This document shows positions 1-48,379 of a DNA stretch of 48,379 nucleotides, one piece after another. The translations under genes were made by a program, and so were the position numbers. Numbering within the stretch: the first letter of the stretch is position 1; every line of letters starts with the position of its first letter. Origin of the DNA: Bacteriovoracaceae bacterium (GTDB lineage Bacteria; Bdellovibrionota; Bacteriovoracia; Bacteriovoracales; Bacteriovoracaceae); NCBI GenBank assembly GCA_023137315.1, contig JAGLPP010000063.1, positions 1-48,379 of the forward strand, read 5' to 3'. The notes beneath the pieces are model-generated. The model saw nothing but the letters and a program-made list of their open reading frames with translations, was not told the DNA's origin and did no database searches.

Positions 1-11
1 GGGCTTGAGTG

Positions 12-797
12 TTACAAGGTTCTCACCAAGCGGAAACCGACACTGTTGCTGCTGAACGACGGATTGCCGTGGCTACGATTAGCAGAACGCAAGTATTGTA
101 GCAGGCTGCTCCAACTACCGCCACGAAGAACACGGGCAAATCCGGAGGCTGGACCTGTTGGATCATTTCCACCGAGAGGAGATGTTGTATACGTGTCTTC
201 CACCCATTCCCATACGTTTCCATGTACATCATAGAGTCCGTATGGATTGGATTTTTTTAATCCTACTGGATGAGTTTCAGTATTAGAATTATTGCTATAC
301 CAACTGTAGTCTTTTGCACGAAACAAGGTATCACCAAAAGAGTAGGCTGAAGTTGTTCCGCCTCTTGCAGCATATTCCCATTCTGCTTCAGTTGGTAAGC
401 GATAAATGCAGGAATGAGCTGTTTGGTTTAATTTATTGATAAATTCTTTAATATCATTCCATGAAACGCTTTCAACTGGATTATTCGGACATAATTCTTG
501 TCCGCTAATACTGATGTGATTATCACAGTCAGATGCTCCTTTGAATTGAGATGGATTGTTTTTCATAACCATAAACCACTGCATTTGAGTGACTTCTGTG
601 CTCATTATCTCATAATTATAAGTAATCGTGACAAAACGTTGTTTTTCATTATCGTTTCTATCAGGTGCATTTTCAGGAGAACCCATCATAAATGAACCAC
701 CGTAAATTGGAACAAACTCAATATTTTCCCGTGCCACTCCAGATACGCTTTTGAGTAATAATGTAATGAGTATCGCCATTAATAATGTTTGTTTCAT
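12..797 (-). CDS. Exported SUMF1/FGE-fold protein lacking catalytic cysteines
   Basis: 261 aa with a short N-terminal signal peptide (hydrophobic residues about 4-20). The rest is one formylglycine-generating-enzyme (SUMF1) domain with the usual markers in order: GGSFMMGS, EVTQMQW, YRLPTEAEWEYAARGG, the GLYDVHGNVWEW block, RVLRGGSW and a terminal GFRLVR. True sulfatase-modifying enzymes carry a Cys pair just after the GGSW motif. Here that segment reads SSLLQYLRSANR with no Cys, so oxidation of a sulfatase cysteine is unlikely. The family also contains non-enzymatic and ligand-binding members in envelopes. A clear AAGGAG precedes the ATG. The gene is divergent from the phosphodiesterase-type lipoprotein gene. 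Fold assignment is firm, function is open. Confidence 0.9.
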   Translation of the reverse strand: MKQTLLMAILITLLLKSVSGVARENIEFVPIYGGSFMMGSPENAPDRNDNEKQRFVTITYNYEIMSTEVTQMQWFMVMKNNPSQFKGASDCDNHISISGQELCPNNPVESVSWNDIKEFINKLNQTAHSCIYRLPTEAEWEYAARGGTTSAYSFGDTLFRAKDYSWYSNNSNTETHPVGLKKSNPYGLYDVHGNVWEWVEDTYTTSPLGGNDPTGPASGFARVLRGGSWSSLLQYLRSANRSHGNPSFSSNSVGFRLVRTL

Positions 798-1063
798 AAA
801 TGATTCTCCTTTATCTTTGATTCAGATAACTTTTAATTTTAGATTGAGTTCGTATCAAAGCTAACAAGCTACGTCAAGACATTATAAAAGGTGAAACATT
901 TCATATTTCGCACACTTATGACATGTTTTGTGACAAAAATGGTAATGATTGAGTCTTGAAGTAGGATAATAGTACATGTTTTTATTCCATATCCTGGAAC
1001 CTTTGTCCGTTGTAAATTTAGTACTTTATTATGGTAGAATTACCCTATGCCACGGAGGGCCAT

Positions 1064-3856
1064 ATGAGAGGAATCACCAATTTTTTTATCCTAATACTGT
1101 TAATTGTAAATTTTTCATGCTCCAGGCAGGAAAAAGAGGAAAAACGTTCTCCATCAGGAATTGAAAACGATGAAAAACATGTCCATCTTATGCATATTGA
1201 TGGAGTCAGGCCGGATGTGTTTAAAAGGCTTCTTGAATCCGGACAATTGCCACACTTTTCATTTCTTGCGAGCAGGGGAAAAATATCGTTCAACGCCAGC
1301 ACGGTTGATAAGTCAGAGACAATGAAGGTTGTTCCATCATATCTGGCATCACGATTGGATACAAAAGTTGTTGGTTGGTGGCAATTTGAAAAAGATAAAT
1401 TCGCTTTTAGAAATTTCTGGCTTGATCCAATGGAAATTGTAAACTATGCGGTTGGACTCGAGTTTCCTGTTTACCCGACAATTTATGACTTTTTAAAGAT
1501 GAAAAACAAACGTATTGCCGCAGGATTTACATTACATCGCCGGGGTGTTCCATTCACAGATTACACAAGAGCATACTATGAGGGGATCATGGGGGTCATG
1601 AGTCACAAATATTATGACCAGGCACATGCAACCATGACAAATCTTCGTAATCTTTATGTTGAAAGTGCAAAAGATGCCACCAGTGAAATTCCAACATTTT
1701 CACATTCATTGCTTGCCGCTGCCGACGAATTTGGACACCTTCTTGGATTGACCGCAAACGGAATTTCTCCGAAAGGTGATGTTGTTGAATATTGCTTCAA
1801 AAGAAGGCCAAAGCGTAAACGAAAAAAGGATAATGTTGAAAGGGTGTTTCTGTTAATTGATGAAAACAGTGAAGGTGACAGCAAAAACGTGATTTTTCAA
1901 AACATGACATTTGATGACGGTCGAATCATTGAAAAACGAAAGGCCGGTCATTTTACAAGGATAAAATACCACAACCCGTCTAATGATGATGATCCGTGGG
2001 GAAAACTGGAGGCCGTAAAATTTTGTATAAATCTTCCTGTTATGGATTTTTATACATCACCTGCCTCAAATGGAAAAAACACCATTGGAAAAAAGACAAG
2101 ACATGTAGTTAATCAACACTACGTACTTGCGACTATTGTAAAGGATATAGAACTCGGACACCTGTTTAACACATTTAGGAATATCCATTTTGATTGTGAG
2201 GCCAATCTTTCACATTGTTACAAACCTGATTACGGAAAAGGTCTCAAGGATTATCTTAAATATGGAGGTGGAGCTTCCAGTCTGTTTGAAAGAACTCTTT
2301 TTCTTATAACAAGCGATCACGGTTTTGTTGACTCCAAATGGAAAACAGGCAAGTGCAAGGATAAGAAGGCCTGTCGCAAGGAAGGACGCAAGAAGGGTTC
2401 CATTAACATGAGTTTCATTTCAATGTTAAACAAGAAATTTGGTTTAAACACTCCTTCAAAAAAAGTTGAAATTAAAAAGGGAGAATTTATTGGAATTGAT
2501 GACGGCACACAACCAATGAATCTTGCTTTCCCGCATACGATAAAAGAATGGCAAAACAAGGATGATAATGACGGCATCGATGTAAGATCGTTAACACAAA
2601 ATGCCATGGTATGGTCAAATAATTTTTTCAATCGCATAAATAAAACAATTAAAACGGCCGTGGGACGAAAATATTGGTGGATGTTTTTTCTAAAAAAAAT
2701 GATTGTTTTTCCAAAGCTTGATTCAGCACTGGAGGAGTACAAGCCGCTCGCCTTGAATGTGATCTCCAAGCTATATCTGAGAAGTTTTCCGGATTATTTA
2801 AAGCAGGAACAAAAATATCTCGAATCAATATACAACAAACATATACGGTTTATTTATGGAGGCGGGGCCAGAAATAATGCGGAATTTTTTATTCCTCACA
2901 AAGACAAAAAAACAGGAAATTATGATTGGAGTAAGCGACCGACTCTTGACGAAATACTTTCGTATAAACCAACAATCAACTCGTCAAAAACAGTCGTTGA
3001 GACATTAAAGGATATCGATTCTGTTGGTTTGATATTTATTCGTGAAAACAACCCTCTCGTACGTAAAAATCCATATGGAAAAATGACAGTCAGGGTGTTC
3101 GACAGATTTGGCAATTATGGAACAATCAGCATACAAAAAGACTCGGAAACCAAGGAACTGATGTATGGTTACAACCCTTCATCAAAAGGTGATCCTCTTG
3201 GATATGACGAGCTTGAGAAAAATAAATGGCATTTTGGTACCTACGATGAATGGAATGATCGAAGTATCAAACATTCCCACTATTATAATAATGCCGTAGG
3301 GGGAATGGGTTCATATCTTTATTCAAAAAATCCGGCAATAGGGGACATCGTCGTAATGCACTCACAGGGGTGGAACTTTGGAAACAATTCTGCAGGCCAT
3401 GGTGGTATTCACAGCGGAGAAAAAAAGATTGTCATGATAGTATCCGGACCTGGAGCAGGCGTTGGAAAATTGATGTCGAGGGCCGTTTATAAAGCAAACG
3501 GGAAAGGGGTTGAAAAAACAGAATACGAAGTTCATCCTTCAATTCTCGATCTGGCACCCACCATTTTAAACTGGCTTGGATATGGGAAAAATGCCCTTAC
3601 AAAACTGTCTAGGACTGATGAATTCAGAGAGTATCTTGTTGAATGGAAGAAAAATCAACATTATGACATTATGTCAAACTTCCATCGTATGAAAGATATA
3701 CAGAGCCTTATCGAGTTTTCCGGACTTGGTGAAATAGATATCAAAAAATTTGGACCGGAATTAAGCCAGCTTTTTAAATTTATACAACTTCAAAATGTCT
3801 CATTACCTGATCCGTACATGAGTCACGAAGATGGAAATCAACTTATTCTGCAGTAA
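1064..3856 (+). CDS. Type I phosphodiesterase / alkaline phosphatase-superfamily lipoprotein
   Basis: About 930 aa. I place the start at the second in-frame ATG because GGAGGG lies just before it and the protein then begins with a lipoprotein-type signal ending in NFSC; an ATG 33 bases upstream has no such site. Alkaline-phosphatase-superfamily metal motifs are visible: HIDGVRPD near the N-terminus, ITSDHGF near residue 415 and GGIHSGE near residue 785, with a late DLAPTILNWLG stretch as in phosphodiesterase/nucleotide pyrophosphatase proteins. A basic insert (RRPKRKRKK) lies near residue 250. The family hydrolyses phosphate esters or transfers phospho-groups in the periplasm. At about 930 aa it is much longer than the usual 400-550 aa, and its substrate cannot be told from sequence. 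The nucleophile is probably the Thr in KSETMKVVPS. Confidence 0.82.
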   Translation: MRGITNFFILILLIVNFSCSRQEKEEKRSPSGIENDEKHVHLMHIDGVRPDVFKRLLESGQLPHFSFLASRGKISFNASTVDKSETMKVVPSYLASRLDTKVVGWWQFEKDKFAFRNFWLDPMEIVNYAVGLEFPVYPTIYDFLKMKNKRIAAGFTLHRRGVPFTDYTRAYYEGIMGVMSHKYYDQAHATMTNLRNLYVESAKDATSEIPTFSHSLLAAADEFGHLLGLTANGISPKGDVVEYCFKRRPKRKRKKDNVERVFLLIDENSEGDSKNVIFQNMTFDDGRIIEKRKAGHFTRIKYHNPSNDDDPWGKLEAVKFCINLPVMDFYTSPASNGKNTIGKKTRHVVNQHYVLATIVKDIELGHLFNTFRNIHFDCEANLSHCYKPDYGKGLKDYLKYGGGASSLFERTLFLITSDHGFVDSKWKTGKCKDKKACRKEGRKKGSINMSFISMLNKKFGLNTPSKKVEIKKGEFIGIDDGTQPMNLAFPHTIKEWQNKDDNDGIDVRSLTQNAMVWSNNFFNRINKTIKTAVGRKYWWMFFLKKMIVFPKLDSALEEYKPLALNVISKLYLRSFPDYLKQEQKYLESIYNKHIRFIYGGGARNNAEFFIPHKDKKTGNYDWSKRPTLDEILSYKPTINSSKTVVETLKDIDSVGLIFIRENNPLVRKNPYGKMTVRVFDRFGNYGTISIQKDSETKELMYGYNPSSKGDPLGYDELEKNKWHFGTYDEWNDRSIKHSHYYNNAVGGMGSYLYSKNPAIGDIVVMHSQGWNFGNNSAGHGGIHSGEKKIVMIVSGPGAGVGKLMSRAVYKANGKGVEKTEYEVHPSILDLAPTILNWLGYGKNALTKLSRTDEFREYLVEWKKNQHYDIMSNFHRMKDIQSLIEFSGLGEIDIKKFGPELSQLFKFIQLQNVSLPDPYMSHEDGNQLILQ

Positions 3857-3928
3857 ACCGTAGTCGAGCGTATTCACGAGTTATTATTTTGTTTGTGCGC
3901 TAATATGGGTGATATCGGGGGCGCATAA

Positions 3929-5113
3929 ATGAAAGGTAAGGCAATAAAAGACGGAATATACTGGGTGGGGGCAATTGATTGGAACATTAGAGATTTTCAT
4001 GGTTATAAAACCGCCAGAGGAACCAGTTATAATGCTTATCTGATAATGGATCAAAAAAAGGTTCTTGTTGATACAGTAAAGACCACTCACACAGAAGAGA
4101 TGCTGGATAGGATTAAAAGTATAATTGATCCGAAGGAAATTGATATTGTTATCTCAAACCATGTGGAAATGGATCACTCGGGAAGTTTGCCGGATATTAT
4201 GAAAATTGCTCCTGATGCCACGTTGATCACATCCACCAATGGTGAAAAAGGTCTGGCCGAGCACTATGACACTTCCAAATGGAATATCAAGGCAGTTAAA
4301 TCAGGAGAATCAATTAATATTGGTAAAAGAAATATCAATTTCGTTCATATTCCAATGCTTCATTGGCCTGACTCAATGGTTTGCTTTATTCCTGAAGAAA
4401 AACTACTTCTTCCCAACGATGCTTTTGGCCAGCATCTGGCATCGGAATATCTTTTTAATGATCAAAATCCCAACGATATAGTTATGGAGGAGGCCTCAAA
4501 ATATTATGCAAATATTGTCTACCCATTTGGAGTGCAGGTAAAAAAGGCCATTGATGCCCTTTCAAATCTTGACATTGATATGATTGCCCCAGGCCATGGA
4601 GTTCTCTGGAGGACGAATATATCAAATATTTTAAGGAAATACTCCTATTGGGCAAATCATGATAACTCAAACAAGGCCTTGATTATTTATGATTCAATGT
4701 GGGGATCAACTGAAATAATTGCAAATACAATAAAATCCTCTTTCGAGGAAAATGATATCCCTGTAGTGCAAAGAAGCTTAAAGACTTCTCACATCTCTGA
4801 TATTATGGCAGATATACTGGAATCAAAATATGTGGCCATTGGATCCCCAGTTTTAAATAACCAGGTTTTACCTTCAATCGCATCATTGCTTACCTATATG
4901 AAAGGACTAAAGCCAAAAAATAAAATTGGTTTTGCTTTTGGTTCCTATGGCTGGAATCCGGCAGGAATTAAAGAGATTGAGAGCGTAATGAGTGGTTTGA
5001 AATGGGATTTGCCGTTATCACAAATAGACACAAAGTATCGACCAGGAAAAGATGATTTGGTTGGGATAAAAGAAAATATAGATACAACAATCAAGAGTGT
5101 TGGCATTGATTAA
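3929..5113 (+). CDS. Flavodiiron protein (O2/NO reductase)
   Basis: 394 aa, typical of class A flavodiiron proteins. The N-terminal metallo-beta-lactamase half carries the diiron ligand set H78-x-E80-x-D82-H83, then LHWPD, PNDAFG and APGHG. The C-terminal flavodoxin half begins near residue 250 with IIYDSMWGSTE, the FMN phosphate loop, followed by GSPVLNNQ and AFGSYGW. These enzymes reduce O2 to water or NO to N2O in the cytoplasm using electrons from a rubredoxin or other carrier. No rubredoxin gene is adjacent. No NAD(P)H-reductase or rubredoxin extension is fused. It follows the phosphodiesterase gene by 72 bases. Its stop shares the bases TTAA with the stop of the convergent gene. Confidence 0.93.
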   Translation: MKGKAIKDGIYWVGAIDWNIRDFHGYKTARGTSYNAYLIMDQKKVLVDTVKTTHTEEMLDRIKSIIDPKEIDIVISNHVEMDHSGSLPDIMKIAPDATLITSTNGEKGLAEHYDTSKWNIKAVKSGESINIGKRNINFVHIPMLHWPDSMVCFIPEEKLLLPNDAFGQHLASEYLFNDQNPNDIVMEEASKYYANIVYPFGVQVKKAIDALSNLDIDMIAPGHGVLWRTNISNILRKYSYWANHDNSNKALIIYDSMWGSTEIIANTIKSSFEENDIPVVQRSLKTSHISDIMADILESKYVAIGSPVLNNQVLPSIASLLTYMKGLKPKNKIGFAFGSYGWNPAGIKEIESVMSGLKWDLPLSQIDTKYRPGKDDLVGIKENIDTTIKSVGID

Positions 5114-6474
5114 TCAAGGTAATCGTCCAGCAACTCTTCCAAATGAAATCCCTTGAATCCACCCTCTTTCTTAAGAATTTGCTCTATTTTTTTTACTTCA
5201 CGATCGGTGTATTTCTTGTTTTCCGGAAGTTGGCCCTTTTTTAGTCCGTAAAGATGTGCTTTTTCCACAGCGTCTTTTTCTTTTTGGGTGAGACTTCTGT
5301 ATAGATTTTCTTCTACATCGGTAATTCTATTTTTTACAGAATTTTCCATTGCCACCATTTGGTTTGATTTTGCAGCGGAGTAGGGAACAGGAACTTCTGT
5401 TTCGATTCTTCCATCGAATACCTTGATTTTTTTCTTGTTGAAGATTGCCATCAATTTTTTTGATGGAGGTGTTTTGGTGAATGTAAAACTTTCAATGGAA
5501 TCAAGATCAAGGCCTTTTCCTTCAGAACTTTTATATAGTTGTATTTCAATGTAGTTGAGATCCCTCAACAGATCTTCACTGTCTGCTGGAATTGTTGAAT
5601 CACTCCAGTGATAATTTGGGTTTGAAATATTTTTTCTTTTCATGAGAGGTTGGCCTCTAAGAGATTGACCATCCCACTGTTCAAGATAATGCTTCATTAA
5701 AACATTTTTGTAATCGGAATATGGAAGAAAAAGGGTATGCAGGTCGTCCATTTGATTTTGTACTACATCGTCAGAAACTCTGAAAACATATTCCAATGGG
5801 ATAGTGTTTGAATCATCAAGAAGATTCTCTATTTCACCTTTGTATGTGAATGAGTCTCCAAGCGTAAAGGTTGCGTTTGGCATAACGTTGTCTTTTTTTA
5901 AAGTCCAAATATCTTCACCATAGTCTTTTGGATGTAAAAAGCCTTTTTGTTTGTCGGTAAGACCTTTTTGAAAATGCATATAGGCATAGACTGGAAGTTC
6001 GTGCGGGGAAATATCATTATATTCATCAACCGATATACCAAGACGGTAGGTCTCATTAAGCTTTCTTATCCTTCTGTTTATTACTTCTGTATTTGTTGTT
6101 TTGGTTTCCCATGTGCTTTTGAATTGAAAACCAGGGCCGTTTGATTTTTCCGCATCCATGACAATTTTTCTCATGGATTCATTCTGTGCTATTGAAACAA
6201 CCGTGTTTTTTTTTGAAAAAAGTGTTTTGATTTGTTTTACCCTCTCCGGGGCGAACCCCCTCAGGGATGGTGGAGACAGTGTTTTTCTGTCCTTAAGACG
6301 TTTTGAAATTTTGGTGTATACCGAGGATGTTGTTTTGGTGTTGAGAAATTCCACGACAAGTTTATCACATGAGACCGTGGTTTTTATTGAGGACGGAATT
6401 CTGGTGATTACGGTTGTTTGATTCAATCGCCAAAAGATAATCAAGGCCAAAATGGAGAGAAGGACTAACTTCAT
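5110..6474 (-). CDS. Hypothetical exported or membrane-anchored protein
   Basis: 454 aa from the chosen ATG, which has AGAAGG close upstream and opens with a hydrophobic stretch (LVLLSILALIIFW) that should act as signal or anchor. The frame stays open for another 51 codons upstream, including an ATG at 6591 with AGGA before it and a second hydrophobic patch, so a longer two-segment form is possible. The remainder is hydrophilic and charged, ends in an acidic HLEELLDDYLD, and has one Cys near the N-terminus. No domain recognised. It is convergent with the flavodiiron gene and its stop codon overlaps that gene's stop. A role in the envelope is inference from the N-terminus only. Confidence 0.72.
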   Translation of the reverse strand: MKLVLLSILALIIFWRLNQTTVITRIPSSIKTTVSCDKLVVEFLNTKTTSSVYTKISKRLKDRKTLSPPSLRGFAPERVKQIKTLFSKKNTVVSIAQNESMRKIVMDAEKSNGPGFQFKSTWETKTTNTEVINRRIRKLNETYRLGISVDEYNDISPHELPVYAYMHFQKGLTDKQKGFLHPKDYGEDIWTLKKDNVMPNATFTLGDSFTYKGEIENLLDDSNTIPLEYVFRVSDDVVQNQMDDLHTLFLPYSDYKNVLMKHYLEQWDGQSLRGQPLMKRKNISNPNYHWSDSTIPADSEDLLRDLNYIEIQLYKSSEGKGLDLDSIESFTFTKTPPSKKLMAIFNKKKIKVFDGRIETEVPVPYSAAKSNQMVAMENSVKNRITDVEENLYRSLTQKEKDAVEKAHLYGLKKGQLPENKKYTDREVKKIEQILKKEGGFKGFHLEELLDDYLD

Positions 6475-6659
6475 ATCCTTCTTGTCGGAAAAAGAGATAA
6501 AAAAAATTAACATGATGTAACTGGTTGAAATTCCATCGGCTATGCGATTTCTGGTTTTGTACTTTTTGAATGCAAGTTTTACATGACGCATTGTAGACGG
6601 TCCTAAAACGTTGTATAAACTCGGCAACTGAAGAAATGATCAAGACTCAGGAGATTTTG

Positions 6660-7202
6660 ATGAAAATAGCACTATATTTTATTTTGTTGCTGGCATCCTT
6701 TAAGTTGGTGGCCGGTGAATGTGTGAACTTGAGTGGTGAGTACTATTTTTCCAGTATTGCTGAAAATTGTTCCATGGAAAAGGATAAGCCGGTATGGTTT
6801 TGTGATGTTTGTGGTTGTACCAGTTTTGTTCCGGAATCAAAGGTCATCATCAGTCAACATAACTGTGAAGAAATCACTATCAGCTATCGTGATCACTACT
6901 TCAATCAAGACAACAATACCGAAAACAGGGAAAAACATTATCGTGTTACTGGGCAGGATAGTCAGACTCATACCAAGGTGAAGTTAAGTGAACAATCTTT
7001 TTCCTATCTTCATGGAAAGAGAAAGGGTTTTGCCTTGGGTACTGAAAAGGCCGATGTAGGTTTCAAAATACGTCCGGATAGGGACGGTAATCTGCTAATT
7101 GAGTGGAACAATCATTATAAAGGGATTGGCCTTGGTAACCTGATTATTCCTTTAATCTTTAACTCAAAAAATAGCGGAACATGCACACTTGATAAAATTT
7201 AA
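6660..7202 (+). CDS. Hypothetical secreted protein, cysteine-containing
   Basis: 180 aa. The ATG at 6660 follows CAGGAGA at good spacing and starts a clean signal peptide ending LVAGE; the upstream in-frame ATG at 6636 would put eight polar residues before it and is less likely. The mature part has a Cys-rich opening (ECVNLSGEYYF, a CDVCGC cluster) and reads as beta-rich. Cys at several positions suggests disulfides in the periplasm. The CxVCGC cluster could bind metal but no family is recognised. It lies 60 bases before a secreted metallopeptidase on the same strand, so the two may be co-transcribed. Confidence 0.75.
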   Translation: MKIALYFILLLASFKLVAGECVNLSGEYYFSSIAENCSMEKDKPVWFCDVCGCTSFVPESKVIISQHNCEEITISYRDHYFNQDNNTENREKHYRVTGQDSQTHTKVKLSEQSFSYLHGKRKGFALGTEKADVGFKIRPDRDGNLLIEWNNHYKGIGLGNLIIPLIFNSKNSGTCTLDKI

Positions 7203-7262
7203 TAATTACAATCTTATCCGTGAGTTCGCTTACGAATAATACTTTTATTGGAGGCAAAAATA

Positions 7263-8063
7263 ATGAAAAAGATTCTGTTTATGTTTATTTTACTGTCTTT
7301 GGCCGCTCAGGTTATCGGTGCCAACAATAATGGACTTCAGTATTTGCCGGACAATGATCTTCGTTTCCCAGTACAGGGAGATAATAAATCCAGACTAAAA
7401 TCAAATTCCACCAAACAAGACTATCTCAATATGATGAAGCGCTTTAAGAAGATGTATGATGGTGAGTTTCGCCAGGCAGACAAGAAAGTGAAGTTTGTCG
7501 ATAAGTGGCGTGATGACAAGGTTAACGCCTATATCGAATTACGTTTCACTCGTACGGTTAAAGTCAGGGTTTTTGGTGGCCTTGCCAGACATCCTTTGCT
7601 GACAAGGGACGGCCTGGCCGGTGTTTTTTGTCATGAGATTGGCCATATTATTGGCGGTAAGCCGAGGCATTCCGGGCTTCTGTTGACTTGGGCCAGTGCC
7701 GAGGGGCAGTCTGACTATTTTGCCTCTTTGAGATGTATGAGGGAATATTTTCAGCATGATGATAATGAGTCAATTGTACAAAGATTGAATGTTGATCCTG
7801 AAGTGGAAAGACAGTGTAAGGATAATGCTCTCTGCAAACGGATTTCGATGGCCTCAAAGAGCATTATCGACATGATTGTGGATGTAGTTGAGGCAGAAGT
7901 TGTTCCTGAATTTGATACCCCTGATATGACAGTAGTGGAGGAGACAATTACTGGAGTTTATCCATCACTGCAGTGCCGTCTGGATACTTTTTTAAGCGGT
8001 GCCTTGGAAGCATCAAGACCTTCTTGTTGGTTCAAGGATGCTTTTCCAAAAAATAATTTCTGA
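7263..8063 (+). CDS. Secreted HEXXH zinc metallopeptidase-like protein
   Basis: 266 aa from ATG 7263, which has GGAGG 8 bases upstream; a TTG at 7248 is in frame but would precede that site. A signal peptide (ILFMFILLSLAAQVIGA) is followed by a short domain with H124-E-I-G-H128 and then E147 in SAEGQSDYFAS, the layout of a gluzincin with the third zinc ligand about 19 residues downstream. Cysteines occur near the active site and toward the C-terminus, consistent with periplasmic or secreted location. The family beyond 'HEXXH gluzincin' cannot be named. It follows a small Cys-rich secreted protein gene. Substrate unknown; envelope or prey protein processing would be speculation. Confidence 0.8.
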   Translation: MKKILFMFILLSLAAQVIGANNNGLQYLPDNDLRFPVQGDNKSRLKSNSTKQDYLNMMKRFKKMYDGEFRQADKKVKFVDKWRDDKVNAYIELRFTRTVKVRVFGGLARHPLLTRDGLAGVFCHEIGHIIGGKPRHSGLLLTWASAEGQSDYFASLRCMREYFQHDDNESIVQRLNVDPEVERQCKDNALCKRISMASKSIIDMIVDVVEAEVVPEFDTPDMTVVEETITGVYPSLQCRLDTFLSGALEASRPSCWFKDAFPKNNF

Positions 8064-8078
8064 ATATGAAATTTACTT

Positions 8079-9356
8079 TCAGCATACACCGTCGAAGTTC
8101 TCAATCATGGTCTTGAGTTTTTGTTCGACGGTACTGTAGGAAAAGAATTTTTTTGCGATATTGAAATTCTTTTCCGTGGTTTCACTTAACTTATCGGGGT
8201 TTCCAAGAAGGTTTTTGACAGATTCAACGACTTCTTCAGTTATGTGGCCATCCATGGCAACGACATCAAAACCCAGAGGTTCAATATCCTTTTTATATAC
8301 CGAGTAGCGGTTAACAAGGATTGGTTTTTTGAAGTAAATTGCCTCAACAAAGGCGTTTCCAAAGCCTTCATACAGCGACGGGTAGCATACAAAGTCTGCT
8401 TTGGGATACAGGTCCCAGAGCGTATAAATCTTTTTACCATCGGCCGTGATTTTTCTGGTTTTACCGACAAGATCGGGCCTTATTACAAGCTCAACCTTCA
8501 TCAATTTTGCATAATCAATAATCCTGTCGAGATATGACCTGCCTTCATCTTTTGACATGTGGGCAATGACGATCTTTATTTTTGGATTTTTCAGTCGGTG
8601 AACAAGTTCGATTGCATGTTCGATACCTTTTCTGGCAACAACTCTTGTGGGTTGTAAGAAGAATATATCGTCTTTTTCAAGTCCAAGGTCGGCCCTCAGA
8701 TCTTTCGTATAATCATCTTCCAGATCCATTTTATTGTGGAAGTCAAAAACATTTGGAACGATTGTAGCGGAAAGTCCCATACGATAACCCATCTGGTGTC
8801 GGGCCTCTGAATTAATTGTGACGTGTTGTATGCTTGGGAGTGACGGTGGAAATGCCATCTCTATATAGTCATTGATACAATTGATCATAAAGCGGTCTCG
8901 TTCCCAGGAAAAATCGTGATGGTGTGCTATGGTTGCAACACCAGTTTCGGCGATGAATTCCGTGATGGCGATACCAAGTGGAATGTTCATTGGAATACAC
9001 GATGCATTTTCTATAATAATCATGTCCAGATCGAATTTTTCATAAAATGTGTAGAGTGAGTTCTTGAGAAGTTTTTGTATCTGATGGATCTTGTCGCCAA
9101 GTTCCCTTGGTCTTTTATATGAATTGAATGATAGCTCCTGTATATTCTTGATGTCGGGATGTTCAAAAAATGCCTCTGGTTGAACCATTGTCTTATCCTC
9201 GGCCCAATCCGACTGTCCGGCGAAAAAGAAACACGAATATCCCATGCGTTCAAGAACATGCACCCATTTTTCCGTTTCCAGTGAAACCCCGTCGGTGCCT
9301 TGAAATCTTGTTGAAATAAAACCTACATTTTTGATCTGCTTTTGATTTGTTTTCAT
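8079..9356 (-). CDS. GT4-family glycosyltransferase (GT-B fold)
   Basis: 425 aa from the ATG at 9356; the frame continues upstream but without a good start. The N-terminal half has the donor-side pattern FISTRFQGTDGVSLE, as in retaining GT-B transferases. The C-terminal half has QPTRVVARKGIEHAIEL and the E-x7-E nucleotide-sugar motif in YEGFGNAFVEAIYF. These enzymes transfer a sugar from a nucleotide-sugar to a lipid or protein acceptor, or make glycosides such as trehalose or sucrose derivatives. The enzyme is cytoplasmic (no signal peptide). It stands alone between convergent and divergent neighbours, with no polysaccharide cluster around it, so the acceptor cannot be inferred. Confidence 0.87.
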   Translation of the reverse strand: MKTNQKQIKNVGFISTRFQGTDGVSLETEKWVHVLERMGYSCFFFAGQSDWAEDKTMVQPEAFFEHPDIKNIQELSFNSYKRPRELGDKIHQIQKLLKNSLYTFYEKFDLDMIIIENASCIPMNIPLGIAITEFIAETGVATIAHHHDFSWERDRFMINCINDYIEMAFPPSLPSIQHVTINSEARHQMGYRMGLSATIVPNVFDFHNKMDLEDDYTKDLRADLGLEKDDIFFLQPTRVVARKGIEHAIELVHRLKNPKIKIVIAHMSKDEGRSYLDRIIDYAKLMKVELVIRPDLVGKTRKITADGKKIYTLWDLYPKADFVCYPSLYEGFGNAFVEAIYFKKPILVNRYSVYKKDIEPLGFDVVAMDGHITEEVVESVKNLLGNPDKLSETTEKNFNIAKKFFSYSTVEQKLKTMIENFDGVC

Positions 9357-9463
9357 TGTCTGCCTGCTCCAAATTTGAATTTGCCTCTTCCGGCCGTCCG
9401 CTTCTTTACTCCATGAAAACTCGATATACAATTGAAGTCAAATATAATTTCAGGGGGAATATA

Positions 9464-9766
9464 ATGAAGCTTGTTGTAATAATTTCTTTTTTGTTGGTAT
9501 TAATTTCATGTTCATCTCAGACAACTCTGTCCAAGAAGGCAGAGGATGTACAACTTGTTCACGACAAAAGAAAGGTACAAGGATGTAGAGTTGTCGGAAG
9601 GGTTACTGGAAATGATGATACGGGAAGTGAAGAGGTGGCAATGATAGATTTGAGAAATAATACGGCAGATTTAAAGGCCGATACTGCACTTGTGAAAGAA
9701 ACAGTTCAAAATGGTTCCAAGTACAGGATTATCGCCATGGCCTATCGTTGTAATACTGATGATTAA
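9464..9766 (+). CDS. Small lipoprotein, DUF4156-like
   Basis: 100 aa. Start chosen at ATG 9464 after a strong AGGGGGA; it opens with a lipoprotein signal peptide whose lipobox is LISC. The mature part (CRVVGRVTGNDD, then LRNNTADLKADTALV and a final CNTDD) resembles the DUF4156 family of short outer-membrane lipoproteins: a Cys near the start, an alternating beta segment, an Asn/Ala helix and a late Cys. Function is unknown in that family. It is followed by a strong bidirectional terminator. Resemblance is from memory of the pattern; a profile search would settle it. Confidence 0.78.
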   Translation: MKLVVIISFLLVLISCSSQTTLSKKAEDVQLVHDKRKVQGCRVVGRVTGNDDTGSEEVAMIDLRNNTADLKADTALVKETVQNGSKYRIIAMAYRCNTDD

Positions 9767-9790
9767 ATCTTTTGGTGACAATTTTAAATA

Positions 9791-9824
9791 AAAAAAAGCC
9801 TTCCTGTTTGGGAAGGCTTTTTTT
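9791..9824. terminator. Bidirectional intrinsic terminator
   Basis: Perfect 14-bp stem: A-run plus GCCTTCC at 9791-9804, loop TGTTTG, then GGAAGGC plus T-run at 9811-9824. It sits between two convergent genes (lipoprotein on +, 73-aa protein on -) and has T-tracts in both directions. Confidence 0.93.
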
Positions 9825-9847
9825 TATTTGTCTATGAAAAAATCTTT

Positions 9848-10069
9848 CTATTGCATTCGTCTGACTTTAACCAGATCGTTTTCTCCATCCACACCGATAT
9901 AGTGTCCGTCATTTTTTTCCCATATTTTTACTTCCGGTTGATAACGGTCTGAGTAATGGTATTTGAATTCAGCTTGTTGCCATTTTTGACCATTTGTAAG
10001 TTCAAAAACAGTACTTCCATTACATCCTTTAAATCTTCCGTTGATATGTGATTCAATCTTTAATTTCAT
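9848..10069 (-). CDS. Small conserved hypothetical protein (73 aa)
   Basis: 73 aa without signal peptide, started by an ATG preceded by GGAGTG. The core ESHINGRFKGCNGSTVFELT, followed by NGQKWQQAEFKYHYSDRYQP, matches a small cytoplasmic protein type that I recall from many unrelated bacteria, in which the NGQ-W-QQ and repeated Tyr/His segments are the hallmark. No function is known to me. It has its own terminator region shared with the convergent lipoprotein gene and about 300 bases of apparently non-coding DNA upstream. Confidence 0.78.
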   Translation of the reverse strand: MKLKIESHINGRFKGCNGSTVFELTNGQKWQQAEFKYHYSDRYQPEVKIWEKNDGHYIGVDGENDLVKVRRMQ

Positions 10070-10375
10070 ATTGGCACTCCATTTTTTGTTGTAAGCCCGT
10101 TGTATTTGACGAATGTGAATGTAGCAGAAGAAAAGTAAGGAATCCTCTAACTTTTTCTTACATCTTGACGAAATCCTGATAAAACTTTTTCTTGCGAAGA
10201 ATACTTAATGTGATTTTAAGAGGTTGAGGGGTTTGAGTATTATAGTATGAAAATATCCAACAGACAATGGTTTGCGTTATTGTGAAGATCCTAACACAAT
10301 GACAATAAGTAAAAGTAAGAAAAGTAAGAAAATAGAAAGTTTTGCTTGTAAGAGCAAGGAAAAGAAAAATTCTTT
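10070..10375. other. Intergenic stretch without a recognised gene
   Basis: 306 bases between two minus-strand genes. It is A-rich with short repeated AAGTAAG words near 10307-10332. A weak 5-bp hairpin (TTGCT/AGCAA, 10342-10357) with a T-rich tail on the minus strand may end the upstream oxidoreductase transcript. The promoter for the 73-aa gene should lie here, but no convincing -35/-10 pair was seen. No ORF with a good start. Confidence 0.5.
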
Positions 10376-13180
10376 TTAACCAAGGGCCATGGCAAGAATT
10401 TGTACGGGATGAAGGTGTTTTTTTCCAGGAACGCCGTGTCTCATTTGCATGAGGCATGATGAGCAGTCTGAAGCGCCAATGTCGATGTTGTCATCATCCA
10501 GGGCACTGAAAAGGGATGAGGCGATTTTCATGCTTGTTTGGTAATTTTTGGTTCTTATTCCATAGGTTCCGGCCATGCCACAGCAGCCACAATCCAGGTT
10601 TCTAATTTTAAGTTCAGGTATAAAGGATAATAATTCAACGCTTGAAGGATTTTGTTGCTGAACCTTGTAATGGCATGGGAAATGATATCCCACGGTTATT
10701 TTCAGTGGACGTAGATTTGGTTTTTTTTCCCTGATAATCTGCAGAAGAAACTCTGTTGCATTTTGAACTTTTTTCGATATCAGGCGTGAGTTATCCGTGG
10801 CAAGTATTGTCGGATACTCCTTGCTTATCATTAATGCGGCAGATGGTTCTGTGCACAGGATTGTTTTTCCATCACGGGCATACTCTAAAAGGGACAGGAT
10901 ATTTTTTGAAGCGATCTTTTTGACTGATTTTGTGTTTCCATAAGTGTATTCCACAATTCCGCAGCTTGATGGTGCGATTATTTCCACAGGAATATTCAAG
11001 GTTTTCAGAACCTTGAAAAATGCGTTACTGATTTCCGTATCAATGAAGGCAGCAAATATATCACTAAAGTAAACTATGCCGTCGGGGCCGTTGTGTGATT
11101 TTGCCTTCAGACGATGATTTGAAACGGGTGGAAATGTTCGTTTGGATGTGATGCCCGCAAAAAGGTCCATCATTTTTCTTGCTGGCCATAAGGTCGAAAT
11201 TAAATTGAATATTTTTGGAAAGTGTCCACCCAAAATGATGGCATCTTGAAGTTTCTGGATAATTTGAATCTCAATTGAGGTTCCGGTTTTTTGTGAAAGG
11301 AGTGATCGAAGTTCAAAAACAAGTTCGGCCACACTGATGCCGCTTGGGCAATCCTTTTCACAGGTTTTACAGCCCAGGCAAAGGTCTGAGATTTCCTTGA
11401 TCATCTCCAAGGGGTTTTCACCCAATTCTCCGTTTATCATACTTCTTATAATGTTAATTTTTGCTCTTGGGCTGGCAATCTCTCTTCCAAGCACTTTAAA
11501 AAGTGGACACATATCCGAATCTAAAAGTGTTGATCGGCATTCTCCGCAACCATTGCATTTTTCGATGGTTTCCCTCATCGTATCGCTGTTCCAGGCAAGT
11601 GATGTGGTGAAATGTTTTGGGCGATAGTTATCACCGTAACGAATATGGTTTTTCCAATCATCAAAATCCTGACATCCGGTTTTCTTGTCGGGATTGAGGA
11701 TTCCAGCAGGATCAAAGATCCTCTTTACTTCCTTGAAAACATTAAATAGTTTTTCACCATATTGTTTTTTTATAAAAGGCGCTCGCAGGAATCCATCACC
11801 GTGTTCACCGCTTATGGTTCCACCTGAATTCAGTGTAAGGTCATATATCTCTTCACAAAGAGATGGTAAAAATTCATAGGTGGCCTTGTTTTTCAGATCC
11901 AAAAACGGTCGGAGGTGTACTGTACCGTCGCCGGCGTGTCCGAATGTTAGAAAATTTATTCCACGTGCTGTAAGAATTTTTTCCGCACCTTCAAGATAGT
12001 TTTTGAGTTTGTGTGGTTCGACACAGACATCTTCGATCAGTGGTACCGGTTGATACTTGCCTGGAACACGATTTATCATTCCGGCGATGTGACGCCTCAT
12101 CTGCCAGACAGTTTCACGCTGTGGCCCGTTGTTATAAATGGAAATTCCCATGCCAAGTCCGCTTTTCAGGATGATTTCACTCTTGATTTTCTCGATGTTG
12201 TCATGGATGGAATCCATATGATCGGCCTCAAGTTCAACAAGTAGAATGACTTTAATATCCTGTGGAAAGAGCTTCCTGTAAATCTCAACTTCCCTGGCCA
12301 TATCGAGACAAACGTTATCAATTATTTCAACGGCCGATGGAGAGTAGGCGAGAAGTCTTGACGACGCCTCTGCCGCCTTAAGGCGGTCGGAAAATGTGAG
12401 TGCTATCAGCTTTGAACAGATCGGAGTATTGCAGATACCAAGTTCCGCTTCAAGTAAAAGTCCAAGTGTTCCCTCCGATGAAACAAAAAGTTTTGATAGA
12501 TCAATATTGTCATGATCGAGAACGTCTTTTAGAAGGTAACCATGGCGGTTCCTCGGTGTCTTGGGCCAGTTTTGTTCTATAAGTTTTTGATTTGGAAGAA
12601 GAAGTTTATGGATGTCATTGTGAAGCTTGTCGGAAGTGTGCAGTTTCCTTTTTTCAAGTTGAACGATTGAACCATCAGAAAGCATGACCTTAAGACGTCT
12701 GATCCATTTTGAGGTCATTCCGTATTTCAGGGAATGGGCACCAGTGGAGTTATTGGCCACCATCCCACCGATTGTGCAGCGGTTGTAAGTGGCCGGATCC
12801 GGGCCAAAAATTTTTTTATACGGTGCGAGCTTTGAGTTTAAATATCCAGGTATCACTCCAGGGCCTGCAACGATGTGATTATTGTCTGGATCAATTTTTT
12901 TTATGTCGTTCATAAAAACGGAAAAATCGACAACGATGCCTGAAGTCAGTGATTCGCCTGCCAGACCGGTTCCTGCACCCCTGGGGGCCACAGGTAGTCC
13001 CCGGTTTTTTGCAAAGTCTAGCAGGTGATAAAGATCATTTTCATTTTTGGGTTCACAAACCAGCGTTGGCATTATTTTGAACATGGAGGCATCAGTGGAA
13101 TACAAGGTGCGTATGATCGTTGAATCGTGGACGTTTCCGTCGATTTTATTTCGAAGTGTTTTTAGATCGTTTTTAAACAT
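10376..13180 (-). CDS. FAD-linked oxidase / Fe-S (GlcD-GlcF type) fusion dehydrogenase
   Basis: 934 aa from ATG 13180 (the frame runs to a TTG at 13249; no strong ribosome site at either). Domains in order: FAD-binding PCMH domain (APRGAGTGLAGESLTSG; IGGMVANNSTGAHSLKYG), FAD-oxidase C-terminal domain (TFGHAGDGTVHLRPF; ISGEHGDGFLRAPF), a 4Fe-4S pair (CNGCGEC and CLGCKTCEKDCPSG), and a CCG cysteine-rich domain (FPCHYK; CGCCGMAGTYG). This is the fused layout of E. coli YdiJ-like D-2-hydroxyacid (2-hydroxyglutarate or lactate) dehydrogenases. It oxidises a 2-hydroxyacid and passes electrons to a quinone or carrier. The gene is divergent from a 2[4Fe-4S] ferredoxin, which may be a partner. Substrate not determinable. 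Confidence 0.9.
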   Translation of the reverse strand: MFKNDLKTLRNKIDGNVHDSTIIRTLYSTDASMFKIMPTLVCEPKNENDLYHLLDFAKNRGLPVAPRGAGTGLAGESLTSGIVVDFSVFMNDIKKIDPDNNHIVAGPGVIPGYLNSKLAPYKKIFGPDPATYNRCTIGGMVANNSTGAHSLKYGMTSKWIRRLKVMLSDGSIVQLEKRKLHTSDKLHNDIHKLLLPNQKLIEQNWPKTPRNRHGYLLKDVLDHDNIDLSKLFVSSEGTLGLLLEAELGICNTPICSKLIALTFSDRLKAAEASSRLLAYSPSAVEIIDNVCLDMAREVEIYRKLFPQDIKVILLVELEADHMDSIHDNIEKIKSEIILKSGLGMGISIYNNGPQRETVWQMRRHIAGMINRVPGKYQPVPLIEDVCVEPHKLKNYLEGAEKILTARGINFLTFGHAGDGTVHLRPFLDLKNKATYEFLPSLCEEIYDLTLNSGGTISGEHGDGFLRAPFIKKQYGEKLFNVFKEVKRIFDPAGILNPDKKTGCQDFDDWKNHIRYGDNYRPKHFTTSLAWNSDTMRETIEKCNGCGECRSTLLDSDMCPLFKVLGREIASPRAKINIIRSMINGELGENPLEMIKEISDLCLGCKTCEKDCPSGISVAELVFELRSLLSQKTGTSIEIQIIQKLQDAIILGGHFPKIFNLISTLWPARKMMDLFAGITSKRTFPPVSNHRLKAKSHNGPDGIVYFSDIFAAFIDTEISNAFFKVLKTLNIPVEIIAPSSCGIVEYTYGNTKSVKKIASKNILSLLEYARDGKTILCTEPSAALMISKEYPTILATDNSRLISKKVQNATEFLLQIIREKKPNLRPLKITVGYHFPCHYKVQQQNPSSVELLSFIPELKIRNLDCGCCGMAGTYGIRTKNYQTSMKIASSLFSALDDDNIDIGASDCSSCLMQMRHGVPGKKHLHPVQILAMALG

Positions 13181-13290
13181 GTACTGATATAGAATCACGT
13201 TTGTAAATGTTTGAAAAGAACTTGAAAAAATGTGTCCCTTGAAGGACAATCGAGTTGGAAATTTCTAAGATGTTTTATACGGAGGATTCT

Positions 13291-13461
13291 ATGGCATACA
13301 AAATTTCTGATGAGTGTACGATGTGTGGAGCTTGTGTTCCAGAATGTCCGGTTGATTGTATTTCAGAAGGTGATGACAAGTACGTTATTGATGCCGCAAA
13401 ATGTACGGATTGTGGAGCATGTGCTGAAGTATGTCCCATGGAAGCAATTTCACAGGCGTAG
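13291..13461 (+). CDS. 2[4Fe-4S] ferredoxin
   Basis: 56 aa, the standard size of clostridial-type ferredoxins. GGAGGA precedes ATG 13291; a longer in-frame start at 13255 would add 12 residues with no ribosome site. Two CxxCxxCxxxCP motifs are intact (C9, C12, C15, C19 and C38, C41, C44, C48), each Cys set binding one [4Fe-4S] cluster cooperatively across the two halves. There is an extra Cys at 23. It carries low-potential electrons in the cytoplasm. It is divergent from the FAD/Fe-S dehydrogenase, and its stop lies 4 bases from the convergent lipoprotein gene. Confidence 0.95.
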   Translation: MAYKISDECTMCGACVPECPVDCISEGDDKYVIDAAKCTDCGACAEVCPMEAISQA

Positions 13462-13465
13462 TTTT

Positions 13466-14341
13466 TTAGAATTTTGAGTAAACCGGTTTTTCATGGTTTC
13501 TGAGTCTTAGGGGTCTGCTTGTTGGAGGATCCATATAATACAGTTCATGTATATGATCTCCGTATTCCCTGATGCGTAAAAAATCCTTATGTCTTTGGAC
13601 GTAGGATCTAAGTGCCAGATATCGGTAACCTCCAAGATTGATGTACGATCGGACTGGGGAGTCGAGATTTTTTCCAAAAAATTCCCCTGCACCGGCGATC
13701 ATGTGTGGGATAACTGTTCCAAGGTCATTCGAAGTTCCAGAGCTGGTAATTTGGGCCTTCCAGAGGGTGTGATCTTCATGTAGTCCGTCACTTTGGCGAT
13801 GGCGGATAAGATCTATCGCTTTCACTGTAACAATTCTCTTATAAATGTAAGTTGTATGGGTTGTTGAATGATAGTCGTAAATTTCTCTGAGACGATTTTT
13901 GTTGTTAATGATTGGAAGATCATATTTGTTTTTTCTTGTGTCGTAGGATGCGACTCTCTTGCTTTTTCCTGAAATCGGAAGAGTGTGGGTTTTGGTGATT
14001 TTTATTGGATAGCTTCCTCCGTAAAAAAGCAATATACCAATTTCGGCCTTTTCCGGGGTTTTGGCGGCCACAAATCCATTGACTTCCAACGCGGCATAGA
14101 GATAGTCGGAAAATTTTCTAAAATGTGAATTCATGTGAGAAATGTTCGGGTTGGCCGGGAAGATAAAAAACTTTTTGGATGAGAGGGTGATATCTTTTAA
14201 GATCTGTCCCTGGATGTTTAAGTAGAGTTTTCTTTCCGATTCCGTAAATACTGGATGGTTGTCGTAATCGTTGTCGTAGCTTCCGGTTGTACAGGAAACA
14301 ATTAGTGCGAAAATCACCATGTGAAGAAAACAATTATTCAT
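13466..14341 (-). CDS. Hypothetical lipoprotein
   Basis: 291 aa with a lipoprotein signal peptide ending ALIVSC. The mature part has an alpha/beta look, with LYAALEVNGFVAAKTPEKAEIGILLFYG resembling (in pieces of that stretch) the DUF4136 idea of a lipoprotein whose middle helix is followed by a strand ending in a small residue; that resemblance is weak. There are repeated Tyr/His segments in the C-terminal half. It lies downstream of lexA on the same strand. The start ATG abuts a perfect 10-bp inverted repeat that would hide the ribosome site in the mRNA, so translation may be controlled. Function unknown. Confidence 0.75.
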   Translation of the reverse strand: MNNCFLHMVIFALIVSCTTGSYDNDYDNHPVFTESERKLYLNIQGQILKDITLSSKKFFIFPANPNISHMNSHFRKFSDYLYAALEVNGFVAAKTPEKAEIGILLFYGGSYPIKITKTHTLPISGKSKRVASYDTRKNKYDLPIINNKNRLREIYDYHSTTHTTYIYKRIVTVKAIDLIRHRQSDGLHEDHTLWKAQITSSGTSNDLGTVIPHMIAGAGEFFGKNLDSPVRSYINLGGYRYLALRSYVQRHKDFLRIREYGDHIHELYYMDPPTSRPLRLRNHEKPVYSKF

Positions 14342-14367
14342 ATGTGTTCTTTTCGAGAGAACACATA
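14341..14367 (-). promoter_or_regulatory. Hairpin covering the ribosome site of the lipoprotein gene
   Basis: Perfect inverted repeat TATGTGTTCT (14341-14350) and AGAACACATA (14358-14367) with a 7-base loop. In the minus-strand mRNA the 3' arm contains the only purine-rich segment (AAAAGAA) upstream of the start and runs into the ATG itself. As RNA it would block initiation; as DNA it could be an operator. Confidence 0.6.
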
Positions 14368-14405
14368 AAGTGGTTTAATTAATCGTGATTAAAGGATGGA
14401 CAGGG

Positions 14406-14433
14406 AAAAAGGTGCCCTAGTGTGACGCACTAG
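14406..14433 (-). terminator. Probable lexA terminator
   Basis: On the minus strand a CTAGTG/CACTAG stem (14428-14433 with 14417-14422, loop of 5) starts inside the lexA stop codon and is followed by GGCACC and five T's. An alternative GTGC/GCAC stem ends nearer the T-tract. Moderate strength. Confidence 0.5.
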
Positions 14434-15035
14434 TAGGAACGAACAAGTCCAACAATGACTCCGACAATTCTGAAATCCCTGTCAGGATCGACGATAATTG
14501 GAGACATGGTTTTATTGGCCGGATGAAGTTCGATACAGTCCGACTTTGGATGGAATTTTTTTACCGTTGCCTCTCCGTCGATAACTGCGACAACTGTCTG
14601 GCCTCTTGTGGCCTGTTGTTGCCATTTGCAGACAATGATGTCTCCGTCAAGAATATGATCATCTATCATTGAACTGCCTTGGACTGTCAGTGCGTAATAT
14701 CTGTGAGGGGCCCTTAGCATGTACTCGGGAACATTGATGGTTTCGGTTGGGTTTTCGATTGCCTCGATGGGAATACCGGCAGCGACATCTCCAAAAAGAG
14801 GAATTTCTGTCACAGGGTTGTTGTCATCCTTCAGGATTTTAAGCCCTTGGCGTGCGTTCCAGTCGCGGTACAGATAATTCGCATTCACGAGGTATTTGAT
14901 ATAGCGTTGGACCGAGCCGAAGGACTTAAACCCGAAGTGCTCCTTGATTTCTTTTTGGGTTGGAGCGTATCCGTTTGTGTGTGTGTAGGTTTTTATATAA
15001 TCGAAAACTTCTTTTTGTTTTGTTGTAATTCCCAT
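14430..15035 (-). CDS. lexA: LexA repressor
   Basis: 201 aa. N-terminal winged helix-turn-helix (about residues 1-65), with TQKEIKEHFGFKSFGSVQRY as recognition region, then an S24 autoprotease domain. The self-cleavage bond is A86-G87 in VAAGIP. The catalytic pair is S122 (QGSSM) and K159 (ATVKKF), all intact. LexA represses SOS genes and is cleaved after DNA damage with RecA. The ATG at 15035 is preferred: it lies 7 bases from a good -10 box, so the mRNA would be leaderless. A longer frame to a TTG at 15071 would begin inside the promoter. The promoter holds four 11-bp-spaced TTACGC-type repeats, probably autoregulatory. Confidence 0.96.
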   Translation of the reverse strand: MGITTKQKEVFDYIKTYTHTNGYAPTQKEIKEHFGFKSFGSVQRYIKYLVNANYLYRDWNARQGLKILKDDNNPVTEIPLFGDVAAGIPIEAIENPTETINVPEYMLRAPHRYYALTVQGSSMIDDHILDGDIIVCKWQQQATRGQTVVAVIDGEATVKKFHPKSDCIELHPANKTMSPIIVDPDRDFRIVGVIVGLVRSY

Positions 15036-15042
15036 AAAAACC

Positions 15043-15088
15043 AGTGTATGCGCAAAATATGCGTAAGTCAAGCGTAATCTTTGCGTAA
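15043..15088 (-). promoter_or_regulatory. lexA promoter with 11-bp-phased direct repeats (candidate LexA operator)
   Basis: Minus strand: -35 TTGACT (15071-15066), 17-bp spacer, -10 TACACT (15048-15043). Predicted +1 is at about 15036, one base before the lexA ATG. Three exact TTACGC words (15088-15083, 15077-15072, 15066-15061) and one variant TTGCGC (15055-15050) recur every 11 bp through the promoter. Confidence 0.8.
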
Positions 15089-15111
15089 AAAATGACAGTA
15101 TTGAAACACAC

Positions 15112-17034
15112 TTACATGTCGTAGCTTACTGTTAAACCTGCGCCGAGTTTGAATCTGGATGTTTCGTACTTTTCCATCGGCGGGAAGCGGTTCTCGATAG
15201 TTCTTTTTTCGATGCCGATATAGATCATTTCAGAAATACTTATATTTTTGCCAAATCTCCAAGAGAGATCAAGTCTTCCGTTAAACTCATAACCGTTTTG
15301 AATTTCCAAACGTGGTGTTGCCTTGCCGAAATGAAAAAGTCCACCAAGTTCTCCGGTGAGAAACAGCGTGCTTTGATCGAAGAAAATTTTTCCAAATTTT
15401 AGTTCAGCGAATTGGGTTGTCTCATTGTAGATATCAATTGAAGATACTGAGGAAGTATTATTTGGCCCATACGTTACATTGATTCTGGCGTAAGGCTGGT
15501 CTATTACTCCCGGACCAGCCTTTATGAATATTGTTGGTTTATAAAAATAGAGTGCGTAGGCGAAGAGCATGGTGCTACGGGTGTTTTTCTGATTTGTGCT
15601 AATCTCCAGATCCTTGCGAAATTCCCTTTTTCCTGTCTGAAATTCGGCACCAAAACCCCATGTTTTATTTGTTCTTCTGTTTATGTTAACAAGAATGTCG
15701 GTAATATCCTTGTTCCGTAATTTTTTTTCCTGGAATTTTCCTGAACAGGTCAATCTCTCTGTTGTTGGCATGATGCCAGCGCTGGCGTGTGTTTCACCGA
15801 TTCTGTATTTTCCACCTTCAGTTAGTTCCACCTGCTCTTTAATTTCATTGATTGCGGATTCCCTGTCGCCGTTATTTATACCGACGATCGGGGAGATTTT
15901 TTTGTTAAGATTATTTTGCATTGATAGCAGATTGTTTTTATCGATTTGTGGGATATCGTCTTTTTTAACTACAAAACCTTTCGTGGCATCAAGTTCAAGT
16001 CCCTCCGGGGCCGCATAGTTTCCTGTTGTCGAGGTGATTCCGCCGATATCTTCGGATGGAATATATACTTTGTTGACTTCGTCGAATTTTGCCGTTTTTT
16101 CCGGTGGAATGTAAATTCCAGTATTGGAATCAATATATCCGCCAGCACGAGGAGCGAATTTTTCTGTTTTTTCATCGAAGAATCCTTCTGGTGGTGGATC
16201 ATCTGCAACAACTGCTTCGACAGTTCCATCAACCTTTTTCTCTGGTACGGATTTAGCTGTATCGGCGACGTTGATGATTTCTTCCGTCTTTTTTGCTTCC
16301 AATAAATTTTTATTTTTTTTGAGAAGTGAAAATTGTGTGGGATTGATTTTTACGGGGACTGTGGCCCGTTTGAGATTGTTGACTGCACTGGCAAATCGAC
16401 CTGGTTTTACTTCAACGGCACCTTCTTTTTCCAAAAGTTTGTCAAATTCCGAAAATTCGTCAAATTCATTAGTGGCCGCCTGCTTCAGCGTGATCTGATC
16501 GCTGTTCCACGATGCGGACGTGTCAGTTACCATTTTCAGTTTGTGACGAATCCTTCTTTTTTGTGGAATTTTTGCCATTGCCACATTCCCTTGGAAGGTA
16601 ATTATGGACGTGTTGTTAATGGCAGGATTGTAAATGGTTTGAAAATCAGTTCCACGCACTCCAAGTGCGGCAGATCTTGTTTTTATAAAAAGTTTCTTTT
16701 TGTCTTTTTTCAGGGAGGTTCTGATTTTTCCAGTCAACAGTCCGAGAATGCTGCCTTTTTTTGGATCGGATTTTTTAATAATAAGTTTGGAGTTTGGGCC
16801 GAGTGTTGTTGTGGAGTTGTCAAAAAACTTTATTTTAAGGACACTTCTATCGTATGTGAGAATCGAACTATCCTCTCGTAAACGGTCACCGCGTTTTATC
16901 CTGACGGCATTTCGTTTGTGTGGGGATAGTTGTGTCGCTTTTCCCTTTATAAAGGCAACCCTGGCCACATATGGTTTTGCATCGGTTTGCAGGGAAACGG
17001 ACACTAAAAAAAATAAAATTATTATTTTGTTCAT
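15112..17034 (-). CDS. Exported FecR-domain protein, paralog 2
   Basis: 640 aa. Signal peptide (residues 1-19, ending TDAKP) and then a FecR domain (about 22-165), with KRGDRLREDSSILTYDRS, TLGPNSKLII and the conserved ALGVRGTDFQTIYN. Residues about 278-352 are a proline-rich array of 15-16-residue repeats (TGIYIPPEKTAKFDE type). The C-terminal 200 residues alternate polar and hydrophobic residues and look like outer-membrane beta-strands. Classical FecR is an inner-membrane sigma-factor regulator; this one has no membrane span and no sigma factor beside it, so a structural or signalling role in the periplasm is inferred. It starts 3 bases after the stop of its paralog, so the two form an operon. 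Confidence 0.85.
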   Translation of the reverse strand: MNKIIILFFLVSVSLQTDAKPYVARVAFIKGKATQLSPHKRNAVRIKRGDRLREDSSILTYDRSVLKIKFFDNSTTTLGPNSKLIIKKSDPKKGSILGLLTGKIRTSLKKDKKKLFIKTRSAALGVRGTDFQTIYNPAINNTSIITFQGNVAMAKIPQKRRIRHKLKMVTDTSASWNSDQITLKQAATNEFDEFSEFDKLLEKEGAVEVKPGRFASAVNNLKRATVPVKINPTQFSLLKKNKNLLEAKKTEEIINVADTAKSVPEKKVDGTVEAVVADDPPPEGFFDEKTEKFAPRAGGYIDSNTGIYIPPEKTAKFDEVNKVYIPSEDIGGITSTTGNYAAPEGLELDATKGFVVKKDDIPQIDKNNLLSMQNNLNKKISPIVGINNGDRESAINEIKEQVELTEGGKYRIGETHASAGIMPTTERLTCSGKFQEKKLRNKDITDILVNINRRTNKTWGFGAEFQTGKREFRKDLEISTNQKNTRSTMLFAYALYFYKPTIFIKAGPGVIDQPYARINVTYGPNNTSSVSSIDIYNETTQFAELKFGKIFFDQSTLFLTGELGGLFHFGKATPRLEIQNGYEFNGRLDLSWRFGKNISISEMIYIGIEKRTIENRFPPMEKYETSRFKLGAGLTVSYDM

Positions 17035-17037
17035 AAA

Positions 17038-19005
17038 TTAGATATCGCAGTTGATTGTTAAACCGATTCCAAGATTATTTCTTTTTGTTTCGTACTCAGT
17101 ACGGGTGGCGTATCCTGAATTGTCCGGTCCGGAGTACCATACGCTGGTTGCTTTTCGTTGTTCGTGTGCGATGTGGAGAAGGCCTGATAAACTCCATTTT
17201 CGTGAAAATCTCCACAAGGCATTTATATTGGCATTCAATTCAAGCCCGGTGCCGACTTCGAGATGTAGTTGTTTCTTGCCGAAAATAACGGCACTGCCAA
17301 GTTCTCCAGTTATATTTAGTGATTGTTTGTCGTAAAAGACGGCACCAAATTTTATCTGGAAAAATGGACTTTCCATATCTTCAAAATAAGCACTGCTTAC
17401 AAGGAGATCGGTTCCAGTTGCGGTTACCGTGTATTGGTCAATCTTAGCATATGAACGTTTCATCGTTCCCGGTCCGGCTTTCAGGTACAGCGAAGGTGTG
17501 TGAAAGTATAGTCCGTAAAGAAAAAATTTCGATCGATCGTTTTCTTGTTGATGTGGGCTATTGTATTCATTGTACTTGTCACGATAATCGTTATATTCAA
17601 TGCTGCCACCTTGAATTTCGACTCCGGTTCCCCACGTCTTGCTGATTCTCCAGTTGACGTTGATAAGAATATCCGGAGAGGTTTCAGAATCAAATTCAAA
17701 TTCTTGTGCATTTTGCTTGTTTTTGTAATTTAGTTTCTCAGTCAAGGGTATTAAACCAACGCTGGCATGTACGCTGCCGATCCTGTACCTTTTTCCACGC
17801 ATTGGGGTCTTGATTTTTGCCACGACTACGTCGACGGTTTCTTTTTTTGTGGTGTCGGTTTCTATTGAAGTTTTAATATGTTTATTGAGATTGGTTTGCA
17901 TTGCCAGCAGTTCGCTTTTTTCGGTTGTAGGCAGTTTTTTATCCACGATAAAACCGTTTTTTGCATTAAGTTCAAGACCTTCGGGGGCGGCATAGTTTCC
18001 TGTCTTGGAAGTGATTCCACCCATTTTTTCAGATGGAATATATACTTTGTTGAGTTTGTCGAATTTTGCTGTTTTCTCCGGCGGAACGTAAATGCCGGTT
18101 TCAGGGTCGAGATAGCCACCGGCACGTGGGGCAAATTCCTGGGTTTTTTCGTTGAAGAATCCTTCCGGTGGAGGTTCGTCAGCAAGAACCGTTTCTGGCG
18201 GTTCCTCTATAATTTGTTCAGTTTCGATTTTTTCCTTGATGATTTCCTCGGATTTTTTTGACTCCTTTAGATTCTTGTTCTCCTTTAATAGCTTGTACTG
18301 TGTAGGACTGATTTTGACAGGAACGGTGGCGCGTTCAAGGCTTGCCACAGTGGTTGAAAAGCGTCCGGGGTTTACCTTTACTGCCTTTTCCTGATCAAGG
18401 AGTTTGTCAAACTCGGAAAATTCGTCAAATTCATTGGTTGCGGCCAATTTTATTGTGATCGTGTCAACATTGCTGTTCGGATTCGAGGATGAGATTTTTT
18501 TTCGTTGTTGATGTGTTCCTCGTTTTTGACGGATTTTGGCCATGGCCACCTGGCCATTGAAAGTAATAAGTGATGTAGCAAAAATTTTATGGTTGTAGAT
18601 GGTTTGAAAGTCAGTTCCTCGTACGCCTATGGCAGCTGAACGAGTCTTGATAAAAAGACGTTTTTTCTTGTCGGTTTTCATTGATGATCTGATTTTACCC
18701 TTTAAAAGTCCGAGGATGCTGCCTTTATCCGGGTTCGATTTTTTTATGACGAGTTTTGAGCGCGATCCGAGTGTTGTTACTGATTTGTCAAAAAACCTGA
18801 TTTTTAAAATACTTTTGTCGTATGTTAAAATCGAGTCGTCTTCGACGAATTTGTCACTTGATTTTATTTTTCTGGCCTTTTTTTCTCCGGGAGACAGGCA
18901 TGTGGATTTACCCCTCAGGTAAATTACTTTTGCTACATATGGTGCGGCAAATGTGTTGAGTGAGAAAAAAAACATAAGGAGAGAGAGCTTTATCATAATA
19001 CGCAT
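17038..19005 (-). CDS. Exported FecR-domain protein, paralog 1
   Basis: 655 aa from ATG 19005 (an ATG three codons later is also possible); the frame extends to 19110 without a credible start. The architecture is the same as in the downstream gene: signal peptide ending NTFAAP, FecR domain with SILTYDKSILKIRFFD and AIGVRGTDFQTIYN, the proline-rich repeat array at residues about 278-353, and a C-terminal beta-rich region ending GIGLTINCDI. The two proteins align along their whole length with highest identity in the FecR and repeat parts, which indicates tandem duplication followed by divergence of the C-terminus. First gene of the pair. It is divergent from a secreted protein gene 208 bases away. 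Confidence 0.85.
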   Translation of the reverse strand: MRIMIKLSLLMFFFSLNTFAAPYVAKVIYLRGKSTCLSPGEKKARKIKSSDKFVEDDSILTYDKSILKIRFFDKSVTTLGSRSKLVIKKSNPDKGSILGLLKGKIRSSMKTDKKKRLFIKTRSAAIGVRGTDFQTIYNHKIFATSLITFNGQVAMAKIRQKRGTHQQRKKISSSNPNSNVDTITIKLAATNEFDEFSEFDKLLDQEKAVKVNPGRFSTTVASLERATVPVKISPTQYKLLKENKNLKESKKSEEIIKEKIETEQIIEEPPETVLADEPPPEGFFNEKTQEFAPRAGGYLDPETGIYVPPEKTAKFDKLNKVYIPSEKMGGITSKTGNYAAPEGLELNAKNGFIVDKKLPTTEKSELLAMQTNLNKHIKTSIETDTTKKETVDVVVAKIKTPMRGKRYRIGSVHASVGLIPLTEKLNYKNKQNAQEFEFDSETSPDILINVNWRISKTWGTGVEIQGGSIEYNDYRDKYNEYNSPHQQENDRSKFFLYGLYFHTPSLYLKAGPGTMKRSYAKIDQYTVTATGTDLLVSSAYFEDMESPFFQIKFGAVFYDKQSLNITGELGSAVIFGKKQLHLEVGTGLELNANINALWRFSRKWSLSGLLHIAHEQRKATSVWYSGPDNSGYATRTEYETKRNNLGIGLTINCDI

Positions 19006-19163
19006 ACATATATCTCTGGTTGAAATGTGATCATGAAATAAAATACCACCTGATTTTATTAGGAATTCGTCTATTGTGGCAATTAGAAATGTGAATTTAG
19101 GTAGGGGCATTTTTGGTAAGCAACGGTGCGTTAAGAATATAGTATAAATTATGTGATTGATGC

Positions 19164-19201
19164 TTGACGTTTACCTCGTTGCATCATACGTTACGCGTAA
19201 C
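19164..19201 (+). promoter_or_regulatory. Promoter with overlapping TTACGCGTAA palindrome
   Basis: -35 TTGACG (19164-19169), 17-bp spacer, -10 TACGTT (19187-19192). A perfect 12-bp palindrome GTTACGCGTAAC (19190-19201) covers the -10 and the predicted start. It contains the same TTACGC/GCGTAA word that is repeated in the lexA promoter. Confidence 0.6.
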
Positions 19202-19213
19202 AATGGAGACATA

Positions 19214-19948
19214 ATGAGCAGAAGTATTTCAATAATTCTTTTTACCTTTATTTTTCTAACAGGTAATGTTTTTGCCGCGCAAATGGCATCCATGAAACTT
19301 AATTTTACGCAAAGAGATATCAGTGTTGTTGATGATAAAAACGATATTGATGCGCTTTATCATACAATCGGATCGGCAACCATCACTCTTGTAGAAGAGA
19401 CTGTCGTTGATAGCGACAAGGCTGACTTCTTTTCATCAGTTGGTGATGTAACAATGATGATCAACAAGCTGATAGCTGTAGGAAAAAAGATTTGGGAAAT
19501 TGTTGATGCAGGCCGTCCTGTTGTGGAGGCAAATCTCAATCCGATTTCCGTTTTGCCGAGAACTGAAAATCCTGATTATGCATTTACAAATATGTACGGC
19601 TGGTCCCTTCCAGTTGTCAGGCGTTACAGAGTTAATTATACAAATTTATTGGGAATGAATGTTATTGATTTTGAATTTACAGTGATTTTTCAGTATGACG
19701 GAAAATATGAAGGACATGGAAGATACCTCACCGGTGTCAACGTTGTTGCAGACAACATCGCTGTTTCGTGGGGATTTAATTTTAATGTTTCCTCAAAATT
19801 AATGGCCATCTCTAATCGTGGTACGATGGAAGAGCCGATAGCGGCAGCAACCATTCAGCTTGATTATATTGGAAAATCCTCCGTTAAAGAGATTCGTTCG
19901 AGTATTATCTTTCACATTGATGGTGCAGGAAATATTGTAAAACTTTAG
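19214..19948 (+). CDS. Hypothetical secreted protein
   Basis: 244 aa. ATG 19214 follows GGAGA and begins a signal peptide ending NVFAAQ. The mature protein is beta-rich with a short amphipathic stretch (MMINKLIAVGKKIWEIVDAG) about a third of the way in. There are no Cys residues and no recognised domain. It is followed after 9 bases by a lipoprotein gene and is probably co-transcribed with it. Its promoter overlaps a TTACGCGTAA palindrome similar to the lexA repeats, so DNA-damage control is possible but unproven. Confidence 0.75.
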   Translation: MSRSISIILFTFIFLTGNVFAAQMASMKLNFTQRDISVVDDKNDIDALYHTIGSATITLVEETVVDSDKADFFSSVGDVTMMINKLIAVGKKIWEIVDAGRPVVEANLNPISVLPRTENPDYAFTNMYGWSLPVVRRYRVNYTNLLGMNVIDFEFTVIFQYDGKYEGHGRYLTGVNVVADNIAVSWGFNFNVSSKLMAISNRGTMEEPIAAATIQLDYIGKSSVKEIRSSIIFHIDGAGNIVKL

Positions 19949-19957
19949 AAAAAAAGC

Positions 19958-20836
19958 ATGTCTCCTAAAATATATTTTCTATTGATAATTCTTGTTGTTT
20001 CGTGTGCGACAGGAACAGGAACCCGTAGTCACAAGGCAATTTTACAAGGACATGATGCTCTCGTTCTTAATGGGGACCAGACAGAGATTAAGGCAAAATT
20101 GGAAGATGATTCCATGTTACGGCGAGATCTGAAGGGATTTTCCATTGAATTTTCGTTGAACGGAAAAATTATCGGAGTAGTGAAAACCGATGATGACGGG
20201 ATTGCAAAGCTTCGCTGGATTCCAACTGGTTTGGGTACTTATAAAATTGGATTGAAACTTGTGGCCAATCCCGGTTATAAAGCCTCCGAGCATTATGCGA
20301 TTGTCAGGGTAATCGGTGAAAAGAAACTTGTCTTTGTTGTTGATATTGATAATACAATCGCAATGTCCGATCCTGTTTCTTTTTTGTTTGGCGATTCCTC
20401 GAAAATAAGGCCGCTGCCTGGTGCACAAGAGGCACTGAAGGAACTTGCCTCCAGATGGCAGATTCTTTATTTAACCGCACGTCTTGATAATTTTGTCGGT
20501 AAAACAAAACTGTGGCTTGATTATTGGAAGTTTCCAAAAGCACCAGTATATTTTTGGGGATTATTTGGAAATTTGCCATTTGATCGTTCCAAATACAAGG
20601 CGCTTATTTTAAATCGTCTAAGGAAGAGGCATCAAAACATTCTTGTTGGTGTTGGAGATAGACCGCATGATATTCGTGCCTACAGACAAAATGGTCTCAG
20701 GGCATATTTTTTAAACGACTTTGGAGAAAGGATGCCTTATGATGATGCCGTGAGAGTGCGGAGCTGGCGTGAGATTTTGGAACATTTAAAAAAGAATCCA
20801 GTAGGAAGTCTTCGACGTGATCCCGCGATACACTAA
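19958..20836 (+). CDS. Lipoprotein with Ig-like domain fused to a HAD phosphatase domain
   Basis: 292 aa. Lipoprotein signal ending VVSC. Residues about 30-120 form a beta-rich, Ig/Big-like domain (GIAKLRWIPTGLGTYKIGL). From residue 125 follows a HAD domain resembling the LNS2/App1 phosphatidate phosphatase type: nucleophile motif VVDIDNTIA (DxDxT), YLTARLD as motif II, a Lys-containing middle and VGVGDRPHDIRAY as motif IV. The catalytic set appears complete, so it probably removes phosphate from a lipid or small molecule on the periplasmic side of a membrane. It follows the secreted protein gene closely and precedes lysS by 26 bases. Confidence 0.82.
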   Translation: MSPKIYFLLIILVVSCATGTGTRSHKAILQGHDALVLNGDQTEIKAKLEDDSMLRRDLKGFSIEFSLNGKIIGVVKTDDDGIAKLRWIPTGLGTYKIGLKLVANPGYKASEHYAIVRVIGEKKLVFVVDIDNTIAMSDPVSFLFGDSSKIRPLPGAQEALKELASRWQILYLTARLDNFVGKTKLWLDYWKFPKAPVYFWGLFGNLPFDRSKYKALILNRLRKRHQNILVGVGDRPHDIRAYRQNGLRAYFLNDFGERMPYDDAVRVRSWREILEHLKKNPVGSLRRDPAIH

Positions 20837-20862
20837 ACGGCGTTTTTAAAGGGAGTTTTGCA

Positions 20863-22347
20863 ATGACTGAACAAGTTCGTGATGAAAACGTTCTTAGAGC
20901 GGAAAAAAGAAGAAAATTACATGAAATGAAGGAATCTGGAATAAACCCTTTCCCTTACAGATATGAAAGGAGTGGGTCCATTGAGGAAATCAGAAGTAAA
21001 TATGATCAGCTTTCACCAGGAGATAAGGCCGAGAGTGAAAAATACAATCTTGCCGGAAGACTGATGGCCAAAAGGGTTATGGGAAAGGCAACTTTTATTA
21101 ACATCCAGGATCAATCGGGCATGCTGCAGGGATATATCCAGGCAAACAAGCTGTCACAGAGTGCAAAGGCGGCTTTTGAGCTGATTGATATTGGTGATTT
21201 TGTAGGTATTTCCGGTTTTATGTTTAAAACAAAAAAGGGGGAGCTTTCGCTTTTTTGTGAGGATTTTGAAGTTCTTTGCAAGACTCTTGAACCACTGCCG
21301 GAAAAATTCCATGGGATTGCAGACCCTGAAATTAAATACCGGTTTCGTTATCTCGATTTGATTATGAATCCGGAATCCAGAAAAGTATTTGAGACCAGGT
21401 CGAAAATTATTCGTGAAATCAGGAATTATCTTGATGATGCCGGTTTTATGGAAGTCGAAACTCCGATTTTACAGCCAGTCTATGGTGGAGCGGCGGCACA
21501 TCCTTTCTCCACCCACCACCGTGCTTTGGATATGAAGCTTTATATGAAGATTTCTCCTGAACTTTATCTCAAGAGATTGATTGTTGGCGGTTTTGACAAG
21601 GTTTATGATTTGGGAAAAAACTTTAGAAATGAAGGAGTGGACAGAACCCATAATCCGGAATTTACCATGCTTGAATGGTATGAGGCATGGACAGATTACA
21701 ACGATCAGATGGAACGTTTTGAGCAGCTTATCTCGCACCTGGCTATTAAAATCACCGGTAGCACAAAGGTTACCTATCAGGGAAAGGAAATCGAGTTCAA
21801 GGCACCGTGGAGAAGACTCACCGTTTACGACGGGATAAGGGAATACGCAAATGTTGATCCCGAAAAGATGTCCGATGAGGATATTTTTTTGGAGTTGAAA
21901 AAATATGAGGGGGAGCTTGAGAAACATCCAGGAGGCAGGGGTGCAATGCTGATGAGGCTTTTTGAACATACGGTGGAAAAGCATTTATGGCAGCCTACTT
22001 TTGTTTTGGATCATCCAAAGGAGATCTCTCCTCTGACAAAGATTCATCGCACGAATCCTGATCTTGTTGAGCGTTTTGAACCTTTTTGCGCTTGTATGGA
22101 AATTGGAAATGCTTATAGTGAACTCAATGATCCCGAGGATCAACGCAATCGACTAAAAGAGCAGGAGGCAATGAGGGTGACGGACGAAGAGGCCCATCCA
22201 ATGGATGAAAATTTTATTCATTCCATTGAGGTAGGAATGCCTCCAACTGGAGGAGTAGGGGTTGGAGTGGAAAGGATAGTTATGCTTCTTACCGACTCGT
22301 CAACCATAAGGGATATAATTCTTTTTCCGACGATGAAGCATAAATAG
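20863..22347 (+). CDS. lysS: Lysyl-tRNA synthetase, class II
   Basis: 494 aa, close to the 500 aa typical for bacterial LysS. N-terminal OB-fold anticodon-binding domain (about residues 55-150; GRLMAKRVMGKATFINIQDQ) and then the class II catalytic core: RYLDLIMNPE region of motif 1, FRNEGVDRTHNPEFTMLEWY for motif 2 and GVGVGVERIVMLL for motif 3. It charges tRNA-Lys in the cytoplasm. It has a GGGAG ribosome site and a tRNA-Val gene with its own promoter just downstream. Confidence 0.97.
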   Translation: MTEQVRDENVLRAEKRRKLHEMKESGINPFPYRYERSGSIEEIRSKYDQLSPGDKAESEKYNLAGRLMAKRVMGKATFINIQDQSGMLQGYIQANKLSQSAKAAFELIDIGDFVGISGFMFKTKKGELSLFCEDFEVLCKTLEPLPEKFHGIADPEIKYRFRYLDLIMNPESRKVFETRSKIIREIRNYLDDAGFMEVETPILQPVYGGAAAHPFSTHHRALDMKLYMKISPELYLKRLIVGGFDKVYDLGKNFRNEGVDRTHNPEFTMLEWYEAWTDYNDQMERFEQLISHLAIKITGSTKVTYQGKEIEFKAPWRRLTVYDGIREYANVDPEKMSDEDIFLELKKYEGELEKHPGGRGAMLMRLFEHTVEKHLWQPTFVLDHPKEISPLTKIHRTNPDLVERFEPFCACMEIGNAYSELNDPEDQRNRLKEQEAMRVTDEEAHPMDENFIHSIEVGMPPTGGVGVGVERIVMLLTDSSTIRDIILFPTMKHK

Positions 22348-22354
22348 TCTGAAA

Positions 22355-22383
22355 TTGACATACTGTTGGAACAAGTTTAAATT
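22355..22383 (+). promoter_or_regulatory. Promoter of tRNA-Val
   Basis: Consensus -35 TTGACA (22355-22360), 17-bp spacer, -10 TAAATT (22378-22383), 15 bases before the mature tRNA. Confidence 0.7.
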
Positions 22384-22398
22384 TTATCAAATTACTTC

Positions 22399-22475
22399 GG
22401 GCCCTTAGCTCAGCTGGTTAGAGTACTACCTTGACATGGTAGGGGTCACTGATTCGAATTCAGTAGGGCCCACCA
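22399..22475 (+). tRNA. tRNA-Val (anticodon GAC)
   Basis: 77 nt including an encoded CCA. Acceptor stem GGGCCCT/AGGGCCC (7 bp), D-arm GCTC...GAGT, anticodon stem CTACC/GGTAG with loop TTGACAT (anticodon GAC), T-arm ACTGA-TTCGAAT-TCAGT. All stems fold with at most a G-U pair. No clear terminator follows, so transcription may continue into the ABC exporter genes. Confidence 0.95.
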
Positions 22476-22505
22476 TTTTTAAGCTGATACGTTGGTATTA
22501 TCTCC

Positions 22506-24164
22506 GTGAAGAAACGTCTGAAGAAAAACATGTTTTACCTCGTATTGGGTCAGCTTAAAGAATTTTGGTATGCGTATATTCTTGCCATTGTTTGTTTGTT
22601 TTTCACCCACCTGATTCAAAGTTATATTCCTGAATACGCCAAAGAATTGGCTGAGCTTGTTTCAGGAGACGGTATTAAAATTTCCATTTTTGATTTTTTC
22701 CTGATGGCCGTTGGAATTGTTCTGTTCAGGACTTCATCCAGGCTTTTATTTTTCTGGCCTGCGAGGGTTTTGGAAAAGAATTTGCGTGCGGAGATGTTGA
22801 CCAGATTGGAAAACACTCCTCCTGTGCGTTATATAAGTTTTTCATCAGGACAGCTTTTTCAGATTATTAATAATGATTTTGATCAAATAAGGGCATTGAT
22901 TGGTTTTGTTTTCCTGCAGCTTGGAAATATTGTTATCGCACTTTCCATTATTATTCCGAAAATTGTTTTATTCGAGGCAAGGCTTTTGTTTGCGCTTTTA
23001 CCTCTTTTTTTTGGTTTTTTGATTTTTTCGTTTGTTGTTGGTAGGAGAAGAATTTTTTTCAAGCGTGCGCAGGATATGCAGGGGGAGCTTCAAAACTATA
23101 TTATGGAGTCCTATAACGGAAAAGACACCATAAAAAATTTTAATTCAGAAGAATCATTTATTGATCTTTTCAGTGAATATTCCATGAGGGAGCTTTACAA
23201 TTTTTACAAGGCCGGAAGGGGGCTTGCATGGGCAAGACCGATTATCCCTTTTGTAGTTGGTCTTTCGCTTCTTTGGGGGGCCTATATTGTTCATGATTTG
23301 AATCTTGGGACAGGTTATCTGATTTTGTTTTCAGGTTTTGTTTTTCTTTTATTGGAACCTTTTATATACGTTTCATGGATAGGAGTGATTGGTGTTCGCG
23401 CATCCGTCTCGTGGAAGCGTATTGTCTTTTTGTTAAAAACAATTGGAAAGGAATCATTTCTGGAAAAAAGGCTATATTCTCTCAATCATGACGTTCAGAA
23501 GTCTGAGAGTGAAAAGATGTTGAAGGTTTTGTTCTGGGACAAGGAACTTCCGATTTCAATGAAAATTTCATGTTGGACTGCTCTTGTTGGAAAAACTGGG
23601 TGTGGAAAAACAGAAGTCCTTTATCAACTGGCATCTGTTTTAAAAATGAAAGGCGGGAAAGTTTCATTAGTGTCACAGAATCCGTATCTCTATAACGATA
23701 CAGTTTATAACAATATATTTCTTGGAAGGGTTGCCACAGAAGAAGAGAAGGAGCTGGCCTGTAAATTTTTGGAACTTGTTGGTCTTGATTATATTGCGCA
23801 GGACAGACAGGCACTTTTTGATCTTGAGGTGGGCGAGAATGGTAAGAAACTTTCCGGTGGCCAGGCAAAAAGACTTGCGCTCGTGCGAAGTCTTCTTGAG
23901 GACTCGGATTATTTTCTTTGGGATGATCCATTTTCCGCGGTGGATGTTATTTTGGAAAAGGATATTATAGGCAGGGTTATGAATGAATTTGCCATGAAAA
24001 ATAAAACCTTCATTCTGACGAGTCACAGGGTTTCGACGATAAGATTTTGTGACAGGATTATCTTTCTCGACAAGATGGAAGGTATTACCGAATGTGGTGT
24101 GACGAACAAACTTTTAAATTCAAAGACGAGGACTCATGCGTTCTTCAAAAATCAATTGGTCTGA
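22506..24164 (+). CDS. ABC exporter half-transporter with non-canonical Walker B
   Basis: 552 aa beginning at GTG 22506 (an ATG at 22530 is an alternative). Six-helix transmembrane domain about residues 20-310, then an ATP-binding domain: Walker A GKTGCGKT near 361, signature LSGGQ near 448, Walker B FLWDDPFSAVD near 472 and H-loop SHR near 506. The Walker B catalytic Glu is replaced by Asp (DD), as in degenerate sites of heterodimeric exporters such as BmrC/D or TM287/288 types. The canonical LSGGQ here should complete the functional site of the partner. The last 29 bases overlap the next gene, giving translational coupling. Substrate unknown; the gene lies after tRNA-Val. Confidence 0.9.
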   Translation: MKKRLKKNMFYLVLGQLKEFWYAYILAIVCLFFTHLIQSYIPEYAKELAELVSGDGIKISIFDFFLMAVGIVLFRTSSRLLFFWPARVLEKNLRAEMLTRLENTPPVRYISFSSGQLFQIINNDFDQIRALIGFVFLQLGNIVIALSIIIPKIVLFEARLLFALLPLFFGFLIFSFVVGRRRIFFKRAQDMQGELQNYIMESYNGKDTIKNFNSEESFIDLFSEYSMRELYNFYKAGRGLAWARPIIPFVVGLSLLWGAYIVHDLNLGTGYLILFSGFVFLLLEPFIYVSWIGVIGVRASVSWKRIVFLLKTIGKESFLEKRLYSLNHDVQKSESEKMLKVLFWDKELPISMKISCWTALVGKTGCGKTEVLYQLASVLKMKGGKVSLVSQNPYLYNDTVYNNIFLGRVATEEEKELACKFLELVGLDYIAQDRQALFDLEVGENGKKLSGGQAKRLALVRSLLEDSDYFLWDDPFSAVDVILEKDIIGRVMNEFAMKNKTFILTSHRVSTIRFCDRIIFLDKMEGITECGVTNKLLNSKTRTHAFFKNQLV

Positions 24165-25959
24165 ATTTCTTTTCAAGGGAACAGGCGTTTTTGTTGCAGA
24201 AATGTTTGTATGTATTCTGGTAACGTCCGTCTCGGGGGGACTCGTTCCACATTTTATTCGTTCTCTTGCAAAAAATTATGACAATGGTGAGCTTTATTAT
24301 CTGTCGATGCTGCATCTTCTAATCATTTTTACTGTGATATATCTGAACCGTGTTATTTATCAACTTATTGTGAATAAATATGTAAAGCTTGTCATTCAGC
24401 ATGTTCGAACTTCGAGTTACGCGAGATGGATGAGAAGTTTTGATCTTATTAAGACAAAAGGTGATGTGAGCAACAGGGAGAGATTTCCACAGGGAGAGGT
24501 TCTTGCAAGACTAATAAATGATACGGAAGTGCTCAGGGAACTTATTACTTCGGGAAGTTTTGCCATTTTGATTGATATCTTTTTTATCATCTCATGTTTG
24601 GTTGGTTTTGTTTTGATTAATACTGTGAGCGGTGTGTCCATTGCATTATTTGTAGTTGTCGTGTCGGTCTTGTTGTTTTGTGGAAGCAGATATATGCGTA
24701 AAGTGTTTTTGAGTGTTCGTCACTCAAGAGGGATGCTCGCACGTGCTGTTGCCAATATTGTTGGAGGTCTTCGGGAGATTTATTACACCGATCATGGAGG
24801 TTATGCCAGCAAGAGGGGGATGCGTTACTTTGTTGATTTTTTAAAAAAACAGCTAAAAAGCAATTTCCTGGATGCTTTTTACTATTCTTTGGCGGAATCG
24901 CTCTATCCAATCTTTTTGATATTGGTTGTTGTCATTTTTCCATACTCCAAAATTGTAGAGGCCGCGGTTATTTTTGCAATCATTGATTTAATCCAACGTT
25001 CCATACAACCAATCAAGGATTTTTCCGGAAAAATTGCCAATATTCAAAGGGCCCATGCCGGTCTTGTGAGAATAAGCGATTTTAATAACAGTCTTCGCTG
25101 GAGAACATCATCGGTTTTCGTTTCACAAATTACTGAACCGGGGTCTGTGCCAACATTTGAATTTGATACACTCATGGTCAATATTGGTTACTTTGAATAT
25201 CCGGGAGTTAAAGAAAAAAACGAGGGAGGAAGGGAAGTATTCGCTATTTCCGATATCTCATTTACAGCGTGCAGTGGGGAACTTATCGGGATTGTAGGAG
25301 CTTCAGGCCATGGGAAATCAACTGTTTTGAATATCATCGCTGGTAATATTTTTCCAGATGATGCAAATATTGTTGTGACTGGAAAAAAAGGTGAAAGGTT
25401 CAGCTTTCCTTCATCTGATCCGGTGGAAATTTCCGCCTACAAGGGACATGTTGGTATTGTTTCACAGGATTCACACATTTTTTCCGAGACATTGGAATTT
25501 AATATTACGCTTCAAAGTAAAGTGTCTTCCGATTTTGATTATTTCTGGGAATGGATTAAAGGCCGGATTCCATATCTTCGTTCGTGGGGGATAAAGGCGC
25601 ATGACAAGCTTGAGCTTGAAAGATTGTCTCTCGGGCAAAAGCAGCTTCTTTCTGCCATACGTTCTTGTTATCTAAAAAAGTCCATTGTTCTTTTCGATGA
25701 AATTTCTTCGGGGCTTGATTCCGAATTGGAGTATGCGCTGAGATCGGTTCTTCTTTTGGTTCAAAAAAACTCATTGACCTTTATTGTAGCGCATAGACTA
25801 GAGACGGTAAGTCAGTCAGACAGGATTCTGGTGATGGAGAGGGGTCGTTTTGTTGCGTCGGGTAATCATGATGATCTTTTGAAGGATTCACCTGTTTATC
25901 AGAACTTTGTCAGGGAAATGTCTTTTCAGGTAGTAAAAAGGTCAGAGGTTAGTTCATAG
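24136..25959 (+). CDS. ABC exporter half-transporter, catalytic partner
   Basis: 607 aa. Transmembrane domain about 15-310, then an ATP-binding domain with Walker A GASGHGKST near 388, Walker B IVLFDEISSGLDSE near 520 with the catalytic Glu present and H-loop AHRLET, but a weak signature LSLGQ near 497. This is the mirror image of the upstream subunit, which has good LSGGQ but no Glu. A dimer of the two would therefore have one working and one degenerate ATP site. GAGGA lies before the ATG inside the end of the upstream gene. Together they form an exporter in the inner membrane; cargo (lipid, peptide or drug) is not indicated. Confidence 0.92.
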   Translation: MRSSKINWSEFLFKGTGVFVAEMFVCILVTSVSGGLVPHFIRSLAKNYDNGELYYLSMLHLLIIFTVIYLNRVIYQLIVNKYVKLVIQHVRTSSYARWMRSFDLIKTKGDVSNRERFPQGEVLARLINDTEVLRELITSGSFAILIDIFFIISCLVGFVLINTVSGVSIALFVVVVSVLLFCGSRYMRKVFLSVRHSRGMLARAVANIVGGLREIYYTDHGGYASKRGMRYFVDFLKKQLKSNFLDAFYYSLAESLYPIFLILVVVIFPYSKIVEAAVIFAIIDLIQRSIQPIKDFSGKIANIQRAHAGLVRISDFNNSLRWRTSSVFVSQITEPGSVPTFEFDTLMVNIGYFEYPGVKEKNEGGREVFAISDISFTACSGELIGIVGASGHGKSTVLNIIAGNIFPDDANIVVTGKKGERFSFPSSDPVEISAYKGHVGIVSQDSHIFSETLEFNITLQSKVSSDFDYFWEWIKGRIPYLRSWGIKAHDKLELERLSLGQKQLLSAIRSCYLKKSIVLFDEISSGLDSELEYALRSVLLLVQKNSLTFIVAHRLETVSQSDRILVMERGRFVASGNHDDLLKDSPVYQNFVREMSFQVVKRSEVSS

Positions 25960-26057
25960 GTTTATTGCCTCCAAAATTCCCTTTTTCTAGCGTAATTCAT
26001 CGGGTATGATGTAGACTGATTTTAATTTCAAACCCTCAAAAACAGGAGTCGGATTTC

Positions 26058-27116
26058 ATGCAAAAGAAAAGAATGGTTATTTCCCTGGTTGCTGTCATAG
26101 CAGTATTGGGAATTATGATCGCATGTAACAAGGATGCAGTTTCGAAAATCAATTTTATTTTCAAGCCAAATCAGGGAGATGGTGTTGTTGCCGTTGTTGG
26201 TGGCGAAAAGATAACTGAGGATGATTTGTTTGCCGGAGTGGAAAAGGCGACTATTTTCCAAAAGCAAATGGAAGTTTATGAAATGAGAATGAACAAACTT
26301 CGTTCAGTATTGCTTGAGAAGTTGATGAATGCCGATCCCAGAAAAAAAGGCATGAGCAATGATGAATATATGAAGAAATTTGTTACAGGAAAGTCGGAAC
26401 CAAAGAAAGCTGATATAGATAAATTTATCAAGGAAAGAAATATTCCAAAAGAAAGAATTAATGAACAAATCAGGGAAAGAATCAAGATGGCGGTTAAAAG
26501 GGAAATGGCGATGAAGTCCATTGAGAATTTTATGGCCATAAGAACTAAAAACAAACCAGTAACGGTTTTTCTGGAAAAACCACCTCGTCCGATTGTTAAC
26601 GTCGCTCTTGGTGAAGGCCCCATATATGGCCCCAAAGATGCTCCAATCACCATTATCGAATATACTGATTTTCAGTGTCCATATTGTGCCAAAGCTCACG
26701 ATATTGTGAATGAGGTGAAAGACAAGTATAAGGGAAAAATCAAGATGACTCTAAAGCATTATCCGCTTCCGTTTCATAAAGAGGGAAAGGTTGCCGCGAA
26801 TGCCAGTTTTTGTGCTGACGAACAAGGTAGTAAGTATATCTGGAAACTCAATGATATTATGTTTAAAAATCAAAACAAGTTGAAATCTGATGATTTGGTG
26901 GAACTTGCCAAAAAAATCGGACTTGATACGGAAAAATTTTCCTCATGCCTGAAGTCAAACAAGTATATGGCAAAGGTTGAAAAAGACATGGCGGAAGGTC
27001 AAAAGTTGAAATTGAATTCCGTACCTGCCATCTTTATTAACGGGAAGTTAATAAATGGTGCCCAACCATTTGATGTTTTTGCTGAAATTATCAATGAGGA
27101 ATTGAAAAGAAGATAA
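26058..27116 (+). CDS. DsbA-family thioredoxin-fold lipoprotein
   Basis: 352 aa. N-terminal signal ending IMIAC (lipobox-like), a helical segment rich in Lys/Met with a chaperone-like start (VVAVVGGEKITEDDL, similar to SurA/PrsA N-terminal helices) and then a DsbA-type thioredoxin domain from about residue 180. Active site C207-P-Y-C210 and a cis-Pro loop SVPAIFING are present. It probably forms, isomerises or reduces disulfides in periplasmic proteins, anchored to a membrane. AGGAG ribosome site. It is followed by a strong terminator, so it is the end of its transcript. Confidence 0.9.
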   Translation: MQKKRMVISLVAVIAVLGIMIACNKDAVSKINFIFKPNQGDGVVAVVGGEKITEDDLFAGVEKATIFQKQMEVYEMRMNKLRSVLLEKLMNADPRKKGMSNDEYMKKFVTGKSEPKKADIDKFIKERNIPKERINEQIRERIKMAVKREMAMKSIENFMAIRTKNKPVTVFLEKPPRPIVNVALGEGPIYGPKDAPITIIEYTDFQCPYCAKAHDIVNEVKDKYKGKIKMTLKHYPLPFHKEGKVAANASFCADEQGSKYIWKLNDIMFKNQNKLKSDDLVELAKKIGLDTEKFSSCLKSNKYMAKVEKDMAEGQKLKLNSVPAIFINGKLINGAQPFDVFAEIINEELKRR

Positions 27117-27137
27117 CAGACGATTTTGCTTTGTAGC

Positions 27138-27178
27138 AAAAAAGGCCTTGGGGTTAAAATTGCCCTTGGGCCTTTTTT
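27138..27178 (+). terminator. Intrinsic terminator after the DsbA-like gene
   Basis: A-run plus GGCC (27138-27147) pairs with GGCC plus T-run (27169-27178), with a further GGG/CCC inner stem. The T-tract on the plus strand continues to about 27180. Confidence 0.85.
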
Positions 27179-27246
27179 TTTGCCTGGCGGTGTATAATGG
27201 GAGGGTGAGAATTGTGGCATGATGCCTATAAATACAGGATACGTGT

Positions 27247-29178
27247 ATGGACATTCAAGATTATAGTTCAAAATATGCGAACGACCGTAAAAAACTTCAA
27301 AATACGGCTAAGCAGATGAAAGAAAGCTATGACCGATCTCTGGAGGATCTGAAGGGTACACACGAGAGTAAAAGGGCCAAAGAGAGTGAGCATCACAGAA
27401 AGACAGTTTCCGGGATGGAAAAGAGTCAGAAGGATAATCTCGAATTCAATGCCAAGAAGACGGATGAAATTCTTCGTAAGATGAAGCAGGAATATCATTC
27501 ACGTATTAATGATCAGAAGCAGGATTTTGAAACAGAATCAACCAGCACCCGTAACGCATTTAAAAACAGACTTAAAAATGTCAAAGATAATTTTAACCGG
27601 AATTTGAATAATATAGAGGAGGCCAGGGAAGCTGCGGTGAATGATCAGAAGACCGGCATAAAATCCAAGATGAAACAGGGCATGGAACGTGCGGCAGAGC
27701 ATGAAAGGCAGCTTGGGAAAAATTTTCAGAAGAGTTTGAATGAATCGAACAAGCTTCATGGAAACACCAAGCAGAGATTGGTTCGTGATTTTCAAGACAA
27801 GATCAACAATGATTTGAAGGCCAGTGTTGATGAAAAAAATGATATAAAGAGACAACATCTGGATAAAATTTCCCAGATGGATAATAGTAACAGAAAGCAT
27901 GTTGGTCATCTTGAGGAGCACCACGGTAAGAAACTTAAAGATAGAAACGATTTTCATACCAGGAACAAGGAATTGATGACGGACCGTTTTCAGAGGCAGA
28001 TTGAGGATACCAGGGAATCTTCAACGGACAGCAAAAAGAGGGTTGCACAAAGAAGCAGGGACGTGATTCAGGAAATGAGTCGTGATTTTTCCACTTCCAG
28101 AAATATTACTGACAGCAAGATTAAAGAGCTTTCCAGTCAACGGAGTAATCTGGAGGAATCTGTTGGTAAGGCCGTGGAAAAGGAAAATAAAGTTGCTGAA
28201 AAAAGAATTAAAAATTTTAAACAGCAGATGGATGAAAATACAAGTGCTTTTTCCAGAAGAATTGATTCTGCAGATGAAAAAACGTCAAACAGGGTGAGTG
28301 ATTTAAAGAAGGGGTTTATTACTGAACTGACCAGCAAGGAAAACAACGCCAACGCAGAACTCAAACAACAAAAAATCAGCTCTGGAATTGATTTGAAGGA
28401 ATCGCAAAAAACCTATTACAATCATATTGCAGATGTTGAAGACAAGCATTCTGAAATCGAGGCAAATATCCATATAAAAGGCAAGCGTGCCCTGGATAAT
28501 CAGAAGTTGGAATTTGGTAATGCTCTCAATAGCTTCCAGGAACATCATGCCAGAACTCTTGCCGGGGTTAAAAAAGATATTGCGCGGGATAAAACCTCCT
28601 TTATTGAGAATCGAAAGAAGGAACATCAGAAGATTGAGGAGGGGCAGAGAAAAGTATTCAAGCGTAATATTCAAAAGACAATCCGAATGTTTGAAAATGA
28701 ACTTAGCGCAGAGAAGAACCGTACGGAAAAGTCAAACGAGCGTTTCCAGAAGAAGGTTTCAAATCTTGAGGAGAAGTTCATGGATGAGCTTATGGTGACA
28801 CGTCAGCTCTATGCAGATAAAGCGGTCAAAGACCAGAAGGAAACACAGAAGTTTCTTGATTTTAAAGAGCGTCAGTATTTCAACAGGCTTATGGATCTAA
28901 AGAATATTTCCCAGAAAAAGATGGCTGATTTGAAGGTTGTCCAGGAGCATGAGATCAACAAGATTGTGGAACGTTATGAGGTTCTTCTAAAGGAAGTTAA
29001 ACGTGATCAGATTCAGCAGATGAAGCAATACAAGGCAACCACGGAGGCAAAGTACAATGCTCTTTTGGCACGAACTGAAATAAACGAAAAGTCCACCAAA
29101 TCGCAGTATGAAAACAAGCTGAACAAGATGAGAGTTGCCAATGCTGAAGCGAGAAGGCTAAAAGAGAGCAGGAGTTAA
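27247..29178 (+). CDS. Long coiled-coil cytoplasmic protein
   Basis: 643 aa with no signal peptide, no membrane segment and no globular domain I can recognise. Almost the whole length is charged helix (Lys, Glu, Asp, Arg, Gln, Asn) with heptad-spaced Leu/Ile/Met/Phe, so one or more long coiled coils are expected. Gly and Pro are very rare and there is no Cys. The start is ATG 27247; no strong ribosome site is evident, but a TATAAT (27193-27198) and an 11-bp palindrome GGCATGATGCC (27216-27226) lie upstream. A cytoskeletal, scaffold or tether role is a guess. It is followed closely by queG. Confidence 0.82.
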   Translation: MDIQDYSSKYANDRKKLQNTAKQMKESYDRSLEDLKGTHESKRAKESEHHRKTVSGMEKSQKDNLEFNAKKTDEILRKMKQEYHSRINDQKQDFETESTSTRNAFKNRLKNVKDNFNRNLNNIEEAREAAVNDQKTGIKSKMKQGMERAAEHERQLGKNFQKSLNESNKLHGNTKQRLVRDFQDKINNDLKASVDEKNDIKRQHLDKISQMDNSNRKHVGHLEEHHGKKLKDRNDFHTRNKELMTDRFQRQIEDTRESSTDSKKRVAQRSRDVIQEMSRDFSTSRNITDSKIKELSSQRSNLEESVGKAVEKENKVAEKRIKNFKQQMDENTSAFSRRIDSADEKTSNRVSDLKKGFITELTSKENNANAELKQQKISSGIDLKESQKTYYNHIADVEDKHSEIEANIHIKGKRALDNQKLEFGNALNSFQEHHARTLAGVKKDIARDKTSFIENRKKEHQKIEEGQRKVFKRNIQKTIRMFENELSAEKNRTEKSNERFQKKVSNLEEKFMDELMVTRQLYADKAVKDQKETQKFLDFKERQYFNRLMDLKNISQKKMADLKVVQEHEINKIVERYEVLLKEVKRDQIQQMKQYKATTEAKYNALLARTEINEKSTKSQYENKLNKMRVANAEARRLKESRS

Positions 29179-29188
29179 TAAAAATACA

Positions 29189-30157
29189 ATCAAAGTTCAA
29201 AGTCGAAACCTCAAGCAATTTATTTTAGAACATGAGTGTATTGTCGATTGGGGATATACCGAATTCCTTGAACCCGTATCATTTAATAATTACAAAATGT
29301 GGATTGAAAGTGGGATGCACGGGAATATGCAGTATCTTGCCGATGAGAGGATGGATAAAAGGCGTTCTTTAAAAGAAATTTGGAATGAATGTGAGTCTGT
29401 AATTGTTTTTCTTTTTTCCTACGCAGGGACAAAAAAATGGCTTTTGGAAAATTATAAAAAGCAAAGGGTCGCAGGGTTCACGCTTGGATTTTCGGGGGTG
29501 GATTATCATTATAAAATCAAGGAAATCCTTGTAACAATTTCTGAAAAAATTAAAAAGCAAAAAGAAAATATTGAATATAAAATTTGTGTTGATACATATC
29601 CGGTTTTAGAGCGTGATCTTGCGGTGAGGGCCGGTCTTGGATGGGTCGGAAAAAGTTCCATGCTGATTCATCCAACTCATGGAAGCTATACCATCATAGG
29701 TTCCATTCTTTTAAACCAAAAATTTGATCTTCCACAAAGAGGGAATGTTGAAGATCAATGTCATGATTGTTCAAAGTGTGTTGAGAGCTGTCCCACACAG
29801 GCGATTTGCAACAACAGGACAATTGATGCCGGAAATTGCATCAGCAATTTTACCACCCAGGAGAAACGACAGCTTACTCCACCAAATGGATATGAGGATA
29901 CTTCCTATATTTTTGGGTGTGATGTCTGTATGGATGTTTGTCCTTACAATGAAAATGTTTTGAAGCGGATTTTGCCAGAGACTACGGAAACGGAACAATT
30001 TAACAAGTTGGTTTCCCTTTTTCAGGAAACAGACATGGATGAGCTGATTCAAAAAATCGGGAAAATGAGCGGAAAAGAATATCAAAGATTTATGAAACAA
30101 ACCTCCTTTGAAAGGGCCGGAAAAAAAGTACTTCTTAAGAATTTAAATCACACCTGA
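29189..30157 (+). CDS. queG: Epoxyqueuosine reductase QueG, with non-canonical start
   Basis: QueG reduces epoxyqueuosine to queuosine in tRNA, using cobalamin and two [4Fe-4S] clusters. Visible: LERDLAVRAGLGWVGKSSM (active-site region), the ferredoxin-type CHDCSKCVESCPTQAIC and the CDVCMDVCPYN cluster. The first ATG in frame (29297) would cut off about 36 residues that match the family N-terminus (LKQFILEHE...WIESGMHGNMQYL). No ATG, GTG, TTG or CTG exists in frame between there and the upstream gene. The start may therefore be the near-cognate ATC at 29189 (or ATT 29222/29240), after GGAG at 29171. About 322 aa, shorter than the 379 aa of E. coli. It lies 10 bases after the coiled-coil gene. 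Confidence 0.88.
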   Translation: MKVQSRNLKQFILEHECIVDWGYTEFLEPVSFNNYKMWIESGMHGNMQYLADERMDKRRSLKEIWNECESVIVFLFSYAGTKKWLLENYKKQRVAGFTLGFSGVDYHYKIKEILVTISEKIKKQKENIEYKICVDTYPVLERDLAVRAGLGWVGKSSMLIHPTHGSYTIIGSILLNQKFDLPQRGNVEDQCHDCSKCVESCPTQAICNNRTIDAGNCISNFTTQEKRQLTPPNGYEDTSYIFGCDVCMDVCPYNENVLKRILPETTETEQFNKLVSLFQETDMDELIQKIGKMSGKEYQRFMKQTSFERAGKKVLLKNLNHT

Positions 30158-30898
30158 TTTTTTCAAAAAGCTGTAGATAAAAGGTGATGCAAGTTCCGGT
30201 TGGTGATGGGGAAGGTTTTTACGTTGAAAAAGAGTTACCGTGTTTCCCAATTTCTCCAGAAGTTCTTTCAAAAGTACCGGGCCGTTTTCGCCTGTTACAA
30301 GGTCATCCATTCCTGAAATGAGATGGATGATTTGATTTTTTGTATTAATTTTATCGGCCCTGTCATTGAACCACGGAATGATGTTTTCCGGTTTGAGTGT
30401 TGGACTTGTAAGCTGTGATCGCATTTTCAGTGTTGTCTCAAAAAATGGATTTTTAATCTGCAATCCAGTTCCTACGGCGATTCCAAAAATATCCAGACCT
30501 GCAAATTCAGGAAGCATCATGGCCGTGATGGCCAGAAGGCCTCCCAACGAATGGCCGCCTAAAACGAGTTTGGATGGTCTTTCTATTCCACAAATTTGAC
30601 AAAGTTTTTTAGTGGATTCATAAAAAAGCTGTGGGGAGTGGTCACGAAATTCTTCAAAAGATTCAACTTCGTTGAAACTTCCCAGGTAATGACCTGGTAA
30701 GTCAAATATGGCGCAGTGTAATCCAGATAGTGCCATTCGATGGCCCCAATTTACCAGATCACCCTTGTGGGCCGTATATCCGTGTGTAAAGATGGCAAAT
30801 TTAAATTGGTGGCCATGATCCACTTTTGGAATGAAGTAGAGTACGTTTGTTTTCCATGTGCGCAGTTCCAATACGCCTTTTTTTACTTGTATGTTCAT
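30143..30898 (-). CDS. Alpha/beta hydrolase
   Basis: 251 aa from ATG 30898 (the frame extends 18 codons further). Fold markers: oxyanion region FTHGYTAHKGD, nucleophile elbow GHSLGG with the Ser, acid in ISGMDDLV and the His in NLPHHQP near the C-terminus. It resembles monoacylglycerol-lipase or lysophospholipase-type serine hydrolases of the cytoplasm. Actual substrate unknown. Its end overlaps the end of queG by 15 bases (convergent). A 17-bp palindrome lies 56 bases upstream toward ffh. Confidence 0.88.
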   Translation of the reverse strand: MNIQVKKGVLELRTWKTNVLYFIPKVDHGHQFKFAIFTHGYTAHKGDLVNWGHRMALSGLHCAIFDLPGHYLGSFNEVESFEEFRDHSPQLFYESTKKLCQICGIERPSKLVLGGHSLGGLLAITAMMLPEFAGLDIFGIAVGTGLQIKNPFFETTLKMRSQLTSPTLKPENIIPWFNDRADKINTKNQIIHLISGMDDLVTGENGPVLLKELLEKLGNTVTLFQRKNLPHHQPELASPFIYSFLKKSGVI

Positions 30899-30953
30899 AA
30901 TGATTTCATTCTCATTGTTCGTGCGATTTGTAACTACGGCAAGGAATAACATC

Positions 30954-30970
30954 TGCTAAATAATTTAGCA
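30954..30970. promoter_or_regulatory. 17-bp palindrome between hydrolase and ffh
   Basis: TGCTAAATAATTTAGCA is a perfect palindrome around a central A, placed between the divergent hydrolase and ffh genes. It is a candidate operator. No matching -35/-10 pair was identified with confidence. Confidence 0.4.
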
Positions 30971-31066
30971 ATTTCCAACTTAAATAGCATGATATCTGGA
31001 AAAAACGCCTGTGAAATGGTATCTATAAATTGTTTTAGACAGTAGCGAAATCAAAGGAATGACAAT

Positions 31067-32527
31067 ATGTTTGATAATTTAAGTGATAAATTTCATGATG
31101 CTTTCAAGGCCATTAGTGGAAAGAACAAGATAACTGAAGATAATATTGAGAAAACACTTGCAGATGTCCGTACGGCCCTTCTGGAGGCAGATGTCAATTT
31201 CAAGGTTGTTAAGGGGTTTATCAATGCTGTAAAGGATAAGGCCCTTGGAGAGAAGGTTGTTCGAGGGGTTAATCCCGGTCAGAAGTTCATTAAAATTGTT
31301 CACGATGAACTTGCCGGCATGATGGGAGAGGAAAACAAGGAGATCAATTTTGAACGTGATGGTATCGTTCCAATTCTTGTAGTTGGTCTCAATGGCCAGG
31401 GAAAAACAACTTTTTCAGGAAAGCTTTCACTGCATCTTCGCAAAAAAAAGAACAAGAAAGTTCTTCTGGTTCCGGCGGATACCTACAGACCTGCCGCCAA
31501 AGATCAGCTTATAACTCTTGCCAAACAGATGGATATGGACTGGTTCGATTCCGATCTTTCCATGAGTCCGTGTGAGATTGCCATGAGTGCCATGGCATAC
31601 GCCAAGGATAACGGAAAAGATGTTGTTATCATTGATACTGCCGGACGTCTGCATGTTGATGAAGAACTTATGAGCGAACTTTCACAGATGAAGGAGGTTA
31701 TGACTCCTTTTAATCCTGAGGTGCTAATTGTTGCTGATGCCATGACCGGCCAGGAAGCGGTTAATGTGGCCAGGAGTTTTCATGAATCAGTTGGAATTAC
31801 CGGAGTTGTTCTTTCCAAAATGGATTCCGATGCCAGGGGGGGGGCGGCCCTTTCAATTAGTTATGTAAGTGGTGTTCCGATTCGTTATATATCAACAGGT
31901 GAGAGGATGAAGGATTTTGAATTATTTCATCCCGACAGACTTGCAGGAAGAATTCTTGATATGGGTGACATTCTTTCATTGGTTGAAAAAGCTGAAGATG
32001 AGATTGACCAGAAAGAAGCTGAACGGATGATGAAACGTTTGGAGAAAAACAAGTTTACCATTGATGATTTTATGAAGCAGATGAATATGATTGGAAAGCT
32101 TGGTTCAATGGGCTCCATCATGAAGATGATTCCAGGCATGGGAGGAGCACTTAGAGGTATGGGGGATATTACTCCAGCTGAAAATGAAATGAAAAAAATC
32201 AAGGTGATTATTTCTTCAATGACGAAGAATGAAAGGGACGATCATAAAATTTTAAATGATTCCAGAATAAAAAGGATTGCCAAAGGTTCAGGAACAACAG
32301 ATGGGGCCGTGCAGGATTTTTTGAAAAAATTCAAGCAGATGGAAAAGATGATAGGCCCGATGATGCAAATGTTTAAAGGTGGCGGTATGCCGGCCATTCC
32401 AGGGATGGGAGGTATGCCAGGAGCACAGACAAATGGTTTTCGGCAAATGCCGGGGGAGAGTGGAAAAAAACGCAAAAAAGGTGGAAAAAAGGGCCCATGG
32501 GGTGGTGGAGGATACTTCTCAAAGTAA
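31067..32527 (+). CDS. ffh: Signal recognition particle protein Ffh
   Basis: 486 aa. N domain (1-85; LADVRTALLEADVNFKVVK), G domain with P-loop GLNGQGKTTF (usual form GLQGxGKTT), DTAGRL and DARGGAA, then a Met-rich M domain (MKMIPGMGGALRGMG, MMQMFKGGGMPAIPGMGG) that binds SRP RNA and signal peptides. A basic Gly-rich tail KKRKKGGKKGPWGG ends the protein. It targets nascent membrane proteins to FtsY at the inner membrane. AAAGGAA ribosome site. The Met-rich domain excludes FtsY despite the FtsY-like Asn in the P-loop. First gene of ffh-rpsP-khpA; rpsP also has its own promoter. Confidence 0.97.
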   Translation: MFDNLSDKFHDAFKAISGKNKITEDNIEKTLADVRTALLEADVNFKVVKGFINAVKDKALGEKVVRGVNPGQKFIKIVHDELAGMMGEENKEINFERDGIVPILVVGLNGQGKTTFSGKLSLHLRKKKNKKVLLVPADTYRPAAKDQLITLAKQMDMDWFDSDLSMSPCEIAMSAMAYAKDNGKDVVIIDTAGRLHVDEELMSELSQMKEVMTPFNPEVLIVADAMTGQEAVNVARSFHESVGITGVVLSKMDSDARGGAALSISYVSGVPIRYISTGERMKDFELFHPDRLAGRILDMGDILSLVEKAEDEIDQKEAERMMKRLEKNKFTIDDFMKQMNMIGKLGSMGSIMKMIPGMGGALRGMGDITPAENEMKKIKVIISSMTKNERDDHKILNDSRIKRIAKGSGTTDGAVQDFLKKFKQMEKMIGPMMQMFKGGGMPAIPGMGGMPGAQTNGFRQMPGESGKKRKKGGKKGPWGGGGYFSK

Positions 32528-32617
32528 AACGATGAACAACGATAACTATTGTGTTCAGAAAAACTTTTAATTACAACAACTTAGAATATTAATTCTTCTT
32601 CTTTTTTTGCTTTTTTG

Positions 32618-32646
32618 TTGACTTGTGGGGAGTGCTGGTTTATTTA
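32618..32646 (+). promoter_or_regulatory. Promoter of rpsP-khpA
   Basis: -35 TTGACT (32618-32623), 17-bp spacer, -10 TATTTA (32641-32646). A 6-bp hairpin AATAGA/TCTATT (32655-32671) begins at the predicted transcript start, about 35 bases before the ribosome site, and could be a leader structure. Confidence 0.65.
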
Positions 32647-32706
32647 TTTCGGCTAATAGAATCAGTCTATTGTATTTATAACTAATTCACTGTAGGAGTT
32701 GAGTAG

Positions 32707-32961
32707 ATGATAAAGATCAGGTTGGCAAGAAGAGGAAGAGTTCATAAACCTATTTATTCGATTGTTGCAACCGATTCGCGTTCAGCAAGAGATGGACGTT
32801 GTTTGGAGCAGCTAGGCCAGTACAATCCGTCTGCAACAGAGGTTTTAATAGATGTAAAGATCGATAAGATCGCGGCATGGGTTGATAAAGGTGCAGTTCT
32901 TTCTGATACTATAAAATCACTGTTTAGAAAAAATAATATAAAGATTGAACTCAAAAAATAA
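32707..32961 (+). CDS. rpsP: 30S ribosomal protein S16
   Basis: 84 aa, typical S16 length. The N-terminus IKIRLARRGRVHKPIYSIV and the GRCLEQLGQYNPS stretch are diagnostic. It is a structural protein of the small subunit. GTAGGAG precedes the ATG. It lies in the common order ffh-rpsP-khpA, but rimM, trmD and rplS that usually follow are absent. Confidence 0.98.
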   Translation: MIKIRLARRGRVHKPIYSIVATDSRSARDGRCLEQLGQYNPSATEVLIDVKIDKIAAWVDKGAVLSDTIKSLFRKNNIKIELKK

Positions 32962-33043
32962 AAATTATTTTATCGAATTGGATCACATCTGCGTTGCAGA
33001 GTGGGTTTTTTAATAATTTGTTTTTAAAATTGTGGGGTTGTAC

Positions 33044-33283
33044 ATGTCAGAACTTAGGGATCTAATTGAGTACATTGGTAAGTCGCTCGTAGATTTGCCT
33101 GAAGATGTTAAAGCGAATGAGATTATTGGTGAACAGACAACTGTAATTGAATTGAAGGTCGATAAATCTGATCTTGGAAAAGTCATTGGAAAGCAGGGAA
33201 GAACGGCTCGTGCATTACGAACAATTCTAAATGCAGCTTCTACCAAGCTTAAAAAACGTTCTGTTCTTGAGATTATTGAGTAA
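33044..33283 (+). CDS. khpA: KH-domain RNA-binding protein KhpA
   Basis: 79 aa from ATG 33044, after GGGG; an in-frame start at 33032 is less likely. One KH domain with the GxxG loop in VIGKQGRTARALRTIL. KhpA pairs with KhpB in RNA binding and affects cell division and envelope genes in Gram-positives; its role here is inferred from the family. It is directly downstream of rpsP as in many genomes. Three hairpins follow the stop. Confidence 0.93.
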   Translation: MSELRDLIEYIGKSLVDLPEDVKANEIIGEQTTVIELKVDKSDLGKVIGKQGRTARALRTILNAASTKLKKRSVLEIIE

Positions 33284-33300
33284 AAGTGTTAAGGAGGACA

Positions 33301-33381
33301 TCTTCGATTGAGTAATCGAAGACCTGATATGTTCCTTGATAAATGGTAAGTGGATGGCCAGTGAATACCGGGCATCCACTT
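33301..33381 (+). promoter_or_regulatory. Two tandem hairpins after khpA
   Basis: First: TCTTCGATT (33301-33309) with AATCGAAGA (33314-33322), loop GAGT. Second: AAGTGGATG (33348-33356) with CATCCACTT (33373-33381). Both stems are perfect 9-bp repeats without T-tracts, upstream of a proper terminator. They may stabilise the 3' end or be part of a small RNA. Confidence 0.55.
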
Positions 33382-33388
33382 GATTTTA

Positions 33389-33418
33389 AAAAAATCCTGC
33401 CTGTTGGCGGGATTTTTT
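33389..33418. terminator. Bidirectional terminator between khpA and queF
   Basis: 13-bp stem, A-run plus TCCTGCC (33389-33401) with GGCGGGA plus T-run (33406-33418), loop TGTT, one T-G pair. It overlaps the queF stop codon and serves both convergent genes. Confidence 0.88.
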
Positions 33419-33893
33419 ATGCGTAAATTCTAGATAGTGTCATGGTGTATTTGCCTGGTTCGTAGGCACTGAGTCTTTCGTCTTTTAATTTTTTAAATTT
33501 TGCTTGATTTGTGGAGTGACTAACATATGGATAAATGGCGATACCGCCTCGAGGGGTGAATTCCCCGATGACTTCGATGAAATTCGGTTTAATTAGTTTA
33601 GTGATATCATTGCAAATCTTTTGAACGCAGTCTTCGTGAAAATCGCCGTGATTACGAAAACTGAACAGATAGAGCTTTAGGGATTTTGATTCAACCATTT
33701 TTTTGTCTGCAATATAGTTGATGAATATTCTGGCAAAATCAGGCTGACCTGTTTTAGGACATAGAGATGTGAATTCAGTGCAGATAAAGGAAGTCCATGC
33801 CTCTTTACCAGGGTTTTTATTTTCAAAGCACTCAAGGAGGCCAGGATTGTATTTTTCATGGTAATTTGTTTTCTCGCTTCCAAGATGGCCCAT
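33417..33893 (-). CDS. queF: 7-cyano-7-deazaguanine reductase QueF (short type)
   Basis: 158 aa, the unimodular YkvM-type. Thioimide Cys is C45 in FTSLCPKTGQPDF, with Asp52 following; the NADPH-binding motif is ESKSLKLYLFSFRNHGDFHE. It reduces preQ0 to preQ1 in queuosine biosynthesis, cytoplasmic. AAGGAA precedes the ATG. queG is 3.3 kb away in another transcript, so the pathway is present but split. No preQ1 riboswitch could be recognised upstream. Confidence 0.96.
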   Translation of the reverse strand: MGHLGSEKTNYHEKYNPGLLECFENKNPGKEAWTSFICTEFTSLCPKTGQPDFARIFINYIADKKMVESKSLKLYLFSFRNHGDFHEDCVQKICNDITKLIKPNFIEVIGEFTPRGGIAIYPYVSHSTNQAKFKKLKDERLSAYEPGKYTMTLSRIYA

Positions 33894-33996
33894 TTTATGT
33901 TCCTTGATTTTTTGATTGTGATAATTTGTATACCCAAATGCGAATAGTATAACTACCTATTGAAAAGGAAAAAGTCAAAATCGTTATGGCCTTGAC

Positions 33997-34677
33997 TCAT
34001 TTTACAAAAGGGTTATGGAGTTTTTCCTGCGATATTGATGTTGTCGGTCCATGACCTGTTATAACATCCGTTTCGTCGGGAAGTGTGAAAAGTTTTTTCT
34101 TGATTGACTCAATGATTGTATTGAAATCACCATCAGGAAGATCTGTTCTTCCAATGGACCCCTGGAAAAGAGTGTCTCCGCAGATAACAAGAGGTTTTTG
34201 GAAAAATTCGGTGTAGAAGGAGCATGATCCCAAGCTGTGTCCCGGTGTGTGTATGCATTTAAAGACCGGCCCATCGTGGTTGTTTCCAAAACCGTATTCC
34301 ACTCCTTCCGAGAAAACATCATCAATTTTTTCTATTTTTGTGTTTATGACGAGTCCGAACATGGAGGCATGTTCAGGCATGGAGGTATAAAGGTGGAGGT
34401 CATTCTTGTGCAAGTGAAGGGTTGCGCCGGTCTGTCTTTTTATTTCCGGCGAGGCCGCAATGTGGTCAAAATGTCCATGAGTGTGGATAATTTTTTTGGC
34501 AGTGAGAGAGTTGGCTTTTATAAAATCAAGAACTGGTTCGTGATGAAATCCCGGATCGAAAATGATACATTCTTTTGAATCTTTTTTATAAACTATAACG
34601 GCATTCGAGGCAAAGTCTCCAACTGGAAAGCTTGTAATAATGTAGCCGTCTTTTTCGGAGTGGTGGATTTCGTACAT
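33997..34677 (-). CDS. Metallo-beta-lactamase-fold hydrolase, glyoxalase II-like
   Basis: 226 aa. Zinc ligands: HTHGHFDH, HTPGHSLGS, CGDTLF and TGHGPTT, as in hydroxyacylglutathione hydrolase-like (YcbL group) proteins. It probably hydrolyses a thioester such as S-lactoylglutathione. Its ATG overlaps the stop of the ATP-grasp gene (TAATG), so the two are translationally coupled. Confidence 0.9.
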   Translation of the reverse strand: MYEIHHSEKDGYIITSFPVGDFASNAVIVYKKDSKECIIFDPGFHHEPVLDFIKANSLTAKKIIHTHGHFDHIAASPEIKRQTGATLHLHKNDLHLYTSMPEHASMFGLVINTKIEKIDDVFSEGVEYGFGNNHDGPVFKCIHTPGHSLGSCSFYTEFFQKPLVICGDTLFQGSIGRTDLPDGDFNTIIESIKKKLFTLPDETDVITGHGPTTSISQEKLHNPFVK

Positions 34678-35570
34678 TATGATTCTCCTTCTTTCAAAGC
34701 ATCTTTTAAAATTTCTTTTGCAATATTTTTTCCTGTCAGTCTTTCCATTTGTTTATGGCCTGGAACAAGATTAAATTCAATTAAAAACAGCTCACCATTC
34801 ACCTCCATTATATCCAATGCGAAATAAAGTGCTCCGGAGACTTCGTGAACTTTTTTGGCCATTTCAACGACATTTGGAGGAAGGTCGGATATTGTAATTG
34901 GATCGGCATTTCCCCTGTCGGAATTTGCCCTGAAATCATGCTCTGTCGGGTAGCGGTGTATTCCTCCCAGGATTTTTCCGGCAGATATCAGGAGTCGATA
35001 TTCCGCCCCTCCTTCAAGATATGGCTGGATGAGAAATTCCTGGTCCCTGATTGCCCACAGGGTTTCAAGAATACCAATCATTGATTTTTTCCCGTGTATG
35101 AGGTTTACACCGATACCCTGATTGCCCCTCAAGGTCTTGAGAATGTATGAAGGTTCATCCGCTTTTAGATATTTTGAAAATTTTTCGTTTATATATTCCA
35201 AATCATTTCTGTATGGGCGTTTTCGAAATGAGATGGTTGGAATGATATTAATATCGTGGCCGTGAAAAAAAACGGCCTGTTGTTCCTTGTCTCTTAGCTT
35301 CAGAAAAGTTGTTGGAGAGTTGAATATTTTTGCGCCGCAAGACAGCAGATTAAAGCACAAATTCAGGTCGTAGTTTTGATGTCGTATACCTGTGACCCTG
35401 TGAAGGATAAGTGTTTTTTCCATGTTCAGGCTTTTGCCTGGAAGTGTTTCGAGAATTTGCTCATAAGGATTAATGATACTGGTTTTAAGACCGAGATTAT
35501 TTGCCTCTTCGATAAATCTGAGCGAGCTGTGAAGGTCTGGATGTTCGGTAAAAAGAATGAATTCATTCAT
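34677..35570 (-). CDS. RimK-like ATP-grasp ligase
   Basis: 297 aa. The N-terminal preATP-grasp domain (FILFTEHPDLHSSLRFIEEA) is followed by the ATP-grasp core with SYILKTLRGNQGIGVNLI (Gly loop), the LIQPYLEGGAEYRLLI strand and a metal-binding LDIMEVNGELFLIEFNLVPG. Relatives such as RimK or glutathione-type ligases join an amino acid to a carboxylate. No substrate can be named. The downstream thioester hydrolase gene overlaps by one base, so the pair may act together on a thiol or peptide metabolite. It is divergent from the M14 peptidase gene. Confidence 0.9.
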   Translation of the reverse strand: MNEFILFTEHPDLHSSLRFIEEANNLGLKTSIINPYEQILETLPGKSLNMEKTLILHRVTGIRHQNYDLNLCFNLLSCGAKIFNSPTTFLKLRDKEQQAVFFHGHDINIIPTISFRKRPYRNDLEYINEKFSKYLKADEPSYILKTLRGNQGIGVNLIHGKKSMIGILETLWAIRDQEFLIQPYLEGGAEYRLLISAGKILGGIHRYPTEHDFRANSDRGNADPITISDLPPNVVEMAKKVHEVSGALYFALDIMEVNGELFLIEFNLVPGHKQMERLTGKNIAKEILKDALKEGES

Positions 35571-35646
35571 AACTTGATGGAACCTGTTTTATCTTGTTTA
35601 AGGAGTAAAGTTATAATATCGTAGCACCAATAATCGCTAGAGGGCA

Positions 35647-36678
35647 ATGAAAACGAAATCTAAGAAAAAGACAGTCTTTGGAATTATTTTTATTTTTGTA
35701 ATGATGATTTTTTTGGGTACTTGCGCCTTACAGGTTGGGAAAAAAGAAAAAGTATCAGAAAAATTTGAAGATGAAAAAATCTCGAAGGTTGCGAGTGTAC
35801 AGACGCCAATCCCTGAACCTGGGCCAACTTACAGTCATCACCGCAAAGTTGTGGAATATTGCGCTAAAATTGATAGAAAATTTCATTTTTGGGGTTGGAA
35901 ACCATCCAACTGTCTGAATCATGAGTGGATTCATGTGAGATATTCAAATTTGGGAGATCCTCTCATGTGGACTGTTTTTGGTCAGGAATATGAATATCGA
36001 AAAATAAAAAAAAATTGCACAATGATTTTTTGTGGTGTGCATGGGGATGAAATAACCACTCATAAATTTTGTTTTGATCTTATTAATTCCCTGGATGACA
36101 TGCCTGAAAGCTACTTTTATAACAAGTTCGTGGTGGTTGTACCTATCGTCAATCCTGATGGATTCTTCAGAAGGAGGCCAACCAGGACAAATCACAGGGG
36201 AGTGGATATAAACCGGAATTTTCCAACAAAAGATTGGAATAAAAGTGCTCTTCGTTTGTGGCGTGGAAGGTATCGAAAGGATAAAAGGCGTTTTCCAGGC
36301 AACAAGGCCATGAGTGAGCCGGAAACCCTGTTTCATGTCAATATTATCAAACGCTACAGGCCTGATAAGATTATTTCACTACACGCCCCTTTGAATCTTC
36401 TCGATTATGACGGCCCGATGGATATGATGGGAAAGAGTATTGTGGGCAACATGGCCAACAACCTTCTTATCAGGATGAGTGTAAAGTCCAAGAACTATAG
36501 AATTACTGATTATCCTTTTTTTCCTGGAAGTCTGGGTAATTGGGCCGGAAATGAGAGAAAGATTCCAACTTATACCCTGGAACTTCCTACAACCGATCCC
36601 AAAAAGTCCAAGGTTCATTGGGAGCTTTTTAAGGATGCAATCTTTATCGCTATTGAAAGGTATTTTAATGGTTATTAA
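35647..36678 (+). CDS. M14 zinc carboxypeptidase, MpaA-like murein peptide amidase
   Basis: 343 aa. N-terminal membrane segment (VFGIIFIFVMMIFLGTCA) that could also be a lipoprotein signal (GTCA). Catalytic domain: H132-G-D-E135 zinc motif, IVNPDGF, DINRNFP (substrate Arg), ISLHAP (third zinc His) and TLELPTTD (catalytic Glu). MpaA hydrolyses the L-Ala-gamma-D-Glu-meso-DAP linkage of murein peptides; the GVDINRNF block fits that group. It probably acts on peptidoglycan fragments in the periplasm. AGAGGG ribosome site; a TATAAT at 35612-35617 lies upstream. It precedes the PilZ-GAF gene. Confidence 0.88.
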   Translation: MKTKSKKKTVFGIIFIFVMMIFLGTCALQVGKKEKVSEKFEDEKISKVASVQTPIPEPGPTYSHHRKVVEYCAKIDRKFHFWGWKPSNCLNHEWIHVRYSNLGDPLMWTVFGQEYEYRKIKKNCTMIFCGVHGDEITTHKFCFDLINSLDDMPESYFYNKFVVVVPIVNPDGFFRRRPTRTNHRGVDINRNFPTKDWNKSALRLWRGRYRKDKRRFPGNKAMSEPETLFHVNIIKRYRPDKIISLHAPLNLLDYDGPMDMMGKSIVGNMANNLLIRMSVKSKNYRITDYPFFPGSLGNWAGNERKIPTYTLELPTTDPKKSKVHWELFKDAIFIAIERYFNGY

Positions 36679-36698
36679 TTAACTTCCTGATTTTACTG

Positions 36699-36726
36699 AA
36701 AATGCCATAAAAACAAGGCAGTTTTT
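36699..36726 (+). terminator. Possible terminator after the M14 peptidase gene
   Basis: AAAATGCC (36699-36706) pairs with GGCA and a T-run (36717-36726) with one G bulge; the loop is 10 bases. Weak to moderate. Confidence 0.45.
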
Positions 36727-36797
36727 CCTAATATAATCAATATTTTTTCCGAAAAAGAGTTAGTGGAGTGGAATTATCCAAACACAGGGAGAATTTT

Positions 36798-38726
36798 ATG
36801 TTGCTTTCCAGTTTTTCCGAATTCAAATTCTATCAATCATTTAGAATTTCAGTTGAGGAGGTGGATGATCTTCGTTTTTTAGTGAAGGTGGAAAATCAAA
36901 AAGGAAAGGGCCGTTATATTGAGGACGCCGAACTCAAGGACATCTCTGTATCGGGGTTGGGTTTTTCAACAAGCAAACGAATGTCTGTTGGTGCCACCTT
37001 GGATATCTCCCTTCAATTTAAAAAGATTCATCTTGATCTTACGGGATCAATTGTCCGTGCTTTTTCGTATGGAACGAGTGACAAGGAAATTATTTATGGT
37101 GTTGAACTGGATGAGGAGAAAAAAATATACAGATTTTTGGAAAACTTTATTATGAGTTTTTCACAGGATCGTTTGAAAGAATGTCTGATTGAATCAGCTC
37201 TCAAGGAAAAATATACAAATCCAAGCGATGGTTTTGAAATGTTTTCGCTTCTGCTTTCCTTGTTCAAGGATATTACCAATTTTGGAGACAGGGAGGGATT
37301 TATTGATAGTATGCTTTCAGAGGTTGTAAGGATACTTAATGCCCAGAGGGGTTCCATCTTTCTTATAAATCCGGAAAGCAATGAACTTGAGGCCGTTGCT
37401 GCTATTGGAGTTGACAAGGATGAACTCAAATTTGATTACCGTCTTGGTATTGCTGGTTCTGTTTTTACGACAGGAGTGGCATTAAATATCGATACTATCC
37501 GGGATAAAACACGGTTTAACGAGTATTTTGACAAGAAATTCAAATACCAGACGCGTTCAATTATCTGCTATCCGATTCATAACCGCGAGGACAAAATTAT
37601 CGGTGCCATTGAGCTTCTGAACAAGAAGAACCAGGATATTTTCACGATTGAAGATGAGAAAACAATGAAAGTTCTTGCGCTTATTTTTTCAGCGGTTTTT
37701 CATCAGTACAACCCAATGACGGAAGTATCACAGATTAGAAGGTTCTCGAATCCGAGGGCCAGAGAGTATGCCATGATTGGTGATACACCTCATTTAAAAT
37801 CATTGCGTTCAAATATTATCAAACTCAAGGATCTCGATTCACCTGTTGTAATTTTCGGAGAATCCGGAGTGGGGAAATATTTGTTTGCTAAAATTATGCA
37901 TTATGAGGGGCAAAGGGGGCTAAAACCGTTTGAAGAAATTGATTGCAATACAAAAAATTATGAAAAATTGAAGAATGAACTCTGGGGAGAACAATCGAAG
38001 CTCTTCAAGTGCCAGGGAGGAACAATTGTTTTGCGTGAGGTAAGCAAGCTTCCCATAGATATACAGGAAAAGCTGGTGGAAATTTTGAAAAATCGTCAGA
38101 TTCCAGATGTGAAGTTCACTTTGGATGTCAGGGTCATTGTGACAACTTCAGTTGATATCGAAAAACTTCAAGAAGAAGGTGATTTTGATCGTGATTTTTT
38201 TGAATATTTAAATCGTTCACTGGTGCATATTGATTCCTTGAGACGGCGTGAAGATGATATACCGATGTTGGTTGATTATTTTTTAAGGTTTGAATGTAAA
38301 AAACAGGGACTCTTGCTAAAAAGCTTTTCATCCAGGGCGATGGCAAAACTTCATAATTATAACTGGCCAAGGAATATTGAAGAACTTCGTCATTGTGTAG
38401 AGAGGGCGGTTCTGTATAATCCAAAGGCGCACATTATAACTGAACTTGAATTAGGTAATAATTCAGCTCCACTTTTTGATATTAGCGATAATCTTAGTAT
38501 GTTTGGAGATATTCCACACGCTGGTGACTACAATATTTCTCTTAAGGATCGAGTGGCAATTGTGGAGAGGGAAATGATTCTTGCCGAAATTAAAAGGATG
38601 GGTGGAAACAAGTCACATGCTGCCAGGGTGATGGGTATTTCCCGTGAGGCGCTCAGGAAAAAACTTATGCTTTCGCGTGATTTGTTGGATTCCATTGCGG
38701 ATGAATTGGATAAAAAAGTGGCATAG
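36798..38726 (+). CDS. PilZ-GAF-degenerate AAA-Fis HTH signalling protein
   Basis: 642 aa from ATG 36798 (AGGGAGA upstream; a GTG at 36768 is also in frame). Order: PilZ-like domain (about 10-115; DISVSGLGFS has the DxSxxG motif but RxxxR is absent), GAF domain (about 155-300; RGSIFLINPESNELEA), AAA+ region resembling sigma54 activators (Walker A FGESGVGKYLF) and a C-terminal Fis-type HTH (GGNKSHAARVMGISREALRK). The AAA part is degenerate: the GAFTGA sigma54-contact loop is missing and Walker B reads VLREV, with Arg413 where Asp belongs. It therefore probably does not open sigma54 promoters and may act as a DNA-binding sensor. It is transcribed toward glmM. Confidence 0.86.
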   Translation: MLLSSFSEFKFYQSFRISVEEVDDLRFLVKVENQKGKGRYIEDAELKDISVSGLGFSTSKRMSVGATLDISLQFKKIHLDLTGSIVRAFSYGTSDKEIIYGVELDEEKKIYRFLENFIMSFSQDRLKECLIESALKEKYTNPSDGFEMFSLLLSLFKDITNFGDREGFIDSMLSEVVRILNAQRGSIFLINPESNELEAVAAIGVDKDELKFDYRLGIAGSVFTTGVALNIDTIRDKTRFNEYFDKKFKYQTRSIICYPIHNREDKIIGAIELLNKKNQDIFTIEDEKTMKVLALIFSAVFHQYNPMTEVSQIRRFSNPRAREYAMIGDTPHLKSLRSNIIKLKDLDSPVVIFGESGVGKYLFAKIMHYEGQRGLKPFEEIDCNTKNYEKLKNELWGEQSKLFKCQGGTIVLREVSKLPIDIQEKLVEILKNRQIPDVKFTLDVRVIVTTSVDIEKLQEEGDFDRDFFEYLNRSLVHIDSLRRREDDIPMLVDYFLRFECKKQGLLLKSFSSRAMAKLHNYNWPRNIEELRHCVERAVLYNPKAHIITELELGNNSAPLFDISDNLSMFGDIPHAGDYNISLKDRVAIVEREMILAEIKRMGGNKSHAARVMGISREALRKKLMLSRDLLDSIADELDKKVA

Positions 38727-38820
38727 TCCAGGTGCATGGCCACAAAAAGTCTGTCTGTATCCCCGGTTTTTTTTGCCTTCTATGCGGTAAACTGGTAAAT
38801 GTTGTTTACTGGAGAAAAAA

Positions 38821-40185
38821 ATGGGTGAAAGAAAACTATTTGGAACAGATGGTGTTAGAGGCAAGGCCAATCATTATCCGATGACCTGCGAAGTGGCCAC
38901 GGCGCTGGGCAGGGCCGTGACTTATTATTTCCAAAAGACTTCAAAAAGAAATAAAAAACCCCTTATCATTGTCGGCAAGGATACAAGATTGAGCTGTTAT
39001 ATGCTTGAGCAGGCCTTATCGGCAGGAGTGTGTTCGCAGGGAGGACATGTGATTTTGACAGGTCCACTGCCAACTCCCGGTGTTGCCTTTGCCACCGAAT
39101 CAATGAGGGCGGAGGCCGGTATAATGATTTCCGCCTCCCATAACAGCTTTGGAGATAATGGGATCAAGATTTTTGATCATCAGGGATATAAACTTCCTGA
39201 TAATGTGGAATATGAACTTGAACAGATGGTACTTGATCCATCAACGATTCCGACGGTTTCGGGAGAGGATATTGGAAGTGCGCAAAGGCTTGATGAGGTG
39301 ATCGGTCGTTACATAGTACAGGTTAAATCGGCGTTGCCGGTTCAGTACAATCTGGAAGGTATGAGGATCGTTCTTGATTGTGCAAACGGAGCGGCTTACA
39401 AGGTTGGTCCAATGGTTTTTTCTGAACTTGGTGCGGAAGTTTTTACAATTGGAGTGGAACCAAACGGGCGGAATATCAACGAAAGATGTGGTTCGCTTCA
39501 TACGGAATTGTGCCAGAAGAAGGTTGTTGAATATCGTGCTGATTTTGGAATTTGTCTGGATGGCGATGCGGACAGGTTGATAATTATTGATAGTAATGGA
39601 AGGGTGATAGATGGTGACAAGATTATAGGTCTCTGTGCACGTTTGATGTTTTTGAAACATGAATTGAAAAGTGGTGACGAGGTTATTGGCACGGTGATGA
39701 CCAATCTCGGACTTGAGCACTATCTCAAATCCATGGGACTTTTACTTAAAAGGACCAATGTTGGAGATCGTTACATAATGGAATATATGAAAAATAATGG
39801 TTCACCTATTGGAGGAGAGCCTTCGGGGCACATTATTTTTAAAAATCACGCTACAACAGGTGATGGTATTCTTGCTGCTTTGAAAGTGATTGAGTGTGTG
39901 AAATTTTTTGGAAAATCCATAAACGAACTGACAGAGGATATAAAACTATATCCACAGATTTTGAAAAATATCAGAGTGACAGAAAAGAAACCATTTCAGG
40001 AAATTCCGGCAATACAGAAAATATTAGAGGAAATTGATGTGCAGTTTCGTGATAACGTCAGGACACTTCTTCGATATTCTGGAACGGAACATCTGGCACG
40101 TGTCATGGTGGAAGGTAAAAACGAAGACCAGGTTTTCAGTGTCTGCGACAGGATCGTCAAGGTCGTGCAAGAAGAGCTTGCTTGA
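38821..40185 (+). CDS. glmM: Phosphoglucosamine mutase GlmM
   Basis: 454 aa. GTDGVRG start, active-site phosphoserine S106 in ISASHNSFGDNGIKIF (family ISASHNPF), metal loop DGDADR and a C-terminal phosphate loop RYSGTEHLARVM, where most family members have R[KP]SGTEPL. It converts glucosamine-6-P to glucosamine-1-P for UDP-GlcNAc, feeding peptidoglycan and LPS. The substitutions in the phosphate loop and SHN-S are unusual but the catalytic Ser and Asp residues are intact. It is followed by tsaE after 31 bases. Confidence 0.96.
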   Translation: MGERKLFGTDGVRGKANHYPMTCEVATALGRAVTYYFQKTSKRNKKPLIIVGKDTRLSCYMLEQALSAGVCSQGGHVILTGPLPTPGVAFATESMRAEAGIMISASHNSFGDNGIKIFDHQGYKLPDNVEYELEQMVLDPSTIPTVSGEDIGSAQRLDEVIGRYIVQVKSALPVQYNLEGMRIVLDCANGAAYKVGPMVFSELGAEVFTIGVEPNGRNINERCGSLHTELCQKKVVEYRADFGICLDGDADRLIIIDSNGRVIDGDKIIGLCARLMFLKHELKSGDEVIGTVMTNLGLEHYLKSMGLLLKRTNVGDRYIMEYMKNNGSPIGGEPSGHIIFKNHATTGDGILAALKVIECVKFFGKSINELTEDIKLYPQILKNIRVTEKKPFQEIPAIQKILEEIDVQFRDNVRTLLRYSGTEHLARVMVEGKNEDQVFSVCDRIVKVVQEELA

Positions 40186-40216
40186 GCATGGCATGAGTGG
40201 TTGAAGGAGGGAGACA

Positions 40217-40681
40217 TTGATTCTAAAATCCTGGAAAAAAGTTCTTGAATCTGACCTATTGGATGTTATCAAAGAAATGAAATCACTTATTTCCACGCCT
40301 GCGGTAGTGATTCTTACAGGTCCGGTTGGTGCCGGGAAAACAACTTTTTCAAAATATTTTGTACAATCAATGAATATTCATAGTGACGCCGCTTCGTCAG
40401 AGGTACTGAGTCCTACTTATTCGATTATTAATGAGATGGACAGGTTTGTTCATGCAGATTTTTTTCGAATCAAACAGGCACATGAAATAACCCATCTCGA
40501 AATCCCACTTTATACAGACGATAAGGATTATTTTTTTATCGAATGGGGAAGGCCGTGGATTAATGAACTGATAAGGATTGTTGATGAGGATTTTAATTTT
40601 TATGAAATTGAGTTTGCAATCAACAGGTCTGTGGATAATGAAGAAATTCCTTCTCGAAATGTAATTTTTTATCGTGTATGA
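40217..40681 (+). CDS. tsaE: tRNA t6A biosynthesis ATPase TsaE
   Basis: 154 aa. Start is TTG 40217, chosen because GGAGGGAG lies directly before it and the sequence is in frame with the family N-terminus. P-loop GPVGAGKTTF, SPTYSIINEM, HADFFRI and FIEWG are the TsaE signatures. It supports the TsaD-TsaB complex in making N6-threonylcarbamoyladenosine in tRNA. TsaB and TsaD are not in the window. It lies after glmM. Confidence 0.95.
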   Translation: MILKSWKKVLESDLLDVIKEMKSLISTPAVVILTGPVGAGKTTFSKYFVQSMNIHSDAASSEVLSPTYSIINEMDRFVHADFFRIKQAHEITHLEIPLYTDDKDYFFIEWGRPWINELIRIVDEDFNFYEIEFAINRSVDNEEIPSRNVIFYRV

Positions 40682-40855
40682 CCAGGAAATTTATTCCGAC
40701 CACCAAACTTGGTTATTCTCCGTGTGACATACCTACACAGCTATATTTAGAGTAAAAACAATGGATAACTCCATGAAATAAAAGAGAAACTTTAAAATTG
40801 GGAAAAAACGAGAATATGGGAAAAGATTTATTTTAATTAATGTTGATTTTAGGTT

Positions 40856-40886
40856 TGACTTGACCCTTTTTGTCAGGTCATACTAT
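40856..40886 (+). promoter_or_regulatory. Promoter/operator of the rrf2-desulfurase unit
   Basis: TGACTTGAC (40856-40864) and GTCAGGTCA (40872-40880) form a 9-bp inverted repeat with one mismatch and a 7-base spacer, about the size of Rrf2-family sites. A -10-like TACTAT (40881-40886) follows; possible -35 elements TTGACT and TTGACC lie inside the left arm at unfavourable spacing (20 and 15 bp). The rest of the 362-base gap (40682-41043) holds no gene. Confidence 0.55.
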
Positions 40887-40948
40887 TTGTGTTGGGGCTA
40901 AGTTGATCTATAAAATCCAATCAATTTAGAGTCACAACGAAAAATAGC

Positions 40949-40974
40949 ATTGAAAAATAAGGAAATTTTTCAAT
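40949..40974 (+). promoter_or_regulatory. Leader hairpin of the rrf2 transcript
   Basis: ATTGAAAAAT (40949-40958) and ATTTTTCAAT (40965-40974) are a perfect 10-bp inverted repeat with loop AAGGAA, in the 5' leader about 70 bases before the start. AT-rich and without a T-tract. Confidence 0.45.
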
Positions 40975-41043
40975 CGATGGACGGCACGCACATTGTTTTC
41001 AAGTAACTGGCTTACGGGCTTTATTGGATTATGGAGGAGACCA

Positions 41044-41610
41044 ATGAGACTTACATCAAAAGGACGTTACGCTGTTAGGGCAATGCTGGATTTAACCCAA
41101 CATTCGAAGGGAAATCCGGTAAGACTTCAAGAAATTTCTCAAAGACAGAACATTTCTTTGCATTATCTCGAACAATTGTTCAGAAGGCTGAGAAATGGTA
41201 GTGCTGTGAAATCGGTTAGAGGGCCGGGAGGAGGCTATGTTCTCGCAAGGACCATGGATCAGATTACAATCAAGGACGTGCTTGATTGTGTCGGCGAAAA
41301 CATTAATCCTGCCAAGGACATAATCGGAACCGAGGCAGAGACTTCTGACACTGTTGAGTATCATCTTTCAAAAAATTATTTCCAGAATCTTGGAATAATT
41401 ATGAGAGAGTACCTCGAAACAACATCACTTGGTGATTTAATTAGAAAATCAAAGGATGTTGAAATCGAGAAGAGAGAACAGGTTTCAAATTTTGCACAAG
41501 AGATACTTGCCCAATCAGAAGCTGCAACTACAACTACAACTGATACAACTACTGTTGAACCTGAAGTTCAGAGCGTAATTAGAAGTCCGCTAGGTGAAAT
41601 TAACCAATAG
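41044..41610 (+). CDS. Rrf2-family transcriptional regulator (IscR-like, no cluster cysteines)
   Basis: 188 aa. ATG 41044 after GGAGGAGA; an in-frame start at 40993 lacks a ribosome site. Winged helix: MRLTSKGRYAVRAMLDL, ISLHYLEQLFRRLR and VRGPGGGYVLAR are the Rrf2/IscR signatures. IscR holds a [2Fe-2S] cluster with three Cys; here only one Cys is present in that region (VLDCVGEN), so no classic cluster. A Thr-rich tail (ATTTTTDTTTVEPEV) follows near the C-terminus. It overlaps the cysteine desulfurase by 17 bases, so it probably controls sulfur or Fe-S supply. Its promoter carries an inverted repeat that it may bind. Confidence 0.9.
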   Translation: MRLTSKGRYAVRAMLDLTQHSKGNPVRLQEISQRQNISLHYLEQLFRRLRNGSAVKSVRGPGGGYVLARTMDQITIKDVLDCVGENINPAKDIIGTEAETSDTVEYHLSKNYFQNLGIIMREYLETTSLGDLIRKSKDVEIEKREQVSNFAQEILAQSEAATTTTTDTTTVEPEVQSVIRSPLGEINQ

Positions 41611-42724
41611 ATATTATTTCGATTATAATGCAACATCCCCATTGGCCTGTTCAGTTAAAGACTGGGTGGCAAGTGGGGGTGTTTTTTTAGGCAATCCGTC
41701 CGCCATTCATCTATCAGGCAGGGAAAGTGCGAAGCTTATTCATGAAACGTGCGATTTCCTTTTTTCCATATTTGGTTTGAAAAAAACTCATGACCTTTTT
41801 TTCCATTCAGGTGCCACGGAAGGAAGCAATACTATTCTTACTGGTTTCGTTGATTCCATGAAAAAAGATGACGGTGCGCTTTTTTTATATTCGCCAACTG
41901 ATCATTCATGCATTACGGAAACGGCACCAATTATGGAAGGAAAAGGTCTTCAAACAGAGATGTATAAAATAAACAAGAATGGGGAATTTGATGAGGTTTT
42001 TTTTCAGGGTGGTTACCTGGATAAATTTACAGGGAATTCCATATTGAATTATACATGGGTTAATAATGAAACAGGTGTTGTCTGGGATTTAAAGAAGGCC
42101 TCCAGAATTAAAGAAAAGACAAATGCATTTATTCATGTTGATGCAACCCAGGCACCTTTTAAGGTGGAGGATTGGCGAAAACTCGATTGTGATATTGATG
42201 CTTACAGTTTTTCCGGCCATAAGTTCGGTTCGTTTACCGGAGTTGGTTTTAGCTTCATTAAAAAGGGATACAAGTACAACAGGTTTCGTGGTGGAACACA
42301 AAATCTTCATGGTATTTATTCAATGAAACTGGCAATTGAGGAAAAGCTTTTGAAGGTGGATATTTCACGAACAAGGAAAGCAAAACAATATCTGGAGTCG
42401 GAACTTTCAAAACTTATACATAAAAAAGGGGAAATTGTTGGCGCAGAATCCTCTTTGAGAAATTCAAATACAATCATGATGATAGTATATGGAAAAAAGG
42501 CAAATAATCTTCTTCCGGCATTTGATATGGGCGGGATGGATATTTCGAGTGGTTCTGCTTGTTCATCAGGCCTTTCCGGGCCAAACAGAGTGCTTTTGGG
42601 GATGGGTTACAGTGAAGCAGATGCATCTTGTGCTTTAAGGTTTTCATTTGAACCGGAACTTACGCAGGAAAGTGCCAATACCTATTTTGAAAGAATAAAA
42701 TCTGTTTTTGTAAGAATCTTGTAG
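41594..42724 (+). CDS. Cysteine desulfurase (NifS/IscS family)
   Basis: 376 aa, GTG start at 41594. PLP-lysine motif FSGHKFGSFTGVG, catalytic Cys in SGSACSSGL, family start YFDYNATSPL and GNPSAIHLSGR. It removes sulfur from cysteine for Fe-S clusters and thiolated tRNA. It is coupled to the Rrf2 gene by overlap, but no IscU, IscA or Hsc gene follows, so it may be a free-standing desulfurase. Confidence 0.93.
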   Translation: MKLTNRYYFDYNATSPLACSVKDWVASGGVFLGNPSAIHLSGRESAKLIHETCDFLFSIFGLKKTHDLFFHSGATEGSNTILTGFVDSMKKDDGALFLYSPTDHSCITETAPIMEGKGLQTEMYKINKNGEFDEVFFQGGYLDKFTGNSILNYTWVNNETGVVWDLKKASRIKEKTNAFIHVDATQAPFKVEDWRKLDCDIDAYSFSGHKFGSFTGVGFSFIKKGYKYNRFRGGTQNLHGIYSMKLAIEEKLLKVDISRTRKAKQYLESELSKLIHKKGEIVGAESSLRNSNTIMMIVYGKKANNLLPAFDMGGMDISSGSACSSGLSGPNRVLLGMGYSEADASCALRFSFEPELTQESANTYFERIKSVFVRIL

Positions 42725-42871
42725 CCGTAGTGCGTTATTTTTCTTGAAAAAAAAGTGCTCTTAACCCCTTTTTGTCTCCATTCGCCGCAGCATTGTGGGA
42801 CGAAAGGATACTAGTCACATATCAGCACCAATTAAAAATGAATAAATCATTGGAAATTAGTCAAGAAAAAT

Positions 42872-42887
42872 TGGCACGGTTTTGGCA
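42872..42887 (+). promoter_or_regulatory. Sigma54 (-24/-12) promoter
   Basis: TGGCACG at 42872-42878 and TGGCA at 42883-42887: GG and GC spaced by exactly 10 bases (42873-74 and 42885-86), as sigma54 requires; the -24 part is full consensus and the -12 part differs by one base from TTGCA. Predicted +1 is near 42898. The upstream 42725-42870 interval has no gene; imperfect repeats CCTTTTTGTC and GGGACGAAAGG may be activator sites. Confidence 0.7.
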
Positions 42888-42897
42888 ATAGTATTAA

Positions 42898-43084
42898 TCA
42901 AGATTGGTTGGTTTTCGGTTTTGGCCTTGATCAGCAAAGAGCATTATCCCAATATCCCACCTTAACCAATCTCATGAATAAGGGCCTGAATAGGCACTTG
43001 CCAGTAAAACCTCTTATATCACATCTTTTAATACTTTTTACTTATGATCAAGGCAGACCGCCGTGCTGAGGCACGTTTATTTTT
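42898..43084 (+). ncRNA. Candidate sigma54-dependent structured RNA
   Basis: About 187 nt between a sigma54 promoter and an intrinsic terminator with no convincing ORF. Stem A: AGATTGGTT (42901-42909) with AACCAATCT (42964-42972), 9 bp perfect. Stem B: GCCTTGATCA (42924-42933) with TGATCAAGGC (43045-43054), 10 bp perfect. They cross, giving a pseudoknot. A small hairpin GCCT/AGGC lies at 42984-42995. A 31-codon ORF (42974-43069) lacks a ribosome site. It is transcribed from the gap after the desulfurase and overlaps the 3' end of the convergent unknown gene. Confidence 0.55.
43062..43084 (+). terminator. Terminator of the candidate RNA
   Basis: CGTGC (43062-43066), loop TGAG, GCACG (43071-43075), then TTTATTTTT. 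The tract is on the plus strand, so it serves the plus-strand RNA and not the minus-strand gene whose stop it overlaps. Confidence 0.7.
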
Positions 43085-43724
43085 CCAGTTTGTCAAAATT
43101 AACATCAGAAGAGATATTGACCCCTTGGAAAGCCTTTTCCTCTTTCTCTTTGATAAACGGAAAGGATACCTTGTAGGTGTCTTCAAAATCGCAGTTATAT
43201 GCAATTGTGATCGTCTTGGGGACAGATTCACGTAGCAATCGAATGTAATAATCTTCGGGCAAGTCCGAAATATTGATACTTCCTGAACCTTCAACTACGT
43301 CTTCAGGATCATCGGTCAAAAATTCAGTCATTGGTTTGCTTGAGCTGTTTTTTATAGTGAGTGCGGCCCTTATTTTTTCTTTTGGAATATTGTTTGTGAG
43401 TTGCCATGATCCGATATGAAAGAAGTCGAGATAAAAATATGAATTGTCATATTTGTATTTTCTTGGAAGAAGTAGTGCTTGAAGAAATTTTCTTGATAAT
43501 GGATCTTTTGCCCTTTTTGCCAATTTATCGGCAAGTTGGCTGTCTTCAATTCTTATAATATATGCGCCTGGATATTTAGTGGAACGAAAAAGCATGTATT
43601 GAAAGGCGATACTGAACAGAGTGAAGAGTTTGTGCTGGCAAAGGTGAATGTGTGGTTTATCTTCCAATTCGACCAGCGTTTTAACGGATTCGTAAAGGTC
43701 TTTTTTTGTCAATTGGGTATCCAT
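43077..43724 (-). CDS. Hypothetical protein (215 aa)
   Basis: 215 aa, no signal peptide or membrane segment. The N-terminus is helical and Leu/Lys-rich (LTKKDLYESVKTLVELEDK). The middle has a beta-like KYKYDNSYFYLDFFHIGSW and the end is acidic and Lys-rich. I recognise no domain. The ATG follows GAGGAAAG at slightly long spacing. Its 3' end overlaps the terminator of the candidate RNA, so antisense effects on it are possible. It is divergent from a LysR gene. Confidence 0.75.
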   Translation of the reverse strand: MDTQLTKKDLYESVKTLVELEDKPHIHLCQHKLFTLFSIAFQYMLFRSTKYPGAYIIRIEDSQLADKLAKRAKDPLSRKFLQALLLPRKYKYDNSYFYLDFFHIGSWQLTNNIPKEKIRAALTIKNSSSKPMTEFLTDDPEDVVEGSGSINISDLPEDYYIRLLRESVPKTITIAYNCDFEDTYKVSFPFIKEKEEKAFQGVNISSDVNFDKLEK

Positions 43725-43907
43725 AACTGTGAACTTTCCTCTTTCGCAAAAATATGAATGATGTTCAATCTAAATAAGTTAAAATTTCATGGATGTAAAG
43801 TATTAAGGAGGCGTATAAATAATTTGTTTGCTGTGCCTCTGGTCAAAGAATATTATTTATAATATAAGAACACGGCACTCTTCCATAATTTCTATTGGGG
43901 CCTGGAT

Positions 43908-44804
43908 ATGATAGAAACTTCACAACTGCATACGCTGGTTACAGTCGCCTCTAATGATAGTTTTTCAAAGGCGGCAGAAAAATTAGGTGTTACCCAGTCA
44001 GCAATAAGCCAAAGTATAAAAAACCTTGAAAACAAGATTGGTGTAAAGCTTTTCAAACGTTTTGGAAAAAAAGTTGCCATGACTCCGGAAGGTGAGAAGC
44101 TGTTTGCGTTGGGATCTGATTTTTTTTCGAGGTTGGATGAGACGGTGGAGCAGATTCGTTACGACAAGGATTCAATGTCAGGAAAGGTCAGGATAGGAAC
44201 CCTGACTGGAATAGGAAAATCATGGTTGGGATATGAAATGCTTTCGCTTTCAAGGGATTTTTCCCGTATAAATGTTGAAGTGAAGCTTGGTTTTGAAGAG
44301 CATCTGATCAGGGATTTTGAAGGACATAAACTTGATTTTGTTGTTATGCCGGAATCGGCGCTTCCGCGGACGGGAGAAAAAATATATTTGAATGAAGAAA
44401 AACTTGCAATGGTTTATCCAAGAGAGAATAATTTTGGCATAGACAGCAAGGTTACAGCGGAAAAGTTATGTACAGTTCCGACAATCCTCTTTGAAAACAA
44501 TGATCTGTTGTACTCAAAGTGGTGTATGGAATGTTTTGGTGATGTTCCATCCAAAATCAATGTTCGTTTTATCATTAATTCCCATGGAAAGATGCTTGAA
44601 GCTGTTCATCAGGGACTTGGAGTGGCCGTGATACCAACCCATGTGTTAAAACGATCGTATTACAGGGATAAAATCAGTGTTTTGGGACGCAAGTTTGAAG
44701 TTTCCAACGGAAAATTTTATCTTGTACATCATAAGGGTGCTACTGAATTTGTAAGAATAAAGAAAACAATAGATCGTCTTGTAGGCAGCAAAAAACCATT
44801 ATAA
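43908..44804 (+). CDS. LysR-family transcriptional regulator
   Basis: 298 aa. The N-terminal winged helix (1-60) reads SFSKAAEKLGVTQSAISQSI and LENKIGVKLFKRFGKK, standard LysR. The C-terminal 200 residues form the periplasmic-binding-protein-like effector domain (VRIGTLTGIGKSWLGYEML, LGVAVIPTHVL). Ligand and targets are not shown. It is divergent from the 215-aa gene, which could be its target, and is followed after 2 bases by a nucleotidyltransferase gene, probably co-transcribed. Confidence 0.95.
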   Translation: MIETSQLHTLVTVASNDSFSKAAEKLGVTQSAISQSIKNLENKIGVKLFKRFGKKVAMTPEGEKLFALGSDFFSRLDETVEQIRYDKDSMSGKVRIGTLTGIGKSWLGYEMLSLSRDFSRINVEVKLGFEEHLIRDFEGHKLDFVVMPESALPRTGEKIYLNEEKLAMVYPRENNFGIDSKVTAEKLCTVPTILFENNDLLYSKWCMECFGDVPSKINVRFIINSHGKMLEAVHQGLGVAVIPTHVLKRSYYRDKISVLGRKFEVSNGKFYLVHHKGATEFVRIKKTIDRLVGSKKPL

Positions 44805-44806
44805 AA

Positions 44807-46126
44807 ATGACGAAGAAAATCCCTCCATACAAGGAATTTTTCCCGGAAAACATTAGAGAACTTTTGAATTATTTTCTTGAACAGGGGTTCGTATTAATTC
44901 TAATTGGAGGAGGAACCCGTGATTATCTTCTTGAAGGAACATTGCCTTCCGATCTTGATTTTGAAATAAGATTGGAGAAGAAACTTACTGGTGACAGATG
45001 GGAGAAGGAAATTCGACAAATCCAGCGAAAAATGGAGACGGTATTTGATTTGGAAACAAAGCGATTGCCGTTCGGAATCTTCAGGGTGAAATTGGATGAT
45101 TCCAGCATGTCATTGGAATTTTCATCACCGCGATTGGAATATTTTCATGATGATAAAAAAGCGTTGGGACACAAGGATTTTGATGTTTGTCTTGAATCAA
45201 ATTTATCACACGATGAAGCGTTTAAAAGACGTGATTTTACCATAAATGCTATTGGAATCGAGATCAAGAAAGTTAAAAATGTTGTGACAATGAATTTTGT
45301 AGATCCCTGCAACGGTATAGGTGATTTGCAGAAAAAGATATTTCGGCATTGCGGCCGGGATGTGGTTAAAGATCCTGTGAGATTTTTACGATTGGTGCGT
45401 TTTTTGCGAAAAACCGGTTTTAATGTTCATTCGGGCTTGAAAGAGTTAATTCCTGAATTTAATCTTGAAAAATTGAGTTCAGATTATTTTCTCAAGGAGG
45501 CCTTCAAAGCTGGTGCCGGTATATATGATTTTTCGGAAGTTTTCTTTCAATTGGTGAATAATAATAATATTATCCTTCCATCTGATTTGAAAAAATTGTC
45601 GTTTTTAGGCAGGATGAAAATTTTACGGATTATCCCACAAAATAATTATGAAGTGTTAATCCAACTTGCGATGCGGGGGAGTGAATTTGGAATTTCAGTG
45701 GAGGACCTGGAAGATTGGTCAAGATTTTCTTCAATCAGGAAAAAATCACTGAAGGCACACATTGATTTGAAAATAGTCCATGAATTGCTTCTTGCTGAAG
45801 TGTCAACGGGTAATATTTTTACAGTTTGCAGAAAAGATATTGCCGATGCAATGAATAATCCTCTGATTGGTTTATGTGAGAGATTTATAAAACTTCTAGG
45901 CAGACTTGCCTTGGACAGACAAAGACTTTATGAACTTGTTTTTGATGACGGTGTGTTTTGCGGTCTTTTCATGCGTAAAATGTTGATTGAAGGTGGTTGT
46001 GAGGATGAATTGGTAAATAGTGTGATGCAGAAATATAACATTGGGGCTCGAAAAAAACAAAAGTTGATTATTTTGCTTGCATTAAACGAACTGCAGACTT
46101 TAGTAGACAGGAAAAATCAGGCATAG
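44807..46126 (+). CDS. Poly(A) polymerase / tRNA nucleotidyltransferase-family protein
   Basis: 439 aa. Class II nucleotidyltransferase head: GGGTRDYLLEGTLPSDLDFE (GG...RD plus DxD), then RRDFTINAIGIEI and DPVRFLRLVRFLRKTGF, as in CCA-adding enzymes and PcnB. No HD phosphohydrolase domain is visible. It adds nucleotides to RNA 3' ends; which (CCA or A-tail) cannot be told from these motifs. The ATG follows the LysR stop by 2 bases and lacks a ribosome site, so translation probably depends on the upstream gene. Confidence 0.85.
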   Translation: MTKKIPPYKEFFPENIRELLNYFLEQGFVLILIGGGTRDYLLEGTLPSDLDFEIRLEKKLTGDRWEKEIRQIQRKMETVFDLETKRLPFGIFRVKLDDSSMSLEFSSPRLEYFHDDKKALGHKDFDVCLESNLSHDEAFKRRDFTINAIGIEIKKVKNVVTMNFVDPCNGIGDLQKKIFRHCGRDVVKDPVRFLRLVRFLRKTGFNVHSGLKELIPEFNLEKLSSDYFLKEAFKAGAGIYDFSEVFFQLVNNNNIILPSDLKKLSFLGRMKILRIIPQNNYEVLIQLAMRGSEFGISVEDLEDWSRFSSIRKKSLKAHIDLKIVHELLLAEVSTGNIFTVCRKDIADAMNNPLIGLCERFIKLLGRLALDRQRLYELVFDDGVFCGLFMRKMLIEGGCEDELVNSVMQKYNIGARKKQKLIILLALNELQTLVDRKNQA

Positions 46127-46236
46127 AAATAAATTTTTCTGGTATCCATTGATTACTTGTGACACAATTATTGCAGGTATGGTCGGAGTGTTGACTTGAA
46201 CTCCATTGATTATCATCCATACCAAAGGACGGTACC

Positions 46237-46662
46237 ATGCCTGATCTTCACACAATATTGGCAGACCATCGTTCCGGAAGAAAGGAAAACGTTTCGGACG
46301 CCAACCGGGATGAAGATGTTTTTCGAGCATCAATGTCGGAAATTCCAAACATTTTTTTTGACCAGATATTGAAGCGCTTTAAGCTGAGTAGAATCGAGAT
46401 AGTTGTACTCATGTTTTTATACAGGCAAGTCTGGTGCAGACCGAATTTGTACAAGATTTATGGAATATCACAATTACTCTCACATACGGAAATGGCCAGG
46501 GTTCTGGGACTTTCTTTAGAAGAGGTTCATCACGCCCTTAGACAGCTGGAAGATTATAGATTCATGGAAACAGTCCGTTCGGGGCAGTATTTTGTGAGAA
46601 AATATTTCCTCAAGGAATATGACGAGCATTATTGTCAAACTTACGATGATTTCGATATCTGA
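46237..46662 (+). CDS. Winged-helix DNA-binding protein (hypothetical)
   Basis: 141 aa. The middle has SRIEIVVLMFLYRQVW and LLSHTEMARVLGLSLEEVHH, then ALRQLEDYRFMETVRSGQYF, the pattern of a winged helix with a helix-turn-helix and wing. It begins with a polar, disordered-looking 30 residues. No partner domain or sensor. It could be a small repressor or a replication-type HTH. It precedes the REC/PilZ-like gene by 80 bases. Confidence 0.75.
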   Translation: MPDLHTILADHRSGRKENVSDANRDEDVFRASMSEIPNIFFDQILKRFKLSRIEIVVLMFLYRQVWCRPNLYKIYGISQLLSHTEMARVLGLSLEEVHHALRQLEDYRFMETVRSGQYFVRKYFLKEYDEHYCQTYDDFDI

Positions 46663-46710
46663 AATTGGACGGACGTCACTAAAAAAATCGCTATGTTTCT
46701 TTGCCTCCTA

Positions 46711-46730
46711 TGATATACTCAACGTATATC
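46711..46730 (+). promoter_or_regulatory. Extended -10 with overlapping palindrome
   Basis: TGATATACT (46711-46719) is an extended -10 element. It overlaps GATATAC (46712-46718) and GTATATC (46724-46730), a perfect 7-bp inverted repeat with loop TCAAC. It lies 12 bases before the next start codon. Confidence 0.45.
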
Positions 46731-46742
46731 AAGGGTGTTAAT

Positions 46743-48379
46743 GTGGAAGAGGAAAAACGAAAAGAAATTCGTACCATAGTTTATATTGGAAACGATAAGA
46801 AATATTGGGATGCCCTTAAACAGAGATTTAATGGCCAGTATGCCAGAGAAGAATCAAATTTTAAATTTGAATTTCTTACGATGTGGTCATTCAAGGAAAG
46901 TGATTTTTACGGATTGTTTTTAAGACTATTGGAGATTGATCCCAAAATTATTTATATTGATGTGACAGAAAGAACAGATCAGCTTTTGGATATTGGCCAG
47001 CTTATTTCCCAGGATGACAAATTTAGAAGTATTCCGATTGTAGGTCTCATAGAGTCCCAGGACATGATTCATCAATGCCGTTCTGCCGGATTGAGCTTCA
47101 CACATATCAAGTGTCCTGAATACCACGATGTTGTCTATGATCCAATGTGTGTGGCCTATCCACAGGACGTTATCAAGCCTGATTTTGCCGAGGCAAGGTT
47201 TTCAAGGGATGTTGAGTTGATTGTGGATTTCAAGATTCTCTCGATTTCTGCAACTTCAATGCACGTGGAGGGGAATATAAGGCTTGAGAAGGGGCAGATT
47301 ATTGATCTACAGAGCGATCTTCCGAAGAACATTGTTCCTTCCTCCAGATTCATAGTGAAGCAGATTTATAATAAAAATCTTTTTTATGATTGTATGTATG
47401 GTTATGATTTCGATTTTATCTTTCTTGATGAACCCGTGTTTGATGAGGATGGTATTGAGATAAAAAAATGTAAAAAAGAGAAAGAAGAGAAGAAAGAGAA
47501 GAAAGAAGATAAAAAAGAGGAGAAGAAGGAAAAGGAAAAGGAAAAGGAAGAAGAAAAACCGGACCCAAAAGTTATTGAAAAGATGAAAAAGGAGCGAATT
47601 GCCGAATATCAAGGTGAGCTTCTGCAGATTAAAAAGAGGCATAAGGAATGGGTTCTGGATCATATGGATGATTACAAGTTCCCAAAAACAAAAATACTTC
47701 TTGTTGACCGGGATATGAGTGTTTTGCGGAATCAGAGCGAGTCGTTGGAAAATCATCCATATATTTTTAGAACACAGACTTTCCTGACTGATGATCTATG
47801 GATTATAGACAAGATTCGTCCTGATATTATAGCCTTCAAATACTCGGTTGATGATGCAGATGAATTTGATTCAGGTGCTGAAGGGGATGATGGTGAGAAT
47901 GAAGCTGACGATTCATCCAGTTCATCTTCACAGCTCTTACGATTGATTGACAAGCTAAAGGAAGAGGAAAGATACATGCCCTTTGTGGTCGTTTTTAACT
48001 GTTCCTCCTATAATTCAGACTCTTTTCGAAATACCTTTGGTTATAACAAGGTTCTTGTTATTCGGGAAAAGATGGGGCTCAAGTTTGTTGTTGAAATGGC
48101 CAAAATGCATCAGATAAAAAATGAAAAAAAGTATAACGAGTTGGTGCGGGCAAAAATACAGCAATTGAAGAAGGAAAATCCCTCCAAATATCGCAATCTC
48201 AATCCTTCAGATTTTGAAGAACAAAAATATGACATAAGAAAGAATCATAAACTTAGCTATGCCGAAGCAAGATACAAAATATCACTGATGACAATGACTG
48301 AGTCGGAAATAACTTTTGAAGTAGATACCCCTTTGGAGATGAAAACCTATCGTTTGGATTTTCCAACCCCGCTTTCCAT
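46743..48379 (+). CDS. Tandem REC-like/PilZ-like signalling protein (3' truncated by window end)
   Basis: At least 545 codons, no stop before the window end. GTG 46743 after AAGGG; the ATG at 46741 is out of frame and stops soon. The layout looks duplicated: receiver-like fold (about 9-120; RTIVYIGNDKKYW, KIIYIDVTERTD), PilZ-like segment (145-220; VELIVDFKILSISATSMHVE), a Lys/Glu-rich linker (241-273, an almost pure KE run), then a second receiver-like fold (from 317; TKILLVDRDMSVLRNQ) and a second PilZ-like segment at the end. Neither PilZ-like part has RxxxR, and the phospho-Asp pattern is unclear, so both may be degenerate. Cytoplasmic. Confidence 0.75.
   Translation, partial: MEEEKRKEIRTIVYIGNDKKYWDALKQRFNGQYAREESNFKFEFLTMWSFKESDFYGLFLRLLEIDPKIIYIDVTERTDQLLDIGQLISQDDKFRSIPIVGLIESQDMIHQCRSAGLSFTHIKCPEYHDVVYDPMCVAYPQDVIKPDFAEARFSRDVELIVDFKILSISATSMHVEGNIRLEKGQIIDLQSDLPKNIVPSSRFIVKQIYNKNLFYDCMYGYDFDFIFLDEPVFDEDGIEIKKCKKEKEEKKEKKEDKKEEKKEKEKEKEEEKPDPKVIEKMKKERIAEYQGELLQIKKRHKEWVLDHMDDYKFPKTKILLVDRDMSVLRNQSESLENHPYIFRTQTFLTDDLWIIDKIRPDIIAFKYSVDDADEFDSGAEGDDGENEADDSSSSSSQLLRLIDKLKEEERYMPFVVVFNCSSYNSDSFRNTFGYNKVLVIREKMGLKFVVEMAKMHQIKNEKKYNELVRAKIQQLKKENPSKYRNLNPSDFEEQKYDIRKNHKLSYAEARYKISLMTMTESEITFEVDTPLEMKTYRLDFPTPLS

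Follow-up and report, generated by a model that had tools for sequence, protein, structure and literature searches.

GlmY and GlmZ of enterobacteria are controlled by sigma54 together with GlrR/QseF and are bound by RapZ (PMC7073468; PMC8745638; general background). The Qrr RNAs of Vibrio are controlled by sigma54 together with LuxO (PMC10162802). Qrr RNAs are simple stem-loops of ~100 nt and are present in several copies. CrcZ and CrcY of Pseudomonas are sigma54-dependent decoys that carry A-rich Hfq/Crc motifs. Myxococcus, another lineage of predators, has a regulatory RNA, Pxr, for a life-cycle transition (PMC10217877). Pxr is also sigma54-dependent. In the same phylum as the organism studied here, merRNA and the AP-sRNAs of Bdellovibrio bacteriovorus HD100 are intergenic, and one of them, APsRNA5, is 176 nt long (PMC3627812). 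In the literature that we searched, the attack-phase RNAs of this one Bdellovibrio strain are the only regulatory RNAs described in Bdellovibrio-like organisms.

Here we describe an interval of the window, the 48,379-nucleotide stretch of Bacteriovoracaceae DNA that was analyzed as a whole (contig JAGLPP010000063.1 of assembly GCA_023137315.1, hereafter G000). The interval is likely to represent a real, undescribed family of structured RNA genes with a sigma54-type promoter. This is inferred from sequence, without transcript data. No such RNA was found described for Bacteriovorax or Halobacteriovorax in a literature search that left out most subscription papers. The features of the locus are listed in Table 1. 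The terminator extends into the last bases of the convergent gene, and TsaE-like and GlmM-like genes also precede the cysteine desulfurase gene in the window.

Table 1. Positions in the window of the predicted RNA gene, its parts and its neighbors.
Feature	Positions	Strand	Basis
Rrf2 regulator, before cysteine desulfurase	40993-41610		
Cysteine desulfurase (aminotransferase class V), upstream neighbor	41594-42724	+	syntenic in many relatives
Putative UAS/dyad region in relatives, ~60-140 bp before the -24 box	42740-42830	+	palindromic-motif search, 41 homologous upstream regions
Sigma54 -24/-12 promoter TGGCACGGTTTTGGCA	42872-42887	+	sequence; TGGCAY-N7-GCW kept in 43/43 homologues
Predicted RNA gene, ~187 nt	42898-43084	+	promoter gives the inferred start, terminator the inferred end; covariance-model matches
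P1 5' strand GGTTGG, pseudoknot	42906-42911	+	covariation
P2 5' strand GGCCTTGATCA, long-range helix	42923-42933	+	8 pairs changed on both sides
Conserved C-rich single-stranded motif TCCCACCTT, consensus UCCYACCUU	42955-42963	+	CCYACC in 35/43 RNAs
P1 3' strand CCAATC, pseudoknot	42966-42971	+	covariation, tested alone
P3 hairpin GCCT-GAAT-AGGC, conserved GAAU loop	42984-42995 (extended stem 42980-42999)	+	4/4 core pairs changed on both sides
P2 3' strand TGATCAAGGCA	43045-43055	+	covariation
Predicted intrinsic terminator: hairpin CGTGCTGAGGCACG (43062-43075), T-tract TTTATTTTT (43076-43084)	43062-43084	+	sequence
215-aa protein of unknown family, convergent downstream neighbor	43077-43724	-	syntenic

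The promoter has GG at 42873-42874 and GC at 42885-42886, separated by N10, and a full TGGCACG at 42872-42878. Relative to TGGCACG-N4-TTGCA it has one mismatch, a G for T that gives the window's own promoter an atypical -12 element (TGGCA). Transcription is predicted to start at ~42898; this start is inferred from the position of the promoter, without RNA-seq. An earlier note on this DNA had claimed a -24/-12 site of this form and a GC hairpin with a U-tract ending at 43084, and both were confirmed at their positions. Its further claim that such a sigma54 match seldom arises by chance was overstated and did not hold. Promoter-like sites with up to two mismatches number two in the window vs 2.7 expected, and with up to one mismatch there is one vs 0-2 in 20 shuffles. 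Terminator-like hairpins number two vs 2.4 expected. Taken alone, the promoter-like site and the terminator-like hairpin are each no better than chance, hence conservation had to decide. The significance of the promoter and the RNA rests on conservation and not on the local pattern.

A DNA similarity search of 59 genomes gave matches whose first base is 42897, immediately 5' of the predicted start, and defined a conserved block at 42897-43055. Re-alignment of these homologues showed a GG-N10-GC site at equal upstream distance in every one of them. A first covariance model, built from six sequences and spanning 42901-43055 of the RNA, begins 3' of the promoter and found matches in 38 genomes among the 129 of the order. 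A second model (R2), built from 38 sequences, enlarged this set. The final set places the RNA in 43/129 genomes, all in the family of the window (Bacteriovoracaceae-like), usually with one copy per genome. Some relatives within the order have no recognizable copy. The site TGGCAY-N7-GCW lies just upstream of the RNA with correct spacing in all 43 homologues. The model start lies 13-19 nt after the -12 GC in 42 of them and 38 nt after it in the most diverged copy. This conservation is an independent test, because the search model excluded the promoter. Retention of the RNA together with a sigma54 promoter in every one of the 43 genomes makes a real regulatory RNA the probable reading, over a product of chance. 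Seven weak model matches (the six L094-L099, and L085) were rejected, being without promoter and without fold. A search of 240 genomes from the rest of the phylum gave only two weak matches, both rejected, and model R2 found nothing convincing in Bdellovibrio. Rfam 15 covariance models gave no match to the interval at the gathering score, and only two chance matches up to E 10. Tandem duplications of the RNA gene are seen in L062 (5321-5777, minus strand) and in L309/L016; the second copy in L062 is the sole copy with a broken -12 element.

The predicted fold comprises a pseudoknot helix (P1), a long-range helix (P2) and a hairpin capped by a GAAU loop (P3). Covariation was tested over 38 sequences and 24 base pairs with shuffled controls. 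Standard pairing is found in 91.9% of cells, and pairing falls by half once the partner is displaced by a single column. Seventeen pairs have changes on both sides, in 121 cells vs 11.0 and 33.0 in shuffles, and the covariation score is 0.395 vs 0.157 shuffled. Covariation is strong for P2 and P3. P1, tested alone, is paired in 98.2% of cells. Two of its pairs are changed on both sides, and double changes occur in 4 cells where shuffles give 0.4; its support is weaker than that of P2 and P3. The fold is a pseudoknot because P1 crosses P2. All three helices are thus backed by compensatory changes, an inference made from sequence alone. The motif CCYACC occurs at a mean of 1.16 per RNA vs 0.15 in shuffles; most RNAs have one copy and 14/43 have two or more. 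The GGA motif is not enriched (1.26 per RNA vs 1.99 in shuffles). Across homologues the longest internal reading frame is between 8 and 63 aa and none is conserved, and so the statement in the earlier note that no convincing protein gene lies between promoter and hairpin held. Its core claim, that 42.87-43.08 kb holds an as yet undescribed RNA gene under sigma54 control, is supported by conservation and covariation, in the absence of transcript data. The check it had proposed in related genomes was passed: the interval is kept, covariation is strong and the promoter is present in every homologue. Its idea that the RNA responds to nitrogen, envelope or surface signals is speculation only, with no evidence either way.

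Upstream of the RNA there is a further conserved element. A search for palindromic motifs in 41 upstream regions found the dyad GGnnC-N4-6-GnnCC with a likelihood of 273 vs 46-65 in Markov shuffles. The dyads cluster 60-140 bp before the -24 box and are present at 33/41 promoters, at a density of 1.49 per 260 nt upstream vs 0.093 in other DNA (~16x). An out-of-sample set was made of 11 promoters of diverged RNAs (L302-L304, L307, L308, two in L309, L310-L312, and L015), none used in training. Ten of these have a dyad scoring >7 within 130 bp. At least one dyad is found at each of the 11, and at least two within 200 bp at seven, vs background frequencies of 15% for any dyad and 2% for two. This layout is as expected for binding of an enhancer-binding protein (EBP), an inference from established sigma54 biology without binding data. 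The upstream region of the RNA in the window itself scores poorly, with no dyad above threshold at 42740-42830 and one at 42638-42655. The dyad motif looks specific to the RNA, because other sigma54 promoters of genomes G002 and G000 carry it at only 4/37, not above background.

A presence/absence screen for the responsible EBP, with 12 genomes sampled, found no orthogroup specific to RNA-bearing genomes; four EBP orthogroups are common to nearly all 12, with or without the RNA. A test for autoregulation, in the form of RNA-type dyads before EBP genes, found none that was consistent. RpoN is encoded in 121/129 genomes of the order. The rpoN gene was not found in G000, in which sigma54 sites are also present. 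Its absence there is probably an assembly gap, because G000 has 8 EBP-type ATPase matches. Other sigma54 promoters of these bacteria also gave some observations. Genome G002 has 20 sigma54 sites vs 1 in control and most genes behind them encode exported proteins, a bias that might hint at an envelope or secretion regulon. In B. bacteriovorus HD100 (G154), a sigma54 promoter conserved in several Bdellovibrio genomes precedes a gene whose product begins MSDQHIEPELN (3200046-3200124, minus strand).

The genomic setting of the RNA is shared by many genera, in which the gene order is glmM, tsaE, rrf2, cysteine desulfurase, RNA, the convergent 215-aa gene and EF-G (fusA). The next downstream gene varies by genus (the 215-aa gene, an ankyrin protein, MarC, a response regulator and others). 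Genera missed by the model carry RNAs of other sequence, sigma54-driven as judged by promoter, within the interval between cysteine desulfurase and EF-G. Those of L015, L303, L304 and L307-L310 adjoin rrf2 and the cysteine desulfurase gene and/or the 215-aa gene and EF-G. In their predicted folds, the diverged RNAs share the GAAU-loop hairpin and a long-range stem, and they have the same promoter type and upstream dyads. L302, L311 and L312 have like features at other genomic sites, two of them with an ACCUACC or CCUACCUU motif.

A different RNA, also sigma54-driven by its promoter, is found in genus g24 (L139, L171, L313-L318 and L321). It is ~130 nt long with a strong terminator and folds into a GCTAAC/GTTAGC stem around a GAAU-loop hairpin. 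Dyads and synteny are largely missing. The g24 RNA adjoins an EBP gene in L139 and L171, and this EBP orthogroup is absent from the sampled RNA-bearing genomes. Homology of the g24 RNA to the Bacteriovoracaceae-like RNA family is conceivable, and is neither supported nor excluded. Sigma54 promoters also flank this EBP gene in L132, L139 and L171, where they stand in front of small membrane-protein-like (MLRAAI...) and CsbD-like genes, surroundings that could hint at a stress regulon.

Complements of UCCYACCUU before start codons in ten genomes number 70 sites vs 58 in a reversed control, and a broad antisense role of the motif at start codons is therefore unsupported. A narrow antisense role remains possible. 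The sole suggestive case is sdhB, which encodes the iron-sulfur subunit of succinate dehydrogenase, and it is limited to three genomes from a single genus: the start region in L247 carries AAGGTAGGA, complementary to UCCYACCUU, and matching sites are present in G002 and G093. A 205-aa gene found in 5/5 genomes of one genus was discounted as an antisense target, because the stop codon of the upstream gene sits inside the motif.

The reading that we prefer is a free-standing, trans-acting regulatory RNA controlled by sigma54 and an EBP, the founding member of a family in Bacteriovoracaceae-like bacteria. We hold this to be likely, with transcription, activator, signal and targets all inferred; action in trans is probable as well, and unproven. 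The parts supported by sequence are the sigma54 promoter, tandem upstream dyads in most relatives, a folded RNA of ~155-190 nt, one or two UCCYACCUU motifs in its C-rich single strands, and a free-standing gene. In the proposed mechanism, an activated EBP, one of those conserved across the family, would fire the promoter, and the folded RNA would accumulate and then act in trans. Most likely, the P1/P2 pseudoknot and the GAAU hairpin would serve as a scaffold for stability or protein binding that displays the C-rich segments. These segments would either base-pair with a few mRNAs, at G-rich regions around the translation start, or be bound by an RNA-binding protein and keep it occupied. Protein binding through the GAAU hairpin or the C-rich strands is possible, and is as compatible with the data as the narrow antisense role. 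The two cannot be separated and stand nearly level; given a regulatory RNA, we would place each a little short of probable.

Several other explanations were considered. The interval might be accidental, a promoter-like site and a hairpin in intergenic DNA, each of which is indeed at chance level alone. The promoter kept in 43/43 homologues, the covariation, the enhancer motif and the synteny all but rule this out. A cis-acting leader or riboswitch would control the downstream gene by termination or translation. Riboswitches typically have a pseudoknot and unpaired bases that are conserved, as seen here, and the next gene lies on the same strand in 13/41 loci. However, in 28/41 loci the RNA is followed by a gene on the opposite strand, which speaks against a leader; in addition, the identity of the downstream gene changes between genera, and in the window the RNA is followed by a terminator and then a convergent gene. 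We regard a leader as very unlikely. Less probable still is a small-protein gene under the sigma54 promoter. An open frame of 53 aa does exist in the window (42908-43069), but in homologues the longest frame is anywhere from 8 to 63 aa, lengths vary freely, and the changes preserve base pairs.

A merRNA-like sponge would be a structured RNA present in very large amounts, in which a metabolite or second messenger is stored or buffered. This would fit a pseudoknotted, free-standing RNA with conserved unpaired bases in relatives of Bdellovibrio, where merRNA was reported (PMC3627812). Against it, there is no RF01051 (c-di-GMP-I) match in G000 or the window and no Rfam riboswitch in the interval. 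Moreover, merRNA is reported to be attack-phase specific, whereas the promoter here is sigma54-type, and we judge a sponge unlikely. A protein decoy like CrcZ or RsmZ is a more open alternative and may be entertained. Here, the C-rich repeats and the GAAU hairpin would titrate an RNA-binding regulator and relieve repression of mRNAs. In its favor are the two or more CCYACC copies in 14/43 RNAs, the persistence of the GAAU-loop hairpin where the surrounding sequence does not persist, the lack of antisense enrichment (70 vs 58), and sigma54 control, which is also known for CrcZ. Against it, GGA motifs of the RsmA/CsrA type are not enriched (1.26 vs 1.99 shuffled), no candidate protein is known, and most RNAs have a single motif copy.

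The trans-acting regulatory RNA remains our preferred explanation. It would give an RNA family with defined promoter type, structure and boundaries in Halobacteriovorax-type predators, so that deletion and probing can be designed directly. It is also a rare case in which at least 20 genera have inherited an enhancer-dependent promoter jointly with its RNA, and some of their versions have diverged so far that sequence search cannot link them. A bolder reading, which is no more than a possibility, is a fast-evolving RNA regulator across a superfamily of predatory Bdellovibrionota, with one pseudoknotted locus fired by sigma54 and an EBP between cysteine desulfurase and EF-G. The sequence would drift between genera, with only the promoter, the dyads, the GAAU hairpin and the long-range stem being retained, and the RNA would bind a dedicated, as yet unidentified protein via the GAAU hairpin to effect a life-cycle or envelope switch.

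Among the known RNAs of predatory bacteria, merRNA differs by its c-di-GMP-I domain, which is absent from the window RNA and from G000. APsRNA5, taken from the HD100 genome (G154, recognized as HD100 by the position of merRNA), is similar in size to the window RNA; it was rejected as a homologue, having no TGGCA/GC promoter and no shared fold. Pxr gave no match in the Rfam scan of the interval, a comparison made through Rfam and general background only. CrcZ and CrcY share with the window RNA a sigma54 promoter and a repeated single-stranded motif, but the window RNA has a C-rich motif, a predicted pseudoknot and no Rfam match. Qrr RNAs are trans-acting and under sigma54/EBP control, as is inferred for the window RNA, and they differ in that the window RNA is without an Rfam match. 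GlmY and GlmZ are, like the predicted window RNA, chromosomal non-coding RNAs of ~180 nt with a sigma54 promoter and upstream activator sites, and glmM lies a few genes upstream of the window RNA. Unlike them, the window RNA is pseudoknotted and has no adjacent EBP gene, no sequence or covariance match to them and no evidence for a glmS target. While the Rfam comparison shows that it belongs to none of these families by sequence or structure, its control, by analogy, resembles that of GlmY/GlmZ, Qrr and CrcZ.
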